DNA of 64,000 nt from contig CANROC010000005.1 of the NCBI GenBank assembly GCA_947632175.1, positions 114,830 through 178,829 on the forward strand, in the 5' to 3' direction. This DNA comes from an uncultured Oscillospiraceae bacterium. Lineage in GTDB: Bacteria; Bacillota; Clostridia; Oscillospirales; Oscillospiraceae. Of this stretch, positions 1 through 64,000 are shown in pieces; the first letter of the stretch is position 1; each line of letters opens with the position of its first letter. Both the position numbers and the translations under genes were made by a program. Under the pieces are notes generated by a model. It searched no databases and was not told the DNA's origin. It saw nothing but the letters and a program-made list of their open reading frames with translations.

Positions 1-1109
1 TGGAGGAAGCCAAGAGCTACCTCATCGCCAATGTGGAGGCCGAATGCACCCACGAGGCCGCCATGAAGGTCAAGGAGGTCGAGGCAAAATACAAGGAGGA
101 GGCCGACGAGAAGGCGCGGGAGATCATCACCCTGGCGATCCAGCGCTGCGCCGCCGACCATGTGGCCGAAGCTACCGTCAGTGTGGTTCCCCTGCCCAAT
201 GACGAGATGAAGGGCCGCATCATCGGCCGCGAGGGCCGCAACATCCGCTCCATCGAGACGCTCACCGGCGTGGACCTCATCATCGACGACACGCCGGAGG
301 CCATCACCGTCTCCAGCTTCGACCCGGTGCGGCGGGAGATTGCGCGGCTCGCGCTGGAGAAGCTCATCCAGGACGGCCGCATCCACCCCACCCGCATCGA
401 GGAGATGGTGGAGAAGGCCCGCCGGGAGGTGGACGCCACCATCAAGGCCGAGGGCGAGCGCGCCGTCTTTGAGACGGGCGTCCGGGGCCTGCACCCGGAG
501 CTCATCAAGCTCCTGGGGCGCATGAAGTACCGCACCAGCTACGGCCAGAACGTGCTCAACCACTCCAAGGAGGTCGCCTACATCGCGGGACTCCTGGCCT
601 CCGAGCTGGGCGTGGACGTGGCCACCGCCAAGCGCGCGGGGCTCCTCCACGACCTGGGCAAGTCCGTGGACCACGAGATGGAGGGCAGCCACGTCCAGCT
701 GGGCGTGGAGCTGGCCCGCCGGTACCGTGAGAGCGACGAGGTCATCCACGCCATCGAGGCCCACCACGGCGACGTGGAGCCCCACACCGTCATCGCCTGC
801 CTCGTCCAGGCCGCAGACACCATCTCCGCCGCCCGCCCCGGCGCACGGCGCGAGAACATCGAAAACTACATCAAGCGTCTGGAGAAGCTGGAGGAGCTCA
901 CCAGCTCCTTCAAGGGCGTGGAGACAAGCTACGCCATCCAGGCCGGCCGCGAGATCCGCATCATGGTCAAGCCCGAGGAGGTCTCCGAGGACGATATGGT
1001 CCTCCTGGCCCGGGAGATCGCCCGGAAGATCGAGGCCGAGCTCGAGTACCCCGGCCAGATCAAGGTCAACCTCTTCCGGGAGACCAAGGCCGTGGAATAC
1101 GCCAAATAG
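1..1109 (+). CDS. rny: Ribonuclease Y, C-terminal part (5' end outside window)
   Basis: RNase Y is a membrane-anchored endoribonuclease that initiates mRNA decay in Firmicutes. The open frame runs in from the left edge (first full codon at base 3), so the N-terminal membrane anchor and most of the coiled coil are missing. The visible part begins in charged helix, then shows the KH domain ([15 protein letters not shown], about codon 70) and the HD phosphohydrolase domain with [10 protein letters not shown] (about codon 217) and the downstream AHHGDVEP segment. It ends in the conserved C-terminal region with IKVNLFRE. The stop is followed within a few bases by repeat element E1. Identification is firm. 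Confidence 0.96.
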
Positions 1110-1112
1110 TCC

Positions 1113-1286
1113 GGCAAAAAAGGCCGCTGGCCTTTTCCGCCAAAGGGGAACGCGCGAAACCTCCGTCTCAAATTCCGCGGAATTTGAGACGGAGGTTTCT
1201 GCTGTCTCCCCGCGCGCGCCCTCGCCGTCTCTGATGCCGCTTTCTTCTGATGTGCGTATTATACCACAAAATAAGCAATTTGTCAA
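1113..1286 (-). repeat. E element copy E1 (structured repeat with convergent promoter)
   Basis: Begins next to the rny stop with a small gene-proximal hairpin (AAGGCC/GGCCTT type), then a perfect 20-bp stem closed by CGCG at 1156-1199. It ends with a minus-strand promoter at 1258-1286. The conserved box GGAATTTTTTCCGACG and hairpin D found in other copies are deleted here. The promoter reads back toward the 3' end of rny. Same family as 1838-2097, 20126-20279, 28017-28206, 34953-35142 and 48349-48599. Confidence 0.8.
1258..1286 (-). promoter_or_regulatory. Consensus sigma-A promoter within E1
   Basis: On the minus strand it reads TTGACA, 17 bp, TATAAT, with TGTGG just before the -10 (extended -10). 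It would transcribe the 1156-1199 palindrome and the antisense of the rny 3' end. The same promoter sequence recurs at 1838, 6223, 19923 and 48571. Confidence 0.75.
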
Positions 1287-1837
1287 TCATTTTTTAGTAT
1301 TTTGAAGTATTTTTTGTAGGGCCAGGTTCCAAACCCGCCCGCGCTTTTTGATACCGCCCTGTCAACCCACGCTCGCTCCCCCCCCTGTCCCCCTCCTACG
1401 AGGAGGGGGCGAAAAAGGTTTGCGGCTGACGCCGCATTCTTAGATTTGCCCGCGCGGCGGGGACGGGGGACGGGCGGACACATGGGTCTGCCCCTACATT
1501 TTCCAAATCACATTCCATCAACGCCGTACGGCCCGCCGTCCCCGGCGGCCCCCGTTCCGACAACATCCAATGTAGGTTAAATGGGATAACCCTCCATATC
1601 CCCCCGTAGGGGCGGACCCATGTGTCCGCCCGTGCCACGTTTCGTGACGGGAACGGTTCCGATAAATGACGCCCCCCCGTCTTAGGGCCCCCTCCTACGA
1701 GGAGGGGGCTAAAAAGGTTGCGGCTTCGCCGCATTTTTGTATTTTCCCGCGCGGCGGGGACGGGGGACGAAGGACGGGGGGACGGGCGGGTTTGGAACCC
1801 GCCCCTACAAAAAATACTTACGAATACTAAAAAATAC
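1287..1837. repeat. Composite intergenic repeat block
   Basis: No plausible gene. The block holds at least five GTAGGGG-type hairpin modules (near 1317, 1475, 1529, 1606 and 1783). It also has two copies of the CCCCCTCCTACGAGGAGGGGG hairpin followed by a GCGGC..GCCGC hairpin (1385-1435 and 1690-1735). Open frames here run through repeats shared with other gaps and are not credible genes. Confidence 0.75.
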
Positions 1838-1866
1838 TTGACAAATCACTCGTTTTGTGGTATAAT
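1838..1866 (+). promoter_or_regulatory. Consensus sigma-A promoter within E2
   Basis: TTGACA at 1838-1843, 17-bp spacer, TATAAT at 1861-1866, preceded by TGTGG. This is a perfect consensus promoter with no protein gene in its direction, so it should produce the structured E RNA. Confidence 0.8.
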
Positions 1867-2097
1867 ACGCACAACAGAAGAAAGCGGACAAAATCTCCCA
1901 TCGAGCCATTTTTTCCGGCGGCATGTACGTCGGAAAAAATTCCTTTTGTTTTGCGGAGTGTGCGGCCCCTACGGGGCCGTGCGTGGAGCAAAACAGCAGG
2001 AAAGCCCTCCACGAAAGGTCCGCAGACCTTTCGTGGAGGGCTTTCCGCATGTTTCCCTTTGGCATTTGAAAGCCGCGAAGCGGCCTTCAAATGCCAG
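1838..2097 (+). repeat. E element copy E2 (complete)
   Basis: The most complete copy. In order from the promoter: promoter 1838-1866; hairpin C 1908-1940 (ATTTTTTCCG / CGGAAAAAAT); hairpin D 1948-1994 (GTTTTGC / GCAAAAC with an inner GGCCCC..GGGGCC stem); hairpin B 1999-2046, a perfect 22-bp stem with loop CGCA; hairpin A about 2061-2096 next to the acpP stop. Transcription from the promoter would run antisense into acpP. Hairpin A could also serve as the acpP terminator. Confidence 0.85.
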
Positions 2098-2328
2098 TTA
2101 AGCCAGCTTTAGTTTCTCCACCAGCGCGGCGAAGTCGGCGACGGTCTGGATGCCCTCCAGGGAGTCCTGGGGGATCATGATGCCGAAGTGGTCCTCCACC
2201 TCAGAGACGAACTCCACCAGGTCCAGGGAGTCGATGTCCAGGTCGGTGCGAAGGTTGGTCTCGGGGGTGACGGCGTCCTCGTCCAGATCGAGGGTGCTGA
2301 CCATGATGTCACGAATTTCTTCAAACAT
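2098..2328 (-). CDS. acpP: Acyl carrier protein
   Basis: A 76-residue acidic protein that carries acyl chains on a 4'-phosphopantetheine arm during fatty acid synthesis in the cytosol. The attachment site DIDSLDLVEF is at about residues 32-41, with Ser34 the modified residue. The length is normal for the family. A strong AGGAGGT lies 9 bases before the ATG. It sits 25 bp after khpB and probably belongs to the rpmH-khpB transcript, an unusual place for acpP, which is more often near plsX or fab genes. It ends against element E2. Confidence 0.95.
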   Translation of the reverse strand: MFEEIRDIMVSTLDLDEDAVTPETNLRTDLDIDSLDLVEFVSEVEDHFGIMIPQDSLEGIQTVADFAALVEKLKLA

Positions 2329-2353
2329 AGTGCGTACCTCCTAAAGGATTGAT

Positions 2354-3301
2354 TTACGACCACTCCTTGACCGTCTTGTCCACCGGGGGCTTCTCGGGGG
2401 CGGGGGCGGCGGGGGAGCCGAAGTTGGCGCGGCTGGCGTAGCCGCCGTTGGAGCTGCGGCGGGGGCGGCTGTCCCGGCGCTCATCCCGGCGGGGCGGGCG
2501 GGAGTCCGTCCGCTCGTAGGTGTCCCGGGGGGCCGTGGAGGCCTCGTAGGCCACCACCACGCGGCGGTTGGGCTCGGTGCCGGTGGAATAGGTGGTGACG
2601 CCGGGGTAGTCCTGAAGCGCCGTGTGGATGACGTGGCGCTCGTAGGCGTTCATGGGCTCCAGGGTCTGGTTGCGGCGGTAGCGGACCACCTTGGCGGCGG
2701 TCTTCTTGGCCACGGCGGTGAGGGTGTCAGCCCGCTTGGCGCGGTAATTCTCCGCGTCCACGTTGACGCGGGTGCGCTCGTCGGAGCCGTTGTTGAGCAT
2801 GTAGTTGGTCAGATGCTGGATGGCGTCCAGCGTCTCGCCCCGGCGGCCGATGAGGGCGCCCACCTTCTCGCCGGAGAGCTCCACGCTCACGGTGTTGTCC
2901 TCGGCGCTGTAAACGGCGTCCACCTGGGCCTCCACGCCCATGCGCTCAAAAAGGCCCAGCAGGAAGGTACGGACCCGCTCCACCTCATTGCCCTCGGGGA
3001 CGCCCTTGGGGGCGGCGGGCTTGGACGGAGCCGGCTTTTCGGCGGCCTTGGGGGTCTTGGGAGCCTTGGGGGCGGGCTTGGGGGCGGGCTTGGGGGCGGG
3101 CGCGGGGGCCGGCTCCTCATCGGGGACCTCATAGGTCACACGGACCTTGGCGGGGCTGGCGCCGATGCCGAAGAAGCCGGACTTGGCCCGCTCCAGGACG
3201 GTGACGGACACATCGGCGTCCTCGGTAAGCCCCAGCTGCTCCAGGGCGGCGCGGCGGGCATCGTCCTCGGTCTTGCCGGTAGTCTCGATGGATCTTATCA
3301 T
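2354..3301 (-). CDS. khpB: RNA-binding protein KhpB (Jag / SpoIIIJ-associated)
   Basis: A 315-residue protein in three parts. The Jag-N domain (residues 1-58) starts MIRSIETTGKTEDDAR and contains the KSGFFGIG motif. A long Ala/Pro/Lys linker (about 62-105) is built from PAPKP-type units. The C-terminal KH domain (GALIGRRGETLDAI, about 150) and R3H domain (NAYERHVIH) follow, then a disordered Arg-rich tail. Jag proteins bind RNA and work with KhpA and the YidC insertase in cell-envelope control. The start codon overlaps the yidC stop by 4 bp (ATGA), indicating translational coupling. Confidence 0.93.
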   Translation of the reverse strand: MIRSIETTGKTEDDARRAALEQLGLTEDADVSVTVLERAKSGFFGIGASPAKVRVTYEVPDEEPAPAPAPKPAPKPAPKAPKTPKAAEKPAPSKPAAPKGVPEGNEVERVRTFLLGLFERMGVEAQVDAVYSAEDNTVSVELSGEKVGALIGRRGETLDAIQHLTNYMLNNGSDERTRVNVDAENYRAKRADTLTAVAKKTAAKVVRYRRNQTLEPMNAYERHVIHTALQDYPGVTTYSTGTEPNRRVVVAYEASTAPRDTYERTDSRPPRRDERRDSRPRRSSNGGYASRANFGSPAAPAPEKPPVDKTVKEWS

Positions 3302-4656
3302 ATGCTTTCCTTTCCTTCTTCCTCGCCGTCCGCGTCCTCGGGCTTTTCCGGAGACGGGGCGGGCGTTTCGTCAGGTGCTGTGTCTGTGGGTTCAGAGGGA
3401 AGCGCGGCGGCGGAGAGCTTCTCCTGGAGCTCCTCGGAGAGGGACTCGTCGATCTGGGAGGAATCCTCCGTGGCGCCCTCCACGCCGTTTCTGGCATAGC
3501 GCTCCGGGTCGTAGGCGCGGCCCCGGGCGTAGCGGCGGGCGCCCACGCGGGAGGGCTCGTACGCCGGCTCCTCCGGGTTCTGGGCGCGCTGCCACTCCAG
3601 CGCCTTGCCGGCGGCCTCGGTCTTGCGTTTTTGCTGCTGCTTGCGCTTGGAGGTGTTCTCCGCCTCCCGGCCGGCGTTCTCGGCGCGGCGGCGTTCCGCC
3701 TCCTGACGCTTGGCCTCCAGCTCCGCCTCCCGGGCCTTGCGCTTTTCCTCGGCCTCGGCAAACTCCACCAGCATGGTCTTGGCGTAGAGCTTGGTGAGGA
3801 AGACGTCCACCAGGATACTCACCACGGAGTTCACGATCCAGTACACGCCCATGGCCGCGGGCCACATGAAGGCGAAGACCAGGGACATGACGGGCCCGAT
3901 GATGATCATCATCAGGGAGTTGTTGGCCTTCTCCTGTTCGGGGGAGACGCCGCCGGGCAGGCCCCGCTGGAGCCACACGGAGATCTTGGTGGACAGCCAC
4001 ATGAAGAGGGCCGCCAGGATCGGGATGAGGAAGAGCCCCAGCGCCGGCCACCATTTGGAGGCGGCGGACCAGTCAAATTCCCAGATGTGCCAGTTGGGGA
4101 TGGCCGACAGGTCCAGGCCCAGGACGGTGAAGTCCATGTCCCGGAGGCCCTTGACGCCCAGACTGCTGAAGACGTCGAAATGCTCGTGGATGAACTTGAC
4201 GGCGGGGATCTGGTTGTACTCCATGTTGGCAAGGCCGGAGAACTGCAACTCCTCCAGAGCGTTGTAGATGACGCCGCCCTTGGCTATGGCGCTGTCCGCC
4301 ACGCCCATCATCACGGTGAGGGGCTTGCGGATGGCCTGGTAGAGGGCCAGCAGGATGGGGAGGGGCAGAAGCGACCAAAGGCACCCGGACATGGGGCTGA
4401 CGCCGGCCTCCCGGTAGACGCGCTGCATCTCCTGGTTGAGCTTTTGCTGGTTGCCGGCGTGCTTCTTCTGGAGCTCCCGGATCTCCGGCTGGAGCACCTG
4501 CTGGCGCATCATGCCCTTCTTGCTCTTCATCTGGAAGGGCATGAGCAGGAGCTTGACGATGACCGTGAAGAGCACGATGGCGATGAGGTAGTTGTGGGTG
4601 ATGTTGTAGAGGAACATCAGCAGCAGGCCAAAGGGCCTTGCGATTGCGTCTAACAT
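3298..4656 (-). CDS. yidC: Membrane protein insertase YidC/OxaA
   Basis: A 452-residue polytopic membrane protein that inserts proteins into the cytoplasmic membrane with or without SecYEG. Hydrophobic segments are at about residues 8-40, 95-115, 195-225 and 245-275. The cytosolic loop MKSKKGMMRQQVLQPEIRELQKK, of which the first part follows TM1 directly, is the family signature. The C-terminal 170 residues are long, charged and coiled, as in many Gram-positive homologues. There is no obvious lipoprotein signal peptide. Upstream neighbours are yidD and rnpA, and downstream it overlaps khpB. Confidence 0.95.
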   Translation of the reverse strand: MLDAIARPFGLLLMFLYNITHNYLIAIVLFTVIVKLLLMPFQMKSKKGMMRQQVLQPEIRELQKKHAGNQQKLNQEMQRVYREAGVSPMSGCLWSLLPLPILLALYQAIRKPLTVMMGVADSAIAKGGVIYNALEELQFSGLANMEYNQIPAVKFIHEHFDVFSSLGVKGLRDMDFTVLGLDLSAIPNWHIWEFDWSAASKWWPALGLFLIPILAALFMWLSTKISVWLQRGLPGGVSPEQEKANNSLMMIIIGPVMSLVFAFMWPAAMGVYWIVNSVVSILVDVFLTKLYAKTMLVEFAEAEEKRKAREAELEAKRQEAERRRAENAGREAENTSKRKQQQKRKTEAAGKALEWQRAQNPEEPAYEPSRVGARRYARGRAYDPERYARNGVEGATEDSSQIDESLSEELQEKLSAAALPSEPTDTAPDETPAPSPEKPEDADGEEEGKESI

Positions 4657-4680
4657 GTGTTCACTCCAATTCTGATGTGT

Positions 4681-4896
4681 TTAGGGTACGGGGTCGTAGG
4701 GGTCGTAATTGCGGTTAAAGGGATTGCAGCGGCACACGCGCTTCACCGCCAGCCACCCGCCCTTGAGAGCGCCGTACTTGGTGACGGCCTCCAGCGCGTA
4801 GGCCGAGCAGGTGGGGATGAAGCGGCAGCAGGGCGGACGGAGGGGAGAGATGTTCTTCCGGTAGAAGCGGATGAGGAAGATGAGGAGCTTTTTCAT
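4681..4896 (-). CDS. yidD: Membrane protein insertion efficiency factor YidD
   Basis: A 71-residue protein with an amphipathic N-terminus and the conserved core [19 protein letters not shown] (residues 19-37), followed by RVCRCNPF. YidD assists YidC at the inner face of the membrane. It overlaps rnpA by 4 bp and precedes yidC by 24 bp, the standard order of the rpmH cluster. Confidence 0.95.
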
Positions 4897-5228
4897 ACAA
4901 GCGCCTCCAGCTTCCCGGCCAGCGCCAGCAGCTCTTCCTCCAGCACCCGGTAGGGCGCCTCCACGCCCCGGCCCCGGACGACGATGACCATGTCCACGCC
5001 CCGGCGAAATTTTCCCTCGTTGAGGCGGTAGATCTCCCGGAGCCTCCGGCGGACCCGGTTGCGCTTCACGGCGTGGGCCAGCTTGGCGCTGACGGTGATG
5101 CCCACCCGGTTCTCCTCCCGCCGGCGCAGGCGGACGTAGAGCACAAGATGACGCCCCGCCGCGCTCTGGCCCTTGGCGTAAAGGCGGCGAAACTCAAAAT
5201 TTTCCTTGAGCGATGTGGAAAACTCCAT
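4893..5228 (-). CDS. rnpA: Ribonuclease P protein component
   Basis: A 111-residue basic protein that binds RNase P RNA and helps cleave tRNA 5' leaders. The family motif ([14 protein letters not shown]) is at about residues 54-67, and FRRLYAKG is near the N-terminus. It lies between rpmH and yidD as in most bacteria. Confidence 0.95.
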
Positions 5229-5321
5229 CCTGCGACCTCGTCAAACTGTCCGTAAACTCCCGTAGGGCGAGTTGCCCCGCCCTTTTTTAAACCGCAATAT
5301 TCGATTGGGCGGCTGCCCCCA

Positions 5322-5456
5322 TCAGTGGGTCAGTCTGGCGCGGCCCTTCGCGCGGCGGCGGGCCAAGACCTTGCGGCCGTTGGCGGTGGCCATTCTCTTG
5401 CGGAAGCCGTGCTCCTTGGAGCGGTGAAGCTTCTTGGGCTGATAGGTCCTCTTCAT
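5322..5456 (-). CDS. rpmH: 50S ribosomal protein L34
   Basis: A 44-residue, very basic protein beginning [20 protein letters not shown], the L34 signature, and ending [19 protein letters not shown] lies upstream of the ATG at suitable spacing. It heads the rpmH-rnpA-yidD-yidC-khpB-acpP cluster. In many bacteria rpmH lies beside dnaA and oriC. Here the upstream side is repeat DNA and another gene set, with no dnaA. Confidence 0.96.
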
Positions 5457-5553
5457 GCGGTGACACCTCCATTAAAATAGTGTTTTATACTCGACATCGG
5501 GCCGGCGGCCCGAAGCAGTAGCGCATCACGCGGCGCACAGCCGCGGGCATTCT

Positions 5554-5583
5554 ATTTTACCGTATGGGAGCCGCACTTGTCAA
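5554..5583 (-). promoter_or_regulatory. rpmH operon promoter
   Basis: On the minus strand TTGACA (5578-5583), 18-bp spacer, TAAAAT (5554-5559), about 100 bp upstream of the rpmH start. A GC-rich inverted repeat (GGGCCGGCGGCCCG, near 5499-5512) lies in the leader. Confidence 0.7.
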
Positions 5584-6222
5584 CAAAAATTTTGAAAGCG
5601 CGGGAAATTTCGGGGGAGAGAGAGAGGAAAAAGGCGGCGCGAAGGCGAAATTGAATATAAACGCGGCGAAGCCGCAACCTTTTTGAAAGGCTCTCTTTCG
5701 TAAAGGGAGCTGTCGAGCGAAGCGAGACTGAGGGATCGAAGGTGTCAATACCGCTGCCGTCATCCCACCTTCGCTGCCCCCCTGCCCCCCTCCTACGAGG
5801 AGGGGGCTTAAAAAGGTTTGCGCCTGCGGCGCATTCTTTGATATCCGCGCGGCGGGGACGGGGAACGAGGGACGAAAGGCGGGCGGGTTTGGAACCCGCC
5901 CCTACAGTTTTTGGAATACTTTCAATCAACGCCGTAGGGGCCGCCACTCCTGGCGGCCCGCGTTTCGATGACCTCCGGTGTCGGTTGAATGGTATAACCT
6001 TCCATATTCCCTGTAGGGGCGGGTTCTAAACCCGCCCGTGCTACGTTGCGTGACGGGAACGGTTCCTATATACGGCACCACCCCCGACACCTTAGCCCCT
6101 CCAACGGAGGGGACAGCCGCGAAGCGGCAGGGGTGGTTCCGTGCGGCGGCGGGCCCTTCCGGCGCTTCGCGCCACCTCCCCCAAGGGGGGGTTAAAAATA
6201 ATTTCGTTTTACTAAAAAATAC
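5584..6222. repeat. Composite intergenic repeat block
   Basis: Gene-free. It contains the GGCTCCCTTTCGTAAAGGG / GTCGAGCGAAGCGAGACTGAGGG repeat (5690-5740), a CCCCCTCCTACGAGGAGGGGG hairpin (5785-5808), and GTAGGGG modules near 5882, 5934 and 6013 separated by the conserved spacer TCGATGACCTCCG..GGTTGAATGG. A related CCCCTCCAACGGAGGGG repeat follows (6105-6190). No cluster of DnaA boxes was seen, despite the proximity of rpmH. Confidence 0.7.
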
Positions 6223-6251
6223 TTGACAAATCGCCTCTTTTGTGGTATAAT
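6223..6251 (+). promoter_or_regulatory. Solitary E-type promoter copy
   Basis: TTGACA (6223-6228), 17 bp, TATAAT (6246-6251), with the TTTTGTGG context shared by the E-element promoters. There are no E hairpins downstream. Transcription would run antisense through the ferritin-like gene at 6297-6797. Confidence 0.7.
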
Positions 6252-6270
6252 ACGGTCAATGAAGACGAAG

Positions 6271-6290
6271 CCCCCGCCGGGGGGCGGGGG
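6271..6290 (-). terminator. GC-rich hairpin after the ferritin-like gene
   Basis: CCCCCGCC, loop GGGG, GGCGGGGG, placed 7 bp beyond the stop codon of the minus-strand gene. Only a weak T-rich tract follows, so termination is likely but not certain. Confidence 0.45.
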
Positions 6291-6296
6291 GTGCAG

Positions 6297-6797
6297 TCAG
6301 GTGATGGTGCCGGCGATGATGCGGCGCAGGACGGCGGCGTGGGCGCGTTCGCGGCGGGCCAGGCGTTGGTAGAGGCGTCTCAGGGCGCAGTCGGGGAGGG
6401 ATTGGGCCTCCCGGTCGTAGGCGTCGGCGTTCATAAGCTCGGCGGCGTAGGCGTCCCGCAGGGCCCGGATGAGGTAGAGGACATCCTGACGGGCGCGGGG
6501 CACGGCCACGGTGTCGCCGGTGAGGATGAGGTACTCGGTCTGGAGGGCCTTTTCCGTGTCCCGCTCCTCGCGGGCCATGGCGTGGAGCTCCCGGTGGGCC
6601 CTTGTCCCCGCCGTCTTCATCGCCAGGAGCGCGTATATCCTCCCGGCGGCCGCCGCGCGGAGGATGAAAGTCCTCAGCGCCGGGGCCTCCCGGGGTTTTT
6701 CGCCGGAGTCCGGCTCCGGCGGCGCCGGCACGGACACGCCGGCACGCTCAAGGGCGCTGCCGATGAGGCGGCTGTCTATGCTCAAGTCGTTTTCCAT
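6297..6797 (-). CDS. Ferritin-like / rubrerythrin-related helical protein
   Basis: About 166 residues from an ATG at 6797; a TTG five codons upstream is an alternative start. After a Pro-rich N-terminus (to about 45), the protein is almost all helical. EERDTEKAL in one helix and ARRERAHAAVLRR (an ExxH motif) in the last helix resemble diiron-binding ferritin-like folds. The full set of metal ligands is not obvious, so activity is uncertain. No strong Shine-Dalgarno site is visible. A promoter at 6223 reads against it. The function remains unassigned. Confidence 0.6.
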   Translation of the reverse strand: MENDLSIDSRLIGSALERAGVSVPAPPEPDSGEKPREAPALRTFILRAAAAGRIYALLAMKTAGTRAHRELHAMAREERDTEKALQTEYLILTGDTVAVPRARQDVLYLIRALRDAYAAELMNADAYDREAQSLPDCALRRLYQRLARRERAHAAVLRRIIAGTIT

Positions 6798-6878
6798 GGT
6801 ACCACTGTCCAAAGCTTTTTCGCGGTTTCCCGCAAGCCATTCTATGCCGCGCCGGCTTTGGCAGTTACCGGGAAACGG

Positions 6879-7910
6879 TCACTCCGTCTCGCCGGTCATT
6901 TTCTCAATGATGAGATCGGAGGCCTGACTCTGGATCAGGTTGCACATGACGTAGGGCTTGCCGCAGGTCTCTACGGCCTGGGTGAGGCCCTCGGACTCGA
7001 TGTCCGCGTCGGTGGGGATGATGTTCTCCTGCTCGGCCACGGCCTGGAGGATCATGTACATCTCGGCGGTGGACCTGGTCTGGGCGTCCAGAAGCTCATC
7101 CAGGGAGGAGACGCCGTAGAAGTACAGGAGGAAGGTGTTGAAGTCTATGCCGTAGGCGGCGGTGTACTGGGCGGCGTTGGCGTTGACGGAGGTGCTGATG
7201 AGCTCCCGGATGGTGGAGAGGACGGAGTCGGGGATGTTGGAGATCTCGCTGGCCGCGGCGAAGACGCTGACCTCCACGCCGGCGGCGGTGACGGTCTCCT
7301 CCACGCCGTAGCCGCCGGCCACGTACCGGCTCATGTCGGAAAGGCTTGTAAAGCCGATGGCCTTGGCCTTCTCCTCTGTGACGTCCCAGATGAAGTTGAC
7401 GGTGATGTTGAAGACGGCGTCCTTGCCGTTCAGGTCCTCTTTGCCGTAGTTCTCGGGGAAGGTGACCTCGATGTCGAAGCTCTCGCCGGGGGCGTGGCCC
7501 TTGAGCTGTTCGATGAAGTCGTCGATGTAGCTGGTGTAGCCCACCACGATGTCGGCGCCCTTGCCCTGGGTACTGCCGCCGTCGAAGGGCACGTTATCGA
7601 TGCTCCCCACGTAGTCGATGTTCACGAAGTCCCCGTCGGCGATGAGGCGGTCGGAGGTGATGTGAGCAAATTCCGGCATGGTCACGTCCTCATAGGCCGG
7701 GAGCTTCACGTAGTCCAGGGCTTGCACGCCCTCGAAGAAGCCCCGTTCATCGAAGCCCTTGGAGAAGGCGGTGAGGTCCACGGCGGGCTGAGTGGTGCCG
7801 CTGGGCTCAGTGGAGCTGCCGGAGTCGCTGGGATCCGGGGCGTCCTCCCCGCAGGCGGCCAGGGAGAAAACCAGGACAAGGCCCAGAAGCAGACAAAGAA
7901 TTTTTTTCAT
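6879..7910 (-). CDS. FKBP / trigger-factor type peptidyl-prolyl isomerase lipoprotein
   Basis: About 343 residues starting MKKILCLLLGLVLVF, a signal peptide ending in a lipobox (SLAAC) near residue 20. A low-complexity Ser/Thr/Pro linker follows. The PPIase domain (about residues 85-175) contains DGDFVNIDYVGSIDNVPFDGG and the SFDIEVTFPENYG segment typical of FKBP and trigger-factor domains. The remainder is helical, like a trigger-factor C-terminal chaperone region. Probably an extracytoplasmic folding factor anchored in the membrane. The longer frame beginning ten codons upstream lacks a good ribosome binding site. Confidence 0.85.
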   Translation of the reverse strand: MKKILCLLLGLVLVFSLAACGEDAPDPSDSGSSTEPSGTTQPAVDLTAFSKGFDERGFFEGVQALDYVKLPAYEDVTMPEFAHITSDRLIADGDFVNIDYVGSIDNVPFDGGSTQGKGADIVVGYTSYIDDFIEQLKGHAPGESFDIEVTFPENYGKEDLNGKDAVFNITVNFIWDVTEEKAKAIGFTSLSDMSRYVAGGYGVEETVTAAGVEVSVFAAASEISNIPDSVLSTIRELISTSVNANAAQYTAAYGIDFNTFLLYFYGVSSLDELLDAQTRSTAEMYMILQAVAEQENIIPTDADIESEGLTQAVETCGKPYVMCNLIQSQASDLIIEKMTGETE

Positions 7911-8027
7911 GGTCTCAAACCTTTCGAATAAAGTATTCAAATTATACTAGAAGCCGGGAGCGGAAATGTGAAGTTTTTGTAAACAAGGCGCGAGACGATT
8001 TTTCTTCTTTTTTTATTGGCAAGGTTG

Positions 8028-8036
8028 TGCTATAAT
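8028..8036 (+). promoter_or_regulatory. Extended -10 promoter upstream of secA
   Basis: TGCTATAAT about 40 bp before the secA start. The -35 region is only a T-rich run, so recognition would rest on the extended -10. Confidence 0.5.
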
Positions 8037-8074
8037 GGTATCTTGTAGATTTATGAGCATGGAAGGACATGACT

Positions 8075-10876
<2,802 letters not shown>

Positions 10877-10882
10877 GAGCCC

Positions 10883-11680
10883 ATGTTTTCTGAGATCGCG
10901 CCCCGCGGTCTTACGCTGATGGCGTCGGACCTTATCCCCTTTCCCCACGGCTTCACCACGCGCTTTGGCGGCGTGAGCCGGGGCGTTTACAGCTCCCTGG
11001 ACCTGGGCGAGAACCGGGGCGACGAGCCGGAGGCCGTCCGGGAGAACTACCGGCGGCTGAAGGCCGCCCTGGGCATCGGGAAGCTTTGCTTCACAAGGCA
11101 GGTCCACGGGGATCTGGTCCGGACCGTCACCGCCGCCGACGCCCGGGAGCCCTACGAGCCCCTCCCTGACGCGTGCGACGGGCTGGTCACGGACGAGGCG
11201 GGCCTGGGGCTCATCGTCTTCACCGCCGACTGCATCCCCATCCTCCTGTGCGACCCTGTCCGGCATGTCGTCGGGGCGGCCCACGCCGGCTGGCGGGGGA
11301 CCGTGGCGGATATCGCCGGGAGGACCGTGGAGGCCATGGCGCGCCTGGGGGCGGACCCCATAAGCATCCGCGCCGCCATCGGCCCCGGCATCTCGAAATG
11401 CTGCTTCGAGACGGGCCCCGAGGCGCCCGCCGCCGTCCGGGACGCGCTGGGGGACGCCGGGGAGGCGTTCATCGCCCCCGGCGAGGGCGCGGGCAAGTCC
11501 TTCGTGGACCTGAAGGGCGTCAACCGGGCGCTGCTGCTGCGGGCGGGGCTGACGGAGGCGCACATCGACGTGTCGCCGGAGTGCACCATGTGCGCGCCGG
11601 AGAAATATTGGTCCCACCGGGCCACCGCCGGCGTCCGGGGCTCCCAGGGGGCCGTCATCATGATGCCTGAATCGGTTTAG
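10883..11680 (+). CDS. pgeF: YfiH/PgeF family protein (multicopper-oxidase-like laccase domain)
   Basis: A 265-residue member of the YfiH / DUF152 family. It shows the conserved TRFGGVS segment near the N-terminus, QVHG (about 73), a TADCIPILL core (about 113) and HAGWRGT (about 133), which supply the metal-binding His and Cys residues. Family members are described as purine nucleoside phosphorylases or as peptidoglycan editing factors, so the biochemical role is not settled here. The start lies 6 bp after the secA stop, suggesting co-transcription. Confidence 0.88.
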   Translation: MFSEIAPRGLTLMASDLIPFPHGFTTRFGGVSRGVYSSLDLGENRGDEPEAVRENYRRLKAALGIGKLCFTRQVHGDLVRTVTAADAREPYEPLPDACDGLVTDEAGLGLIVFTADCIPILLCDPVRHVVGAAHAGWRGTVADIAGRTVEAMARLGADPISIRAAIGPGISKCCFETGPEAPAAVRDALGDAGEAFIAPGEGAGKSFVDLKGVNRALLLRAGLTEAHIDVSPECTMCAPEKYWSHRATAGVRGSQGAVIMMPESV

Positions 11681-11690
11681 GAGTATCAAC

Positions 11691-13274
11691 GTGGGTCTGA
11701 AGAGAAAAAAATCCATACTCCCGGCGCTGGCGTTGGCGCTGGCGCTGACCTCCTGCGTGCAGGCGCTGCCGGCCGACACGGGGGAGACGGGACCCGCCGG
11801 GGAGACCACCGGGCCCATCCCGGTCACAACGCCCACCGCGCCGGCCCAGGAGGGGTCCAGCATGGCCGACTCCCTTTTCTCGGTGAACTACAACGCCTCC
11901 CGCTCCATGAACCCCCTGGAGGGGACCAACGTCTATAACGACAAGCTCTTCGGCCTCCTCTACGAGGGCCTTTTCGCCCTCTCTCCCACGCTGGAGGCGG
12001 AGAACGTCCTGTGCCAGAGCTTCACGGTGAAGGACGGGGTCCTCTACCACCTGGAGCTCAGGCCCGGCGTGCTCTTCCACGACGGCACGCCCCTCACCGC
12101 CGCGGACGTGGTTGACACCCTCCGGGCCGCCATGCGCTCGTCCAAATACGGTCCGCGGCTCTCGGACATCGAATCCGTTGCCGCCTCCGGCGACATGGCG
12201 GTGGACATCCGTTTAAAGCGGGTCAACGCCCTTTTGCCTGCGCTTCTCGATGTGCCCATCCTCAAGTCCGATGAGCTCAAGGCCGACCATCCCGTGGGAA
12301 CCGGGCCCTACCGCTATGCGGGCGACCGGCTCAGCGTCTTCACCTCCCACCGGGACTATACGCCGCAGTCCCTGCGGACCGTCTACCTCCGGGAGGTGTC
12401 GGACGACGCCCTGGCGGAGGCCTTTTCGGAACGGGTCATCGACCTCTTGGACTACGACCCCAACGCCCCCGGCAGTCTCAACATCCACATGGTCCACGAG
12501 CGGCGCTATTACGACACCACACAGCTTGTGTACCTGGGCTTCAACACCGCCTCCGGCATCGGCTCCGACCGGTTCGTCCGCCAGGCGCTGTCGCGTCTTG
12601 TGGACCGGGAGGCGATCGCGGGGGAGATCTACGGCGGCGCGGCGCGGCCCAGTCCCTTTATCCTCAGCCCCGCCCTGGGGCTCTATGAGGAGAGTGATAC
12701 CGCCGGCTACGCCTTCTCCCGGGAGGAGTTCTACCGCCTGGCTGCGCCGGCGGGACTGGAGGACACAGACGAGGACGGGTATCTGGAGTATAACGGCTCC
12801 GCCTTTACCCTCACCATCCTCGTCAACTCCGACTCCCCCGCGCGGGCGGAGGCGGCGGGGCGCGTCGCCTCCGACATGGCCGGCGTGGGCATCCGCGCCC
12901 AGGTCACCAGCCTTCCCTATGATAAGTACATAGCCGCCCTGGGGAGCGGGAGCTTTGACCTCTACCTGGGGGAGGTGAAGCTCCGGGCGGACCTGGACCT
13001 GACGGCGCTTTTCTCCGGGACGCTCAACTACTCCAAGCTCACGGACGACCGGTACGGCCTCTTGATGGACGCCTACCTGGCCGCCGGATCCGATGAGCGC
13101 CGGGACGCGGCCCGGGAGCTCGGGGCCTTCGTGGCGGAGGAGGCGGCGCTGGTGCCGGTCCTTTATAAGCAGAGGGCGGTCATTACCCACATGGGCGTGG
13201 TCGCCGGCGCCCGGCCCAGTCAGTCCGGGGACTTCCGGGGCATCCTCACCTGGCGCTTCGATCTCAGCCGATAG
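11691..13274 (+). CDS. ABC transporter substrate-binding lipoprotein, peptide/nickel family 5
   Basis: About 527 residues from a GTG start with AGGAG 7 bases upstream. The signal peptide ends in the lipobox LTSC near residue 22. The mature part has the family-5 solute-binding fold: an N-terminal domain with YNDKLFGLLYEGLF, the signature LRPGVLFHDGTPLTAADVVDTL (first part near residue 123), and a long second lobe. Likely ligands are oligopeptides. No permease or ATPase subunits are adjacent, so it is an orphan binding protein that may work with a transporter encoded elsewhere. Confidence 0.88.
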   Translation: MGLKRKKSILPALALALALTSCVQALPADTGETGPAGETTGPIPVTTPTAPAQEGSSMADSLFSVNYNASRSMNPLEGTNVYNDKLFGLLYEGLFALSPTLEAENVLCQSFTVKDGVLYHLELRPGVLFHDGTPLTAADVVDTLRAAMRSSKYGPRLSDIESVAASGDMAVDIRLKRVNALLPALLDVPILKSDELKADHPVGTGPYRYAGDRLSVFTSHRDYTPQSLRTVYLREVSDDALAEAFSERVIDLLDYDPNAPGSLNIHMVHERRYYDTTQLVYLGFNTASGIGSDRFVRQALSRLVDREAIAGEIYGGAARPSPFILSPALGLYEESDTAGYAFSREEFYRLAAPAGLEDTDEDGYLEYNGSAFTLTILVNSDSPARAEAAGRVASDMAGVGIRAQVTSLPYDKYIAALGSGSFDLYLGEVKLRADLDLTALFSGTLNYSKLTDDRYGLLMDAYLAAGSDERRDAARELGAFVAEEAALVPVLYKQRAVITHMGVVAGARPSQSGDFRGILTWRFDLSR

Positions 13275-13295
13275 CCATACAAAGGAGAGATTCAG

Positions 13296-13691
13296 ATGAC
13301 GGACAGAGAACTCATCGACATGGCCGTGGAGGCCGCCAAAAACGCCTATGCCCCCTACTCCCACCAGCGGGTGGGCGCGGCGCTGGAGTGTACCGACGGG
13401 ACGGTCTTCACCGGGTGTACCGTGGAGAACGCCGCCCTGGGGGCCACCGTCTGCGCCGAGCGCGCCGCCGTGTGCAACGCCGTCAACGCCGGCCGCCGCC
13501 GGTTCCGGCGCATCGCCCTCTACTCCCGGGAGAGCGCCGACTACCTCACTCCCTGCGGCTCCTGCCGCCAGGTCCTCACCGAGTTCTCCCCGGAGATCGA
13601 GGTCCTGTGCGTCCGCTCCGACGGCCGCTACGTCAGCTACCGCCTGCGGGAGCTTTTGCCGCTGATGTTCTCCAAGGAGAAGTTCGAGTAA
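13296..13691 (+). CDS. cdd: Cytidine deaminase
   Basis: A 131-residue homotetrameric-type cytidine deaminase of pyrimidine salvage. The zinc and catalytic motifs are visible: CAERAAV (residues 53-59, with the catalytic Glu) and PCGSCRQVL (about 87-95). The N-terminus has the substrate-positioning segment NAYAPYSHQRVGAAL. AAAGGAGAG precedes the ATG. A hairpin of CCTCCCCGCCC / GGGCGGGGAGG follows the stop. Confidence 0.95.
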   Translation: MTDRELIDMAVEAAKNAYAPYSHQRVGAALECTDGTVFTGCTVENAALGATVCAERAAVCNAVNAGRRRFRRIALYSRESADYLTPCGSCRQVLTEFSPEIEVLCVRSDGRYVSYRLRELLPLMFSKEKFE

Positions 13692-13805
13692 CCAAGTCCC
13701 CCGCCCTTCCGCTATGCCCTCCCCGCCCGGGCGGGGAGGGGTAGGGGTGAGGTGGGATAAGCGGCGCAAGCCGCAACCTTATTACATTTAGGAGAGAGAA
13801 CCACC

Positions 13806-14903
13806 ATGAAGCTTGGCATCGTCGGCCTTCCCAATGTGGGGAAGTCTACCCTCTTTAACGCCATTACAAGCGCCGGGGCGGAGGCGGCCAACTACCCCTT
13901 CTGCACCATCGAGCCCAACGTGGGCACCGTCACGGTGCCGGACAGGCGGCTTGAGTATCTGGCCAACATGTACAGCCCCAAAAAGGTCACCCCCGCCGTC
14001 ATCGAGTTCGTGGACATCGCGGGGCTCGTGAAGGGCGCCTCCAAGGGGGAGGGGCTGGGCAACAAGTTTTTGGAGAACATCCGCCGCACGGACGCTATCG
14101 TCCACGTGGTGCGGTGCTTTGACGACGAGAACGTCATCCACGTGGAGGGCGCCACCGACCCCCTGCGGGACATCGACATCATCGACCTGGAGCTGGTGAT
14201 GGCGGACCTTGAGATGGTCACGCGCCGCCTTGACAAGGTGGAGCGGGGCGCCAAGGGCGGGGACAAGAAGCTCCGCCACGAGGCGGAGGTCCTGGCGGCC
14301 CTGCGGGACCACCTGGACGCCGGCAAGTCCGCCAGGAGCTTCGAGGCGGACAGCGATGACGACGCCCAGCTCATCGCCGGGAGCGAGCTTCTCTCCTTAA
14401 AGCCCGTCATTTACGCCGCCAACATGGACGAGGAGGGCATCGCGGATTTTGAAAGCAATGCCTACTACCGGGCCGTGAAGGCCCGGGCCGACGGCGAGGG
14501 GGCCCAGGTCCTGCCCATCTGCGCCAAAACCGAACAGGAGCTCACCGAGCTTTCCCCGGAGGAGCGGGCCATGTTTCTGGAGGAGCTGGGCCTTGCCGAG
14601 TCCGGCCTTGACCGGCTCATCAAGTGCTCCTACGCGCTTCTCGGCCTCATCAGCTTCCTCACCGCCGGGGCGGACGAGTGCCGCGCCTGGACCATCACAA
14701 GGGGTACCCGCGCCCCCCAGGCCGCCGGGAAGATCCACTCCGACTTTGAGCGCGGCTTCATCCGGGCCGAGATCGTGGCCTTTGACGACCTGGAGGCCTG
14801 CGGCTCCATGGCGGCGGCCAAGGAGAAGGGATTGGTGCGCAGCGAAGGCAAGGAGTATGTCATGCGCGACGGCGACGTGACGCTCTTCCGGTTCAACGTA
14901 TGA
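13806..14903 (+). CDS. ychF: Redox-regulated / ribosome-binding ATPase YchF
   Basis: A 365-residue Obg-family P-loop NTPase. Walker A GLPNVGKST is at residues 7-15, the G3-like DIAGLVKGAS at about 67, and the family's altered G4 motif (YAANMDEE, about 203) that favours ATP. The C-terminal TGS domain includes AWTITRGTRAPQAAGKIH. YchF binds ribosomes and acts in stress responses. It overlaps the next gene by 4 bp. Confidence 0.97.
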   Translation: MKLGIVGLPNVGKSTLFNAITSAGAEAANYPFCTIEPNVGTVTVPDRRLEYLANMYSPKKVTPAVIEFVDIAGLVKGASKGEGLGNKFLENIRRTDAIVHVVRCFDDENVIHVEGATDPLRDIDIIDLELVMADLEMVTRRLDKVERGAKGGDKKLRHEAEVLAALRDHLDAGKSARSFEADSDDDAQLIAGSELLSLKPVIYAANMDEEGIADFESNAYYRAVKARADGEGAQVLPICAKTEQELTELSPEERAMFLEELGLAESGLDRLIKCSYALLGLISFLTAGADECRAWTITRGTRAPQAAGKIHSDFERGFIRAEIVAFDDLEACGSMAAAKEKGLVRSEGKEYVMRDGDVTLFRFNV

Positions 14904-15622
14904 CGGAGAAGAAAAAGCGCATCGACGCCATTGACGCCGCCCGGGGCCTTGCGCTGGTGCTCATGGTCATCCACCACACCCTCATCGACCTTGTGAAGCT
15001 GTGCGGCGCGCCCTGGTGGATCTTCTCAAACCCGGTCTTCGACTTTCTCCATTACGTCTTCGCGGGGCTGTTCGTCTTTCTGGCGGGCCTGTGCTGCCGC
15101 TTTTCCCACAGCAATTTAAAGCGCGGCCTCATCGCCTTCGCCATTGCCCTGGGGATGACGGCGGTGACGAGCCTGCCCATCATCAACGACCCCATCCTCT
15201 TCGGCGTCCTGCATCTGCTGGGCTTTTGCATGATCTTCTTTGCCCTGACGCGTAAGCTCTGGGACGCCATTCCCCGCAAGGTCGCGCCGGCGCTCTATAT
15301 CGCCCTCACCGTCCTCACCGCGTGGCTGGTGGAGCACACGACCGTCCCCGACGCCGTTGCCCGGTGGATCTTCCCCCTGGGCTGGACGTATCAGGGCTTC
15401 TATTCCGCCGACTGGTTCCCCCTCTTCCCCTGGCTCTTCGTCTTCCTTTTAGGCACCTGGGCGGGCCTCTTTGTAGTGGAGCGCAGGCTCCCCGAGAGGT
15501 TCTACACCTTCACCTGCCCCATCCTCCCGCAGATCGGCCGCAAGAGCCTCCTCATCTACGTCCTCCACCAGCCCATCCTCTACGGGGTCATCTACGGGAT
15601 AAAATGGCTCTTCAAGCTCTGA
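14900..15622 (+). CDS. DUF1624 / HGSNAT-like membrane protein
   Basis: A 240-residue protein with about seven hydrophobic segments. It begins RIDAIDAARGLALVLMVIHH, the hallmark of the DUF1624 family related to heparan-alpha-glucosaminide N-acetyltransferase. It ends with LLIYVLHQPILYG, the conserved last helix. The family is thought to move acyl groups across membranes, but its bacterial substrate is unknown. It is translationally coupled to ychF by an ATGA overlap. Confidence 0.8.
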   Translation: MTEKKKRIDAIDAARGLALVLMVIHHTLIDLVKLCGAPWWIFSNPVFDFLHYVFAGLFVFLAGLCCRFSHSNLKRGLIAFAIALGMTAVTSLPIINDPILFGVLHLLGFCMIFFALTRKLWDAIPRKVAPALYIALTVLTAWLVEHTTVPDAVARWIFPLGWTYQGFYSADWFPLFPWLFVFLLGTWAGLFVVERRLPERFYTFTCPILPQIGRKSLLIYVLHQPILYGVIYGIKWLFKL

Positions 15623-15639
15623 GGCCCGGCGGTCCTGTG

Positions 15640-16308
15640 ATGAATTGCGGGATCTCCATCGGGGAGGGCGCGTTGTGGGTCCTTGCGTGGGTTGGCGTGA
15701 TGGTGTTCTATACGCTTTTGGATGTGGCGGTATGGAGAAAGATCGCGCCGAGGCTCGCAAGGGGCTTGAACCTGCTTACAGTGGCTGTCTGCATGGGAGG
15801 CTTTTTGGCCCTGCTGACGACAAAAGGTCACTTTCAGTTTGACCTGGCTGACGGGGTCACGCCGCGGGGGCTTCTGCTGGCGGTCGTCTGCGCGGCCGTG
15901 ATGTACTTTCTCCTGGACAGATTTTTGGACCCTATATTGGAGGGCATCCTTCCGGGAAGCGAGGAGCGGTATCAGGAGACGCTTCAAGGCTTGAGCGAAG
16001 CGCCGGTGACAAGCTTTCTTCAAATTTGTCTCCTGGCGCCGTTTATGGAGGAGCTGCTGATGCGGGGCTTTCTGCTGGGCGGATTGTCGGTCAGCTATGG
16101 GAGCGTGACCGCGCTGCTTATATCCTCGGCGGCCTTCGCGCTGCTCCATTTTAACATGGTGCAGACGCTCTCCGCGCTGATCTGCGGCGTTGTCCTGGGG
16201 CTGCTCTACATGGGGACGGGCTCCGTCCTCTGCTGCGTCGCGGCGCACGCGGGGTATAATATGATCTCCTATTTGACCACCGTCCTGCCGGCCCGCAAAA
16301 GGCCGTGA
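15640..16308 (+). CDS. CPBP-family intramembrane metalloprotease (CAAX/Abi type)
   Basis: About 222 residues, mostly membrane-embedded. It carries EELLMRG (motif 1, about residue 140), FALLHFN (motif 2, about 169) and a final HAGYN (motif 3, about 207), the set defining CPBP glutamic-type membrane proteases. The ATG at 15640 begins the natural protein; a much longer frame upstream lies over the preceding gene in another phase. Its substrate is unknown. Confidence 0.87.
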   Translation: MNCGISIGEGALWVLAWVGVMVFYTLLDVAVWRKIAPRLARGLNLLTVAVCMGGFLALLTTKGHFQFDLADGVTPRGLLLAVVCAAVMYFLLDRFLDPILEGILPGSEERYQETLQGLSEAPVTSFLQICLLAPFMEELLMRGFLLGGLSVSYGSVTALLISSAAFALLHFNMVQTLSALICGVVLGLLYMGTGSVLCCVAAHAGYNMISYLTTVLPARKRP

Positions 16309-16342
16309 CCGCTCCCGTCAAACCGCCTCCCGGCGAAAGAGC

Positions 16343-16371
16343 TTGCAAGCGGGGGCGGGGTGTGGTATACT
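16343..16371 (+). promoter_or_regulatory. Promoter of the NYN-domain gene
   Basis: TTGCAA (16343-16348), 17 bp, TATACT (16366-16371), with TGTGG before the -10. Confidence 0.6.
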
Positions 16372-16424
16372 AACTCTACTTGACCGTTTTTTACTTGACC
16401 CTTTTTACCGAAAGGAGGCGCGTT

Positions 16425-17210
16425 ATGCCTATCGCGCCGGATCTCACAGGAAGCAAGCGCCTGGCGGTGCTCATTGACGCGGACAACGTCCCCCGGGGGA
16501 CGCTGGCGGGCATCATGCAGGAGGTGGCCATTTACGGCACGCCTACCGTCAAGCGCATCTACGGGGACTGGACAGGCCCCCATATCGCCGGGTGGAAAAA
16601 TTCCCTCCTGGAAAACGCCGTGACGCCCATCCAGCAGTACAGCTACACCACCGGCAAAAACTCCACCGACTCGGCCATGATCATCGACGCCATGGACATC
16701 CTCTACAACGAGCGGGTGGACGGCTTCGTGCTGGTCAGCTCCGATTCCGACTTCACGCGTCTGGCCATCCGCCTGCGGGAGGCGGGGATGACCGTCTTTG
16801 GCATCGGCGAGCGCAAGACGCCGGGGCCCTTTATCGCCGCCTGCGACAAGTTCATCTATATCGAGAACATCAAGCAGCCGGGAGAGCAGACGCCCCCGGA
16901 GGAGGCCCATCCGGCCAAGGACAAGCGCTCCAAGCCCGCCGCCTCCAACCAAAACGACAACCGGATCCCCAAATCCCTGGTGCGGCTCATCGCCCAGTCC
17001 GTGGCGGACCTCTCCGAGGGGGAGGACGGGGTCTACATGGGGGAGCTGGGGAACCTCATCATGAAGAAAAAGCCGGACTTCGACTGCCGCAACTACGGCT
17101 TCAAGTCCCTCTCCGCCCTCATCAAGTCCATCGACCGCTTCTCCGTGGAGTTCCGCCAGACCGCCGACCCCAACGTGAAGCACCCCTACGTCCGGGACAA
17201 GGAGGCGTAG
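16425..17210 (+). CDS. NYN-domain (LabA-like) protein with OST-HTH/LOTUS tail
   Basis: About 261 residues. The N-terminal NYN / PIN-like domain (residues 10-150) has the acidic active-site pattern VLIDADNVP, NSTDSAMIIDAMD and FVLVSSDSDF, typical of metal-dependent RNases. After a Lys/Pro linker, the C-terminus (about 175-255) with GVYMGELGNLI and GFKSLSALIKS matches a LOTUS/OST-HTH RNA-binding domain. It is likely an RNA-processing nuclease with unknown targets. The ATG has GGAGG 6 bp upstream; an upstream in-frame start lacks one. Confidence 0.85.
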   Translation: MPIAPDLTGSKRLAVLIDADNVPRGTLAGIMQEVAIYGTPTVKRIYGDWTGPHIAGWKNSLLENAVTPIQQYSYTTGKNSTDSAMIIDAMDILYNERVDGFVLVSSDSDFTRLAIRLREAGMTVFGIGERKTPGPFIAACDKFIYIENIKQPGEQTPPEEAHPAKDKRSKPAASNQNDNRIPKSLVRLIAQSVADLSEGEDGVYMGELGNLIMKKKPDFDCRNYGFKSLSALIKSIDRFSVEFRQTADPNVKHPYVRDKEA

Positions 17211-17219
17211 CCGCCGGCC

Positions 17220-18056
17220 ATGAGAAAGCTCAGGAGATGTATTCTCGTCCTTCTCATCCTCGCCGTGCTTTTGGGCATTGCCGTCTGGGACAGCCAGACG
17301 CGCCTTGTCACCGATGAATTTACCGTGGGCAATTCCCTCCTCCCCGACGCCTTTGAGGGGTTCCGGATCGTACACCTCTCCGACCTGCACGCCACGAGCT
17401 TCGGCGAGGGCAACGAAAAGCTCCTGTCCGCCGTCCGGGACGCCGCGCCCGACATCATCTGCGTCACCGGCGACATGGTGGACGGGCCGCGCTCAGAGCA
17501 GGAGGACTACGTGAGGACGTTGATGACGGGGCTCACCGCCATCGCGCCGGTCTATTTCGTCTCCGGCAACCACGAGTGGGCCGCCGGCTGGGCCCGGGAG
17601 CTCTTCGACCTTTTGGGGGAGCTGGGCGTCACGGTCCTGCGCAACCGGTTCCTGACCCTGGAACGGGACGGGGCGCGGATCGTCCTGGCCGGCGTGGACG
17701 ACCCCAACGGCCTTCGGGACCAGAAGACCCCGGAGGAGGTCATGGAGGACATCGGCGAGACGTACCCCGGCGACTTTGTGGTGATGCTGGCCCACCGGGA
17801 CACGGAGCTGGAGACCTGGTCCCGTCTGGGGACGGACCTGGTCCTATGCGGGCACGCCCACGGCGGGCTCATACGCCTGCCCTTCACCGATGGGCTGGTG
17901 GCCCCCGGGCAGGGGTGGTTCCCCACCTGGACCGCCGGGGTCTACGAGGACGGGGGGACCCAGATGCTGGTGTCCCGGGGCTTCGCCGGGTCCCACGGCT
18001 GCCCGCGGCTCTTCAACAACCCGGAGATTGTGGTGGCGGTGCTGGGAAAAGGGTAA
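17220..18056 (+). CDS. Metallophosphoesterase, YaeI/YkuE type
   Basis: A 278-residue protein with one N-terminal membrane segment (residues 5-22). The calcineurin-like motifs follow in order: HLSDLHA (about 57), VTGDMVDG (about 83), SGNHEW (about 116), LAHRD (about 189) and GHAHGG (about 211). Relatives include UDP-2,3-diacylglucosamine hydrolase-like and phosphodiesterase enzymes anchored in the membrane, but the substrate is not evident. It follows the NYN gene by 9 bp. Confidence 0.87.
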   Translation: MRKLRRCILVLLILAVLLGIAVWDSQTRLVTDEFTVGNSLLPDAFEGFRIVHLSDLHATSFGEGNEKLLSAVRDAAPDIICVTGDMVDGPRSEQEDYVRTLMTGLTAIAPVYFVSGNHEWAAGWARELFDLLGELGVTVLRNRFLTLERDGARIVLAGVDDPNGLRDQKTPEEVMEDIGETYPGDFVVMLAHRDTELETWSRLGTDLVLCGHAHGGLIRLPFTDGLVAPGQGWFPTWTAGVYEDGGTQMLVSRGFAGSHGCPRLFNNPEIVVAVLGKG

Positions 18057-18122
18057 CGCGCATGTTTTCACGGTCCCTCGCATAGGATGGTACTGTTATC
18101 CTTTTTAAACGGGGGTGGAAAG

Positions 18123-18212
18123 ATGGACAAAAAGAGCGAAAAGCCTCGGCCCAAGCCGGATATTGACGAGCTCATCTTCGGCGAGCGCGAGGAAAAGCAT
18201 TCGGACCGATAA
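18123..18212 (+). CDS. Short charged open frame before prfB
   Basis: A 29-codon frame (MDKKSEKPRPKPDIDELIFG...) that ends 27 bp before prfB and has a GGTGG-type site 4 bases upstream. Its charge and lack of hydrophobic residues suggest a soluble microprotein or a leader peptide. Coding status is unproven. Confidence 0.35.
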   Translation: MDKKSEKPRPKPDIDELIFGEREEKHSDR

Positions 18213-18239
18213 ATTTTTGACGTACAAGAGGAACACGCT

Positions 18240-19349
18240 ATGATCGTTGAATACGAGGATTACAAGACGAAGCTGGGGGCCATGCGGCCCCAGATGGAGA
18301 CCGTCCGCCGCGCCATGAAGCTGGACGAGGTCTCCGCCGAAATTGACCGCCTCCAGGCCGAGTCCGAGGCCGACGGCTTCTGGAACGACCAGAAGAACTC
18401 CCAGAAGGTCCTCCAGCGCCTGAAGCAGCTGCGCAGCAAGCGGGAGGGCTTCGCCAAGCTCGAGGCCCGCTACGAGGACCTGGTGACGCTGTGCGACATG
18501 GCCATCGAGGAGGACGACATCTCGCTTCTCCCGGAGCTGGAGGCGGAGTTCAACGCCTTCTCGGGGGACCTGGAGACGACGCGCCTTTCCACCATGCTCT
18601 CCGGCGAGTACGACAGCGCCAACGCCATTCTCAGCTTCCACCCCGGCGCCGGCGGCACCGAGGCCCAGGACTGGGCCAGTATGCTCTACCGCATGTACAC
18701 CCGCTGGGCCGAGCGCCACGGCTACAAGTACACCATCCTGGACTACCTGGACGGCGACGAGGCGGGTATCAAGTCCGCCACCATCAAGATCGAGGGCGAA
18801 AACGCCTACGGCTTCCTGAAAAGCGAGAACGGCGTCCACAGGCTGGTGCGCATCTCCCCCTTCGACGCCTCCGGCCGCCGGCAGACCAGCTTCGCCGCAG
18901 TGGAGGTCATGCCGGAGATCACCGACACCAGCGAGATCGAGCTCCGGGACGAGGACATCAAAATGGACGTCTACCGCTCCTCCGGCGCCGGCGGCCAGAA
19001 GGTCAACAAGACAAGCTCCGCCGTGCGCCTGACGCACCTGCCCACGGGCATCGTGGTGTCCAGCCAGGTGGAGCGCAGCCACTTCCAGAACCTGGAGAAC
19101 TGCAAGGAGATGCTCCGGGCCAAGCTTGCGGAGATCAAGGAGCGGGAGCACCTGGAGAAGATCAGCGACATCAAGGGCGTCCAGATGAAGATCGACTTCG
19201 GCTCCGCCATCCGCAGCTACGTCTTCATGCCCTACACCCTGGCCCGGGACGACCGGACGGACTTCAAGGACGGCAACATCAACGCCGTCATGGACGGCGA
19301 CATCGACGGATTCATCAACGCGTATCTGGCGATGAAGGCCGAGACATAA
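18240..19349 (+). CDS. prfB: Peptide chain release factor 2
   Basis: A 369-residue class I release factor reading UAA and UGA. The GGQ motif (SGAGGQKVNKT) is near residue 248. The N-terminal coiled domain (MRPQMETVRRAMKLDEV...FWNDQ) corresponds to the region where many prfB genes carry an in-frame UGA with a +1 frameshift site. Here the frame is continuous through it, so expression does not use programmed frameshifting. The start has AGAGGAA 7 bases upstream. Confidence 0.96.
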   Translation: MIVEYEDYKTKLGAMRPQMETVRRAMKLDEVSAEIDRLQAESEADGFWNDQKNSQKVLQRLKQLRSKREGFAKLEARYEDLVTLCDMAIEEDDISLLPELEAEFNAFSGDLETTRLSTMLSGEYDSANAILSFHPGAGGTEAQDWASMLYRMYTRWAERHGYKYTILDYLDGDEAGIKSATIKIEGENAYGFLKSENGVHRLVRISPFDASGRRQTSFAAVEVMPEITDTSEIELRDEDIKMDVYRSSGAGGQKVNKTSSAVRLTHLPTGIVVSSQVERSHFQNLENCKEMLRAKLAEIKEREHLEKISDIKGVQMKIDFGSAIRSYVFMPYTLARDDRTDFKDGNINAVMDGDIDGFINAYLAMKAET

Positions 19350-19393
19350 GAGAGCCAAAACGAAAGACACGCCGGCGCGGCGGGGAGGTTGCT

Positions 19394-19897
19394 ATGGAGC
19401 TGAAAGCCGAAAACGAATATACCGTCACCGAGGAGCTCTACCGGGAGGGCCTGGGGCAGATCATCAAGGACGAGTACATGCCCTCCGCCAGGAAGCTTCT
19501 CATCGTCCTGGCCGTCCTCTGGGCGGTTTTGGCGTATTTCACCTACTTCCGCTGGGGGGCCGGCCTGATCCTTGTCCTCACGGAGCTGGCCGTGGCCGTC
19601 TTCGCCGGCGTCTGGATGATGACCGTGACGCCGAAAAAGCGGGTCACCCAGGCGTGGGAGGCCGTCAAGCGCTCCTCCGACGGCCTGGAGCGCCACGCCA
19701 TGTTCTACGAGGACCGCATGGAGGTGGACCCCGGCCGCCTCATCGTCAACTACGAGGACGTCCAGAAGACCCTGGAGACGGACCATATGCTGGTCGTCAT
19801 CTCCAACGAGGGCGTGGGCGTCATGCTCCTTAAGGACGCCTACAAGGTCGGTGACCAGTCCATTGTGGAGGCACTGCTCCAGGAGTGGAAACGGTAA
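19394..19897 (+). CDS. YcxB-like membrane protein
   Basis: A 167-residue protein with two adjacent membrane segments (residues 36-54 and 58-77), followed by a soluble PH-like region (AMFYEDRMEVD, VNYEDVQK, and a LLKDAY ending). This is the YcxB / DUF-type layout, whose function is unknown. GGAGG is placed 5 bp before the ATG. It is followed 25 bp later by an E-type promoter on the opposite strand. Confidence 0.75.
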   Translation: MELKAENEYTVTEELYREGLGQIIKDEYMPSARKLLIVLAVLWAVLAYFTYFRWGAGLILVLTELAVAVFAGVWMMTVTPKKRVTQAWEAVKRSSDGLERHAMFYEDRMEVDPGRLIVNYEDVQKTLETDHMLVVISNEGVGVMLLKDAYKVGDQSIVEALLQEWKR

Positions 19898-19922
19898 AGG
19901 GCAGCTTTTCTCAGCTATGCGT

Positions 19923-19951
19923 ATTATACCACAAAACGAACGATTTGTCAA
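19923..19951 (-). promoter_or_regulatory. Solitary E-type promoter copy
   Basis: On the minus strand TTGACA (19946-19951), 17 bp, TATAAT (19923-19928) in the CGTTTTGTGG context. It points into the 3' end of the YcxB-like gene. Confidence 0.7.
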
Positions 19952-19959
19952 GCGTTTTC

Positions 19960-20125
19960 TTAGTAAAATAAAAATAATTTTACGTAGGGGCGGGTTCCAA
20001 ACCCGCCCGCTTTTTTCGAACCCGCTCTGTCATCCCACCTTCGCTTCCCCCCTGCCCCCCTCCTACGAGGAGGGGGCTTTAAGAGGTTTGCGCCGCTTTG
20101 CGGCGCAATTTTTTATAAAGGCGGC
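19960..20125. repeat. Short composite repeat block
   Basis: One GTAGGGG module (about 19985-20010), one CCCCCTCCTACGAGGAGGGGG hairpin (20058-20079) and a GCGCCGC..GCGGCGC hairpin (about 20090-20107). No gene. Confidence 0.65.
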
Positions 20126-20279
20126 GCGAAGCAAAACAGCAGAAACCCCCGGCGTGAATTCCGCAGAATTCACGCCGGGGGTTTCGCACGTTCCCTCTGG
20201 CGGGAAAGGCCGCAGGCCTTTTTCGCCAGAGGCGTTTCCCCTTGGCATTTAGAGCCCGCAAAGCGGGCTCTAAAGCCAG
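20126..20279 (+). repeat. E element copy E4 (promoter missing)
   Basis: It starts with the tail of hairpin D (GCAAAACAGC). It then has hairpin B at 20142-20185, a 20-bp perfect stem with loop CGCA, and two gene-proximal hairpins: CTCTGGCG..CGCCAGAG (20199-20233) and GGCATTTAGAGCCCGC..GCGGGCTCTAAAGCC (about 20243-20278). It abuts the stop codon of the purine permease gene. The upstream part was probably replaced by the neighbouring repeat block. Confidence 0.75.
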
Positions 20280-21824
20280 TTAAATGGTCAGGAAGAACTT
20301 CACGAGGAAGAGCAGGGAGATGACATAGGTGAGGATGGACACATCCTTGGCCTTGCCGGTGAAGACCTTGATGACGGTGTAGGTGATGAGGCCGAGGCCG
20401 ATGCCGTGGCCGATGGAGCCGGAGATGGGCATGGCCAGGAGCATGATGAACACGGGGGCGGCGATGGCCATGTCGCTGAAGTCGATGCTCTTGATACCGC
20501 TGAGCATCAGAATGCCCACGTAGATGAGGGCGGCGGAGGTGGCGGCGGCGGGGATGATGGCGGCGATGGGGCTGATGAAGATGCACGCCAGGAACAGAAG
20601 ACCGGTGGTGAGGGAGGTGAGGCCCGTGCGGCCGCCGGCCTCCACGCCGGAGGCGGACTCCACGAAGGTGGTGACGGTGGAGGTGCCCGTGCAGGCGCCG
20701 GCGATGGTGCCGATGGCGTCGGACAGGAGCGTCTCGCGCATCTTGGGCATGTTGCCCTTCTCGTCCACCATGCCGGCCCGGTTGGCGGTGGCCAGGACGG
20801 TGCCAATGGTGTCAAACATGTCGATGATGCAGAAGGTGACGATCAGCAAAATGACGGTGCCCCAGCCGATGGAGAAGAGGGTCGGGAAGTCAAATTTGAA
20901 GAGCGTGGTCTTCGCCATGTCGCCGAAGGGGGGCAGCCAGCTGGCGGTCTTCAGGCTGGCAAAGGGGTTCTGATGGAGGAAGATGGCCTGGCCGGCCCAG
21001 TTGAGAGCGGAGGCGCCCAGCATACCCACGAGCACCGCGCCCTTCATCTTGTAGTGGGCCAGGATGATGATGAGGAAGAGGCCGATGAACATGGTGACCA
21101 CGGTGAGGACCATCACGGGCCAATAGGTGCTGCCGTTCGCGGCGACCTGGGCGGCCGCCTGATCCAGGGCCTCCTGCTCGGCCATACCGCCGCTCATCAG
21201 GTTGCCGGCGATCTCGCTGATCTCAGCGTCCACAAGGGCCTGCTTGCCGGAGCTGGCGGCCAGGGCGCCGAAGAAGTCCTTCATGACATAGAAGCCGCTG
21301 TTGGGGCCCACGCCGGCGTTGGAGCCGAAGCCGATGTTCATGAGCATCAGGCCGATGCCGGGGCCGATGCCCAGGCGCACGCCGAGAGGAATGGCCTCCA
21401 CGATCTTCTGACGGACGTTGAACACGGACAGCAGGGTGAAGACGATGCCCTCGATGAGGATGATGCACAGGCCCGCCTGAAGACCGGCCAGCATGGTGCA
21501 TCCCGCGGCGCCGGCGATCTGGGCGACCACCACCGCGAAATAGCTGTTGAGGCCCATGCCGGGAGCCAGGGCGAAGGGCTTGTTGGCCAGGAACGCCATG
21601 CAGAACATGGCGATGGCGGAGGCAAGGCAGGTCGCCATAAAGACGCCGTTCCAGGCCGCCAGGCCGTCCTCGCCAAAGCCGCCGAAGGCGCCTTGGCCAA
21701 AGCCGACGATCAGGTTCGGGTTCAGGGCGATGATGTAGGCCATCGTCATGAAGGTGGTAAGACCGGCGACGATCTCTGTCCGCACGGTGGTACCGTTTTG
21801 CTTGAGCTTGAACAGTTTCTCCAT
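20280..21824 (-). CDS. AzgA-type guanine/hypoxanthine permease (NCS2 family)
   Basis: About 514 residues with 12 or more hydrophobic helices, starting MEKLFKLKQNGTTVRTEIVAGLTTFMTMAYI at 21824 (only the first part is needed to recognise the family). GAGGAGGG precedes the ATG. The motif FALAPGMGLNSYF (about residue 85), the central FCIIDMFDTIGTV and TGTSTVTTFVESASGVEAGGRTG segments are hallmarks of AzgA purine permeases. The longer frame upstream has no ribosome binding site. It is divergent from a phosphoribosyltransferase, forming a purine salvage pair. Confidence 0.93.
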   Translation of the reverse strand: MEKLFKLKQNGTTVRTEIVAGLTTFMTMAYIIALNPNLIVGFGQGAFGGFGEDGLAAWNGVFMATCLASAIAMFCMAFLANKPFALAPGMGLNSYFAVVVAQIAGAAGCTMLAGLQAGLCIILIEGIVFTLLSVFNVRQKIVEAIPLGVRLGIGPGIGLMLMNIGFGSNAGVGPNSGFYVMKDFFGALAASSGKQALVDAEISEIAGNLMSGGMAEQEALDQAAAQVAANGSTYWPVMVLTVVTMFIGLFLIIILAHYKMKGAVLVGMLGASALNWAGQAIFLHQNPFASLKTASWLPPFGDMAKTTLFKFDFPTLFSIGWGTVILLIVTFCIIDMFDTIGTVLATANRAGMVDEKGNMPKMRETLLSDAIGTIAGACTGTSTVTTFVESASGVEAGGRTGLTSLTTGLLFLACIFISPIAAIIPAAATSAALIYVGILMLSGIKSIDFSDMAIAAPVFIMLLAMPISGSIGHGIGLGLITYTVIKVFTGKAKDVSILTYVISLLFLVKFFLTI

Positions 21825-21866
21825 TTTTACCCTCCTCAAGTATTTATCTCCGGCGAAAAGGAAAAG

Positions 21867-21891
21867 GGCGCGAAAGGTGAGGTTTCGCGCC
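21867..21891 (-). promoter_or_regulatory. Hairpin in the purine permease 5' leader
   Basis: A 9-bp stem GGCGCGAAA / TTTCGCGCC with a 7-nt loop, 43 bp upstream of the start codon. It does not match the purine riboswitch core, and its role is unknown. Confidence 0.4.
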
Positions 21892-22062
21892 GGATCGTTT
21901 TTGCCGAAAATATTGAAGATACTTGGAATATACCACATTTTCAAAGAAAATGCCATATTTTTTTGGAATTTGTAAAGAATCTGTGAATTTTTGGTGAAAT
22001 ACACAAAATTTGCCCCGACAAACAGTCAAACTTGTGCAAAATACGCCGCGCATAGATTTGAT

Positions 22063-22091
22063 TTGACGGACGGGGGAAAAGGTGGTATAGT
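22063..22091 (+). promoter_or_regulatory. Promoter of the phosphoribosyltransferase gene
   Basis: TTGACG (22063-22068), 17 bp, TATAGT (22086-22091), about 38 bp before the GTG start. Confidence 0.7.
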
Positions 22092-22128
22092 GGGGACAGC
22101 AAAATTTTTAGAAAACGGAGTGATTTTT

Positions 22129-22683
22129 GTGACCTATACCCTGAATGTGGCGGGGCTCACCCGCGAGCTTCCCATCTGCAAGCTCTCGGACGAGCTGTCC
22201 ATCGCCGGCTTTGTGATCTTCGGCGATGTGGAGCTGACCTGCGCCTGCGCCGCGGCGCTCCTCAAAAAGGCCCCCGACTACGACTACATGGTGGCCCCGG
22301 AGGCCAAGGCCATCCCCCTCATCCACGAAATGGCCAAGCAGTCCGGCCGCAACGACTACTTCCTGGTCCGCAAGAAAGCCAAGGCGTACATGCACGATGT
22401 GTTCCGCGTGGAGGACCACTCCATCACCACCGAGGGCACCCAGTACCTCTACATGGACGGCGAGGACGCCCGGCGCATGAAGGGCAAGCGGGTCCTCATC
22501 ATCGACGACGTCATCTCCACCGGCGGCTCCATCGCGGCGGTGGAGGAGCTGGTCCGCGAGGCCGGCGGCATCGTCGCCGCCAAAATGGCCGTCCTGGCCG
22601 AAGGCGACGCCGCCAACCGCGACGACATCATCTTCTTAGAGCGCCTCCCCCTCTTCGACGGCGAGGGGAAGGAGAAGAAATAA
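22129..22683 (+). CDS. Adenine phosphoribosyltransferase-like purine salvage enzyme
   Basis: About 184 residues, read from the GTG at 22129 with GGAG 8 bases upstream. The PRPP-binding motif VLIIDDVISTGGS (about residue 122) identifies a type I phosphoribosyltransferase. The N-terminal half (LPICKLSDELSIAGF, APEAKAIPLIHEMA) resembles Apt/Xpt-type enzymes that convert free purine base plus PRPP to the nucleotide. The exact base is not determined by sequence reading. Its divergent partner is a purine permease, supporting a role in base salvage. Confidence 0.85.
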   Translation: MTYTLNVAGLTRELPICKLSDELSIAGFVIFGDVELTCACAAALLKKAPDYDYMVAPEAKAIPLIHEMAKQSGRNDYFLVRKKAKAYMHDVFRVEDHSITTEGTQYLYMDGEDARRMKGKRVLIIDDVISTGGSIAAVEELVREAGGIVAAKMAVLAEGDAANRDDIIFLERLPLFDGEGKEKK

Positions 22684-22705
22684 GCCCCCCAAAGCGAAAA
22701 AATGA

Positions 22706-22744
22706 CCCCCGGCGGTCTCAACGACTGCCGGGGAGTTTGTTTGT
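22706..22744 (+). terminator. Terminator between the convergent phosphoribosyltransferase gene and thrS
   Basis: A CCCCGGC..GCCGGGG stem (22707-22733) with an inner GTC/GAC pair set, followed by GTTTGTTTGTT. Confidence 0.65.
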
Positions 22745-24502
22745 TCAGATGAGGTTTTCCCGCGACCTGGTCTTGATCTCCTCCGTAAGCTTCTCGGTGA
22801 ACTCCTCGAAGGGCATGGCGCCCTTGTCGCCGGTGAGGGTGCGGACGGCGACCTGGCCGGACTCGGCCTCCTTGTCGCCGGCCACCAGGAGGTAGGGAAT
22901 CTTCTGGGCGCGGGCCTCCACGATCTTTTTGCCCAGCTTTTCGTTGCGCAGGTCGGCCTCGGCGCGGACGCCCAGGGCGTCCAGCTTGGCCACCAGGTCA
23001 TTGGCGTAGTCGTTGGTCCTGTCGGTGATGGTGAGGACCCTGACCTGGACGGGGGCGAGCCAGGTGGGGAAGGCCCCGGCGAAGTGCTCGGTGATGACGC
23101 CGATGAACCGCTCGATGGAGCCCAGGACCACACGGTGGATCATGACGGGGCGGTGCTTTTGGCCGTCCTCGCCGGTGTACTCCAGCTCAAAGCGCTCGGG
23201 CAGCTGGCTGTCCAGCTGGATGGTGCCGCACTGCCAGGTGCGGCCCAGGGAGTCGGCCAGATGGAAGTCCAGCTTCGGCCCGTAGAAGGCGCCGTCGCCC
23301 TCGTTGACGGTGTAGGTCTTGCCCATGGCGGTGATGGCGGCCTTCAGGATGTCCTGATTGCGCTCCCACTCCTCCACGGAACCGATGTGGTCCTCCGGCA
23401 TGGTGGAAAGCTCGATCTCATAGCTCAGGCCGAAGACGTTGTAGACCTCGTCAAAGAGCCGCACCGTCTCCTGGATCACGTCCTGCATCTGCTCCCGCGT
23501 CATGAAGACGTGGGCGTCGTCCTGGGTAAAGCACCGGACCCGGAAAAGGCCGTGGAGCGCGCCGGAGAGCTCGTGGCGGTGGACCAGGCCCAGCTCGCCC
23601 ACTCTAAGAGGCAGGTCGCGGTAGGAGTGGGGCTCGGATTTATACACCAGCATCCCGCCGGGGCAGTTCATGGGCTTGATGGCGTAGTCCTCGTCGTCGA
23701 TGACGGTAGTGTACATGTTCTGCTTGTAGTGGTCCCAGTGGCCGGACCGCTCCCAGAGCTTGCGGTTGAGGATGACGGGCGTGGAGATCTCCACATAGCC
23801 GTACTTCTTGTGGACCTCTCGCCAATACTCAAGCAAGGTGTTGCGCAAAACCATGCCCTTGGGCAGGAAGAACGGGAAGCCCGGTCCCTCGTCCCGGAGC
23901 ATGAAAAGGCCCAGTTCTTTACCCAATTTGCGGTGGTCCCGCTTCTTTGCCTCCTCGATGCGTGTGAGGTAGGCGTCCAGCTCCTCCTTTTTGGGGAAGG
24001 CTACGCCGTAGATGCGCTGGAGCGTCTCCCGGCTGGAATCCCCGCGCCAGTAGGCGGCGTTGCAGGCGGTGAGCTTCAGGGCGTTGCCCTTGACCCGCCC
24101 GGTGGAGTCGAGATGCGGCCCGGCGCAGAGATCCGTGAACTCGCCTTGCTTATAAAAGCTGATGGTCACGCCCTCGGGGAGGTCGTTGATGAGCTCCACC
24201 TTAAAGGGCTCGTCGGCCATGAGCTTTAAGGCCTCCTCCCGGGGCAGCTCAAAGCGCTCGATCTTCAGCTTCTCCTTGCAGATTTTGCGCATCTCCGCCT
24301 CGATCTGCTCCAGATGCTCAGGCGTAAAGGCAAAGGGGGCGTAGAGGTCGTAGTACCAGCCCTCGTCGATGGCGGGGCCGATGGCCAGCTTCACCTCGGG
24401 CCACAGGCGCTTCACGGCCTGGGCCATGATGTGGGAGCAGGAGTGCCAGTAGGTGTGGCGGTACTCGGGGTTTTCAAAGGTGTACAGGTTCTCGTCAGAC
24501 AT
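22745..24502 (-). CDS. thrS: Threonyl-tRNA synthetase lacking the TGS domain
   Basis: About 585 residues starting MSDENLYTFENPEYRH. The editing domain begins almost at once (HSCSHIMAQ, residues 20-28), so the roughly 60-residue N-terminal TGS domain of typical ThrRS is absent. The class II core is intact: motif 2 with RCFTQDDAH (about 340), zinc ligands including MNCPGGM (about 290), and motif 3 (about 490), with an anticodon-binding domain at the C-terminus. Expression is under a T-box leader at 24535-24770. Confidence 0.95.
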   Translation of the reverse strand: MSDENLYTFENPEYRHTYWHSCSHIMAQAVKRLWPEVKLAIGPAIDEGWYYDLYAPFAFTPEHLEQIEAEMRKICKEKLKIERFELPREEALKLMADEPFKVELINDLPEGVTISFYKQGEFTDLCAGPHLDSTGRVKGNALKLTACNAAYWRGDSSRETLQRIYGVAFPKKEELDAYLTRIEEAKKRDHRKLGKELGLFMLRDEGPGFPFFLPKGMVLRNTLLEYWREVHKKYGYVEISTPVILNRKLWERSGHWDHYKQNMYTTVIDDEDYAIKPMNCPGGMLVYKSEPHSYRDLPLRVGELGLVHRHELSGALHGLFRVRCFTQDDAHVFMTREQMQDVIQETVRLFDEVYNVFGLSYEIELSTMPEDHIGSVEEWERNQDILKAAITAMGKTYTVNEGDGAFYGPKLDFHLADSLGRTWQCGTIQLDSQLPERFELEYTGEDGQKHRPVMIHRVVLGSIERFIGVITEHFAGAFPTWLAPVQVRVLTITDRTNDYANDLVAKLDALGVRAEADLRNEKLGKKIVEARAQKIPYLLVAGDKEAESGQVAVRTLTGDKGAMPFEEFTEKLTEEIKTRSRENLI

Positions 24503-24534
24503 GCTTTTTCGCTCCTTTTCGATGTGGGGCAAAT

Positions 24535-24770
24535 AAAAATTCACCCCTGAATACGTTCAGGGGTGAAGATAAACTCCACGGTTCCACCCTGCTTACGGAT
24601 AGGTTTCCCTGTCCGTCGCTTTCCATGCGCTGTAACGGGCGCGCCCGTCCCGGTCCTCCCGGGCGGCTCGGGAGCGGTCTCCCCGCGTTCCACGCAGGAC
24701 GCTTTCACCGTGCGCGCCCCTCTCTGCCCGTTTCCCGCGGCTCGTTCTCCGTCAATGCCGATTTCTAGAG
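24535..24770 (-). promoter_or_regulatory. T-box riboswitch leader of thrS
   Basis: In transcript sense it contains the T-box sequence AGGGTGGAACCG (24579-24590). Directly after comes an intrinsic terminator TTCACCCCTGAA / TTCAGGGGTGAA plus T-run (24539-24567), ending 37 bp before the start codon. Stem I includes GACGGAGAACGAG and GGTGAAAGC. An ACC in the GGGAGACCGCTCCC region is a plausible threonine specifier (inference). Confidence 0.9.
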
Positions 24771-24772
24771 GT

Positions 24773-24801
24773 AGTTTAGCACCCCTCCTCCTCGTTGTCA
24801 A
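24773..24801 (-). promoter_or_regulatory. thrS promoter
   Basis: TTGACA (24796-24801), 17 bp, TAAACT (24773-24778) on the minus strand. It overlaps the last codons of the small gene at 24776-24991. Confidence 0.7.
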
Positions 24802-24991
24802 GGAAAACTTGCATCAGTGCCGCGCACCGCCGGCGCAGGACCGCCCGGTCCTCGTCAGTGGACTTTTCCCCCAGCGCGATGCCCTTTGACAGGAGGTCCC
24901 TTGCGCTGTCATACCGTCCGCGCCGGATCTCCTCCAGCGAGGCCAGCATGAGAAGATATTGAATGAGATAAAGGTCAAGATATTTGTCCAT
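24776..24991 (-). CDS. Small helical protein of unknown function
   Basis: A 71-residue protein starting MDKYLDLYLIQYLLML. The ATG at 24991 has AGGAGG 7 bases upstream, unlike the earlier in-frame ATG. It is predicted helical, with an amphipathic N-terminal half and a charged middle (EEIRRGRYDSARDLLSKG). It has its own promoter at 25030-25058. No family is recognised. The C-terminal codons overlap the thrS promoter. Confidence 0.6.
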   Translation of the reverse strand: MDKYLDLYLIQYLLMLASLEEIRRGRYDSARDLLSKGIALGEKSTDEDRAVLRRRCAALMQVFLDNEEEGC

Positions 24992-25029
24992 GGCTGCGCC
25001 TCCTGATTCATGTTGAAAGCTGTATTTCA

Positions 25030-25058
25030 ACTATAATACCGAGTTTTGCAATTGTCAA
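25030..25058 (-). promoter_or_regulatory. Promoter of the 71-residue gene
   Basis: TTGACA (25053-25058), 17 bp, TATAGT (25030-25035) on the minus strand. Confidence 0.7.
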
Positions 25059-25101
25059 GCCGTAATACGTCTTATAATTGCTTTTATAATCAGGGATTTT
25101 T

Positions 25102-25132
25102 CATATGCTATCCTCAAAGGGGTGAGCATATG
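25102..25132. promoter_or_regulatory. Inverted repeat over the start of XRE gene 1
   Basis: CATATGCT (25102-25109) and AGCATATG (25125-25132) flank the Shine-Dalgarno region and include the start codon. It could be an autoregulatory operator or an RNA hairpin that masks the ribosome binding site. Confidence 0.55.
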
Positions 25133-25456
25133 GAACTCGATTACAAAATGATAGGAAAACGGATCGCGCGCAGGCGGCGGGAGCTCGGCCTGACGCAGGC
25201 GAAGGCGGAGGAGCTGGCCGGCATCGGGGACAGGTACCTCACAAGCATCGAGCGGGGCATCTCCATCCCCTCCACGGAGGTCATCATGCGGCTGGCCCTG
25301 GCACTGGACACCACGCCCGACGAGTTTCTCGTGGGCACGGCGCGGCACGAGGGGCAGGAGTGGCGCACCGTGGCGGAGCTTTTGCGCCCCATGGACGAAA
25401 AGCACCTGGCCCTTGTCAAAAGCCTGCTCATGTGGCTTGCCGAACAGGAGCTGTGA
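25130..25456 (+). CDS. XRE-family regulator, twin 1
   Basis: A 108-residue protein with an N-terminal helix-turn-helix (residues 8-62, LGLTQAKAEELAGIGDRYLTSIERG). The C-terminus (EEFLVG-like segment, EWRTVAELLRPMDEKHLAL) has no known catalytic domain. From about residue 47 onward it is almost identical to the next gene, showing a tandem duplication. The HTH recognition helix differs between twins. It probably regulates itself or neighbours; targets are unknown. Confidence 0.82.
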   Translation: MELDYKMIGKRIARRRRELGLTQAKAEELAGIGDRYLTSIERGISIPSTEVIMRLALALDTTPDEFLVGTARHEGQEWRTVAELLRPMDEKHLALVKSLLMWLAEQEL

Positions 25457-25556
25457 CCGCGCCGCGATTCGCACTATAAGTTGTTTTTCTTATAATATCT
25501 CGTAAAAAAGATAGTGTTAAGTAGGAAAACGACTTATTTCTGGTTTATTGAGCGAG

Positions 25557-25591
25557 ACTATCACTTATCCTGATAACAGGAAGGTGATAGT
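25557..25591. promoter_or_regulatory. Inverted repeat over the start of XRE gene 2
   Basis: ACTATCAC (25557-25564) and GTGATAGT (25584-25591) end at the base before the ATG and cover the Shine-Dalgarno region. A related CACTAT / ATAGTG pair lies at 25472-25477 and 25511-25516, around a TATAAT at 25491. Confidence 0.55.
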
Positions 25592-25918
25592 ATGGAACTT
25601 GACTACAGTTTGATCGGAAAGCGGATCGCCAAACGCAGGCGCGCCCTTGGCCTCAAGCAGTATGAGGTGGAGGACCGGGCCGGCATCGCGTTCAAATACC
25701 TGACGCAGATCGAGTGCGGCCGCTCCATCCCCTCCACGGAGGTCATCATGCGCCTTGCCCTGGCGCTGGACACCACGCCCGACGAATTTCTCGTGGGCAC
25801 GGCGCGGCACGAGGGACAGGAGTGGCGCACCGTGGCGGAGCTGCTGCGTCCCATGGACGAAAAGCACCTGGCCCTGGCCAAAAGCCTGCTCATGTGGCTT
25901 GCCGAACAAAATCTCTGA
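25592..25918 (+). CDS. XRE-family regulator, twin 2
   Basis: A 108-residue paralogue of the preceding gene with the same layout: an HTH at residues 8-62, then an almost identical C-terminal 60 residues beginning IPSTEVIMRLALALDTTP. The N-terminal DNA-binding part differs (LGLKQYEVEDRAGIAFKYLTQIECG), as does the inverted repeat covering its own start. The pair therefore looks like a duplication that diverged in DNA specificity. Confidence 0.82.
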   Translation: MELDYSLIGKRIAKRRRALGLKQYEVEDRAGIAFKYLTQIECGRSIPSTEVIMRLALALDTTPDEFLVGTARHEGQEWRTVAELLRPMDEKHLALAKSLLMWLAEQNL

Positions 25919-26008
25919 CGCTCCCGCCGGCCCGTCTCGAATCTACTTGACCTTTTCCCCATTCAGGTGTAAAATGGTTTCCAAATTGCGCGGAAAGGGG
26001 GCGAGGGG

Positions 26009-27349
26009 ATGACGAGGACGCGGAAGAGATGGTTCACGCCGGTGCGGGTGGTGATCCTCAGCTTCCTTCTGGTCATCGCCGTGGGGGCGCTGCTCCTGAC
26101 GTGCCCCTTCTCCTCCCAGTCGGGGGAGTGGACGGGCTTCGTGGACGCCCTCTTCACCGCCACCTCGGCGGCCTGCGTCACGGGCCTTGCGGTGGTGGAC
26201 ACCGCCGCCCACTGGAGCGCCGTGGGGCAGATCGTCATCCTCCTGCTCATCCAGGTGGGGGGACTGGGGGCCATGACCATCATCACCGGCTTTTTCTCCG
26301 TGGTCCGACGGCGGGTGAGCCTCAAGGACACCCGCCTTCTCATGCAGGCCGCCGGGAACGACAGCTACGCCGGCGTGGTGAAGCTCATGCGCCGCATCTT
26401 CGAGGGGACGATCCTCTTTGAGAGCGTGGGCGCGGGATTGCTGGCCATCCGGTTCATCCCCCTCTTCGGCTGGCGGCGGGGCATCTGGTATTCGGTGTTC
26501 CATTCCGTCTCCGCTTTCTGCAACGCGGGATTCGACGTTTTCGGGGACTACCGGGGCGGGGCGAGCCTGTCGGCCTTCGCCGCGGACCCGCTGGTGGTGC
26601 TCACCGTCTCGGCCCTCATCATTCTGGGCGGCCTCGGCTTCATCGTCTGGGACGACCTGGTGACCAGCCGGTTCCGGTTCCGGAACATGAAATTCCACAC
26701 CAAGGTCGTCCTCACCGTCACCTTGTCGCTCCTGGGCGCGTCCTTCGGCCTCTTCCTCCTGCTGGAGTGGAACGGCGCCTTCGCCGGCGCCAGGTGGTGG
26801 GAGAAGCTCCTGATGGCCTGGTTCCAGGCGGTGACGCCCCGGACCGCCGGCTTCGCCACCTTCTCCATGGCGTCCCTGACGGACGCGGGCATTTTGCTCA
26901 CCACCGTCCTCATGCTCATCGGCGGCTCCCCCGGCTCCACCGCCGGCGGCATCAAGACCACCACCGTGGCGGTGGTGCTCATCTGCACTCTCTCCTCCGC
27001 CCGCAAAACGGAGCCCACGGCCTACAGCCGCCGCATCGACGACGACACCGTCCGCCAGGCCACGGCCATCGTGGTCATCTACATCATCGCCAGCGTCATC
27101 GCCACCATGGCCCTGTGCGTCGTGGATTCCCTGACCCTGCGGGACGCCTCCTTCGAGGTCGTCTCCGCCATCGCCACCGTGGGCCTCTCCGTGGGCATCA
27201 CGCCCACCCTGAGCACGGCGGCCAAGCTCATTTTGACGCTTCTCATGTTCGCCGGGCGCATCGGCGGCCTCACCATGGCCATCGCCCTCTCCGGCGAGCA
27301 GACCCCCGCCCCCACCCGCCGCCCCACCGGAAAAATATTGGTGGGATAA
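26009..27349 (+). CDS. ktrB: Potassium uptake channel subunit, TrkH/KtrB family
   Basis: A 446-residue polytopic membrane protein with four pore repeats. Selectivity-filter segments are recognisable: TSAACVTGLAV (about residue 53), SAFCNAGFD (about 170), TPRTAGFA (about 279) and ATVGLSVG (about 390). It imports K+ together with the cytosolic gating subunit encoded 15 bp downstream. Confidence 0.94.
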   Translation: MTRTRKRWFTPVRVVILSFLLVIAVGALLLTCPFSSQSGEWTGFVDALFTATSAACVTGLAVVDTAAHWSAVGQIVILLLIQVGGLGAMTIITGFFSVVRRRVSLKDTRLLMQAAGNDSYAGVVKLMRRIFEGTILFESVGAGLLAIRFIPLFGWRRGIWYSVFHSVSAFCNAGFDVFGDYRGGASLSAFAADPLVVLTVSALIILGGLGFIVWDDLVTSRFRFRNMKFHTKVVLTVTLSLLGASFGLFLLLEWNGAFAGARWWEKLLMAWFQAVTPRTAGFATFSMASLTDAGILLTTVLMLIGGSPGSTAGGIKTTTVAVVLICTLSSARKTEPTAYSRRIDDDTVRQATAIVVIYIIASVIATMALCVVDSLTLRDASFEVVSAIATVGLSVGITPTLSTAAKLILTLLMFAGRIGGLTMAIALSGEQTPAPTRRPTGKILVG

Positions 27350-27364
27350 AAAAGGAGTTTTGCC

Positions 27365-28015
27365 ATGAAATCGGTTTTAGTCATCGGCCTGGGCCGCTTC
27401 GGGCGGCATCTGGCTACCCGTATGCAGGAGATGGGCAACGACGTGATGGTCGTGGACCGTGACCCGGAGCTGGTGGAGCTCATGGCCGGCCACATCACCG
27501 ACTGCACCATCGGCGACTGCACCAACGAGACGGTCATCGCCTCCCTGGGCGTGGAGAATTTTGACCTGTGCTTCGTCACCATCGGCGAGGACTTCCAGTC
27601 CTCCCTGGTGATCACCTCCCTTTTGAAGCGCCACGGCGCCCGGTGCGTGATTTCCAAGACCACTCAGGACATCCAGGAGGAGCTTTTGAAGCAGATCGGC
27701 GCCAGCGAGGTGGTCTACCCCGAGCGGGAGATCGCCGAGCGCGTGGCCGTGCGCTACAACGCCGACAACGTCTTCGACTTCATCCCCCTCACCGAGGACG
27801 TGGCCATGTACGAGATCAAGACCCCCCGCGCCTGGGTAGGCGACACCATCGTGGGCGTGGACGTGCGGAAAAAGTACAACGTCAACATCATCGCCATCAA
27901 AAAAGGCGGCACCATCCTCGCCACCCCCGGCCCCAACTACGTCTTCACCGCCGACGAGCACATCATGGTCATGGGCCGTTCCGGCGACGTGTTCCGGCTG
28001 GCGGGGAAAGGATAA
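27365..28015 (+). CDS. ktrA: Potassium uptake regulatory subunit, TrkA/KtrA family
   Basis: A 216-residue RCK protein that forms the cytosolic ring gating KtrB. The N-terminal Rossmann fold has VIGLGRFGRHLA (residues 6-17) and the acidic nucleotide ligand in VVDRD (about 31). A C-terminal RCK-C domain starts near residue 135. AAGGAG lies before the ATG. It is followed directly by repeat element E5. Confidence 0.94.
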   Translation: MKSVLVIGLGRFGRHLATRMQEMGNDVMVVDRDPELVELMAGHITDCTIGDCTNETVIASLGVENFDLCFVTIGEDFQSSLVITSLLKRHGARCVISKTTQDIQEELLKQIGASEVVYPEREIAERVAVRYNADNVFDFIPLTEDVAMYEIKTPRAWVGDTIVGVDVRKKYNVNIIAIKKGGTILATPGPNYVFTADEHIMVMGRSGDVFRLAGKG

Positions 28016-28016
28016 G

Positions 28017-28206
28017 CGCTGGCTTGAAAGGGCTTCGCCCTTTCAAGCCAAGGGGGAACGTGCGAAAAAAGCTTCGGAAATGTCTGCGGACATTTCCGAA
28101 GCTTTTTTCTGCCGTTTTGCTCCGCGCACGGCCCCGTAGGGCCGCACACTCCGCAAAACAAAAGGAATTTTTTCCGACGTACATGCCGCCGGAAAAAATG
28201 GCTCGA
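28017..28206 (-). repeat. E element copy E5 (promoter end lost)
   Basis: From the gene side: hairpin A GGCTTGAAAGGGC / GCCCTTTCAAGCC (28021-28049); hairpin B 28064-28109 with a 21-bp perfect stem starting GAAAAAAGCTTCGG; hairpin D with GTTTTGC (28114-28120) and GCAAAAC (28153-28159); and hairpin C with the conserved GGAATTTTTTCCGACG box to about 28206. The promoter segment is replaced by another repeat. The A-run before and T-run after stem B make it a good bidirectional terminator for ktrA. Confidence 0.82.
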
Positions 28207-28795
28207 TGGGGGCTTTTAACCTCCCCCCTGGGGGAGGCGGCGCGAAGCGCCGGAAGGGTTCCCCACGGCGGGAAAAGGTTTGCGGCTTCGCCGCATTCTT
28301 ATATTTCCCACCCGCCCGCCCCCGCCGCCGCGCGGAACCACCCCTGCCGCTTCGCGGATGTCCCCGACCTAGGAGGGGCTGACGTGTCGGGGGGGTGGTG
28401 CCGTTTATCGGGACCGTTCCGTCCCGCCACGTGGCACGGGCGGGTTTAGAACCCGCCCCTACAGTGCAAATTGCGTTCCATCAACGCCGTACGGGTCGCC
28501 GCCCACGGCGACCCGCGTTGCAGGTTTCGGATTGCCCCCGATAAACGCCGTAGGGGCCGCCACTCCTGGCGGCCCGCGTTTCGATGACCTCCCACGTCAT
28601 TTGAATGGGATAACCTTCCAAATTCCCTGTAGGGGCGGGTTCCAAACCCGCCCGTCCCCTCGTCCCCCGTCCCCGCCGCGCGGGCAAATCCAAGAATGCG
28701 CCGCAGGCGCAAACCTTTTTAAGCCCCCTCCTCGTAGGAGGGGGGCAGGGGGGCAGCGAGCGTGGGATGACAGACCGGTCCCGACCAAACCCGCC
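28207..28795. repeat. Composite intergenic repeat block
   Basis: It contains a CCTCCCCC/GGGGGAGG-type repeat (28215-28260) and GTAGGGG modules near 28437, 28487, 28550 and 28630, with the conserved spacer TCGATGACCTCC. It ends in an inverted CCCCCTCCTCGTAGGAGGGGGG unit (28720-28750). No gene is seen. Confidence 0.7.
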
Positions 28796-28800
28796 CGCGC

Positions 28801-30018
28801 TCACACCACCTGGAAAATGTAGAACTTCAGATACTCCGTCTCCGGGACGTTCCAGAGGATGGGATGGTCGGGGGACTGCTTGCGGACCTCCACCTCGCGC
28901 AGCTCGCGGCCGGCGTCGCGGGCGGCGGCGCGGAGCATGTCCTCGAAGCGCGCCATGGGCATGAAGTGGGAGCAGGAGGCGGTACACAGGTACCCGCCCC
29001 GGGGCAGGAGGGCCATGGCGCGGTAGTTGATCTCCTTGTAGCCCCGGTAGGCGCTGCCGGCGGTGGCGCGGGACTTGGTGAAGGCCGGCGGGTCCAGGAT
29101 GATAAGGTCGTAGTCCCGCTTCAACGTGGGCAGAAGCTCAAAGACGTCGGCGCGGAGAAAGTCGATCTTGTCCGCAAGGCCGTTGCGCGCGGCGTTGCGC
29201 TTGGCCATATCCACCGCCGCCTCGGATACGTCCACGGCGGTGACGCGCGCGGCCCCGCCCCTGGCGGCGTTGAGGGCGAAGGAGCCGGTGTGGGTAAAGC
29301 AGTCCAGCATCCGCAGGCCACGGGCCAGCCGTCCCACGGCGGCCCGGTTATACTTCTGGTCCAGGAAAAAGCCGGTCTTCTGGCCGTTTTCCACGTCCAC
29401 GGCGTACAAAACGCCGTTTTCGCTGATCTCCGTCACGGCGCTCTCCGGCCGCGTCTCGCCGGGGAGGTCGAACCAGCCCTTATATAGGGGCAGGCCCTCC
29501 AGCGCCCGGCCGGGGAGGTCGTTGCGCTCAAAGATGCCGTCAATGCGCTGGCCGTCCTCCCGGAGGACCTTGACGAGGAGGGGGAAGAGGAGATTTTTCA
29601 GCCGCTCCATCCCCACGGACATGGTCTGCGCCGCCAACAGCGGCCCGAAACGGTCCACCGTGAGGCCGGGAAAGCCGTCGGCCTCCCCGAAGATCACCCG
29701 GCAGGCGCCGGTGTCCGGGCCCATCACCGTCTTGCGGTAGCCCCAGGCGTAGCGGACCCGCCGCTCCCAGAAGGCGGCGTCAAAGGCGTCGTTGGCGTTG
29801 CGGGAGACAAGGCGCACCCGGAGCTTGCTCTCCCGGCTGAGGAACCCGGTGCCCAGGTACTTGTCCCGAGGCCCCACCACGTCCACCAGGTCCCCGTTGC
29901 CGGCCTCCGCCGGCTCCTCCACAACGTCCGAGGCATAGATCCACGGATGCCCGGACCCCGCCCAGCGCTCTCCTTTCTCCGTGACCCTGACCTTCAAAAA
30001 CCCCCGCCCGTCCTTCAC
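28801..30018 (-). CDS. rlmI: RlmI-like 23S rRNA cytosine methyltransferase
   Basis: A 405-residue SAM-dependent methyltransferase with an N-terminal PUA domain (residues 8-80, GHPWIYASDV) and a Rossmann methyltransferase domain. SAM motif LDCFTHTGSFALNAARGGA is near 235 and the catalytic-motif region LIILDPPAF near 300. This layout matches RlmI/RlmK-type 5-methylcytosine enzymes of 23S rRNA. The exact target base is inferred by family. Confidence 0.88.
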   Translation of the reverse strand: MKDGRGFLKVRVTEKGERWAGSGHPWIYASDVVEEPAEAGNGDLVDVVGPRDKYLGTGFLSRESKLRVRLVSRNANDAFDAAFWERRVRYAWGYRKTVMGPDTGACRVIFGEADGFPGLTVDRFGPLLAAQTMSVGMERLKNLLFPLLVKVLREDGQRIDGIFERNDLPGRALEGLPLYKGWFDLPGETRPESAVTEISENGVLYAVDVENGQKTGFFLDQKYNRAAVGRLARGLRMLDCFTHTGSFALNAARGGAARVTAVDVSEAAVDMAKRNAARNGLADKIDFLRADVFELLPTLKRDYDLIILDPPAFTKSRATAGSAYRGYKEINYRAMALLPRGGYLCTASCSHFMPMARFEDMLRAAARDAGRELREVEVRKQSPDHPILWNVPETEYLKFYIFQVV

Positions 30019-30178
30019 GCCGATCCCTCCCTGTCATGATAGCGCGATTATACCACAGATGAGAGGGAAAAAGCAACATGGGACAAGGCGAGCGAGGACC
30101 CGCGCGCCCGCCCAGGATCGCTGGATGCCTTGCCAAAGCCCTGATAAGCGCGATAAAACGATTGATTTTTGAAATTTA

Positions 30179-30267
30179 ATACTAATATCTATTTAAAAGA
30201 AGACACCGAGCGACGACGATGCGAAAAAGACCGTCGCGAATGGCTACTTTTAATTAGATATTAGTAT
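30179..30267. mobile_element. MITE-like element, short form (89 bp)
   Basis: Terminal inverted repeats ATACTAATATCTATTTAAAA (30179-30198) and the complement at 30248-30267 match at 19 of 20 positions. The interior (GACACCGAGCG, GATGCGAAAAAGA, GTCGCGAATGGCT) is shared with longer copies at 57664-57924 and 62399-62559. It has no coding capacity. Confidence 0.8.
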
Positions 30268-30306
30268 CACATTCCACGCCGCAGCGAAGACCGCCTTGTA
30301 GAACGG

Positions 30307-30353
30307 AACAGAGCCGTCAGCGTTTGCCGACGGCTCTGTTGTTGTATTTTTTT
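30307..30353 (+). terminator. Strong intrinsic terminator on the plus strand
   Basis: A 12-bp stem AACAGAGCCGTC / GACGGCTCTGTT (30307-30340), then GTTGTATTTTTTT. The U-tract is on the plus strand, yet no plus-strand gene lies upstream. Confidence 0.75.
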
Positions 30354-30381
30354 CCTCGTGGAAAAATCAGCCGCGCTTCCT

Positions 30382-31764
30382 TTACGCTTTTTCCACCAGC
30401 CCATCGCAGATGGTGTAGATGTTGCCGGCGCCGACGGTGAGGACGGTGTCGCCGGGGCGGGCTTCGCGTTTGAGATGGTCGGCCAGCTCCGGGAGAGTGG
30501 GGCAGAAGGTGGAGCCGGGGATGGCGGCGGCCAGGTCGGCGGAGGAGATGCCGATGGTGTTCGTCTCCCGCGCGGCGTAGATCTCCGCCAGATACACCTT
30601 GTCGGCCCGCTTGAGCTGCTCCACGAACTCGTTAAAGAGCGCCTTGGTGCGGGAGTAGGTGTGGGGCTGGAAGGCCAGGAGCACCCGGCCGGCGGTGATA
30701 TCGTGGACCGCGTCCAGCAGGGCGTGGAGCTCGCCGGGGTGGTGGGCGTAATCGTCGTAGACCTTGGCCCCGTTGACCTGGCCCTTGTACTCAAAGCGCC
30801 GCGCCGCGCCGTGGAAGGCCCCCAGGCCCTTGGCGACCGCCTCGCCGGGGATGCCCAGCTCGATAGCCGCCGCCGCCGCGGCCAGGGCGTTTTTCACGTT
30901 GTGGAGGCCGGGGACGCCCAGCTTCACGTGGCAGTAGGTCTTCATCTTGTAGACCACGTCAAACTCGGACAGACCCCCCGCCGTGGTCAGGTTCTTGGCA
31001 CGGATGTCCGCCCGGGGGGAGAAGCCGAAAGTCACCACCCGGCGGCGGATGCCGTCGATGGCGTCCATGGTGTTCTCGTCGTCGATGTTGGCGATGACCA
31101 CCCCCTCCGGCACCGGGACCAGATTGGCGAAAGCCCGGAAGGACTTTTTCACGTCCGCCAGGTCCTTGAAGAAGTCCAGATGGTCGGCCTCGATGTCCAG
31201 GATGACGGCGATGGTGGGGGAGAAGCTCAGAAAGGAGTTATAATATTCGCAGGACTCCAGCACGATGGTGTCCCCGTGGCCCACCCGGTAGCCGGCGTGG
31301 AGAAGCGCCAGTGTCCCGCCGATCATCACGGTGGGGTCGGCGTCGGCGGCCATGAGGATATGGGTACACATGGAGGTGGTGGTGGTCTTCCCGTGGGTAC
31401 CGGAGATGCACAGGGCGTTTTTGTAGCGCCGCATGAGGACGCCCCAGGCCTCCGCCCGCTCGAAGATGGGGATGCCGTTGTCCCGGGCGTACTCCACCTC
31501 GGGGTTGTCGTCCCTGGCGGCGGCGGTGCGGATGATGTACGCCGAGCCCAGCACGTTCTCGCCCCTGTGGCCGATGGACACCGGGATGCCCTGGGCCCGC
31601 AGGTCACGGACGGCGTCGCTCTCGGTGATGTCGGACCCCGTGACGGGGACGCCGTTCATGTGCAGGACCTTGGCCAGCGGCGACATGGACACCCCGCCGA
31701 TGCCGATGAGGTGACAGCGCTGACGGCTCTCGATGAAGTTTTTAAGCTCAGAAATTCTGTCCAT
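30382..31764 (-). CDS. murC: UDP-N-acetylmuramate--L-alanine ligase
   Basis: About 460 residues. MurC adds L-alanine to UDP-MurNAc, the first peptide step of peptidoglycan synthesis in the cytosol. The N-terminal nucleotide motif HLIGIGGVSMSPLA is at residues 18-31 and the ATP loop SGTHGKTTTTSM near 120. The conserved DDYAHHP segment of Mur ligases is near 340. The ATG at 31764 has GGAG 5 bases upstream; an upstream non-ATG start is less likely. Confidence 0.95.
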   Translation of the reverse strand: MDRISELKNFIESRQRCHLIGIGGVSMSPLAKVLHMNGVPVTGSDITESDAVRDLRAQGIPVSIGHRGENVLGSAYIIRTAAARDDNPEVEYARDNGIPIFERAEAWGVLMRRYKNALCISGTHGKTTTTSMCTHILMAADADPTVMIGGTLALLHAGYRVGHGDTIVLESCEYYNSFLSFSPTIAVILDIEADHLDFFKDLADVKKSFRAFANLVPVPEGVVIANIDDENTMDAIDGIRRRVVTFGFSPRADIRAKNLTTAGGLSEFDVVYKMKTYCHVKLGVPGLHNVKNALAAAAAAIELGIPGEAVAKGLGAFHGAARRFEYKGQVNGAKVYDDYAHHPGELHALLDAVHDITAGRVLLAFQPHTYSRTKALFNEFVEQLKRADKVYLAEIYAARETNTIGISSADLAAAIPGSTFCPTLPELADHLKREARPGDTVLTVGAGNIYTICDGLVEKA

Positions 31765-31895
31765 AAAAGCTCCGAAACGCAATAAATATTAAACAGCTTG
31801 AAAATCACATGCCAAAACATTATAATACCGATTACCGGAGATTACAACTGCTTTTTGCCGGATTTGTGATAAAAACTTCGTCAGGAGGCGACAAA

Positions 31896-33044
31896 ATGCC
31901 CGGTTTCCCCCAGCTTCCGCCCCATGTGGCCCATATTCTCACGACGCTGGAGAACGCCGCCTACCGGGCCTTCGCGGTGGGCGGGTGCGTCCGGGACACG
32001 CTTTTAGGCCTCGCGCCTCACGACTGGGACGTGACCACCGACGCCGTGCCCTCCGAGATCATGGCCCTCTTCCCCCGCACCGTGCCCACCGGCGCCAAAT
32101 ACGGCACCGTCACGGTGCTGACGGAGGCCGGGGGCGTGGAGGTCACCACCTTCCGGGCCGACGGGGCGTATCTGGACGGCCGGCGGCCGGAGAGCGTGGG
32201 CTTTTCCCGCTCCCTGGAGGAGGACCTCCTCCGGCGGGATTTCACGGTGAACGCCCTGGCCATGGACAAAAGGGGCGTTATCACCGATGTCACAGGGGGG
32301 TTGGAGGACCTTCACAGGGGGGTCCTGCGGGGTGTGGGCGACCCTCGGAAACGTTTCCAAGAGGACGCTCTGAGGATGCTTCGGGGGGTGCGTTTCACCG
32401 CCCAGCTGGGGTTCCCCCTGGAGCCGGAGACCCTGGCGGCCCTCCGGGAGTTGGCCCCTCTGGCCGCGAAGCTCTCCGCCGAGCGGGTGCGCGAGGAGCT
32501 GCAAAGGACGCTGGCCACCTTAAGGCCGGAAGTCGTCCGGGAGCTTGTCAACGACGGCCTTCTGGACGCTTTTCCGGTGAGAAAAGGGGCGGATATCCCC
32601 TGGGAGCGGCTGAGAGAGGTGCCGGAGGAGATGAGGCTTGGCGTCTTCGCGCTGCTGTGCGCCGAGGGCGAGCCGGCGGCGCTCACGCGGGCCCTGCGGT
32701 GTCCGGCGGCGCTTACGCGGGACGTGGAGGCCGCGCCGGCGCTCACTGGGGACAGCCTCTCCCTCCGGCTGGCGCTGAGCGCCTGCCCCACGCCGTCGGT
32801 GCTCCTGGCCGCCGGGGCCGGCGGTTTTTACGCCCTGGCCGAACAGGAGGCGCGCTCCGCGCGTTTCGTCCGGCCGTCGGACCTGGCCCTCAGCGGCCGT
32901 GACCTCCGCGCCCTGGGCCTGGAGGGGCCGCAGATCGGAAAGACTCTGCAAACGCTGGCCCTGCGCGTCACAGCCGGGGAGCTTCCCAACCGGCGCGAGG
33001 CCCTGTTGGAGGCGGCGCGCCGGGATTTTTCCGGGAATAAATAA
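31896..33044 (+). CDS. cca: CCA tRNA nucleotidyltransferase / poly(A) polymerase family
   Basis: About 382 residues. The head domain shows VGGCVRDTLLG (residues 29-39), the catalytic DWDVTTDA (about 45) and RRDFTVNALAMD (about 116), followed by the neck motif RFQEDALRMLRGVRF (about 152). It adds or repairs the 3' CCA of tRNAs. It is shorter than the approximately 450-residue Gram-positive enzymes and no HD domain was seen. AGGAGG lies 7 bp before the ATG. Confidence 0.92.
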   Translation: MPGFPQLPPHVAHILTTLENAAYRAFAVGGCVRDTLLGLAPHDWDVTTDAVPSEIMALFPRTVPTGAKYGTVTVLTEAGGVEVTTFRADGAYLDGRRPESVGFSRSLEEDLLRRDFTVNALAMDKRGVITDVTGGLEDLHRGVLRGVGDPRKRFQEDALRMLRGVRFTAQLGFPLEPETLAALRELAPLAAKLSAERVREELQRTLATLRPEVVRELVNDGLLDAFPVRKGADIPWERLREVPEEMRLGVFALLCAEGEPAALTRALRCPAALTRDVEAAPALTGDSLSLRLALSACPTPSVLLAAGAGGFYALAEQEARSARFVRPSDLALSGRDLRALGLEGPQIGKTLQTLALRVTAGELPNRREALLEAARRDFSGNK

Positions 33045-33054
33045 AGCCGCCCAC

Positions 33055-33083
33055 TTGACAGGGCGGCGGAGAGGCATTATAAT
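33055..33083 (+). promoter_or_regulatory. Promoter of the putative antitoxin RNA
   Basis: TTGACA (33055-33060), 17 bp, TATAAT (33078-33083): a perfect consensus with no open reading frame downstream before the terminator at 33136-33182. Confidence 0.8.
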
Positions 33084-33089
33084 AAGGGC

Positions 33090-33182
33090 ACAGGGAGACC
33101 ACCGGGAGACGGTGGTTCCTCCGGGTCTAGTTACAAGAAGTAACCGCCGCCGTTGGAACGTGTGGGGCGGTTACTTCTTTTT
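33090..33182 (+). ncRNA. Putative type I antitoxin RNA
   Basis: About 93 nt from the promoter's expected start to an intrinsic terminator. It contains a small CCACC..GGTGG hairpin (about 33100-33115) and a 13-bp terminator stem AGAAGTAACCGCC / GGCGGTTACTTCT (33136-33148 and 33166-33178) followed by a T-run. Its 3' part is complementary to the last codon, stop and trailer of the small hydrophobic ORF at 33171-33275, the arrangement of convergent type I toxin-antitoxin loci. Confidence 0.65.
33136..33182. terminator. Shared terminator of the convergent toxin and antitoxin
   Basis: A 13-bp stem with a 17-nt loop. The T-run is strong on the plus strand and weak on the minus strand, so the toxin transcript may run further. 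The toxin stop codon (33171-33173) lies inside the 3' arm. Confidence 0.7.
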
Positions 33183-33275
33183 CGGTTGGTTTCTGTCCAC
33201 TATGTACAGAACCAGCTTTATGACCGCTATGATCACAAGAGCGAACTGGAAGAGATCGCTCAAGGATAGTTCCAT
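33171..33275 (-). CDS. Small hydrophobic putative type I toxin (holin-like)
   Basis: A 34-residue peptide, MELSLSDLFQFALVI then a continuous hydrophobic helix to about residue 25, ending in a charged tail NQPKKK. This size, single membrane helix and basic tail are typical of membrane-acting type I toxins. The ATG at 33275 has AGGAGG 8 bases upstream; an ATG two codons earlier sits too close. The Shine-Dalgarno site is inside a strong hairpin (33284-33306). The transcript leader is long (about 128 nt). Toxicity is inferred, not shown. Confidence 0.65.
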   Translation of the reverse strand: MELSLSDLFQFALVIIAVIKLVLYIVDRNQPKKK

Positions 33276-33283
33276 AGCCATCA

Positions 33284-33306
33284 CCTCCTCCCTTGTCCGG
33301 AGGAGG
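33284..33306 (-). promoter_or_regulatory. Hairpin masking the toxin ribosome binding site
   Basis: In the toxin mRNA CCTCCTCC pairs with GGAGGAGG across a 7-nt loop. The GGAGGAGG arm is the Shine-Dalgarno site. Confidence 0.65.
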
Positions 33307-33409
33307 CAAGAAGCTCCCTCCGGAGAGAAGACCCGGAGGAAACACACCGCCTGCCCGTCTTGGCAGACAACCCTGCGCGCGCCTCTCAGCCCGCGGCGCG
33401 CTTGACATA

Positions 33410-33438
33410 AGTCTACAGTATTCACGGGAAAATGTCAA
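33410..33438 (-). promoter_or_regulatory. Toxin promoter
   Basis: TTGACA (33433-33438), 17 bp, TAGACT (33410-33415) on the minus strand. Confidence 0.7.
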
Positions 33439-33493
33439 CAGGGACCTTTTTTGCCGGAATGCCGCCTGCGGGAGAAATTTCTGAAAATTTCTC

Positions 33494-33522
33494 TTGACAA
33501 AAGGGTCCGGCTTTGGTATAAT
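33494..33522 (+). promoter_or_regulatory. infC operon promoter
   Basis: TTGACA (33494-33499), 17 bp, TATAAT (33517-33522). Confidence 0.8.
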
Positions 33523-33528
33523 CACGGG

Positions 33529-33667
33529 GCAAAAAGGAAGTGGAAACGGCATCGTTTCTCACCGGCTCGGGTGCCGAAGCCGGTCAACAGCGTGAGTGTG
33601 GGGCCTCTGGCCCTTTGCGCGGGTGCCGTTTGGCGCCCGCTTTTTAGTTGTTCGGAGGTGTTTTACC
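33529..33667 (+). promoter_or_regulatory. infC leader with intrinsic attenuator
   Basis: The roughly 140-nt leader contains several GC-rich stems and ends with a terminator hairpin at 33619-33645 (GCGGGTGCC / GGCGCCCGC plus TTTTT) only 22 bp before the start. This fits the L20-leader type attenuation known for Firmicutes infC-rpmI-rplT operons. Confidence 0.7.
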
Positions 33668-34186
33668 ATCGCTAACATGACTCATGAGATCAATGAGGAG
33701 ATCACCGACCCCCAGGTACGCCTGATCGGCGAGGACGGGACGCAGCTTGGCATCATGTCCTCTGAGGAGGCGCTGAAGGTCGCTGAGGGGAAAGGACTGG
33801 ACCTGGTGAAGATCTCGCCCAACGCCACGCCGCCGGTCTGTCGCGTCATGGATTACGGCAAGTACCGCTTCGAGCAGGCCAAGCGCGAGAAGGAGGCCCG
33901 CCGCAACCAGCACATCATTGAGATCAAGGAGATCCGCATGTCCCCGGGCATCGCGGACAACGACTTCAACGTCAAGCTGAAAAACGGCCAGAAGTTTTTG
34001 AAGGACGGCGACCGTCTCAAGGTCTCCGTGCGCTTCCGCGGCCGGGAGATGGCCCACACCTCCATCGGCGAGGACCTCTTGAACCGCTATGCCGCCGAGT
34101 GCGCCGAGATGGCCAACCTCGACAAGGCCCCCAAGCTCGAGGGCCGGAACATGAGTATTTTCCTCTCGCCGAAGCCGAATAAATGA
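33668..34186 (+). CDS. infC: Translation initiation factor IF-3 with AUC start
   Basis: About 172 residues. IF-3 binds the 30S subunit and proofreads start codon choice. The core is clear: ITDPQVRLIGEDGTQLGIM near the N-terminus, then PPVCRVMDYGKYRFE and the basic linker (REKEARRNQ), with MSPGIADNDFNVK and FRGREMAH in the C-terminal domain. GGAGG at 33654-33658 is 9 bp before an in-frame ATC (33668) but 18 bp before the first ATG (33677). The non-canonical start, known for infC autoregulation, is therefore preferred. Confidence 0.93.
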   Translation: MANMTHEINEEITDPQVRLIGEDGTQLGIMSSEEALKVAEGKGLDLVKISPNATPPVCRVMDYGKYRFEQAKREKEARRNQHIIEIKEIRMSPGIADNDFNVKLKNGQKFLKDGDRLKVSVRFRGREMAHTSIGEDLLNRYAAECAEMANLDKAPKLEGRNMSIFLSPKPNK

Positions 34187-34293
34187 CCCCTCAGTCGCTT
34201 CGCGGCAGCTCCCCTAAAGGGACCCCTCAGCCGCTTCGCGGCAGCTCCCCTAAAGGGACCCCTCAGTCGCTTTGCGACAGCTCCCCCAAGGGG
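34186..34293. repeat. Three tandem 36-bp repeats between infC and rpmI
   Basis: Units begin at 34186, 34222 and 34258, each ACCCCTCAG(T/C)CGCTTYGCG..CAGCTCCC. Each can form a CGCTTCGCG-type hairpin. The motif is the CTCAGTCGC / GCGACAG repeat also seen, inverted, at 5690-5740, 35170-35230 and 38793-38850. Confidence 0.85.
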
Positions 34294-34386
34294 GAGCCAA
34301 AAAGGAAATTTTTTAGTATATTGCCGCGCCTCACGGCGCGTTAATAGGGCGGTTCGCCGCCAAAACTATGGAAGGAGTAACCAAAG

Positions 34387-34584
34387 ATGCCCAAGATCAA
34401 GACCCACAGCGGCGCGAAGAAGAGATTCAATCTCACTAAAAACGGCAAGGTCAAGCGCGCCCACGCATACAAGAGCCACATCCTCAACAAGAAGACCACC
34501 AAGCGCAAGAGAGGCCTCCGCAAGGGAACCTACGCCGACGTCACCAACGAAGCGGCGATCAAGCGCATGATCCTGTATAAATAA
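34387..34584 (+). CDS. rpmI: 50S ribosomal protein L35
   Basis: A 65-residue basic protein, [20 protein letters not shown] at the start and [15 protein letters not shown] near the end, matching L35 throughout. GGAAGGAG lies before the ATG. It is the second gene of the infC-rpmI-rplT operon, separated from infC by the tandem repeats. Confidence 0.96.
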
Positions 34585-34598
34585 GGAGGCAGACGAAC

Positions 34599-34952
34599 AT
34601 GGCTAGAATCAAGGGCGCGATGATGACGCGCAAGAGAAGAAACAAGGTCCTGAAGCTGGCGAAGGGCTACTGGGGCGCCAAGAGCAAGCACTTCAAGATG
34701 GCCAACCAGGCCGTGATGAAGTCCCTCACCTACGCCTACATCGGCCGCAAGCAGAAAAAGCGCGATTTCCGCAAGCTGTGGATCACCCGCATCTCCGCCG
34801 GCTGCAAGATGAACGGCATGAACTATTCCACTTTCATGCACGGCCTCAAGAAGGCGGGCATCGACATGAACCGCAAGATGCTCTCCGAGACCGCTATCCA
34901 CAACCCCGAGGCGTTCACACAGCTGTGCGCCACGGCGAAGCAGGCACTGTAA
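34599..34952 (+). CDS. rplT: 50S ribosomal protein L20
   Basis: A 117-residue protein, [20 protein letters not shown] at the start and the conserved [21 protein letters not shown] (first part about residue 54). L20 assembles early on 23S rRNA and represses its own operon in many bacteria, which fits the attenuator before infC. The start lies 14 bp after rpmI and the stop directly precedes element E6. Confidence 0.97.
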
Positions 34953-35142
34953 CTGGCTCGAAATGCCTTTGGCATTTCGATGCCAAGGGGATACGTGCGA
35001 AAAAAGATTCGGAAATGTCTGCGGACATTTCCGAATCTTTTTTCTGCTGTCAAATCTCGCGCACTCGCTTCGCTCGCACACTCGATTTGACAAAAGGAAT
35101 TTTTTCCGACGTACATGCCGCCGGAAAAAATGGCTCGATGAG
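34953..35142 (-). repeat. E element copy E6 (promoter end lost)
   Basis: Hairpin A GAAATGCC / GGCATTTC (34959-34980). Hairpin B 34999-35044, a 21-bp stem starting GAAAAAAGATTCGG with loop TGCG. Hairpin D has TGTCAAATC (35048-35056) pairing with GATTTGACA (35084-35092), where other copies have GTTTTGC/GCAAAAC. Hairpin C has the conserved GGAATTTTTTCCGACG box to about 35136. It probably also terminates rplT. Confidence 0.82.
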
Positions 35143-35550
35143 GGGGTTGTTTGTCGGAACCGCTCTGAAAACTCAACCCTCGATCCCTCAGTCTCGCTTC
35201 GCTCGACAGCTCCCCTTACGAAGGGGAGCCTTTTTAAAAGGTTGCGGCGCTTTGCGCCGCGTTTGTAAAAATTGCGCCGCGAAGCGGCGCAACCTTTTTG
35301 GCCCCCTCCTCGTAGGAGGGGGGCAGGGGGGAAGCGAAGGTGGGATGACAGGGCGGTTCCGGAAACCGCACCTGCCTCCGACACGGTTGCCCCTCCCCTG
35401 GGGAGGGGGCAGGGGGTGGGGGCGAGCTTTTGAGCTGCCCAATAGACGCTCCCACCCCGGCCATCGCTTCGCTCGGCCGCCCCTCCCAGAGGGAGGGGCT
35501 TTGGCTGGCGCGTTCATCGGACCCGTCCCCCTCCGCCTTGAAAAAATGTT
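35143..35550. repeat. Composite intergenic repeat block
   Basis: An inverted CCCTCAGTCTCGCTTCGCTCG repeat (35185-35235, longer than quoted), GCGCCGC hairpins (about 35243-35290), a CCCCCTCCTCGTAGGAGGGGGG unit (35303-35330) and CCCTCCC..GGGAGGG repeats (35390-35500). No gene is seen. Frames spanning it consist of repeat sequence. Confidence 0.65.
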
Positions 35551-35551
35551 G

Positions 35552-35580
35552 TTGATATTTTCTCAAACCTGTATTATAAT
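35552..35580 (+). promoter_or_regulatory. SRP RNA promoter
   Basis: TTGATA (35552-35557), 17 bp, TATAAT (35575-35580). Confidence 0.75.
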
Positions 35581-35587
35581 AATCCAT

Positions 35588-35895
35588 ACGTTGTGATGTG
35601 TCGCCGAGCCGCGCTAGTCGGGGAGATAGCGGTGCCCTGTTGCCCGCAATCCGCTATAGCGGGGATGAAGTCCTGTCCCAGGCCGCGTGATGTGCCGCCG
35701 GCCGCGGCGGCCCGCGCGTTGATGAGTCGGTCTTGCGCAACGCCGGACTGTGAACCATGTCAGGCGGGGAACCGAGCAGCATTAAGCGGAACCCGGTGTG
35801 TGCCGTAAGGCCGCCGGCTCTGAGCGCGGACGCCGCAAAGCGGGTATAGCGCGTCGGTCAAAGACAGGTGCGCGGCTCCGCGACGCGTCACAACG
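35588..35895 (+). ncRNA. ffs: Signal recognition particle RNA (large bacterial type)
   Basis: The 5' part has GCTAGTCGGGGAGATAGCGG and GCCCGCAATCCGCTATAGC, the Alu-domain sequences of Firmicutes SRP RNA. The distal S domain has GAACCATGTCAGG, GAGCAGCATTAAGCGG and GTGTGTGCCG, which form the conserved Ffh-binding helix. With about 300 nt it is the large form including an Alu domain. It lies between its own promoter and a terminator, directly upstream of dnaX, a common placement. Confidence 0.92.
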
Positions 35896-35922
35896 AAAAA
35901 GCCCCGTGACCGGGGCTTTTTC
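35896..35922 (+). terminator. SRP RNA terminator
   Basis: AAAAAGCCCCG, short loop, CGGGGCTTTTT. Confidence 0.85.
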
Positions 35923-35957
35923 GGTATGGAGACAGGTTTTTGAAGGGAGGCGTACTC

Positions 35958-37646
35958 TTGTATCAGGCGCTCTATCGGAAATACCGGCCGCGGACCTTTG
36001 AGGACGTGGTGGGGCAGGAGCACATCACCAACACTCTCCGCCGTCAGGTGGAGACGGGGCGCACCAGCCACGCCTACCTCTTTGTGGGTACCCGGGGCAC
36101 GGGCAAGACCACCTGTGCCAAAATTTTGGCCCGGGCCCTCAACTGCGAGCACCCGGTGAACGGCGACCCCTGCAACGAGTGCGCCTCCTGCCGGGGCATC
36201 GAGTCCGGGGCCATCCTGGACGTGGCGGAGATCGACGCGGCCTCCAACAACGGCGTGGACAACATCCGCGCCATCCGGGACGAGGCCGTCTACTCCCCGG
36301 CCCAGGTGCGAAAGCGCGTCTACATCATCGACGAGGTCCACATGCTCTCCACCTCCGCCTTCAACGCGCTTTTGAAGATTTTGGAGGAGCCGCCGGAGCA
36401 TCTGGTGTTCATCCTGGCCACCACGGAGCTGGGCAAGGTCCCCGCCACGATTTTATCCCGGTGCCAGCACTTCGCTTTCCACCGCATCCCGCCGGAGATC
36501 ATCGCAAATCGTCTCAAGCTCGTGGCCCAGCGGGAGGGGTTTGCCCTCACCGAGGGCGCGGCGGCGCTTTTATCGCGGCTGGCGGACGGGTCCATGCGGG
36601 ACGCCCTGTCGCTCCTGGACCAGTGCGTGTCCTCGGACACGGTGGACGAGGCGGCGGTCATGCGGTCCGTGGGCCTCATGGGCGCGGAGAACACCGCCAG
36701 GCTCTGGGAGCTTACGCGGTCCGGCGACGCCGCCGGGGCGCTGGCGCTTTTTGATAAGCTCTACTTCGGCGGGGCCGAGCCGGTGTCCGTGGTCAACGAC
36801 CTTCTGGGCCTTGCCCGGGATATGCTCATGGTCCGGGTGGCCCCCAAGGGGAGCGCCGCGCTCCTCACCGGCGCTTTTGACGCGGGGCGGCTTGCGGAGC
36901 TTGCCGGGTCCCTGCCCGCCGGGACGATTTTGGCCGCCGCACAGCTTTTGCAGGACGCGGCGGACACCATGAAGGACGCCCGGGACAAGCGCACCAAGAC
37001 GGAGCTTGCGCTTTTGAAGCTCAAGGGCCTCCTCACCGGGGAAAACGCGGCGGAGGTCCCCGCGGCCCGTCCCGCGTCCAGGCCCGCGGTGGCGCCCAAA
37101 GCCGCGGCTGTGTCTAAACCCGCGCCCGCGCCGCGTCCCGAACCGGCCCCCGCGCCGGCCTACGACGACGCGCCGCCCCCCTGGGAGGACGCGGACGCCC
37201 CGCCGGAGGCCGGGGACTATGTCCCGGAGCCGCCTCCGGAGGAGGCTGTGAGGCCCGCCCCCGCGCCGGAGCCCGTATCAGCTCCCACGCCGAAGCCCGC
37301 GCCGCAGCCGGTTTCGGCCCAGACGCCCGACTGGTGGGAGGCGGTGCTGTCAGACTGCGCGGAGGAGCTGGGCGGAGCCGGGAGCTTCCTCAAAAACCGG
37401 GACAACACGGTACCGGAGCTCACCGGCGGCACGCTGGTCCTCCACACACGCAACGGCTTTGTGCGCATGATGCTGGACACCGCCGCCGTCAAGAACGCAG
37501 TGGCCCGCGCCGCCTCGGCCAGATTGGGCCGGAGCGTCTCCTGCGCCGTCTCCGAGGGCATCCCGGAAACATCGGCCCCGGCGGGACAGGAGCGGGATAA
37601 GCTGGACGACCTTTTAAAGTTCGACGGCGTTGTGAAATTCAAATAA
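35958..37646 (+). CDS. dnaX: DNA polymerase III subunit gamma/tau
   Basis: About 562 residues from a TTG start (35958) with GGGAGG 7 bp upstream, giving the canonical N-terminus YQALYRKYRPRTFEDVVGQ. It is the clamp-loader ATPase: Walker A GTRGTGKTTCAK (about 44), the zinc Cys set CNECASC, Walker B YIIDEVHML (about 118) and the SRC motif (about 165). Residues 370-470 are a Pro/Ala-rich linker, then a tau-specific C-terminal domain. No frameshift needed for a short gamma form was identified. Confidence 0.95.
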   Translation: MYQALYRKYRPRTFEDVVGQEHITNTLRRQVETGRTSHAYLFVGTRGTGKTTCAKILARALNCEHPVNGDPCNECASCRGIESGAILDVAEIDAASNNGVDNIRAIRDEAVYSPAQVRKRVYIIDEVHMLSTSAFNALLKILEEPPEHLVFILATTELGKVPATILSRCQHFAFHRIPPEIIANRLKLVAQREGFALTEGAAALLSRLADGSMRDALSLLDQCVSSDTVDEAAVMRSVGLMGAENTARLWELTRSGDAAGALALFDKLYFGGAEPVSVVNDLLGLARDMLMVRVAPKGSAALLTGAFDAGRLAELAGSLPAGTILAAAQLLQDAADTMKDARDKRTKTELALLKLKGLLTGENAAEVPAARPASRPAVAPKAAAVSKPAPAPRPEPAPAPAYDDAPPPWEDADAPPEAGDYVPEPPPEEAVRPAPAPEPVSAPTPKPAPQPVSAQTPDWWEAVLSDCAEELGGAGSFLKNRDNTVPELTGGTLVLHTRNGFVRMMLDTAAVKNAVARAASARLGRSVSCAVSEGIPETSAPAGQERDKLDDLLKFDGVVKFK

Positions 37647-37670
37647 TTTGATCATATCAGGAGGTACAAC

Positions 37671-38024
37671 ATGGCAAAGGGCGGATTCCCCGGCGGCCGT
37701 ATGCCCGGCGGGATGAACATGAACATGCTGAAGCAGGCCCAGCGGATGCAGCAGGAGATGCTTCGTCAGCAGCAGGAGGTGGAGGAGAAGACCTTCACCG
37801 CCACCGCCGGCGGCGGGATGGTGGAGGCCACTGTCAACGGCAAGCGGGAGCTTTTGAAGCTCACCATCGACCCGGACGCCGTCATCGACGCCCGGGAGCC
37901 CGAGGACGCGGAGATGCTCGCCGACGCGGTCCTGGCCGCCGTCAACGAGGCTCTGAACAAGGCCTCCGAGGAGATGGCCGCCACGATGGGGAAGCTTACC
38001 GGGGGACTGGGCCTTAATTTCTGA
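37671..38024 (+). CDS. YbaB/EbfC nucleoid-associated protein
   Basis: A 117-residue protein with an N-terminal Gly/Met-rich stretch (GGRMPGGMNMNMLKQAQRM) and the conserved FTATAGGGMVEATVNGKREL core (about residue 44). These are small DNA-binding dimers encoded after dnaX in most bacteria. The usual next gene, recR, is not present here; a repeat-like palindrome and an XRE gene follow. Confidence 0.92.
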   Translation: MAKGGFPGGRMPGGMNMNMLKQAQRMQQEMLRQQQEVEEKTFTATAGGGMVEATVNGKRELLKLTIDPDAVIDAREPEDAEMLADAVLAAVNEALNKASEEMAATMGKLTGGLGLNF

Positions 38025-38058
38025 CCGTCAAATAGCCTCCTTTTTCCCTGCCCGCAAC

Positions 38059-38083
38059 GCTTCGCAACCGGCGGTTGCGAAGC
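38059..38083. repeat. 25-bp near-perfect palindrome after ybaB
   Basis: GCTTCGCAACCG, one base, CGGTTGCGAAGC. No T-run on either side, so a processing or repeat hairpin rather than a clear terminator. Confidence 0.6.
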
Positions 38084-38158
38084 TTCAAGCCGTGGATGGT
38101 GGACCGCAACCGGGGCTTCCGGTAGGATAGACCCATCCAAAGGAAGGAGGCAGAGCCC

Positions 38159-38761
38159 ATGACGCTCGCTGAGAAGATACTGTACATGAGGAAAAAGGCC
38201 GGCCTTTCCCAGGAGGCGCTGGCGGAGATCCTGGGGGTCTCCCGGCAGGCCGTCTCCAAGTGGGAGACAGGCGAGGCCGCGCCCGAGGCGGGGAAGGTGT
38301 TCGCGCTCTCCCGCGCTTTCGGCGTCACCGCCGACTGGCTGCTTTCCGAGGAGGGCCTGCCGGAGCGGAAGCTGGAGCCGGAGGCCGGGGAGGAACCGGA
38401 GAACGCCTCCGCCGCGCCCAACTGGGTAGAGTCGATCCCCGGCGTGCTGGGCCGGCTCCTGCGGCGCTGGGGGTGGCTCTTCGGAGTGTACACGGCCATT
38501 GCCGGGGCGGGGTTCGCCCTGTTCGGCGTCCTGACGCGCGTCCTGCTGAGCGGCTTCAACCGGTCCGTCGCCGGTTCGATGTACGGCTGGGAGTTCGGCG
38601 GCGCGTTCCCCGGGGACATGATGTCTCCCGTCGGCGCGGCCGACGGCCCTTTCTCGGCTTTTTCCACCTTCGGCACCGTCTTCATCGTCCTGGGCGTCGT
38701 CCTCATCGTCGCCGGCGTGGTCCTGGCCGTCATACTGAAAAGAAAAAGCGGCCGGAAGTGA
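38159..38761 (+). CDS. XRE-family regulator with membrane segments
   Basis: A 200-residue protein. The N-terminal HTH (residues 7-61) carries LSQEALAEILGVSRQAVSKWE, of which AEILGVSRQAVSKWE is the common clostridial type. Two hydrophobic segments follow (about 103-128 and 168-193), linked by a Gly-rich loop. A membrane-anchored HTH may sense an envelope signal; targets are unknown. AAGGAGG lies before the ATG. Confidence 0.8.
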   Translation: MTLAEKILYMRKKAGLSQEALAEILGVSRQAVSKWETGEAAPEAGKVFALSRAFGVTADWLLSEEGLPERKLEPEAGEEPENASAAPNWVESIPGVLGRLLRRWGWLFGVYTAIAGAGFALFGVLTRVLLSGFNRSVAGSMYGWEFGGAFPGDMMSPVGAADGPFSAFSTFGTVFIVLGVVLIVAGVVLAVILKRKSGRK

Positions 38762-38789
38762 CCGTTCTTCGGAAAGCTTCCGGGTCGCG

Positions 38790-39000
38790 CAGGCTCCCTT
38801 TCGTAAAGGGAGCTGTCGAGCGAAGCGAGACTGAGGGATCGAAGGTTTCGGAACCGTTCCGGCATCCCACGCTCGCTGCCCCCCTGCCCCCTCCTACGAG
38901 GAGGGGGCGAAAAAGGATGCGCCGCTGTGCGGCGCGTTATTTATAAAGGCGGCGCAACGCGCCGCAACCTTTTTGGCCTCCCCCGTGGGGGAGGTGCGTC
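38790..39000. repeat. Composite intergenic repeat block
   Basis: GGCTCCCTTTCGTAAAGGG and GAGCGAAGCGAGACTGAGGG (38793-38840), CCCCCTCCTACGAGGAGGGGG (38887-38907) and GCGCCGC-type hairpins (38918-38965). No gene is seen. Confidence 0.65.
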
Positions 39001-39004
39001 TTCC

Positions 39005-39751
39005 TTACGGGATCAGCCCCTCCTCCCTTAGTCCCGCCAGGCGCTCCTCGGAGAGGGGGCCGCGGTAGACGAGAGTGAGGGCGTCGTCCTCGTTGGTGTA
39101 GGTGAAGTTGTCCCAGGAGACATAGGCGGTCTTGTCGTGGTATGTGAGCGCCACGATGATCTCCAGCTCGCCGCTGCCGCCGCCGGAGCCCACATGGACG
39201 GGTTTGGCGGCGTCAAAGTTGATATCCCCCGGCAGGGTCAGCGTCTGGGCCAGGGGCTTGAGGTTCTCCGCCGTCATTTCCTGGAGATTCCGGGCGCTGG
39301 GCTGGGCGATATAGACCGTCCAGCCCTCCAGCGAGGGGTCGATCTCCGGGAAGTAGATAAAGACGGCGCTGAAGGGGAACCGGCCCCAGAGGGGGATGTC
39401 CTTCCCCAGGGTCTTGCTCAAGAAGTCCCGGTATGCCTCCGGGTCAAAGGGGCCGTTGTAGGGCGGGATCTCCGGCAGCGGGGGATCCCCCTTGCCGTAA
39501 TCGTCGGGGAGCGCCGGGGTCCGGGTCGCCTCCGGCTCCGACGCCTCCGGGGTCATCGTCTCCTCCGGCGGCGCGGATGTCTCAGGGCCCTCCGGGGCTT
39601 CCGTCCCGCCTGTGCCGGAGAGCTGTTCCGGCAGCCGCGTGCCCAATGGGGCCGGGGGCTGGGTGGTCCCGACGTCCTCTTTGGCGCAGGACGCGAGGGA
39701 CGCGCCGAGCACCGTCAGGACCAGGAGCAGGGCAAACGCTTTTTTCAACAT
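39005..39751 (-). CDS. Lipoprotein of unknown function
   Basis: A 248-residue protein with a signal peptide ending in the lipobox SLASC (residue 22). A long low-complexity Pro/Glu/Thr spacer follows (about 28-88). The C-terminal domain (about 95-248), with GPFDPEAYRDFLSKTLG and LTYHDKTAYVSWDNF, has no recognised family. It is expected to be anchored on the outer face of the membrane. Confidence 0.7.
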   Translation of the reverse strand: MLKKAFALLLVLTVLGASLASCAKEDVGTTQPPAPLGTRLPEQLSGTGGTEAPEGPETSAPPEETMTPEASEPEATRTPALPDDYGKGDPPLPEIPPYNGPFDPEAYRDFLSKTLGKDIPLWGRFPFSAVFIYFPEIDPSLEGWTVYIAQPSARNLQEMTAENLKPLAQTLTLPGDINFDAAKPVHVGSGGGSGELEIIVALTYHDKTAYVSWDNFTYTNEDDALTLVYRGPLSEERLAGLREEGLIP

Positions 39752-39836
39752 GCTTCCGTCCTCATTTTCATAAATTTGGTTTTCGCATTTCCATCATACC
39801 ATGTCCAAAAAGATGTGTCAACCGGCGTCTTTTCTC

Positions 39837-39886
39837 TTTACAAAACGTTTACGATGTGGTATTCTTTAATAGGAATCATTCTTGTT
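39837..39886 (+). promoter_or_regulatory. Promoter and Fur/PerR-type box upstream of the Fur-family gene
   Basis: TTTACA (39837-39842), 17 bp, TATTCT (39860-39865). Directly after the -10 lies the imperfect palindrome AATAGGAAT-C-ATTCTTGTT (39868-39886), 7 of 9 arm positions paired, suggesting autoregulation. Confidence 0.5.
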
Positions 39887-39899
39887 AGGAGGGGGCCCT

Positions 39900-40292
39900 A
39901 TGGCGATCGCGCGCAGGAGCGTCAAGCGGGAGGCCATCCTGGCCCTTTTGCGCTCGGTGACGTGTCACCCCTCCGCCGAATGGCTCCACGCGCGGCTTCT
40001 GGCCGACTTCCCGGACCTGAGCCTGGGCACCGTCTACCGGAACCTCCGGCAGCTGGCGGCAGAGGGGCTCATCGTCAGCGTGGGCGTCATCGGCGGCCAG
40101 GAGCGGTTCGACGGGAACACCGCCCCCCACGGCCACTTCGTCTGTCGGCGCTGCGGCGCGGTGACGGACGTGCCGCTGAAAGGCGGCCGGAGCTTTCACC
40201 GGGACGTGGAACGCCTCACCGGCGGACGCGTCCAGGGCGTGGAGACCACCGCCTACGGCCTCTGCGCCAAATGCCTGGATATACGGGCCTGA
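39900..40292 (+). CDS. Fur-family metalloregulator, PerR-like
   Basis: A 130-residue protein with an N-terminal winged helix (LSLGTVYRNLRQLAAEG, about 42-58). The metal and dimerisation domain includes HGHFVCRRCG (about 78) and a C-terminal CAKC, the two CxxC pairs of a structural zinc site. The neighbouring rubrerythrin gene points to peroxide sensing (PerR-like), though Fur or Zur function cannot be excluded. AGGAGG precedes the ATG. Confidence 0.88.
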   Translation: MAIARRSVKREAILALLRSVTCHPSAEWLHARLLADFPDLSLGTVYRNLRQLAAEGLIVSVGVIGGQERFDGNTAPHGHFVCRRCGAVTDVPLKGGRSFHRDVERLTGGRVQGVETTAYGLCAKCLDIRA

Positions 40293-40337
40293 GAAAAGCC
40301 CTTATATACATTATTTTACATTTTGGAGGGTTTTATT

Positions 40338-40925
40338 ATGAAAAAATGGGTCTGCCCCGTCTGCGGCTATGTCTATGAGGGCGAGAATCCCCCCGAGGCC
40401 TGCCCCGTCTGCAAGGTCCCCGGCAGCAAGTTCACCGAGATGAAAGAGGACGCCAAGCTCGCCGCCGAGCACGAGTTCGGCATCTACGCCAAGACGGTGA
40501 AGAACAATCCCGACATCAGCGACGAGGACAAGAAGTACATCCACGAGCAGCTCATGGCCAACTTCAACGGCGAGTGCTCCGAGGTGGGCATGTACCTGTG
40601 CATGGCCCGCATCGCCCATCGCGAGGGCTATCCCGAGGTGGGGCTCTACTGGGAGAAGGCCGCCTTCGAGGAGGCCGAGCACGCCGCCAAGTTCGCCGAG
40701 CTCCTGGGATCCGACCTGGAGCCCAACATGACCGCCAGCACCAAGAAGAACCTGGCCTGGCGCGTGGACTGCGAGTTCGGCGCCACTCAGGGCAAGTTCG
40801 ACCTGGCCGCCTGCGCCAAGAAAAACGGCCTCGACGCCATCCACGACACCGTCCACGAGATGGCGAGGGACGAGGCCCGCCACGGTAAAGCCCTGAAGGG
40901 ACTTCTGGAGCGGTATTTCAAATAA
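40338..40925 (+). CDS. Rubrerythrin, reverse type (rubredoxin domain first)
   Basis: A 195-residue peroxide-reducing diiron protein. The rubredoxin-like FeS4 site is N-terminal (CPVCGY and CPVCKV, residues 5-28). The four-helix diiron domain follows, with [33 protein letters not shown] and [11 protein letters not shown] supplying Glu and His ligands. This order is typical of the clostridial reverse rubrerythrins induced by oxygen. It probably belongs to the regulon of the upstream Fur-family gene. GGAGG precedes the ATG. Confidence 0.94.
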
Positions 40926-40937
40926 TCCGCCCTCAAC

Positions 40938-40981
40938 ATCACCAAACCGCCCGGGAAACGGGCGGTTTGGTGATGATTTTT
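40938..40981 (+). terminator. Rubrerythrin terminator
   Basis: A 16-bp perfect stem ATCACCAAACCGCCCG / complement (40938-40974) followed by GATTTTTA. Confidence 0.85.
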
Positions 40982-40998
40982 ATCGGGAGCGTCATTCC

Positions 40999-41175
40999 AT
41001 GAAACTGAAGGTCAGACTTGCGATTGATATCTTGCCTGTGATCGCGGCGGTCGTCATCTTTGTCTACAATTTTTCCGCGCAAAGAACGACTCTCTACATA
41101 TCCTCTATCGTGGCCGTCTGCGGCACCATCGCGCTGCTGGTCCGGGATGTGGTCGAGCTGAAAAGAGAAAAGTAG
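40999..41175 (+). CDS. Small two-helix membrane protein
   Basis: A 58-residue frame, MKLKVRLAIDILPVIAAVVIF, first helix at about residues 9-24, second at about 33-48, ending LKREK. The GGGAG site about 9 bases upstream is moderate. It lies just after the rubrerythrin terminator. No family is recognised. Confidence 0.5.
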   Translation: MKLKVRLAIDILPVIAAVVIFVYNFSAQRTTLYISSIVAVCGTIALLVRDVVELKREK

Positions 41176-41179
41176 GATC

Positions 41180-42205
41180 GGCACATACACGCGGGAAAAA
41201 GCCCGCAAAAAGGCGCCGAGCGCGGCGGGGAAAAGGCTGCCCCATGCGGCGGCGGGAAAAGGCTTGCGCCGCTTTGCGGCGCATTTTTATATTTCCCACC
41301 CGCCCGCCTCCACCGCCGCGCCACCGGCCTGCGTTATCCGCCGTAGGGGTCGCCGTCCTCGGCGACCCGCCCCACGATAATTGACACGTTCCGACCACCG
41401 CCGTACGGGCCGTATCTCCGCGCCAAGAGCCGCCGCTGCGCGGCGGTTGCGCTCCGAAACGCGTCTGCGGACGCAGCGCCCACGGCGGCCCTTTTTCCCC
41501 GGTTGACCGACATGTACCGTTTTATCGGACCCGTCCCCGTCCCGCCACGTGCCACGGGCGGACACATGGGTCCGCCCCTACGGAAAGTGTGGAAAGTTAT
41601 CCCATTCGACCGACATTGGAGGTCATCGAAACGCGGGTCGCCGAGGACGGCGACCCCTACGGCGTCTATCGAAAACAATCCGAACCCTGCAACGCGGGCC
41701 GCCAGGAGTGGCGGCCCCTACGGCTTTCATCGGGGGCAATCCAAGCCCTGTAACATGGGCCGCTGTGGGCAGCGGCCCGTACGGCGTAAATGGAACTGGT
41801 TCAATTTGTCGGAACCGGTCTGCCATCCAACGTTCGCTGCCCCCCTCCTACGAGGAGGGGGCTCCGAGACGGGGGCGGGCGCGAATTGTCGGAAGCGTTC
41901 CGACAACGAACCCACTTTTTGCCCCTCCTACGGAGGGGTGGCGCGAAGCGCCGGGGTGGTCCCGAATCCGCATCCCGAAAGCCCCAGTTACGCCGAACGG
42001 GCTCGAATACCCCGGCCCTGCGGGGCCGCCCCTTTTTCCGAAAAAGGGGTCGGGGGAATAAGGTTGCGGCGCTTCGCGCCGCCTTTATAAAAAATTGCGC
42101 CGCTTTGCGGCGCAAACCCTTTAAAAGCCCCCTCCTCGTAGGAGGGGGGCAGGGGGGGGAGCGAACGTGGGATGACAGAGGGGTATCGCTAACCCGTACC
42201 CACAC
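41180..42205. repeat. Large composite repeat block (about 1 kb)
   Basis: At least six GTAGGGG-type modules (about 41342, 41402, 41555, 41634, 41697, 41757) with the conserved spacer between them. Also a CCCCCTCCTACGAGGAGGGGG unit (41840-41862), a CCCTCCTACGGAGGGG unit (about 41931) and an inverted CCCCCTCCTCGTAGGAGGGGGG unit (42128-42155). No gene is seen. Confidence 0.75.
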
Positions 42206-42207
42206 AC

Positions 42208-42237
42208 AAAAAATCCCCACAAACGTGGGGATTTTTT
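42208..42237. terminator. Bidirectional terminator downstream of pta
   Basis: A 13-bp stem AAAAAATCCCCAC / GTGGGGATTTTTT with loop AAAC, 24 bp beyond the pta stop. Confidence 0.85.
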
Positions 42238-42260
42238 GTTACGATCTTGCGTTTCGCCGC

Positions 42261-43280
42261 TCAATCCAGCGCGGCGGTGATGATGGCCATGGTGTAGACC
42301 TCGTCGGCGTTGCAGCCGCGGCTGAGGTCGTTGATGGGGGCGTTGAGGCCCTGAAGGATGGGGCCGTAGGCGTCGTAGCCGCCGAGCCTCTGGGCGATTT
42401 TGTAGCCGATGTTGCCCGCCTCGATGAGCGGGAAGATGAAGGTGTTGGCGTAGCCGGCGACCGTGGAGCCGGGGAACTTCAGCTGTCCCACGGTGGGGCT
42501 GACGGCGGCGTCAAACTGCATCTCGCCGTCGATGGCAAGGTCAGGGGCCAGCTCCTTCGCCAGCTTCGTTGCCTCGGCGGAGAGCGCCACGGTGCCGCCC
42601 TTGCCGGAGCCCTTGGTGGAGAAGCTCAGGAGCGCCACCTTGGGGTCGATGCCGAAGAGCTTGGCGGTCTTGGCGGTCTCCACGGCCACCTCGGCCAGCT
42701 TCTGGGCGCCGGAGACGGCCACGTTGCCCTCCTTGTCCAGGGTGTCCTCGTAGCTTAGGTTGATGGCGCAGTCGCCCATGCAGATGGCCCTCAGATTCTC
42801 CTCCCCGTGGTCGCGGGTGAGGATGAAGGCGGAGCTCACGAGGTGCGCGCCGGGCTTGGTCTTGATGAGCTGGAGGGCCGGGCGCACGGTGTCGGCGGTG
42901 GAGTATGTGGCGCCGCCCAGGAGGCAGTCGGCCACGCCCATCTTCACCAGCATGGTGCCGAAGTAGTTGCCCTTTTTAAGGGCCGCGCGGCACTCGTCCT
43001 CGGTCATCTTGCCGCGCCGCAGGGCGATCATGGTCTCCACCATCTTGTCCATGTCGGCGTAGTTGGCGGGATCGATGATCTGGCTGTCGCCGATGTCAAA
43101 GCCGCCCTTCGCCGCCGCAGCCTTCACCTCGTCGGGATTGCCCACCAGGACGACCTTCAAAAGGCCCTCCTTCACGAGCCTGTCCGTGGCCGAGAGGATG
43201 CGGGCGTCGGTGCCCTCGGTGAACACGATGCGCCGCCCCGCGCCCAGGAGCTTTTTCTTAAGGTTGTCTATCATTTCCAT
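42261..43280 (-). CDS. pta: Phosphate acetyltransferase
   Basis: A 339-residue enzyme converting acetyl-CoA and phosphate to acetyl phosphate, the step before acetate kinase in fermentation. Family motifs include IVFTEGTDARILSA (about 18), TYSTADTVRPALQLIKTKPG (about 125) and the C-terminal ARGCNADEVYTM-like ending (SRGCNADEVYTMAI). GGAGG lies 8-9 bases before the ATG. No ackA gene is adjacent. Confidence 0.94.
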   Translation of the reverse strand: MEMIDNLKKKLLGAGRRIVFTEGTDARILSATDRLVKEGLLKVVLVGNPDEVKAAAAKGGFDIGDSQIIDPANYADMDKMVETMIALRRGKMTEDECRAALKKGNYFGTMLVKMGVADCLLGGATYSTADTVRPALQLIKTKPGAHLVSSAFILTRDHGEENLRAICMGDCAINLSYEDTLDKEGNVAVSGAQKLAEVAVETAKTAKLFGIDPKVALLSFSTKGSGKGGTVALSAEATKLAKELAPDLAIDGEMQFDAAVSPTVGQLKFPGSTVAGYANTFIFPLIEAGNIGYKIAQRLGGYDAYGPILQGLNAPINDLSRGCNADEVYTMAIITAALD

Positions 43281-43314
43281 GGGTATCTACCTCCGTAAAT
43301 AAAAATTTTTAAAA

Positions 43315-43701
43315 TCAGAATCCCGTATAGACGAGAAACCAGACGACCGCAAGAAGACCCGTCACGGGGAAAAGCGCGAACGCGATTCGGCAATCCCTGC
43401 GGCGGCGGTCAAGCTCCGGGTCCCCTCCCTCAGGGGTGAAGACGGCCGCCTCACGGCGCTTACGGGTGGCGCGAAAGCCCCAGCCGTCTGAGAGAGCGCC
43501 GGACTCCGGGTACTTGTCATGAAGCCAGAGGCTGAAGCCGAGACCGTACTTCACAAAGACGCCAAAAGCGAAGACCGGCCCCGCCGCGCACCACACCAGC
43601 ACGAGCCCCGATGGGAGCGCGGGCCCCAAGACCCGGACGATCAGGGAAGCGGCGTACCACAAAATCGGAATGGCATATAGCACGATCCATTTCTTGCTCA
43701 T
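43315..43701 (-). CDS. Membrane protein of unknown function
   Basis: A 128-residue protein from the ATG at 43701, which has GAGGTG upstream; the longer frame runs into repeat DNA. It has two N-terminal helices (residues 5-25 and 30-52), a charged loop with RRRRDCR, and a C-terminal helix (about 108-126). No family is recognised. Confidence 0.6.
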   Translation of the reverse strand: MSKKWIVLYAIPILWYAASLIVRVLGPALPSGLVLVWCAAGPVFAFGVFVKYGLGFSLWLHDKYPESGALSDGWGFRATRKRREAAVFTPEGGDPELDRRRRDCRIAFALFPVTGLLAVVWFLVYTGF

Positions 43702-43739
43702 GCGATTCACCTCATAAGCACATTTTACCACCAAAAAAC

Positions 43740-43990
43740 GCCGTATGCAAGAGGGAAAGCCGGAAAGTTCAGGGCGCTTGAACCGTGACGGTCGTCCGCC
43801 CCACCGGGACTGAGCGCGTATCGCCCCGCAGGCCGCCAAGAGAGGCGACCCCTACGTCCCGTTCAAACCTGCGGCGAAGCCGCAAACCTTTTTAAGCCCC
43901 CTCCTCGTAGGAGGGGGGCAGGGGGGAAGCGAACGTGGGATGACAGAGCGCCCCCCGGCAAAACGTACTGGTCCCCGTCCCGCCGTAGGG
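43740..43990. repeat. Intergenic repeat sequence
   Basis: An inverted CCCCCTCCTCGTAGGAGGGGGG unit preceded by GCGGCGAAGCCGC (43870-43925) and partial GTAGGGG-module remnants near 43825-43860. No gene is seen. Confidence 0.55.
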
Positions 43991-43997
43991 TCCTCCC

Positions 43998-44831
43998 TTA
44001 CTCCCGATACAATCCCCTCAACATCTCGATTTCCCGCTTATACCCCTCCAGCTCGTTGGGCGTCTCCAGGTAGAAAGGGAGATGCCGGAGGGCGGGATGG
44101 TTGATGATCCGCGTAATGGCCTCTATCCCAAGCGACCCGCCGCCGATGACCTCGTGGCGGTCCTTGTGGCTGGCGAAAGGGTTCTTGCTGTCGTTGAGGT
44201 GGACGCATTTGAGCCTTGAAAGGCCGATGACCCGGTCAAACTCCGTGAGGACCCCGTCCAGGTCGTTCACCACATCGTACCCGGCGTCGTGGACGTGGCA
44301 GGTATCCAGGCACACGCCCAGCTTGTCCGAAAGCTCTGTCCGGTCGATGATCTCCCGCAGCTCCTCAAACCGCCCGCCGACCTCGGACCCCTTGCCCGCC
44401 ATGGTCTCCAGGAGGACCGTGGTGCGGTAATGAGGCTTTAGGGTCAGATTCAGCGTCTCGGCGATGAGCTCGATGCCGCGCTCCACGCCCTGGCCCACGT
44501 GGGAGCCGGGGTGGAAGTTATAGTAGTTCCCCGGCAGCCACTCCATGCGCTCCAAATCGTCTGCCATGGTCTGGCGGGCAAACTCCAGCGTCTCGGGCTT
44601 GGCCGCGCAGGGGTTGATGGTGTAGGGCGCGTGGGCGAGGTACGAGTTGAGGCCGTGCTCCGCCGCGATTTGGTGAAACTCCGCGATGTCCCCCTCGTCG
44701 ATGGGCTTGGCCCCGCCGCCCCGGGGGTTGCGGGTGAAGAACTGGAAGCAGGAGGACCCGGTATAGAGGGCGTCCTCCGCCAGGGCGACATAGCCCTTGG
44801 AGACGGACAGATGACAGCCGATGTTCAGCAT
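43998..44831 (-). CDS. nfo: Endonuclease IV (AP endonuclease)
   Basis: A 277-residue TIM-barrel zinc enzyme that cleaves DNA 5' of abasic sites. Conserved metal-ligand segments are visible: GCHLSVSKG (residues 5-13), YLAHAPY (about 62), [11 protein letters not shown] (about 107), [11 protein letters not shown] (about 142), [13 protein letters not shown] (about 175) and HLNDSKN (about 212). The start at 44831 follows GGAG; it overlaps the stop region of the next gene upstream in the operon. Confidence 0.95.
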
Positions 44832-44836
44832 ATGCG

Positions 44837-45691
44837 TCACTCCTTATCTATGTTTTCGAAGTCGTCGTACCGCTCCAGGAAGCTGTGCTCCACGCCGCCG
44901 GTCTTGTAGGCGGGGAAGGTGTCCAGCGACAGCTCATGGATGGCGTTGAAGATGGATTTTTCCACGTTGGGGCTGGTTTTCTTAAGCTGCGCGATGAGCT
45001 CCTTCGTCTCCCGGCGCTTGCCGGTGAGCTCCCCGGACTCGATGCCGGCGGTGAGCCGGCAGGCACAGCGGATGAAGGTGAGGTCGTTATAACGTGCCCA
45101 GGCGACGATGTCCTCCTCGTGGACGCAGTAGAGGGGCCGGATGAGCTCCATGCCGGGGAAATTGGTGCTGTGGAGCTTGGGCATCATCCCCTGGAGCTGC
45201 GCCCCGAACAAAAGCGCCATCAGCGTCGTCTCGATGACGTCGTTGAAATGGTGCCCCAGGGCGATCTTGTTGCATCCCAGCTCCCGCGCCTTGGCGTACA
45301 GCGCCCCCCGGCGCATCCGGGCGCAGAGGTAGCAGGGGTTCTTCTCCGTGCTGTCCGCCGCCTCGAAGATGTCGCTTTCAAAGATCACCGCCGGGAGGCC
45401 CAGCAGCGCCAGATTTTCCTCGATCCTCCGCCGGTTCTCCGCGTTGTAGCCCGGGTCCATGACCAGATACGTCACCTCAAAGGGGTACTCCGAGTGCCGG
45501 CAGAGCTCCTGCAAAAGCTTTGCCAGGAGCATGGAGTCCTTCCCCCCGGAGATGCACGCCGCCACCCGGTCCCCCGGCTTCAGGAGCTCGTAGTGGTTGA
45601 CGGCATACGTAAAGGGATTCCACAGCTCCTTGCGGTATTTTTTGATGATGCTCCGCTCGATCTCCTCGCGCCGCGTCAGCTCTCTCGCCAT
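44837..45691 (-). CDS. TtcA-like tRNA thiolation ATPase
   Basis: A 284-residue PP-loop ATPase: [17 protein letters not shown] (about residue 44), then [10 protein letters not shown] (about 118) and RCACRLTAG (about 208), the Cys sets used for an Fe-S cluster in the TtcA/TtuA group. These enzymes activate a tRNA base for sulfur insertion. TtcA itself makes 2-thiocytidine-32, but the substrate of this clostridial branch is not fixed by sequence alone. AGGAGG lies before the ATG. Confidence 0.85.
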
Positions 45692-45699
45692 AGCTCCTC

Positions 45700-46347
45700 C
45701 TAAACCTCGGCCCGGACCGTGCGGGTATTGCCCCAGCGGGCCATGATCTCCGCCCGGGAAAAGCCGGCCTTGCGCAAAATATCCAGCTCGTGCTCCACCG
45801 TCAGGGGCGTGTCGTAATGGTACGACCCGGGCGGCAGGCCCTCCGCCCGCCTCAGACGGCGCAAATCCTCGAAATACGCCCTCTCCAGCGCCTCGCTCCC
45901 GGCAAAGTAGTCCGTGAGGATAAAAACCCCCTCCGGCTTGAGCGCCGCCCGCAGCCGCCGGTAAAGGCCCAGCTTCGCCTCCGCCGGGAAGTGGTGCAGG
46001 GACTCCACCGACACCGCCGCGTCGTAGTTTTCTCCCAGCGGCACGTCGAAATAGGAGCCGCAGACAAGCTCCAGCCCCTCGCGGCCGGGAAATTTGCGCC
46101 GGAGGGCCTCCAGCATCCCGGAGGAGAGGTCGATGCCCGTGACCAGGGCGCCGGGGTTCACCCGGAAATACGCCTCCAGCTCCAGCCCCGTGCCACAGCC
46201 CAGGTCCAGCACCCGGCAGCCGGGCCGCGTTGGCAGGAGCGAGGCGGTGAAGGGGTAAAATGCCCCGCTGCCCTCGATCTCCGCTTTCATGTGCGCGTCG
46301 TACCCGTCCAGCCTCTTTTCAAAAAACGCCGCCATCTCCTCCAGCAT
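45700..46347 (-). CDS. Class I SAM-dependent methyltransferase
   Basis: A 215-residue protein with SAM motif I VLDLGCGTGLELEA (about residue 45) and post-motif GIDLSSGMLEAL (about 71). VSVESLHHFP (about 110) marks the catalytic side of the fold. The substrate is unknown. It lies 8 bp upstream of the TtcA-like gene, so the two are co-transcribed. Confidence 0.82.
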   Translation of the reverse strand: MLEEMAAFFEKRLDGYDAHMKAEIEGSGAFYPFTASLLPTRPGCRVLDLGCGTGLELEAYFRVNPGALVTGIDLSSGMLEALRRKFPGREGLELVCGSYFDVPLGENYDAAVSVESLHHFPAEAKLGLYRRLRAALKPEGVFILTDYFAGSEALERAYFEDLRRLRRAEGLPPGSYHYDTPLTVEHELDILRKAGFSRAEIMARWGNTRTVRAEV

Positions 46348-46359
46348 CGCCGTCGCCTC

Positions 46360-46746
46360 TCAGACCCCCAGAAGGTAAAATCCGTTGTACTTTCTGGCCT
46401 CGTAGAGCCACAAAAGGAGCTTTGTGGACTCCATGGGCTTCCGTTCCAAAACCTCCGCGATAATTTTCTCCGTCAGGCCGGGGTCGTAGTAGTTGATACC
46501 GTACTCGTCCCAGGGGCCGGTTTGGAGATTGTTGTAGGTCCCGCCGGTGAAGATCTCGCCGTACTCCCGGTCAAAAAGCGCCGTATCGTCCCCGGGAATG
46601 TAGAGGGAGTCGTCCCGCCAGAACTCCACTTTGTCCACGATCCGCTTCACAGGCGTCCCGGCGGGGCGGCGGCAAAATTGCAGCTCGTAAAAATCCCCGC
46701 CTCCGAAGGCCCTGCGCTCGTCCTGATTCCTGAAACGGTAAAACAT
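46360..46746 (-). CDS. Conserved-looking protein of unknown function
   Basis: A 128-residue soluble protein rich in aromatic and acidic residues (FGGGDFYELQF, DREYGEIFTGGTYNNLQTG). AGGAGG lies directly upstream of the ATG. An extended -10 (TGTGGTATAAT, about 46780) precedes it on the minus strand. No family is recognised. It heads the operon with the methyltransferase, TtcA-like and nfo genes. Confidence 0.6.
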   Translation of the reverse strand: MFYRFRNQDERRAFGGGDFYELQFCRRPAGTPVKRIVDKVEFWRDDSLYIPGDDTALFDREYGEIFTGGTYNNLQTGPWDEYGINYYDPGLTEKIIAEVLERKPMESTKLLLWLYEARKYNGFYLLGV

Positions 46747-46837
46747 ACGCGCCTCCTACGAAAACTTTTAAAAACATTATACCACAACGCGCTTTCATAT
46801 GGTATACTTATTTTATCAACAGCGAAGGAGAACCGCT

Positions 46838-47680
46838 ATGAGAGAGATCGAATGCTCCGAAATAACCGCCACCGTAGAGCGGCTTTGCGTCCGCGCCGCC
46901 ACGGTGCTGACGCCGGATATCGCCCGGGCGCTGGAGCGCGCCGCCGGGGCCGAGCCCTCGGAGGCCGGCCGCGCCGCCCTCACGGATATGGTGGAGAACT
47001 TCAAGTGCGCCGCCGAGAACGGCCTGCCCATCTGCCAGGACACCGGCATGGCGGTGGTGTTCGCCGACGTGGGCCAGGACGTTCACATCGTGGGCGGGGA
47101 CTTCGAGGCCGCCGTCGCCGAGGGCGTCCGCCGGGGGTACGTGAACGGGTACCTCAGAAAATCCGTGGTGGCCGACCCTTTCCGCCGGGTGAACACCAAC
47201 GACAACACCCCGCCGGTGCTCTGGACGCGCCTGGTCCCCGGGGATAAGCTCACCCTCACCGTGGCCCCCAAGGGCTTCGGGAGCGAGAACAAAAGCCGGA
47301 TGAAGATGTTCCTCCCCTCCGCCAGGATCGAGGAGTTTGAGGACTTCATCGCCGAGACGGTCAGCGTCGCCGGCGCGGACCCCTGCCCGCCGGTGATCGT
47401 GGGCGTCGGCATCGGCGGCACCGTGGAGAAGGCCGCCATGATGGCCAAGCTCGCCCTCACCCGCCCCATCGACCGGTGCAGCGAGGACGAATTTTACGCG
47501 GAGATGGAAAAGCGGACGCTTGAAAAGATCAACAAGCTCGGCATCGGCCCCCAGGGCTTCGGCGGACGCACCACCGCTTTAGCGGTGAACATCAACGCCA
47601 CCGCCGCCCACATCGCCGGCACGGCCTGCGTCGTCAACATCGGCTGCCACGTCACCCGCCACGCCACGGCGACGCTGTGA
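46838..47680 (+). CDS. Class I fumarate hydratase (or tartrate dehydratase) alpha subunit
   Basis: A 280-residue Fe-S hydro-lyase alpha subunit. The three cluster Cys regions are visible: PICQDTGMA (about 66), DRCSED (about 216) and NIGCHVTRH (about 269). TGGGIGGT-type and GPQGFGGRTTALAVNI segments match the family. GAAGGAG precedes the ATG. The beta subunit, normally next in a two-gene pair, is not adjacent; hpf follows instead. Fumarase versus tartrate dehydratase cannot be decided here. Confidence 0.88.
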   Translation: MREIECSEITATVERLCVRAATVLTPDIARALERAAGAEPSEAGRAALTDMVENFKCAAENGLPICQDTGMAVVFADVGQDVHIVGGDFEAAVAEGVRRGYVNGYLRKSVVADPFRRVNTNDNTPPVLWTRLVPGDKLTLTVAPKGFGSENKSRMKMFLPSARIEEFEDFIAETVSVAGADPCPPVIVGVGIGGTVEKAAMMAKLALTRPIDRCSEDEFYAEMEKRTLEKINKLGIGPQGFGGRTTALAVNINATAAHIAGTACVVNIGCHVTRHATATL

Positions 47681-47811
47681 GCGGGGGCTTTGGGCAAACC
47701 TCAAAAAATTTTTCAAATTTTACGAAAGTTTTTGTTCATTTTTCACACGGTCTATGGTATAATGCTGGTACGGGGGCCTGACGCCTCCGCATACAGAAAG
47801 GAGTGACGACA

Positions 47812-48348
47812 ATGAGGTTTACTTTTGCCGAGAAGAAGCTGCAGGTCTCCGAGGACGTGAGGGCCTACGCCGAGCGCAAGCTGGGGAAGCTGGACAGGCT
47901 TTTCCGCAGTGAGGCGGACGCGTCGGTCACCTTCTCCATGGAGCGCGGGCGCTTCATCGTCGAGGCCACCATCCGGGCCGGGGGCATGATCTACCGGGTC
48001 ACGGAGACAACGGGGGATATGTACGCCTCAATTGATTCCGCCGCCGCCTCCATCGAGCGGCAGATACGCAAAAACAAGACGCGCCTGGAAAAGCGCCTGC
48101 GGGAGGGCGCCTTCGAGCGGGAGATCAAGCCCGCCGTCCTTGCCCCGGAGGACGACGAGCCGGAGGACTTCTCGGTGGTACGCACCAAGCGCTTCTCCAT
48201 CAAGCCCATGACCGTGGAGGAGGCCATTTTGCAGATGAACCTCCTGGACCACGAGTTCTTCGTCTTCAAAAACCAGGACGAGGAGGACAAGTTTGCCGTC
48301 GTTTACAAGCGCAAAAACGGCGGGTACGGGCTCATAGAAAGCGACTAA
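47812..48348 (+). CDS. hpf: Ribosome hibernation promoting factor, long form
   Basis: A 178-residue protein that dimerises 70S ribosomes into inactive 100S particles. The N-terminal S30AE domain (1-100) contains VSEDVRAYAERKLGKLDRLF. After a linker, the C-terminal dimerisation domain (about 120-178) has RTKRFSIKPMTVEEAILQMN and ends in GGYGLIE. AAAGGAG precedes the ATG. An extended -10 TGGTATAAT is at 47755-47763, about 50 bp upstream. It is followed directly by element E7. Confidence 0.95.
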   Translation: MRFTFAEKKLQVSEDVRAYAERKLGKLDRLFRSEADASVTFSMERGRFIVEATIRAGGMIYRVTETTGDMYASIDSAAASIERQIRKNKTRLEKRLREGAFEREIKPAVLAPEDDEPEDFSVVRTKRFSIKPMTVEEAILQMNLLDHEFFVFKNQDEEDKFAVVYKRKNGGYGLIESD

Positions 48349-48599
48349 AGCTGGCATTGAAAGGGCTTCGCCCTTTCAATGCCAAAGGGAACGTGCGAAA
48401 AAAGTTTTGGAAATGTCTGCGGACATTTCCAAAACTTTTTTCTGCCGTTTTGCTCCGCGCACTCGCTGCGCTCGCACACTCCGCAAAACAAAAGGAATTT
48501 TTTCCGACGTACATGCCGCCGGAAAAAATGGCTCGACAGAGAGTTTTGTCCGCTTTCTTCTGATGTGCGTATTATACCACAAAATGAGCGATTTGTCAA
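48349..48599 (-). repeat. E element copy E7 (complete)
   Basis: From the gene side: hairpin A GGCATTGAAAGGGC / GCCCTTTCAATGCC (48352-48382); hairpin B 48397-48442, a 21-bp stem starting GAAAAAAGTTTTGG; hairpin D GTTTTGC (48447-48453) / GCAAAAC (48483-48489) with an inner GCGAGTG-type stem; hairpin C GGAATTTTTTCCGACG to about 48528; and promoter 48571-48599 reading toward hpf. Confidence 0.85.
48571..48599 (-). promoter_or_regulatory. Consensus promoter within E7
   Basis: Minus strand TTGACA (48594-48599), 17 bp, TATAAT (48571-48576). Confidence 0.8.
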
Positions 48600-49575
48600 G
48601 TATTATTTAGTATTCGTAAGCAAAAAATGTAGGGGTCGCCGTCCCCGGCGACCCGCGTTGCATCCATGGACCCGCCTCGTACACCGCCGTACGGGCCGCT
48701 GCCCACAGCGGCCCTTGCCCCCGATAACCGGGATGTACCGTTTTATCGGAACCGTTCCCGTCCCGCAACGTGGTCACGGGCGGACAATGGGTCCGCCCCT
48801 ACGGGAAATATGGGAGGTTATCCCATTCGACCGACATGGGAGGTCATTGAAACGCGGGCCGCCAGGAGTGGCGGCCCCTACGGCGTAATTGGGGCGGATT
48901 CGTTTTGTTGGAACCGTTCTGTCATCCCACGCTCGCTTCCCCCCTGCCCCCCCCTCCTACGAGGAGGGGGCTCCGAGACGGGGGCGGGCGCGATTTATCG
49001 GAACCGTTGCGACAACTTACCTTGTAGGGGCCGCCACTCCTGGCGGCCCGCCTTTCGTCTATCGACCCGTCCCAATCACCGCCGTAGGGGTCGCCGTCCT
49101 CGGCGACCCGCCCATCGTCTATTGACACGTCCCGACCACCGCCGTACGGGCCACTGCCCACAGCGGCCCATGCCCCCGATAACCGACATGTACCGTTTTA
49201 TCGGGACCGTCCCCGTCACGCAACGTGCCACGGGCGGACACATGGGTCCGCCCCTACAGGGAATGTGGAATGTTATCCCATTCAACCGACATGGGAGGTC
49301 ATCGAAACGCGGGCCGCCAAGAGTGGCGGCCCCTACGGCGTTTATCGGGGGCAATTCGAAACCTGCAACGTGGGGCCGCCGTGGGCGGCGGCCCGTACGG
49401 CGTTGATAGAACGCAACTCAAAACCGTAGGGGCGGACCCATGTGTCCGCCCGTCCCCCGTCCCCGCCGCGCGGGAAAATCCAAAGTTGCGCCGCAAGGCG
49501 CAACCTTTTTCGCCCCCTCCTCGTAGGAGGGGGGCAGGGGGGCAGCGAGCGTTGGATGACGCGATACTTTACTAT
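48600..49575. repeat. Large composite repeat block (about 1 kb)
   Basis: At least eleven GTAGGGG-type modules (about 48630, 48690, 48777, 48855, 49025, 49085, 49144, 49233, 49310, 49373, 49427) in both orientations, in an order that partly repeats the block at 41180-42205. Two CCCCCTCC..GGAGGGGG units (48950-48972 and 49512-49540). No gene is seen. Confidence 0.78.
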
Positions 49576-49579
49576 ACTA

Positions 49580-49601
49580 AAATGTTCCACGTGGAACATT
49601 T
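49580..49601. promoter_or_regulatory. parS-like centromere site
   Basis: AATGTTCCACGTGGAACATT lies within a 22-bp perfect palindrome. The 16-bp core TGTTCCACGTGGAACA (49583-49598) matches the bacterial ParB-binding parS consensus (TGTTNCACGTGNAACA). It sits alone in an AT-rich pocket between a repeat block and the uxaC terminator. Confidence 0.75.
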
Positions 49602-49618
49602 CACTAAACTAAAGTATT

Positions 49619-49642
49619 CGCCCCTCCCAAACGGGAGGGGCG
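49619..49642 (-). terminator. Hairpin after uxaC
   Basis: CGCCCCTCCC, loop, GGGAGGGGCG, followed on the minus strand by AATACTTTAGTTTAG. Confidence 0.6.
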
Positions 49643-49663
49643 ACGGTTAACGGTTCAAGCTTC

Positions 49664-51097
49664 TCACAGCCCGAAGTACCGGACGGCGTTTTTGTAGCTG
49701 ATGCCTTCGACGATCTTCTTGAGGGAGGCGTCGATGTTGGGGTACTCGCCGTTCTCCACCCAACTGCCGATGAGGTTGCACATGATGCGGCGGAAATAGT
49801 CGTGGCGGGCGTAGCTCAAGAAGCTGCGGGAATCCGTGAGCATCCCCACGAAGTTGCCGAGGAGGCCGAGGTTGGCCAGGGAGCGCATCTGGTCCTCCAT
49901 GCCGGACTTGGTGTCGTTGAACCACCAGGCGGAGCCGTGCTGGATCTTGCCGGGGACCTCGTCGGACTGGAAGCAGCCCAGGATGGTGCCGATCTGCTCG
50001 TTGTCGGCGGGGTTGAGGCTGTAGAGGATGGTCTTGGGGCACTCGTTCGTCTCATCGAGAGCCGCCAGCAGGTCCGCGATAGCGCCGCCGCAGGTGTTCT
50101 GGGCGATCATGTCCACGCCGGTGTCGGGGCCCAGCTTCTTGTAGAGGCGGGTGTTGGCGTTGCGCTTGCAGCTGTAGTGGAGCTGCATGCAGATGCCCAG
50201 GCGGTGATATTCGCGCCCCAGGTGCATGAGAATGGCGGTCTGGTACTTCTCCGCCTCTTCAAGGCTGATCTCCTCGCCGGCCATGACCTTCTGGAAGGCG
50301 GCGTTGACGCACTTGGGACAGCCGGGGCGGTAGGGGATGTAGTCGAGGCCGTGGTCGCTGGCGCGGCAGCCGAGAGAGGCGAAGAACTCCAGCCTCTCCG
50401 TAAGGGCGGCGCAGACGTCCTCCACGGTGTCGAGGGACTCCTTGCCCACGCTCCTGGCGAGCTTCCCGATGTACTCGGCAAAGCCCGGCTTTGTGATGTT
50501 GATGGCCTTGTCGGGGCGGTAGGAGGGGGCCACCTTCACCTTGATGGTGGGGTCGGCGGCGATCTTCTCGTGCCACTCCAGAGTGTCGATGGGGTCGTCG
50601 GTGGTGCCGATAAAGGCCACGTTGGCCTTTTCGATGATGCCGCGCACGGTGAGACTGGGGTCGTGCTGGAGCTTGTCGTTGACGAAGTCCCAGCACTCCT
50701 TGGCGTTCTCCACGGTGAGGGGCTTATCGTAGCCGAAGAACTGCCGCAGCTCCAGATTGCACCAGTGGTACATGGGGTTGCCGATGGCCATCTCCAGGGA
50801 CTCCACGAATTTCAAAAACCGCTCATATCCCGGCTTGTGGCCGGTGACGTACTCCTCCGGCACGCCGTTGGAGCGCATGACGCGCCACTTGTAGTGGTCG
50901 CCGAAGTAGGTCCCGTCCGGGTTTTCGCCGCCCAGCCAGACCTCCACGATGTCGTTGAAGCGCCGGTTCTCATAGATCTCCTTGGGGGAGATGTGGCAGT
51001 GGTAGTCCACCAGCGGCTGGTGCTCGGCGTAGTCGTGGAAGAGGTGCTTGGCGGTCTCGGTTTCCAGAAGGAAGTCCTTATCCATAAATTCTTTCAT
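49664..51097 (-). CDS. uxaC: Glucuronate/galacturonate isomerase
   Basis: A 477-residue enzyme that isomerises D-galacturonate to D-tagaturonate (and D-glucuronate to D-fructuronate). The amidohydrolase-like metal motif YHCHISPKEI is near residue 32. ADNEQIGTILGCFQ and RRIMCNLIGSWVENGEYP near the C-terminus are conserved in the UxaC family. GAGGAG lies 8 bp before the ATG. It is the last gene of the hexuronate cluster. Confidence 0.94.
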   Translation of the reverse strand: MKEFMDKDFLLETETAKHLFHDYAEHQPLVDYHCHISPKEIYENRRFNDIVEVWLGGENPDGTYFGDHYKWRVMRSNGVPEEYVTGHKPGYERFLKFVESLEMAIGNPMYHWCNLELRQFFGYDKPLTVENAKECWDFVNDKLQHDPSLTVRGIIEKANVAFIGTTDDPIDTLEWHEKIAADPTIKVKVAPSYRPDKAINITKPGFAEYIGKLARSVGKESLDTVEDVCAALTERLEFFASLGCRASDHGLDYIPYRPGCPKCVNAAFQKVMAGEEISLEEAEKYQTAILMHLGREYHRLGICMQLHYSCKRNANTRLYKKLGPDTGVDMIAQNTCGGAIADLLAALDETNECPKTILYSLNPADNEQIGTILGCFQSDEVPGKIQHGSAWWFNDTKSGMEDQMRSLANLGLLGNFVGMLTDSRSFLSYARHDYFRRIMCNLIGSWVENGEYPNIDASLKKIVEGISYKNAVRYFGL

Positions 51098-51160
51098 ATG
51101 AAATCACTCCTCATTTAAAGCTGCCCGCCCCGTGTTCCGGGACGGGCGCGCCGTTGAAAA

Positions 51161-52249
51161 TTACCGCTTGATGTCGTAGTTCATGTTCATGAGGTTGCGG
51201 ATGCTCTCCACGTCGTCGGTGATGTTGCCGTCGCCGTGGATGGTGTGCTTGATGACGGAGCTGGCCACGGCGAAGTTGATCATGTCCATGGGCTTGTAGT
51301 TCATCATCATGGCGTAGATGAGGCCGCTGGCGAAAGCGTCGCCGCCGCCCACGCGGTCCAGGATGTTGAAGGTGAAGAGCTTACTTTCAAAGGTGTGGCC
51401 CTGGTACCACATGTAGGCCATAAGGCTGTTCTCGGAGCCGGAGTGGGCGTAGCGTACGTGCCGGGCGATGCACTTTATGTTGGGGTACGCCGCCACGAAC
51501 GCCTGGTTGATCTCGTCCTGCTCCTCCCAGCTGGGCTGGCGGGAGATGCCGTCCTTCACGTCGCCCTTCTTGGGGTCGGCGGGGTCCTTGTAGAGGTGGT
51601 AGGGCTCCACGCCGAAGAGCACGTCCACATAGGGCAGGCACTTGGTGCAGTAGTCCCGGGCCTCCTCCCAGCTCCAGAGGAGCGAGCGGAAGTTGCCGTC
51701 GAAGCTGACGGTCATGCCCTTCTCCTTGGCCGCCTTCATCAGCGTCAGGATGAAGTCCCCGCAGGACTGGCTCAGCGCCGGCGTGATGCCGGAAAGGTGC
51801 AGCCAGTCAAAGCCGTCCAGCAGGTAGTTGACGTCCACCTTGGAGAAGTCAAACTCCGAAATGGCGGAGTGCTTCCGGTCGTAGGTGACCTTGCTGGGCC
51901 GGATCCCGTAGCCCGTCTCCAGGTAGTAGGTCCCCAGCCGGTGGGTGGGGGTCTCCTCGGGGGTGGAGAGGATGACGGGGGTACAGTGAACGTCGTTGGA
52001 CCGGAGCATCCTGACGGCGCTCTTGCCCAGGGAGTTGTTGGGCACCACGGAGAAGAAGGTGCTGTCCACGCCGAGATTCGCCAGCGCCAGGGCGATGTTG
52101 GCCTCGGACCCGCCGTAGCTTGCCTCAAACTCGTTGGCGGCGCGGATTTTTTCGTAGTTCGGGGGTGTGAGGCGGAGCATGATCTCGCCAAAGGTGATGA
52201 ACTTCTGTCCGCCCTTGTTGCCCTTCGTTAAGGGGTTGGAATGCTCCAT
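51161..52249 (-). CDS. PfkB-family sugar kinase, KdgK-like (copy 1)
   Basis: A 362-residue ribokinase-fold enzyme, probably phosphorylating 2-keto-3-deoxygluconate. The first PfkB signature region is GGSEANIALALANLG (about 46) and the second is DRVGGGDAFASGLIY (about 296), with the catalytic Asp in GGGD. It lies 12 bp downstream of a second kinase of the same family. Whether both act on KDG is unclear. Confidence 0.85.
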   Translation of the reverse strand: MEHSNPLTKGNKGGQKFITFGEIMLRLTPPNYEKIRAANEFEASYGGSEANIALALANLGVDSTFFSVVPNNSLGKSAVRMLRSNDVHCTPVILSTPEETPTHRLGTYYLETGYGIRPSKVTYDRKHSAISEFDFSKVDVNYLLDGFDWLHLSGITPALSQSCGDFILTLMKAAKEKGMTVSFDGNFRSLLWSWEEARDYCTKCLPYVDVLFGVEPYHLYKDPADPKKGDVKDGISRQPSWEEQDEINQAFVAAYPNIKCIARHVRYAHSGSENSLMAYMWYQGHTFESKLFTFNILDRVGGGDAFASGLIYAMMMNYKPMDMINFAVASSVIKHTIHGDGNITDDVESIRNLMNMNYDIKR

Positions 52250-52261
52250 CTCAGGCCCTCC

Positions 52262-53287
52262 TTACCGCTGGACGCGTCCGGAGGCGTCGCCGCCGGCCAG
52301 CTTTTCCACCTCGGGGACGGTGGCGAAGTTGTAGTCGCCCTCGATGGAGTGCTTCAGCGCGGAGGCCGCCACGGCGAACTCCACGGCGCTCTGGGTGTTG
52401 TGGCCGGTGAGCAGGGCGTAGATGAGCCCGCCGCCGAAGCTGTCGCCGCCGCCGATGCGGTCGATGATGTGGAGGTGATAGAGCTTGGAGAAGCAGTACT
52501 CGTCGGACTTCACGTCGTAGAGCATGGCGCTCCAGTCGTTGTCAAAGGCGCTCTTGCTCTCCCGGAGGGTGATGGCGACCTTCTCAAAGCCGAACTTGTC
52601 CGCCAGCTGACGGGCCACGGACTTGTAGCCCTCCTTGTTGAGAGTCCCGGCGGTGATGTCGGTGGCCTCGGCCTCGATACCGAAGACGTCCTTGGCGTCC
52701 TCCTCGTTGGAGATGCACACGTCCACGTACTGGCAAAGCTCGGTCATAGCGGCCCTCGCCTGATCCCGGGTCCACAGCTTGCCGCGGTAGTTGAGGTCGC
52801 AGGAGATCTTGACGCCCCGCTCCTTGGCGGCCTTGCAGGCGTCCAGGCACGCGGCGACCATGTTGGGCCCCAGGGCCGGGGTGATGCCGGTGAAGTGGAA
52901 CCAGTCCGCGCCCTCGAAGATGTCGTCCCAGTTAAATTCGGCGGGGTCCGCCTCCTGAATGGCGGAGTGGGCGCGGTCGTAGATGCAGACGCTGGGCCTC
53001 TGGGAGGCGCCCTTTTCGTTGAAGTAGATGCCCACCCGGTCGCCGCCCCGGACGATCTTGGTGGTGTCCACGCCGTAGCGGCGCAGGGAGTTGACCGCCG
53101 CCTGGCCGATGGCGTGGGCGGGGAGCTTGGTGACAAAGACGGCGTGGGCGCCGTAGTTGGCCAGCGACACGGCCACGTTGGCCTCGCCGCCGCCGAAGGT
53201 GAACTCCAGGTGGTCGGCCTGGACAAAGCGCTCGTAGTTATAGGGCTGGAGCCGGATCATGAGCTCGCCGAAGGTCACAACTTTCAT
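52262..53287 (-). CDS. kdgK: 2-keto-3-deoxygluconate kinase (copy 2)
   Basis: A 341-residue PfkB-family kinase starting MKVVTFGELMIRLQPYNYER, with GGGEANVAVSLANYG (about 33), DLNYRGKLW (about 163) and DRIGGGDSFGGGLIYALL (about 275). It follows eda by 48 bp. The N-terminus and context fit conversion of KDG to KDPG, the substrate of the neighbouring aldolase. Confidence 0.88.
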   Translation of the reverse strand: MKVVTFGELMIRLQPYNYERFVQADHLEFTFGGGEANVAVSLANYGAHAVFVTKLPAHAIGQAAVNSLRRYGVDTTKIVRGGDRVGIYFNEKGASQRPSVCIYDRAHSAIQEADPAEFNWDDIFEGADWFHFTGITPALGPNMVAACLDACKAAKERGVKISCDLNYRGKLWTRDQARAAMTELCQYVDVCISNEEDAKDVFGIEAEATDITAGTLNKEGYKSVARQLADKFGFEKVAITLRESKSAFDNDWSAMLYDVKSDEYCFSKLYHLHIIDRIGGGDSFGGGLIYALLTGHNTQSAVEFAVAASALKHSIEGDYNFATVPEVEKLAGGDASGRVQR

Positions 53288-53335
53288 AGGGGGTGTTTCT
53301 CCTTTTTCAATGAAATTTAGATTTTTGCGTTCAGC

Positions 53336-54298
53336 TTATTTCTTCATGACGTGGATGGCGAAGCCGCCGATCTCGCCCTTGAGGTAGATGTTCTTGGTTT
53401 GCCCCTTGTCGTTGTAGGAGGCGGAGCTTTCGTCGAACTCCACGCCCTGGCGGCTCAGGTGATAGATGGCGCGGTCCACGCTGTTGGCGCCGATGCCGAT
53501 GTGGCCGTTCTTGCCCCGGCCGGGCTTCTTCATGCACTCCACGATGGTCCCGGCAAAGTCGGAGCTGTTCCCCGCCTTGTAGGGGAGGTCAAAGAGGGCG
53601 CAGAACTGCTTGGCCACGTGCTCGGCCTCCTCGGGATCGGCGCAGTTGACGCCCACGTGCATGAGCGAAAGGCCCAGCATGGTCTTCACGGCCTCCTTGC
53701 AGATGGCGGTGATCTCGTCCCAGCGCTCGTTGTCGATGAGCTCGGGCTTGACCATCCAGGTGCCGCCGCAGGCCACGATCTGGTCGAAGGAGAGGTAGTC
53801 CATCAGGTTCTTGGTGGTGACGCCGCCGGTGGGCATCCACTTCAGCTTCTTGTAGGGTCCGGCCAGGGCCTTTATTTTGGCGATGCCGCCGTTTTGCTCG
53901 GCGGGGAAGAACTTGACGACGTCGAGGCCTAAGGCCATGGCCTGCTCCATCTCACCGCCGGTGGCGGTGCCGGGGAGCATCAGCGCGCCCTTAGAAAGGC
54001 CGTACTTGACCATCTCGGGGTTGAAGCCGGGGGAGACGATGAACTTGCTGCCCGCGTCCAGGGCTCGGTCCAGCTGCTCGGGAGTGAGGACGGTGCCGGC
54101 GCCTACCAGCATCTCCGGGACCTCGGCGGTGATGGCCCGCATGGCGTCCTCGGCGGCGGCGGTGCGGAAGGTCACCTCGGCGGTGGGCAGGCCGCCGGCC
54201 ACCAGGGCCTTGGCCAGGGGCACGGCCTTGCTGGCGTCGTTGATGGCCACCACGGGCACGATGCCGATGTTGGAAATGGTTTTCAAAATCTCATTCAT
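53336..54298 (-). CDS. eda: KDPG/KHG aldolase fused to a VOC domain
   Basis: About 320 residues from the ATG at 54298, preceded by AGGAGGG. Residues 1-213 form the KDPG aldolase: EVTFRT (about 43), GAGTVLT (about 71), VSPGFN (about 92) and the Schiff-base region FFPAE and WMPTGGV (about 138-165). Residues about 218-320 add a glyoxalase/VOC-like domain (MHVGVNCADPEEAEHVAKQF, with GGFAIHVMKK at the end). Typical Eda proteins end near residue 213. The aldolase splits KDPG to pyruvate and glyceraldehyde-3-phosphate. Confidence 0.9.
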   Translation of the reverse strand: MNEILKTISNIGIVPVVAINDASKAVPLAKALVAGGLPTAEVTFRTAAAEDAMRAITAEVPEMLVGAGTVLTPEQLDRALDAGSKFIVSPGFNPEMVKYGLSKGALMLPGTATGGEMEQAMALGLDVVKFFPAEQNGGIAKIKALAGPYKKLKWMPTGGVTTKNLMDYLSFDQIVACGGTWMVKPELIDNERWDEITAICKEAVKTMLGLSLMHVGVNCADPEEAEHVAKQFCALFDLPYKAGNSSDFAGTIVECMKKPGRGKNGHIGIGANSVDRAIYHLSRQGVEFDESSASYNDKGQTKNIYLKGEIGGFAIHVMKK

Positions 54299-54364
54299 GG
54301 TTGGTTCCCTCCTGATAGTATTCATTCTCGCCGGCGCGGAGCGCGCCGAAATTTACCACTCTTT

Positions 54365-54393
54365 ATTATACGGTTAATCTGCCGGTAAGTCAA
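54365..54393 (-). promoter_or_regulatory. Promoter of the eda-kdgK-kdgK-uxaC unit
   Basis: TTGACT (54388-54393), 17 bp, TATAAT (54365-54370) on the minus strand, with a GGCGCG..CGCGCC hairpin in the leader (about 54328-54348). Confidence 0.75.
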
Positions 54394-54451
54394 GCTCGCG
54401 GACATGGAATTTTCGTCAAAAAACCCGATTTACGCGGACATTCCCGCTGTT

Positions 54452-55936
54452 TTACAGAACCACGCCGTCCTTGAAGATGGAGATCTCCCGGAAGCCCTTT
54501 TTCTCGGCCCAGGTCTTCTTCCCGGAGGCGACCTCCAGGACAAGGTCCATGAGGTCGTGGGCGGCCTCGTCGATGGTGCGCGTCCCGTCGGCCACCACGC
54601 CGGCGTTGAAGTCGATCCACGTGGCCTTCTTCGTGGCCAGGGGCGTGTTGGTGGCCAGCTTCATGGTGGGGGCCGGCGCGCCGAAGGGCGTGCCCCGGCC
54701 GGTGGTGAAGAGGATGAGATGCGCCCCCGCCGCCGTCAGGGCCGTGGCGGACACCAGGTCGTTGCCGGGGCCGTAGAGCATATTGAGGCCCTTGGTCACC
54801 ACAGGGTCGCCGTAGCCGATGACGTCCATGATGGGCGCGGAGCCGCCCTTCTGGACGCAGCCGCAGGATTTGTCCTCCAGGGTCGTGATGCCGCCCTGTT
54901 TGTTGCCGGGGCTGGGGTTATCGTAGACCACCTCGTTGTGGCGGATGAAGTAGTCCTTGAAGCCGTTGATCATGTGGACGGCCTTTTGGAAGACCTCCTC
55001 GCTCACGCACCGGTCCAGCAAAAAGCCCTCCGCGCCGAACATCTCCGGCACCTCGGTGAGGACCGTGGAGCCGCCCATGGCCCCCAGCATGTCGGAGAAG
55101 CGCCCCACAACCGGGTTGGCGGTGATGCCGGAAAGGCCGTCGGACCCGCCGCACTTCATGCCGACGACCAGCTCGCTTGCCGGGATGGGCTCGCGCTTGA
55201 ACTGCCCCGCGTAGGCCGCCAGCTCCTCTAAGATGGGCCGCGCGGCGGCAAGCTCGTCCTCCACGTCCTGGCAGGTGAGGAATTTCACCCGGTGGGGGTC
55301 GAAGTCCCCCAGCTCGGCCAAAAACTGCTCGTGGGTCAGGTTCTCGCATCCGAGAGAGAGCACCAGCACCGCCCCGGCGTTGGGATGGCGGGTCAGCGCC
55401 GCCAGGAGCTTGCGGGTCTGGGCGTGGTCGTGGCCCGTCTGGGAACAGCCGAAGGGATGAGTGAAGGTGTAGAGCCCGTCGATGGAGCCGGTCACCAGGT
55501 CCTGGTTGTCCCGGACCATGGCCTTGGCCGCGTCGTTGACGCATCCCACGGTGGGGATGATCCAGATCTCATTGCGGATAGCGGCCCTGCCGTCCTTTCG
55601 GCGGTAGCCCATAAAGGTGGGGGCCTCCAGCTTCTCCGGGAAACGGATGTTGGGGTGGTAAGAATACTCCAACTCGCCCTCCAGATTGGTACGCATGTTG
55701 TGAGTGTGGATCCACTCCCCCGCGCCCACGTTTTCCGTGGCGTGGCCGATGGAGAAGCCGTACTTGACGACCTGATCCCCCTCCGAGAGGGCTTTCAGCG
55801 TCATCTTGTGCCCCTGGGGGATGTCCGTGGCGGCGGTCACACAGTATCCGTCGCCCTCAAAGACCGTGCCCTTTTGGATGGGATGGAGGGCGACGACCAC
55901 GTTGTCCTTGGGGTTGATGTGGATGAAATCGGTCAT
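54452..55936 (-). CDS. uxaA: Altronate dehydratase
   Basis: A 494-residue enzyme that dehydrates D-altronate to 2-keto-3-deoxygluconate. The N-terminal SAF-like domain (1-95) contains GHKMTLKALSEGDQVVKYG, as three-part UxaA proteins do. The main domain has NEIWIIPTVGCVND, THPFGCSQTGHDH, MKCGGSDGLSGITANP and CGCVQKGG. It starts 9 bp after uxaB, so the two are one operon. Confidence 0.95.
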   Translation of the reverse strand: MTDFIHINPKDNVVVALHPIQKGTVFEGDGYCVTAATDIPQGHKMTLKALSEGDQVVKYGFSIGHATENVGAGEWIHTHNMRTNLEGELEYSYHPNIRFPEKLEAPTFMGYRRKDGRAAIRNEIWIIPTVGCVNDAAKAMVRDNQDLVTGSIDGLYTFTHPFGCSQTGHDHAQTRKLLAALTRHPNAGAVLVLSLGCENLTHEQFLAELGDFDPHRVKFLTCQDVEDELAAARPILEELAAYAGQFKREPIPASELVVGMKCGGSDGLSGITANPVVGRFSDMLGAMGGSTVLTEVPEMFGAEGFLLDRCVSEEVFQKAVHMINGFKDYFIRHNEVVYDNPSPGNKQGGITTLEDKSCGCVQKGGSAPIMDVIGYGDPVVTKGLNMLYGPGNDLVSATALTAAGAHLILFTTGRGTPFGAPAPTMKLATNTPLATKKATWIDFNAGVVADGTRTIDEAAHDLMDLVLEVASGKKTWAEKKGFREISIFKDGVVL

Positions 55937-55945
55937 GACGTCACC

Positions 55946-57442
55946 TCACTTTACGGCGTCGGCATACACCGCCAGCGTGCCCTCGGACCGGATCTTCTTC
56001 AAAAGCTCCGCCACGGCCTTTTCAAAGCCGGGGACGGCGGTGAGGTCCTGGCCCCACATCTGCTCGTTGGTCATGACGGCGTGGACGAGAGCCTCGTCGG
56101 AGTCGTTCCGATGGTCCCAGTAAAATTCCAGCGCCCAGCGGTCGTCGGAGCAGACGTAGGTGTTGCCCTTTGCGCGCTTGCACACGAGGCCCTTGTCGGT
56201 GAGCTCCTGGATATCGGTGGAGTAAAACGCTATGTAGGCCGCGAAGGAGGCGGTGAGGCAGGGGGGAAGCTCGCCCTTCAGCTCCACGTACTCCAGGAAG
56301 CTGGGCATGTTGCGGGCGCGCCACTTGGAGGTGGAGTTGAGAGAGATGCTCATGAGCTCATGGTTGACGAAGGGGTTGTTGAACCGGTCCTGGACCGCGG
56401 CGGCGAAGTCTGTCAGGTCCTTCTTGTCCAGGGGCAGGGTGGGGATGACCTCGTCGTAGAGCATCTTGTTCATGAAATCGCGGACCGTGTCGTCCTCCAT
56501 GCACTCCCGGACAATGTCGAAGCCCGCCAGATACGCCCCCAGGACAAAGCCGGTGTGGGCGCCGTTCAAAATACGGACCTTGCGCTTTTTATAGGGCGTC
56601 ACGTCCGGCACCACCGGGCAGTTGAGGCCGGCCTTCTTAAAGGGCAGCTTCTCCTCGAGCCACGCGGGCCCCTCGATGTTCCAGACGCCGAAGACCTCGC
56701 CCACGTCGATGAGCTCGTCGTGGTAGCCGTTCTCCGCCTCCAGCCTGGCCACCTCGGCGGCGTCCCGGATGCGGCCCGGCACGATGCGGTCCACCAGGGT
56801 GGAGCAGAAGGTGCAGTCGTTGTTGACATACGCCCGGAAGCCCTCCTCCAGGCCCCACTGGTCGATATACTGATTGACGCACTTTAAAAGCTCCTTGCCG
56901 TTGTTGTCGATGAGCTCGCAGGAGAGGATGACGAGGCTGCCCTGACGGGCCTGCCAGCGCTTGTAGAGCACCTGCGTCAGCTTGCCGGGGAAGGAGGCGC
57001 AGGGCTCGTCGGAAAGCTCACACGCCGGGTCGTAGACGATGCCGGCCTCGGTGGTGTTGGAGACGACGTACTCCAGATCCGGGCTGACGGCCAGATCCAT
57101 GAGGGCGTCAAAGCCCTCCTTCTCATAGGGGTTCAGGCACCGGGACACGGAGGAGATGACGCGCTTGCGGTCGATCTTCTGCCCGCCCTCGTTGCCCCGG
57201 AGGTAGAGGGTATAGAGCCCCTCCTGCTCGTTCATGAGCTTGGTGAGGCCCATGGCGATGGGCTGGACCAGCACGCACTTGCCGTTCCACCCGGCCTTCT
57301 CGTTGGCCACGTCGAACCAGTAGTTGGCAAACGCCCGGAGGAAGTTGCCCTCGCCGAACTGCATGACCTTCTCGGGGGCGTCCCTCAGTATGTAGCCGGT
57401 ATAACCGGATTTCGCAAGGACCTCGTAATTTAACCTTTCCAT
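55946..57442 (-). CDS. uxaB: Tagaturonate reductase (altronate oxidoreductase)
   Basis: About 498 residues from the ATG at 57442, with AGGAGG 8 bp upstream. It is a long-chain mannitol-dehydrogenase family enzyme using NADH: MQFGEGNFLRAF at about 27, then NTTEAGIVYDP (about 130) and RILNGAHTGFVLGAYLAG (about 300). It reduces D-tagaturonate to D-altronate. The substrate assignment leans on uxaA and uxaC beside it and the absence of uxuAB here, so fructuronate reductase is less likely. Direct repeats in its promoter region (57494-57516) may bind the divergent AraC regulator. Confidence 0.92.
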   Translation of the reverse strand: MERLNYEVLAKSGYTGYILRDAPEKVMQFGEGNFLRAFANYWFDVANEKAGWNGKCVLVQPIAMGLTKLMNEQEGLYTLYLRGNEGGQKIDRKRVISSVSRCLNPYEKEGFDALMDLAVSPDLEYVVSNTTEAGIVYDPACELSDEPCASFPGKLTQVLYKRWQARQGSLVILSCELIDNNGKELLKCVNQYIDQWGLEEGFRAYVNNDCTFCSTLVDRIVPGRIRDAAEVARLEAENGYHDELIDVGEVFGVWNIEGPAWLEEKLPFKKAGLNCPVVPDVTPYKKRKVRILNGAHTGFVLGAYLAGFDIVRECMEDDTVRDFMNKMLYDEVIPTLPLDKKDLTDFAAAVQDRFNNPFVNHELMSISLNSTSKWRARNMPSFLEYVELKGELPPCLTASFAAYIAFYSTDIQELTDKGLVCKRAKGNTYVCSDDRWALEFYWDHRNDSDEALVHAVMTNEQMWGQDLTAVPGFEKAVAELLKKIRSEGTLAVYADAVK

Positions 57443-57493
57443 AAGCCGATCCTCCTGTAAAATGAATTTTGACTGTTGTTTGCCCAAGTTGGG

Positions 57494-57516
57494 ACAGTAT
57501 ACTAAGGTACAGTATA
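57494..57516 (-). promoter_or_regulatory. Direct repeat upstream of uxaB, candidate regulator site
   Basis: ACAGTATA occurs at 57494-57501 and again at 57509-57516, 15 bp apart, 52-74 bp before the uxaB start. TATACT overlaps as a possible -10. Direct repeats suit an AraC-type activator, but the match is short. Confidence 0.35.
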
Positions 57517-57663
57517 GCAGAAACGCACAAAGATTGCTAGAGGATTTTGAAAATTTCTGTGAAATATTATACATCCCCGCGCCGGCGGCAACAGATCCCC
57601 GATTGCGGACATACATTGCGAAAGTTGCGCCGATTTTCATTGACTTTTCTCAGCCCTTGCTTT

Positions 57664-57924
57664 ATACTAATATCTAATTAAAACAAGCCATTCGCGACGT
57701 TCTTTTTCGCATCGTCGTCGCTCGAGCCGCTTTACCTCGGGCTCCCTTTGGTCGCCCTCAGGCGCTGGCTCGGCTCCTCCTCTCCCCAGCGGGCTTTGCC
57801 CGCCGGGGACCCCAGGGGGCGTCAGCCGCCTTGGGAATACATACAGTATTCCCTGCGGCGTCTTCCTTGCCTGACACGAAAAATCCTCGCCGCTCGGTGT
57901 CTTCTTTTAAATAGATATTAGTAT
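57664..57924. mobile_element. MITE-like element, long form (261 bp)
   Basis: Terminal inverted repeats at 57664-57683 and 57905-57924 (ATACTAATATCT.. / ..AGATATTAGTAT). The interior holds GCGAATGGC, CGACGATGCGAAAAAGA, a GGGAATACTGT / ACAGTATTCCC hairpin region and GACACCGAGCG, shared with the copies at 30179 and 62399. It lies between uxaB and its divergent regulator. Confidence 0.85.
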
Positions 57925-57957
57925 TAAACGGAAATCAAAGAAAGAGAGGTGGGTCCC

Positions 57958-58830
57958 ATGCCCCTGGCCCCCGACGCCTTTGATACCCGCCAGAAAATGC
58001 GGCGGCCCGACTTTGAGCTCCAGTATAAGCGCGACTGCTACCTTAAAAAGGTGGACCTCCACCACCACGATTTTTACGAGATCTACTTCCTCCTCTCCGG
58101 CGACGTGACCTACACCATCGAGAGCAAGCTTTACAAGGTCGCCCCCGGCGACATCCTCCTCATCTCCCCCCGGGAGCTCCACCAGCTCCACATCAAGGCC
58201 GAGCGGGAGGTCTACGAGCGCTACGTCCTCTGGGTGGACCCCCGGACCGTCCGGCGGCTGTCCACCTGCCGCACGGACCTCATGCTGTGCCTAGACCCCT
58301 CCTGCCCGCGCTACCGCAACCAGCTCCACATGACGCCGGAGGACCAGCGGCGCATCTATGAGCTGGTGGGCAAGCTCCACGCCGAGCTCCAGGAGGGCGG
58401 CTTCGGCGGGGAGCTGATGCCCGAGTGCCTGCTCACACAGCTTTTGGTGGAGATCAACCGCGTCGCCCAGAAGAGCGCCCCGGAGGAGACGGAGACGCGG
58501 GGCGCCCAGGTGGTGTCCGAGGTGGTGGACTACATCGGCACGCACTACGGCGAGGCGCTGACCTTAGAGGCCCTGGCGGAGAAATTCTACGTCAGCAAAT
58601 ACCACTTAAGTCACGAATTTGCCCGGGTGGTGGGCACCAGCGTCCACCGGTACCTCACCAAAAAGCGCCTCCTCATCGCCCGCCAGCTCATGGCCCAGGG
58701 CATGCCCCCCAGCCGCGTCTGGTCCGAGGTAGGCTTCGGCGACTACACCGGCTTCTACCGCGCCTTCAAGTCCGAATACGGCCTCACCCCAAGGGAGTAC
58801 GCCCGCGAAACGGCGGCGGAGGCGCCATAA
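57958..58830 (+). CDS. AraC-family transcriptional regulator
   Basis: A 290-residue protein. The N-terminal cupin domain (HHHDFYEIYFLLSGDVTY, about 36; GDILLISPRELHQL, about 66) should bind a sugar-related ligand. The C-terminal double HTH (about 190-285) has LEALAEKFYVSKYHLSHEFARVVG-type and VGFGDYTGFYRAFKSEYGLTP signatures. It is divergent from uxaB and is the natural candidate regulator of the hexuronate cluster. GAGG lies 8 bases before the ATG. Confidence 0.88.
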   Translation: MPLAPDAFDTRQKMRRPDFELQYKRDCYLKKVDLHHHDFYEIYFLLSGDVTYTIESKLYKVAPGDILLISPRELHQLHIKAEREVYERYVLWVDPRTVRRLSTCRTDLMLCLDPSCPRYRNQLHMTPEDQRRIYELVGKLHAELQEGGFGGELMPECLLTQLLVEINRVAQKSAPEETETRGAQVVSEVVDYIGTHYGEALTLEALAEKFYVSKYHLSHEFARVVGTSVHRYLTKKRLLIARQLMAQGMPPSRVWSEVGFGDYTGFYRAFKSEYGLTPREYARETAAEAP

Positions 58831-58862
58831 AAGCGGCGCCGCCCGAAGGCTGCGCCGCCGCT
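58831..58862. terminator. GC-rich hairpin between convergent genes
   Basis: GCGGCGC and GCGCCGC with a loop, at the stop of the AraC gene and about 30 bp from the stop of the opposing gene. It lacks a strong T-run. Confidence 0.4.
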
Positions 58863-58889
58863 TGACAGGATGAAAATAGGTATCTATGC

Positions 58890-59588
58890 TCAAAGCCTTT
58901 TCATGAGCTCCGCCTTTTGGGCGCTAAATTCCTCCTCGGAAAGCTCGCCGGCCTGCCGCAGCTCATTGAGCCTTTCAAGCGCCTCCAGCGCGTCCCCGGC
59001 GCTCGCCCCCTCCGCCAGCTTCGGCACCCTCGGCTTACGCTGGCTGATGCCCCAGAGGAGGACGGCAAGAGGCGGGGGACCGGAAAATATCGCGCAGGCC
59101 GCCGAGCAGCACGAAAGGACAAAGGCTTCCTTTTTCGCGTATACCGCGATGAACAGGAGAAGACAGCTTAAAGCGCAAAACAAAGTGGGAATGACAAAAT
59201 TTCGACTGACAAAATGTAAAGATATAGAATCGCCTTTTTCAATTTGCAAATAGTTGAAGAAATTGGAAAAAAGCTGAACGAGGCCTGCCGCCACAATCAC
59301 TAATGCGCTGGTCGTTGACACAGTCCTCTTTTTGAGCCACACGGAAACCCCGAAGGCCGCGAAGCCGCAGACAAAGCAGGCAAAAATGAGCCACGTAAAC
59401 CCCCCGGCCCCGCTGTCGTCAGGAATAAAGATGACGCTCCCTACCTTGCCAATCACGATAGTGATGTTGTTGGTATAACTCCGATAAGTCGAGCAGCCCC
59501 ACCGGCCCAGCAACATTTCCAACGCCATGATAATGGCGCAGAGGACAAACAGCACGGCGGAAATTTTCCGGATAACATCCTTTTTCAT
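58890..59588 (-). CDS. Membrane protein with C-terminal SHOCT domain
   Basis: A 232-residue protein with five hydrophobic segments (about 10-28, 62-82, 90-112, 125-148 and 156-180). A C-terminal SHOCT-type motif (ALERLNELRQAGELSEEEFSAQKAELM, second half) follows. GGGAGG precedes the ATG at 59588. It is co-transcribed with the next SHOCT gene upstream. The function is unknown. Confidence 0.75.
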   Translation of the reverse strand: MKKDVIRKISAVLFVLCAIIMALEMLLGRWGCSTYRSYTNNITIVIGKVGSVIFIPDDSGAGGFTWLIFACFVCGFAAFGVSVWLKKRTVSTTSALVIVAAGLVQLFSNFFNYLQIEKGDSISLHFVSRNFVIPTLFCALSCLLLFIAVYAKKEAFVLSCCSAACAIFSGPPPLAVLLWGISQRKPRVPKLAEGASAGDALEALERLNELRQAGELSEEEFSAQKAELMKRL

Positions 59589-59608
59589 ATCGAAACCTCC
59601 CACACCGG

Positions 59609-59908
59609 TCAGGTCCTGCTTTGAAGCTTGTTTTTCATCGACTCATACTCCTCGTCGCTGATGGCGCCCTTGTCGTGGAGCGCGGAAAGGCGGGCAAGCC
59701 CGTCGTCCTTGAGGGCGGGCTGATTCGCCCTCTTATAGGGCAGGGCCGCGACCATGATCCAGCCCGCGAGGCCCAGGAAAAAGCACCACCAGAAGTACCC
59801 GGAATAGCCTTTTTCCACCGCGATTTTCTCAAAGGCGTTGGCGGTGATGATGTTAAAAAGCAAAACGACCGCCAAGGCCACAGCGCCGGAAATCAATATT
59901 TCATCCAT
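59609..59908 (-). CDS. Small membrane protein with C-terminal SHOCT domain
   Basis: A 99-residue protein from the ATG at 59908 (AGGAGG upstream), with two hydrophobic helices (about 4-24 and 39-58) and a SHOCT motif (LARLSALHDKGAISDEEYESMK, first part). Only 20 bp separate it from the second SHOCT gene. SHOCT domains are short oligomerisation modules of unknown detailed role. Confidence 0.75.
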   Translation of the reverse strand: MDEILISGAVALAVVLLFNIITANAFEKIAVEKGYSGYFWWCFFLGLAGWIMVAALPYKRANQPALKDDGLARLSALHDKGAISDEEYESMKNKLQSRT

Positions 59909-59941
59909 CGAATTTTCCTCCTTGTTTTTGGTTTCTATCAA

Positions 59942-59970
59942 AGCTTACCACAGCTTGGACTAAAAGTCAA
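59942..59970 (-). promoter_or_regulatory. Promoter of the SHOCT gene pair
   Basis: TTGACT (59965-59970), 17 bp, TAAGCT (59942-59947) on the minus strand. Confidence 0.55.
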
Positions 59971-60015
59971 TATAAATATTGATATTTGCTCAATTAATAA
60001 CAGTCTGTTTCTGGG

Positions 60016-60042
60016 TTATCCTTGACTGTAAGGAGGGGATAA
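60016..60042. promoter_or_regulatory. Inverted repeat over the ribosome binding site of the XRE gene
   Basis: TTATCC (60016-60021) and GGATAA (60037-60042) surround AAGGAGG, ending one base before the start codon. It parallels the inverted repeats at 25102 and 25557. Confidence 0.45.
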
Positions 60043-60043
60043 T

Positions 60044-60388
60044 ATGGAACAGATGTATGTGATTGACAACCGTGAGATCGGCGCGCGGGTGAAAGCGGCC
60101 AGGAAGAACCTGGGGCTCACGCAGGGGCAGCTGGCGGAGAGGATCGACCTTTCCGAAAACGCGGTGGCGAAGCTGGAAAACGGCTTCATGGCGGCGAGCC
60201 TCCAGACGCTGGTGAAACTGGCAAATGAGCTTGGCGTCACGATGGACTATTTTCTCGCCGCCGGGGGCGGGGAGCCGGGGGAGACCGAGGACCTGGCGCT
60301 GGCGCTCCTCCGGGGTATGGACAGCCGTGAGACGGCGCTGGTCATCAAGCTTATCTCGGCTCTTCGGGTCTATTTTTCCGAGAGCTGA
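60044..60388 (+). CDS. XRE-family regulator upstream of the GH4 gene
   Basis: A 114-residue HTH protein (HTH about residues 11-66, LGLTQGQLAERIDLSENAVAKLENG, second half the recognition part). AAGGAGG precedes the ATG. The GH4 gene begins 31 bp after its stop, so the two form an operon. It may control hexuronide use; the signal is not known. Confidence 0.82.
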   Translation: MEQMYVIDNREIGARVKAARKNLGLTQGQLAERIDLSENAVAKLENGFMAASLQTLVKLANELGVTMDYFLAAGGGEPGETEDLALALLRGMDSRETALVIKLISALRVYFSES

Positions 60389-60419
60389 GAGCTCTATCAC
60401 ATAAAAAGGAGGAATCCCC

Positions 60420-61796
60420 ATGCGTCCTATCAAGATCGCCTACATCGGCGGCGGGTCCAAGCTTTGGGCGCGGTCGTTTATGCAGGACCTGGCGCTGGCG
60501 CCGGACCTCACCGGGGAGGTGGCGCTTTACGACATCGACGTCCCCGCCGCCGTCCGGAATCAGAAGATCGCCACGCGGCTCAACGCCCTGCCCGGCGTCA
60601 CCTCCCATTTTGCCTACACCGTGGCGGAGGACCTGAGGACCGCCCTCACCGGGGCGGACTTCGTCCTCATCTCCATCCTCCCCGGCACCTTCAAGGAGAT
60701 GCGCTCCGACGTCCACGCCCCGGAGAAATACGGCGTCTGGCAGTCCGTGGGGGACACCGCCGGCCCCGGCGGGGTCCTGCGGGCCATGCGCACCAACCCC
60801 ATCTACGAGGGCTTCGCCGCCGCCATCCGGGACTTCTGCCCCACGGCCTGGGTCTTGAACCTCACCAACCCCATGAGCGCCTGCGTCAAGGCCCTCTACC
60901 AGACCTTCCCGGAGATAAAAGCCTTCGGCTGCTGCCACGAGGTCTTCCACACCCAGGAGTTCCTCTGCCGGGTCCTCAAGGAGATGACCGGCCTCGACGC
61001 CTCCCGCCGGGACATCTACACCGACGCCTCCGGCGTCAACCACTTCACCTGGATCACCTCCGCCCACTACCGGGACATCGACATCATGGCCCTCCTGCCG
61101 GATTTCGTGGACCGGTACTTCGAGTCCGGCTACAACGAGTACGGCAACCACGAGGCGTGGAAGACGGACACCTTCTCCTACAACAACCGTGTGAAGATGG
61201 ACCTGTGGCGGCGCTACGGGGCATTGGCCGCCGCCGGGGACCGGCATCTGGTGGAGTTCGTGAACAACACCTGGTATCTTAAGGACCCGGAGACGGTGAG
61301 GAAGTGGAAGTTCGGCCTCACCACCGTGGACTTCCGGGAGGCCAACCAGGCCCGCCAGATCGCGGAGAGCGTCGAAATGGCCGAGGGCCGCCGCCCCGTG
61401 CCCCTGAAGCCCTCCGGCGAGGAGCTGGTCCGCCTTGTGCGGGGCATCCTGGGGCTGGAGACGGTGGTCTCCAACGTGAACATGCCCAACCGGGGCCAGA
61501 TGAAGGGTATCCCGGAGGGGTCCGTCGTGGAGACCAACTGCGTCTTTACCCACGACCGCGTCATCCCCCTCCCCGCCGACCCCCTCCCCGCCGGGGCGCT
61601 CGCCCTGGTGCGCCGGTGCTCCGACAACATCGACCTCACCTGTGAGGGCATCCGTGAGCGGGACATGGACAAGCTCTTCGCCGCCTTCCTCCACCAGCCC
61701 CTCTGCTCCACGCTCACGGTGGACGACGCCCGCGCGCTCTTCGCCGAGATGTGCCAAAACACCCGGGCGTATTTGGAGCCGTTTTATACGCTGTGA
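60420..61796 (+). CDS. Glycoside hydrolase family 4, probable alpha-galacturonidase (LplD-like)
   Basis: A 458-residue NAD- and Mn-dependent enzyme. The dinucleotide-binding YIGGGSKLWARSF is at residues 8-20. NLTNPMSACV is near 146, and the metal-site motif CCHEVFH (CHEV) near 176. HFTWIT (about 205) is also conserved. CHEV has been reported as the signature of GH4 alpha-galacturonidases, while alpha-galactosidases and phospho-glucosidases carry other motifs. The neighbouring galacturonate pathway supports this. AAGGAGG precedes the ATG. It probably acts on short galacturonides in the cytosol. Confidence 0.87.
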   Translation: MRPIKIAYIGGGSKLWARSFMQDLALAPDLTGEVALYDIDVPAAVRNQKIATRLNALPGVTSHFAYTVAEDLRTALTGADFVLISILPGTFKEMRSDVHAPEKYGVWQSVGDTAGPGGVLRAMRTNPIYEGFAAAIRDFCPTAWVLNLTNPMSACVKALYQTFPEIKAFGCCHEVFHTQEFLCRVLKEMTGLDASRRDIYTDASGVNHFTWITSAHYRDIDIMALLPDFVDRYFESGYNEYGNHEAWKTDTFSYNNRVKMDLWRRYGALAAAGDRHLVEFVNNTWYLKDPETVRKWKFGLTTVDFREANQARQIAESVEMAEGRRPVPLKPSGEELVRLVRGILGLETVVSNVNMPNRGQMKGIPEGSVVETNCVFTHDRVIPLPADPLPAGALALVRRCSDNIDLTCEGIRERDMDKLFAAFLHQPLCSTLTVDDARALFAEMCQNTRAYLEPFYTL

Positions 61797-61803
61797 CCCC
61801 CGC

Positions 61804-61836
61804 CCCCTGCCCCCATCGGGGCAGGGGCTTTTTTCG
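61804..61836 (+). terminator. GH4 gene terminator
   Basis: CCCCTGCCCC, loop, GGGGCAGGGG, then CTTTTTT. Confidence 0.85.
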
Positions 61837-61844
61837 CAAACCCC

Positions 61845-61873
61845 TTGACAACCCGCCCAAATCCGGTTACAAT
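61845..61873 (+). promoter_or_regulatory. tRNA-Arg promoter
   Basis: TTGACA (61845-61850), 17 bp, TACAAT (61868-61873). Confidence 0.75.
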
Positions 61874-61884
61874 ACCCCATACAC

Positions 61885-61961
61885 GCCCTTGTAGCTCAGC
61901 AGGATAGAGCGTTCGCCTCCTAAGCGAAAGGCCACGCGTTCGAATCGCGTCAAGGGTGCCA
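61885..61961 (+). tRNA. tRNA-Arg (anticodon CCT)
   Basis: A 77-nt cloverleaf with acceptor GCCCTTG / CAAGGGT, D-arm AGCTCAGCAGGATAGAGC, anticodon arm TTCGC-CTCCTAA-GCGAA (anticodon CCT) and T-arm GCGTTCGAATCGC. The 3' CCA is encoded. It reads the rare AGG codon in this GC-rich genome. Confidence 0.95.
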
Positions 61962-61962
61962 G

Positions 61963-61998
61963 AAATCCCGGATATTCAAACGAATATCCGGGATTTTC
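61963..61998 (+). terminator. tRNA-Arg terminator
   Basis: A 15-bp stem AAATCCCGGATATTC / GAATATCCGGGATTT followed by TC. Confidence 0.75.
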
Positions 61999-62398
61999 GC
62001 AACTATTTTTGCTAATTACTTTAGCACGATAAATGTAGGTAGCCGTAGGCATCCGGAAAGATTGCCAATTCTTGTCATATCGTTCGGGACTTTTTTCTCA
62101 TTTTCATGCCTACAAAATTGAGCCTCGATTTCTCCAAAACACCCCATTTTGCCTACATCTGCCTACAACCGGCTGTTTTTAGAGGATATTTTTCGCTTTT
62201 CACCGCTCCTCGCCGGACATTTCAGCGACGGCTTTGTGTGTTGACGGCGTCAACATATCGGCGCCCTCAGCTATGAGTTGTATGCCGCCTCGATAGAGTA
62301 GTTCTGCCAGCGGAGCGGAGAAGCCGCCAAAAGAAGCCCTGATAGCGTTTGAACGTTGATAGTAGATTTTTTCACATCTGCGTGGTATAATCCATCTT
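61999..62398. other. Gene-free segment with GCCTACA repeats (possible integration scar)
   Basis: No gene is seen. GCCTACA occurs at 62108-62114, 62151-62157 and 62161-62167. Inverted forms TGTAGGT and CGTAGGC lie at 62034-62040 and 62044-62050. Clusters of short direct and inverted repeats beyond a tRNA 3' end resemble the arm sites of a tyrosine-recombinase attachment region. The sequence looks less GC-rich than the left part of the window. Confidence 0.45.
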
Positions 62399-62559
62399 AT
62401 ACTAATATCTATTTAAAAGGAGACACCGAGCGGCGAGGATTTTTCGCGTCAGGCAAGGAAGACGCCGCAGGGAATACTTTGTGTATTCCCAAGGCGGTTG
62501 ACGCCGCATGACGCGAAAAAGACCGGCGCGAATGTCTTATTTTAATTAGATATTAGTAT
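62399..62559. mobile_element. MITE-like element, middle form (161 bp)
   Basis: Terminal inverted repeats at 62399-62418 and 62540-62559, matching the copies at 30179 and 57664. The interior GACACCGAGCGGCGAGGAT, GCAAGGAAGACGCCGCAGGG and GGAATACTTTGTGTATTCC is shared with the long form. It ends 52 bp before the TetR gene. Confidence 0.85.
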
Positions 62560-62611
62560 TACAGCACCATATCGAAGATATGTGTAGAAGTCGATCCATA
62601 GGAGATACAAA

Positions 62612-63169
62612 ATGGCTAACTTTACGAAGAAAGCGATCCAGGAATCCTTTCTGAAATTGCTGACGGAACGGCCCCTGTCCAAAATCACGGTCAAGGATAT
62701 TGTGGCGGATTGCGGCATCAATCGAAACACCTTTTACTACTATTTTGAAGATATACCAAAGCTGATCGAAAGTATGGTCGAGGAGGATGCCGAAAGGATC
62801 ATTGAGACCTATCCTACCGTAGAAAAGTTTGAGGACTGCCTGGAAACGGTCGTTGATTTGGCGCTTGCGAAAAAATGCGCGGTATTACATATCTATCACT
62901 CGGCGAGCCGGGAGATCTATGAGATGTACCTTTGGAAAATCTGCGATCACACGATAAACGCCTACATTACGTCTGTCCTGCGCGGTAGAAGCGTTCGGGA
63001 CAGCGACCTTTTCATTATCAAGGAATATCTTGCGAGCCTCGCCTTCGGCCTCTTTTCCAGATGGCTGAAAAACGATATGAACGATGACATTCGCGGTATG
63101 CTTTCCCGCCTTATGGAGCTCAAAAAAGGGATGATCGAGGAGATGGTCTCGCGCTGTGTTGAGGAATAG
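62612..63169 (+). CDS. TetR/AcrR-family regulator
   Basis: A 185-residue protein with an N-terminal HTH (residues 8-55; ITVKDIVADCGINRNTFYYYF). The ligand-binding C-terminal domain is helical and resembles the DhaS-like TetR group. It precedes DUF308 and MMPL-like genes, which it may control through an inverted repeat at 63170-63189. Codon use looks less GC-biased than in the left part of the window. Confidence 0.87.
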   Translation: MANFTKKAIQESFLKLLTERPLSKITVKDIVADCGINRNTFYYYFEDIPKLIESMVEEDAERIIETYPTVEKFEDCLETVVDLALAKKCAVLHIYHSASREIYEMYLWKICDHTINAYITSVLRGRSVRDSDLFIIKEYLASLAFGLFSRWLKNDMNDDIRGMLSRLMELKKGMIEEMVSRCVEE

Positions 63170-63189
63170 GGCAAACGGAACCGTTTGCC
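63170..63189. promoter_or_regulatory. Inverted repeat after the TetR gene, candidate operator
   Basis: GGCAAACGG, AA, CCGTTTGCC (9-bp perfect arms) starting at the base after the TetR stop codon. A related GGCAAACGG occurs at about 63284-63292 before the next gene. Confidence 0.45.
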
Positions 63190-63209
63190 TGAAAATCGGT
63201 CATCTTTAC

Positions 63210-63245
63210 GTCCCGTGTCTGATTATCGGACACGGGACTTTTTGT
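63210..63245 (+). terminator. Terminator after the TetR gene
   Basis: GTCCCGTGTC / GACACGGGAC (63210-63238), then TTTTTGTG. Confidence 0.8.
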
Positions 63246-63310
63246 GTCTGTATGCAAATCAAAACAGCGCGGCTACAATAGGGGCAAACGGGAAAGGAGG
63301 TTTATACGGT

Positions 63311-63919
63311 ATGAAGATGCGCTCTGTCGTTCCAATGAAAATCGCGAAGGCCGGATACATCGTCATGTCCGTCCTGTTTTGCGCCGTGGGCATTCTCTTT
63401 ATCGCGAAGCCCCAGATGTCAACGGAAATCATCGGCGTTTGTATCGGAATCGCAATGATTCTTTTTGGCGTTGTCAAGCTGATCGGGTATTTTTCAAAGG
63501 ATCTATTCCGATTGGCGTTCCAGTTCGACCTGGAATTTGGGATTCTGATGATGGTATTAGGCGTGAGCGTTCTTCTGAGCCCCAAAAACCTGATGGGTTT
63601 CATCTGCGTTGCCCTTGGGATATCCATCCTGCTTGACGGCCTTTTTAAAATACGAATTGCCATGGATTCAAAACAGTTTGGCATCAAAAGCTGGTGGCTG
63701 ATCATGGCCCTGGCGATCATCGCCGGGGGGACCGGAGTTTTCCTGATTTTTGATTCGGTCATCGGATCGCGGGCTCTATCGGTTTTATTGGGACTCACGC
63801 TTCTTTTGGAGGGCGTTTTGAACCTGTATACGGTCATCAGCACCGTCTTGATCGTCAAAAATCAAGCGCCCGACATGATTGAAGTAGAGACATTCGAAAT
63901 GGACGGAAAGGAAAGGTGA
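63311..63919 (+). CDS. DUF308 (HdeD-like) membrane protein
   Basis: A 202-residue protein of about six membrane helices from the ATG at 63311 with AGGAGG upstream. The repeated Gly-rich helices (IGVCIGIAMILFGVVKLIGY, VLGVSVLLSPKNLMGF, ALGISILLDGLFKI, LSVLLGLTLLLEGVLNLY) match the HdeD/DUF308 pattern. The family is linked to acid stress in enterobacteria but is otherwise undefined. It is followed 5 bp later by an MMPL-like gene. Confidence 0.82.
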   Translation: MKMRSVVPMKIAKAGYIVMSVLFCAVGILFIAKPQMSTEIIGVCIGIAMILFGVVKLIGYFSKDLFRLAFQFDLEFGILMMVLGVSVLLSPKNLMGFICVALGISILLDGLFKIRIAMDSKQFGIKSWWLIMALAIIAGGTGVFLIFDSVIGSRALSVLLGLTLLLEGVLNLYTVISTVLIVKNQAPDMIEVETFEMDGKER

Positions 63920-63924
63920 AAGCC

Positions 63925-64000
63925 ATGAAATTTTCAAAAGCGGTGGTAAAATACCGGGTTCCGATTCTGATTCTGACCTTGGTTCTCCTGATCCCATCGG
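63925..64000 (+). CDS. Start of an MMPL/RND-like membrane transporter (3' end outside window)
   Basis: The first 25 codons, MKFSKAVVKYRVPILILTLV, match the usual opening of MMPL-type exporters (a short basic segment then TM1). GAAAGG lies upstream. The gene runs off the right edge, so the assignment rests on the N-terminus and the TetR-DUF308 context. Confidence 0.6.
   Translation, partial: MKFSKAVVKYRVPILILTLVLLIPS

Follow-up and report, generated by a model that had tools for sequence, protein, structure and literature searches.

E elements of an Oscillospiraceae genome: short non-autonomous elements with a structured core, probably inserted at stem-loops by an IS1182-type transposase

The window analysed here, a 64,000-nucleotide stretch of DNA from an uncultured Oscillospiraceae bacterium (assembly GCA_947632175.1, contig CANROC010000005.1, positions 114,830 to 178,829), holds six related copies of a structured intergenic element, termed E. 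An earlier note on the same DNA had described six copies touching gene 3' ends, and all six are present, each abutting a stop codon (the stop codons beside copies 1 to 6 end or begin at 1109, 2098, 20280, 28015, 34952 and 48348). Complete copies comprise, in the order of the promoter strand, hairpins C, D, B and A followed by the stop codon of a convergent gene, the promoter strand of E being antisense to the adjoining gene. Hairpin B, described before for the complete copies, is a perfect 20-22 bp stem in all six (loop CGCA in five, CGCG in copy 1), and the window has four mismatch-free occurrences of the 33-nt hairpin C, against a mean of 0 in 100 shuffles. The copies, together with one site where relatives carry E, are located as follows:

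1112-1286, minus strand: E copy 1, partial; A ~1112-1142, B 1156-1199, degenerate D, no C, promoter 1254-1286; 3' of an RNase Y-like gene (from the sequence and the neighbour's Pfam match)
1838-2097, plus strand: E copy 2, complete; promoter 1838-1870, C 1908-1940, D ~1948-1994, B 1999-2046, A ~2060-2097; abuts the stop codon of a 76-aa ORF, which we take to be acyl-carrier-like
20130-20279, plus strand: E copy 3, partial; no C, of D the 3' arm only (~20130-20137), B 20142-20185, two tandem A hairpins (~20196-20231 and ~20242-20279); abuts a xanthine/uracil permease gene
28019-28206, minus strand: E copy 4; A ~28019-28051, B 28064-28109, D ~28114-28159, C 28167-28199, no promoter; 3' of a TrkA-type gene
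34953-35142, minus strand: E copy 5; A ~34953-34987, B 34999-35044, D ~35049-35091, C 35099-35131, no promoter; 3' of the ribosomal protein L20 gene
48351-48599, minus strand: E copy 6, complete; A ~48351-48385, B 48397-48442, D ~48447-48489, C 48497-48529, promoter 48567-48599; 3' of an hpf/S30AE gene
51098-51160, no strand assigned: empty site with one terminator-like hairpin; loci L159, L183 and L210 have E copies at the corresponding place, and the hairpin sequence is different

Hairpin C was found 65 times (up to 3 mismatches) in the window's genome, from which 63-64 distinct E copies were extracted, and the genomes of relatives carry many more. A BLAST search with copy 6 gave a match in 25 of 60 genomes, the own genome counted (24 of 34 within the genus, and one in another family). 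Among the matches listed in a separate scan of named genomes are Oscillospiraceae MAGs, Intestinimonas, Lawsonibacter and Pseudoflavonifractor gallinarum DSM 107456. Across a sample of the order the C motif (up to 2 mismatches) occurs in 18 of 295 genomes and 9 of 148 genera from five families, and the C-D-B core likewise recurs in five families. The copy set comprises 233 distinct sequences from fetched loci, 64 from the window's genome (own copies) and 169 from elsewhere, a sample shaped by the searches. Own copies divide into 29 with a terminal repeat left of C (class I), 11 with the promoter and 24 with neither, the corresponding numbers for copies elsewhere being 66, 2 and 101.

The E terminal repeat, CAGNYTGTCAAAAAAC, matches that of autonomous IS1182-family elements of the same genus. 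Class I copies start with CAGNYTGTCAAAAAACTC and finish with TTTTTCGACAGGCTG, while the IS loci of the genus retrieved by a PF13751 search have ends CAGNYTGTCRAAAAA, exact on both sides in L248, L250, L251 and L258; the CAGNYTGTCAAAAAAC / TTTTTCGACAGGCTG ends of class I copies are shared with the IS ends of these four loci, as expected of a MITE. All four transposases tested (from L248, L250, L257 and L258) scored above the NF033551 (IS1182 family) cut-off. The copies printed have about 110-430 nt between their ends, too short for a 470-aa transposase, so that by length they hold no internal transposase gene, and locus L221, which has an end without a complete C, contains no transposase. None of the six window copies carries IS-type terminal repeats. 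Within the window's genome a PF13751 search returned no transposase match and an NF033551 search two matches (the one listed, at C39, is partial and below the cut-off), a weak match from another search lies at C48, the fetched IS1182-remnant stretches contain no E-type end, and no matching intact IS1182 copy was found in an assembly of 82 contigs that is 97.7% complete. Since only partial remnants without an E-type end were seen there, the IS1182 partner of this genome may be lost, located elsewhere or unassembled.

In seven of nine two-ended IS copies, drawn from 60 partly redundant loci, the same hairpin stands on either side of the autonomous element (direct score 42 or more, versus a permuted maximum of 19), and the duplication is absent in the other two, L252 and L311. 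Downstream of the ortholog of hpf, the gene preceding window copy 6, one genome (G013) has an IS1182 element between two terminator copies (L248), and at the same position another (G017) has an E copy with an IS-type terminal repeat (L298). Among 30 IS1182 loci from across the phylum, eight (L383, L384, L386, L387, L392, L402, L404 and L406) are flanked by an exact 16-35 nt hairpin-folding repeat whose two copies lie 1.5-2.0 kb apart. The remaining 22 show none: the best repeat reaches no more than 13 nt or, in three loci, the flanks overlap, which places these three beyond the comparison.

A similar arrangement surrounds E itself. From 95 copies with a left terminal repeat, 64 were kept for the flank test (both ends present, with flanks of 40 nt or more to the left and right) and 31 dropped. 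When the 45 nt on either side were aligned locally, 40 of the 64 copies scored higher than the 99th percentile for permuted pairs, and in those 40 one hairpin, in most cases terminator-like, is present on both sides of the element; the longest exact stretch common to both flanks measures 11-33 nt in 40 copies and at most 8 nt in 24, and hairpin duplication is absent in 24. Hairpins of 7 bp or more border the element on the left in 50 copies, on the right in 48 and at both ends in 42, versus a mean of 1.6 and a maximum of 4 for both ends in mononucleotide shuffles; at least one side is so occupied in 56 of the 64, in line with the stem-loop targets of IS1272. Loss of the target hairpin without duplication, the IS1272-type outcome, is not the pattern seen here, the basis being the 40 of 64 copies with the whole hairpin duplicated. 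For L017, L091, L100 and L145 the second flanking hairpin is matched better in inverted orientation, an outcome that a simple model of duplication does not predict. More distant E copies have a long repeat on both sides in 5 of 17 loci (L363, L369, L373, L380 and L381). At L373, too, the second flanking hairpin is better inverted than direct, and in all five of these loci the inversion can be seen in the loop.

Orthologous sites lacking the element provide the complementary view. The search for empty sites gave 24 candidate rows, many of them redundant, and eight comparisons were read. At L165, AAAGCCGCCCGGA...TCCGGGCGGCTTT stands on both flanks of the element, and in the ortholog L139 the terminator is single and the element absent; L213 and L171 form a like pair for a hairpin at a gene end, duplicated in L213 and single in the empty L171. 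The orthologous hairpin is common on one side only in L274/L150, and for L142/L207 and L101/L177 the empty site is a single hairpin different from the flanking ones. The window's own empty site is of this last kind, its hairpin differing from those flanking the E copies of the corresponding loci (L210 compared), and L160, the L20 ortholog of the copy 5 site, has ordinary terminator-like hairpins and no E.

Duplicated hairpin flanks on the one hand and empty sites with a single hairpin on the other make it likely that E targets a stem-loop and that the whole stem-loop is duplicated, and the dozens of elements together with the two clean empty sites indicate, at the level of sequence comparison, that a stem-loop can be copied whole. 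Terminal repeats common to the IS1182 elements, and the position of 40 of 64 copies between hairpin copies, point to likely insertion by an IS1182-type transposase. Thus, with good confidence, E probably represents a set of short non-autonomous elements whose insertion is the work of an IS1182-type transposase with terminator stem-loops as its targets, each of which it would duplicate whole. The MITE-like repeat, one of three options raised by the earlier note, is accordingly the best supported of them for the family (terminal repeats common to the IS1182 family, target duplication, empty sites), although the window copies themselves are without these terminal repeats. By the same token a purely new RNA family, against which a match to a transposon end had been named beforehand as decisive, meets just such a match in the family, though not in the window copies. 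Mechanistically, a hairpin or cruciform would be extruded and the transposase would connect its two feet with the ends of the element, after which gap repair would leave a copy of the hairpin on either side, a pathway that Wan et al. drew as a possibility. Copies flush with a stop codon, as in the window, would be old insertions whose outer end was lost or exchanged; some of these would adjoin a separate promoter repeat, and their B hairpin may serve as the terminator of the gene. Whole-hairpin copying would offer terminators and gene-end repeats a way to multiply, and attack at the hairpin feet is directly testable.

The closest known systems share parts of this behaviour. IS1272 and TnSha1 of staphylococci resemble E in having an IS1182-family transposase and stem-loop targets without a target sequence consensus, several of these targets being confirmed terminators, yet according to the available portions of the two reports they remove the stem-loop wholly or partly (PMC5678879, PMC4923244). 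There the hairpin is replaced or partly deleted with no target duplication described in those portions, whereas around E it is duplicated whole, in contrast to the hairpin removal published for IS1182-type targeting, and most E copies, unlike IS1272/TnSha1, lack a transposase and carry a structured core; whole stem-loop duplication appears in Wan et al. only as a drawn, possible pathway for IS1272 (PMC5678879). ISPse1 of Paracoccus resembles the presumed driver of E in belonging to the IS1182 family and having 16-bp terminal repeats, but is tabulated with a 4-bp direct repeat in the part of the paper available (PMC3281130). The bcr1-bcr18 repeats of the Bacillus cereus group are, like E, short and intergenic, with bcr1-bcr3 MITE-like and bcr10 and bcr18 transcribed and of conserved secondary structure; they differ in their hosts, and the accessible text mentions neither IS1182-type ends nor hairpin target duplication (PMC3446304). 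REP sequences, or CGTC- and GTAG-tagged palindromes, are also multi-copy extragenic palindromes thought to be mobile, but as far as the source portion goes they measure 20-40 bp, with GTAG tied to IS200/IS605-type tyrosine transposases and CGTC to none, whereas E has DDE-type IS1182 ends and four hairpins (PMC3733652). An origin of E from REP or IS200/IS605 is not supported, its ends matching IS1182-type elements. A literature search found no report of whole-hairpin duplication by IS1182-type elements, ISfinder and TnPedia lying outside its scope, so that earlier notice is possible.

What the element carries between its ends is a separate question. Hairpin B could be parsed in 181 copies, with a stem of at least 13 bp in 134 and of at least 19 bp in 120, and pairing was evaluated in 92 non-redundant short-D cores from the 134 under an RNAalifold structure. 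Paired cells amount to 99.9% in C, 98.4% in the D base, 93.6% in the D apex and 97.6% in B, against shuffled means of 96.8%, 78.2%, 79.6% and 73.9%. Compensatory changes are found in the helices, as expected of a structured RNA, the cores being related and preselected for B stems no shorter than 13 bp. On the C-to-A strand, G.U versus A.C cells number 90:1 in C, 39:3 in the D base, 218:6 in the D apex and 37:28 in B; the bias of C and D towards one strand and the near symmetry of B suggest that C and D look like RNA of the C-to-A strand, and as such they are predicted to be kept, while B looks more like a DNA palindrome. In distant genera and families C keeps a CAUGU-type loop, a branched D is present in most cases, and B is palindromic but differs in sequence. 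Rfam searches at gathering score gave no match over the element, with weak hairpin look-alikes alone below that score. A known RNA family is rejected on this basis, in agreement with the earlier note, to whose author no named family with this layout was known. Long forms of D likewise had no Rfam match, and their automatic alignment gave no common fold. Such forms with extra structured modules occur in the D region of L047, L092, L094 and L142, in L274, L292 and L293, and in L031, L042 and L182; the modules look like further insertions, as if by other hairpin-seeking elements, and one of them is in opposite orientation in L274, L292 and L293.

The pairing of the core might instead be maintained without selection on an RNA, through correction of palindromes at the DNA level (template switching) together with gene conversion between copies, an explanation that deserves serious weight even if it is not the one to be expected. 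In its favour, B is a hypervariable near-perfect palindrome: its 133 unique hairpins, all chosen for having 14 or more Watson-Crick pairs out of 19, comprise 2394 cells, of which 2297 are Watson-Crick, 46 G.T and 27 A.C, nearly symmetric between the strands. At the orthologous site L012/L061 (~91% identity) C and A are preserved but B and D differ throughout, a pattern suggestive of exchange between copies, and in L131 the internal loop of D has turned fully paired. Against it stand, for C and D, the summed excess of 347 G.U over 10 A.C cells (a ratio inflated, since the copies are related and many G.U cells inherited) and the internal loops and CAUGU-type loop retained across families. A more far-reaching version of the transposon reading, tentative and rather improbable, is that E forms an order-wide IS1182-driven MITE lineage whose cargo is a conserved non-coding RNA, comprising hairpin C with its CAUGU-type loop, the branched D and the palindrome B; this RNA would aid the element in locating terminator hairpins or in persisting there, or would be of use to the host. 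If true, this would be a family of DDE transposons whose members insert at RNA-type hairpins, duplicate them in full and bring along a functional RNA. In any case the core provides a deep set of covarying sequences for which Rfam has no entry, and one of its hosts, P. gallinarum DSM 107456, is named and cultured.

The location of E at gene ends raises the alternative of a mainly mobile bidirectional terminator kept there by the host, which on sequence grounds appears possible but doubtful. In 29 of 31 own parsed copies without a terminal repeat, hairpin A faces the 3' end of a gene, which in 25 is no more than 100 nt away, and the 20-22 bp stem of B would suit such a role; the same orientation is found in 18 of 25 own class I copies and in 56 of 73 copies elsewhere without a terminal repeat, with genes called by a simple rule of ORF and GC3. 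A run of at least four T, though, ends B in only 22 of 43 own copies (10 of 19 class I, 12 of 24 others) and 32 of 91 copies elsewhere, so that a terminator role of B, the second option of the earlier note, seems plausible but not general, and C and D would be superfluous to it.

The promoter (TTGACA, 17 nt, TATAAT with TGG) had been taken for part of the complete copies; hairpins A to D of that layout hold, and the promoter accompanies copies 1, 2 and 6 only. It is rejected as a component of E, being an independent repeat with 44 copies in the genome (up to 3 mismatches), most of them without E, and five near-identical copies in the window (1254-1286, 1838-1870, 6223-6255, 19919-19951 and 48567-48599). 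Among 31 promoter copies examined, the downstream gene was callable in 29 and the promoter ran antisense into its 3' end in 28, with E between promoter and gene in 11 of the 28. A non-mobile family of structured small RNAs transcribed from this promoter and ended at B is very unlikely: the promoter points into C-D-B at 11 of 64 own copies and the covarying core with its one-strand G.U bias lacks an Rfam match, but only 2 of 169 copies elsewhere have the promoter, its genome copies mostly stand apart from E, and terminal repeats, hairpin duplications and empty sites show insertion. What remains of the small-RNA option is the core itself, supported in sequence by its covarying helices, one-strand G.U, layout in other families and lack of an Rfam counterpart.

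Several further arrangements were observed. Other palindromic intergenic repeat families, of CCCCCTCCTACGAGGAGGGGG and GTAGGGGC type, stand in arrays beside E copies, with palindromic repeats in the window at 1388-1423, 5785-5820, 20055-20090, 28723-28758, 35301-35336 and other positions. At L303 an IS copy lies within a hairpin resembling in sequence the ATACTAATATCTAATTAAAA... module, a further MITE-like module with long inverted ends that is found inside E hairpins in L287 and L182. An E-like C hairpin adjoins an OLE RNA gene (RF01071) at L032:1500-2334, and a distant, single-copy E-like C-D-B lies directly 5' of a tmRNA gene at L376:1500-1630.
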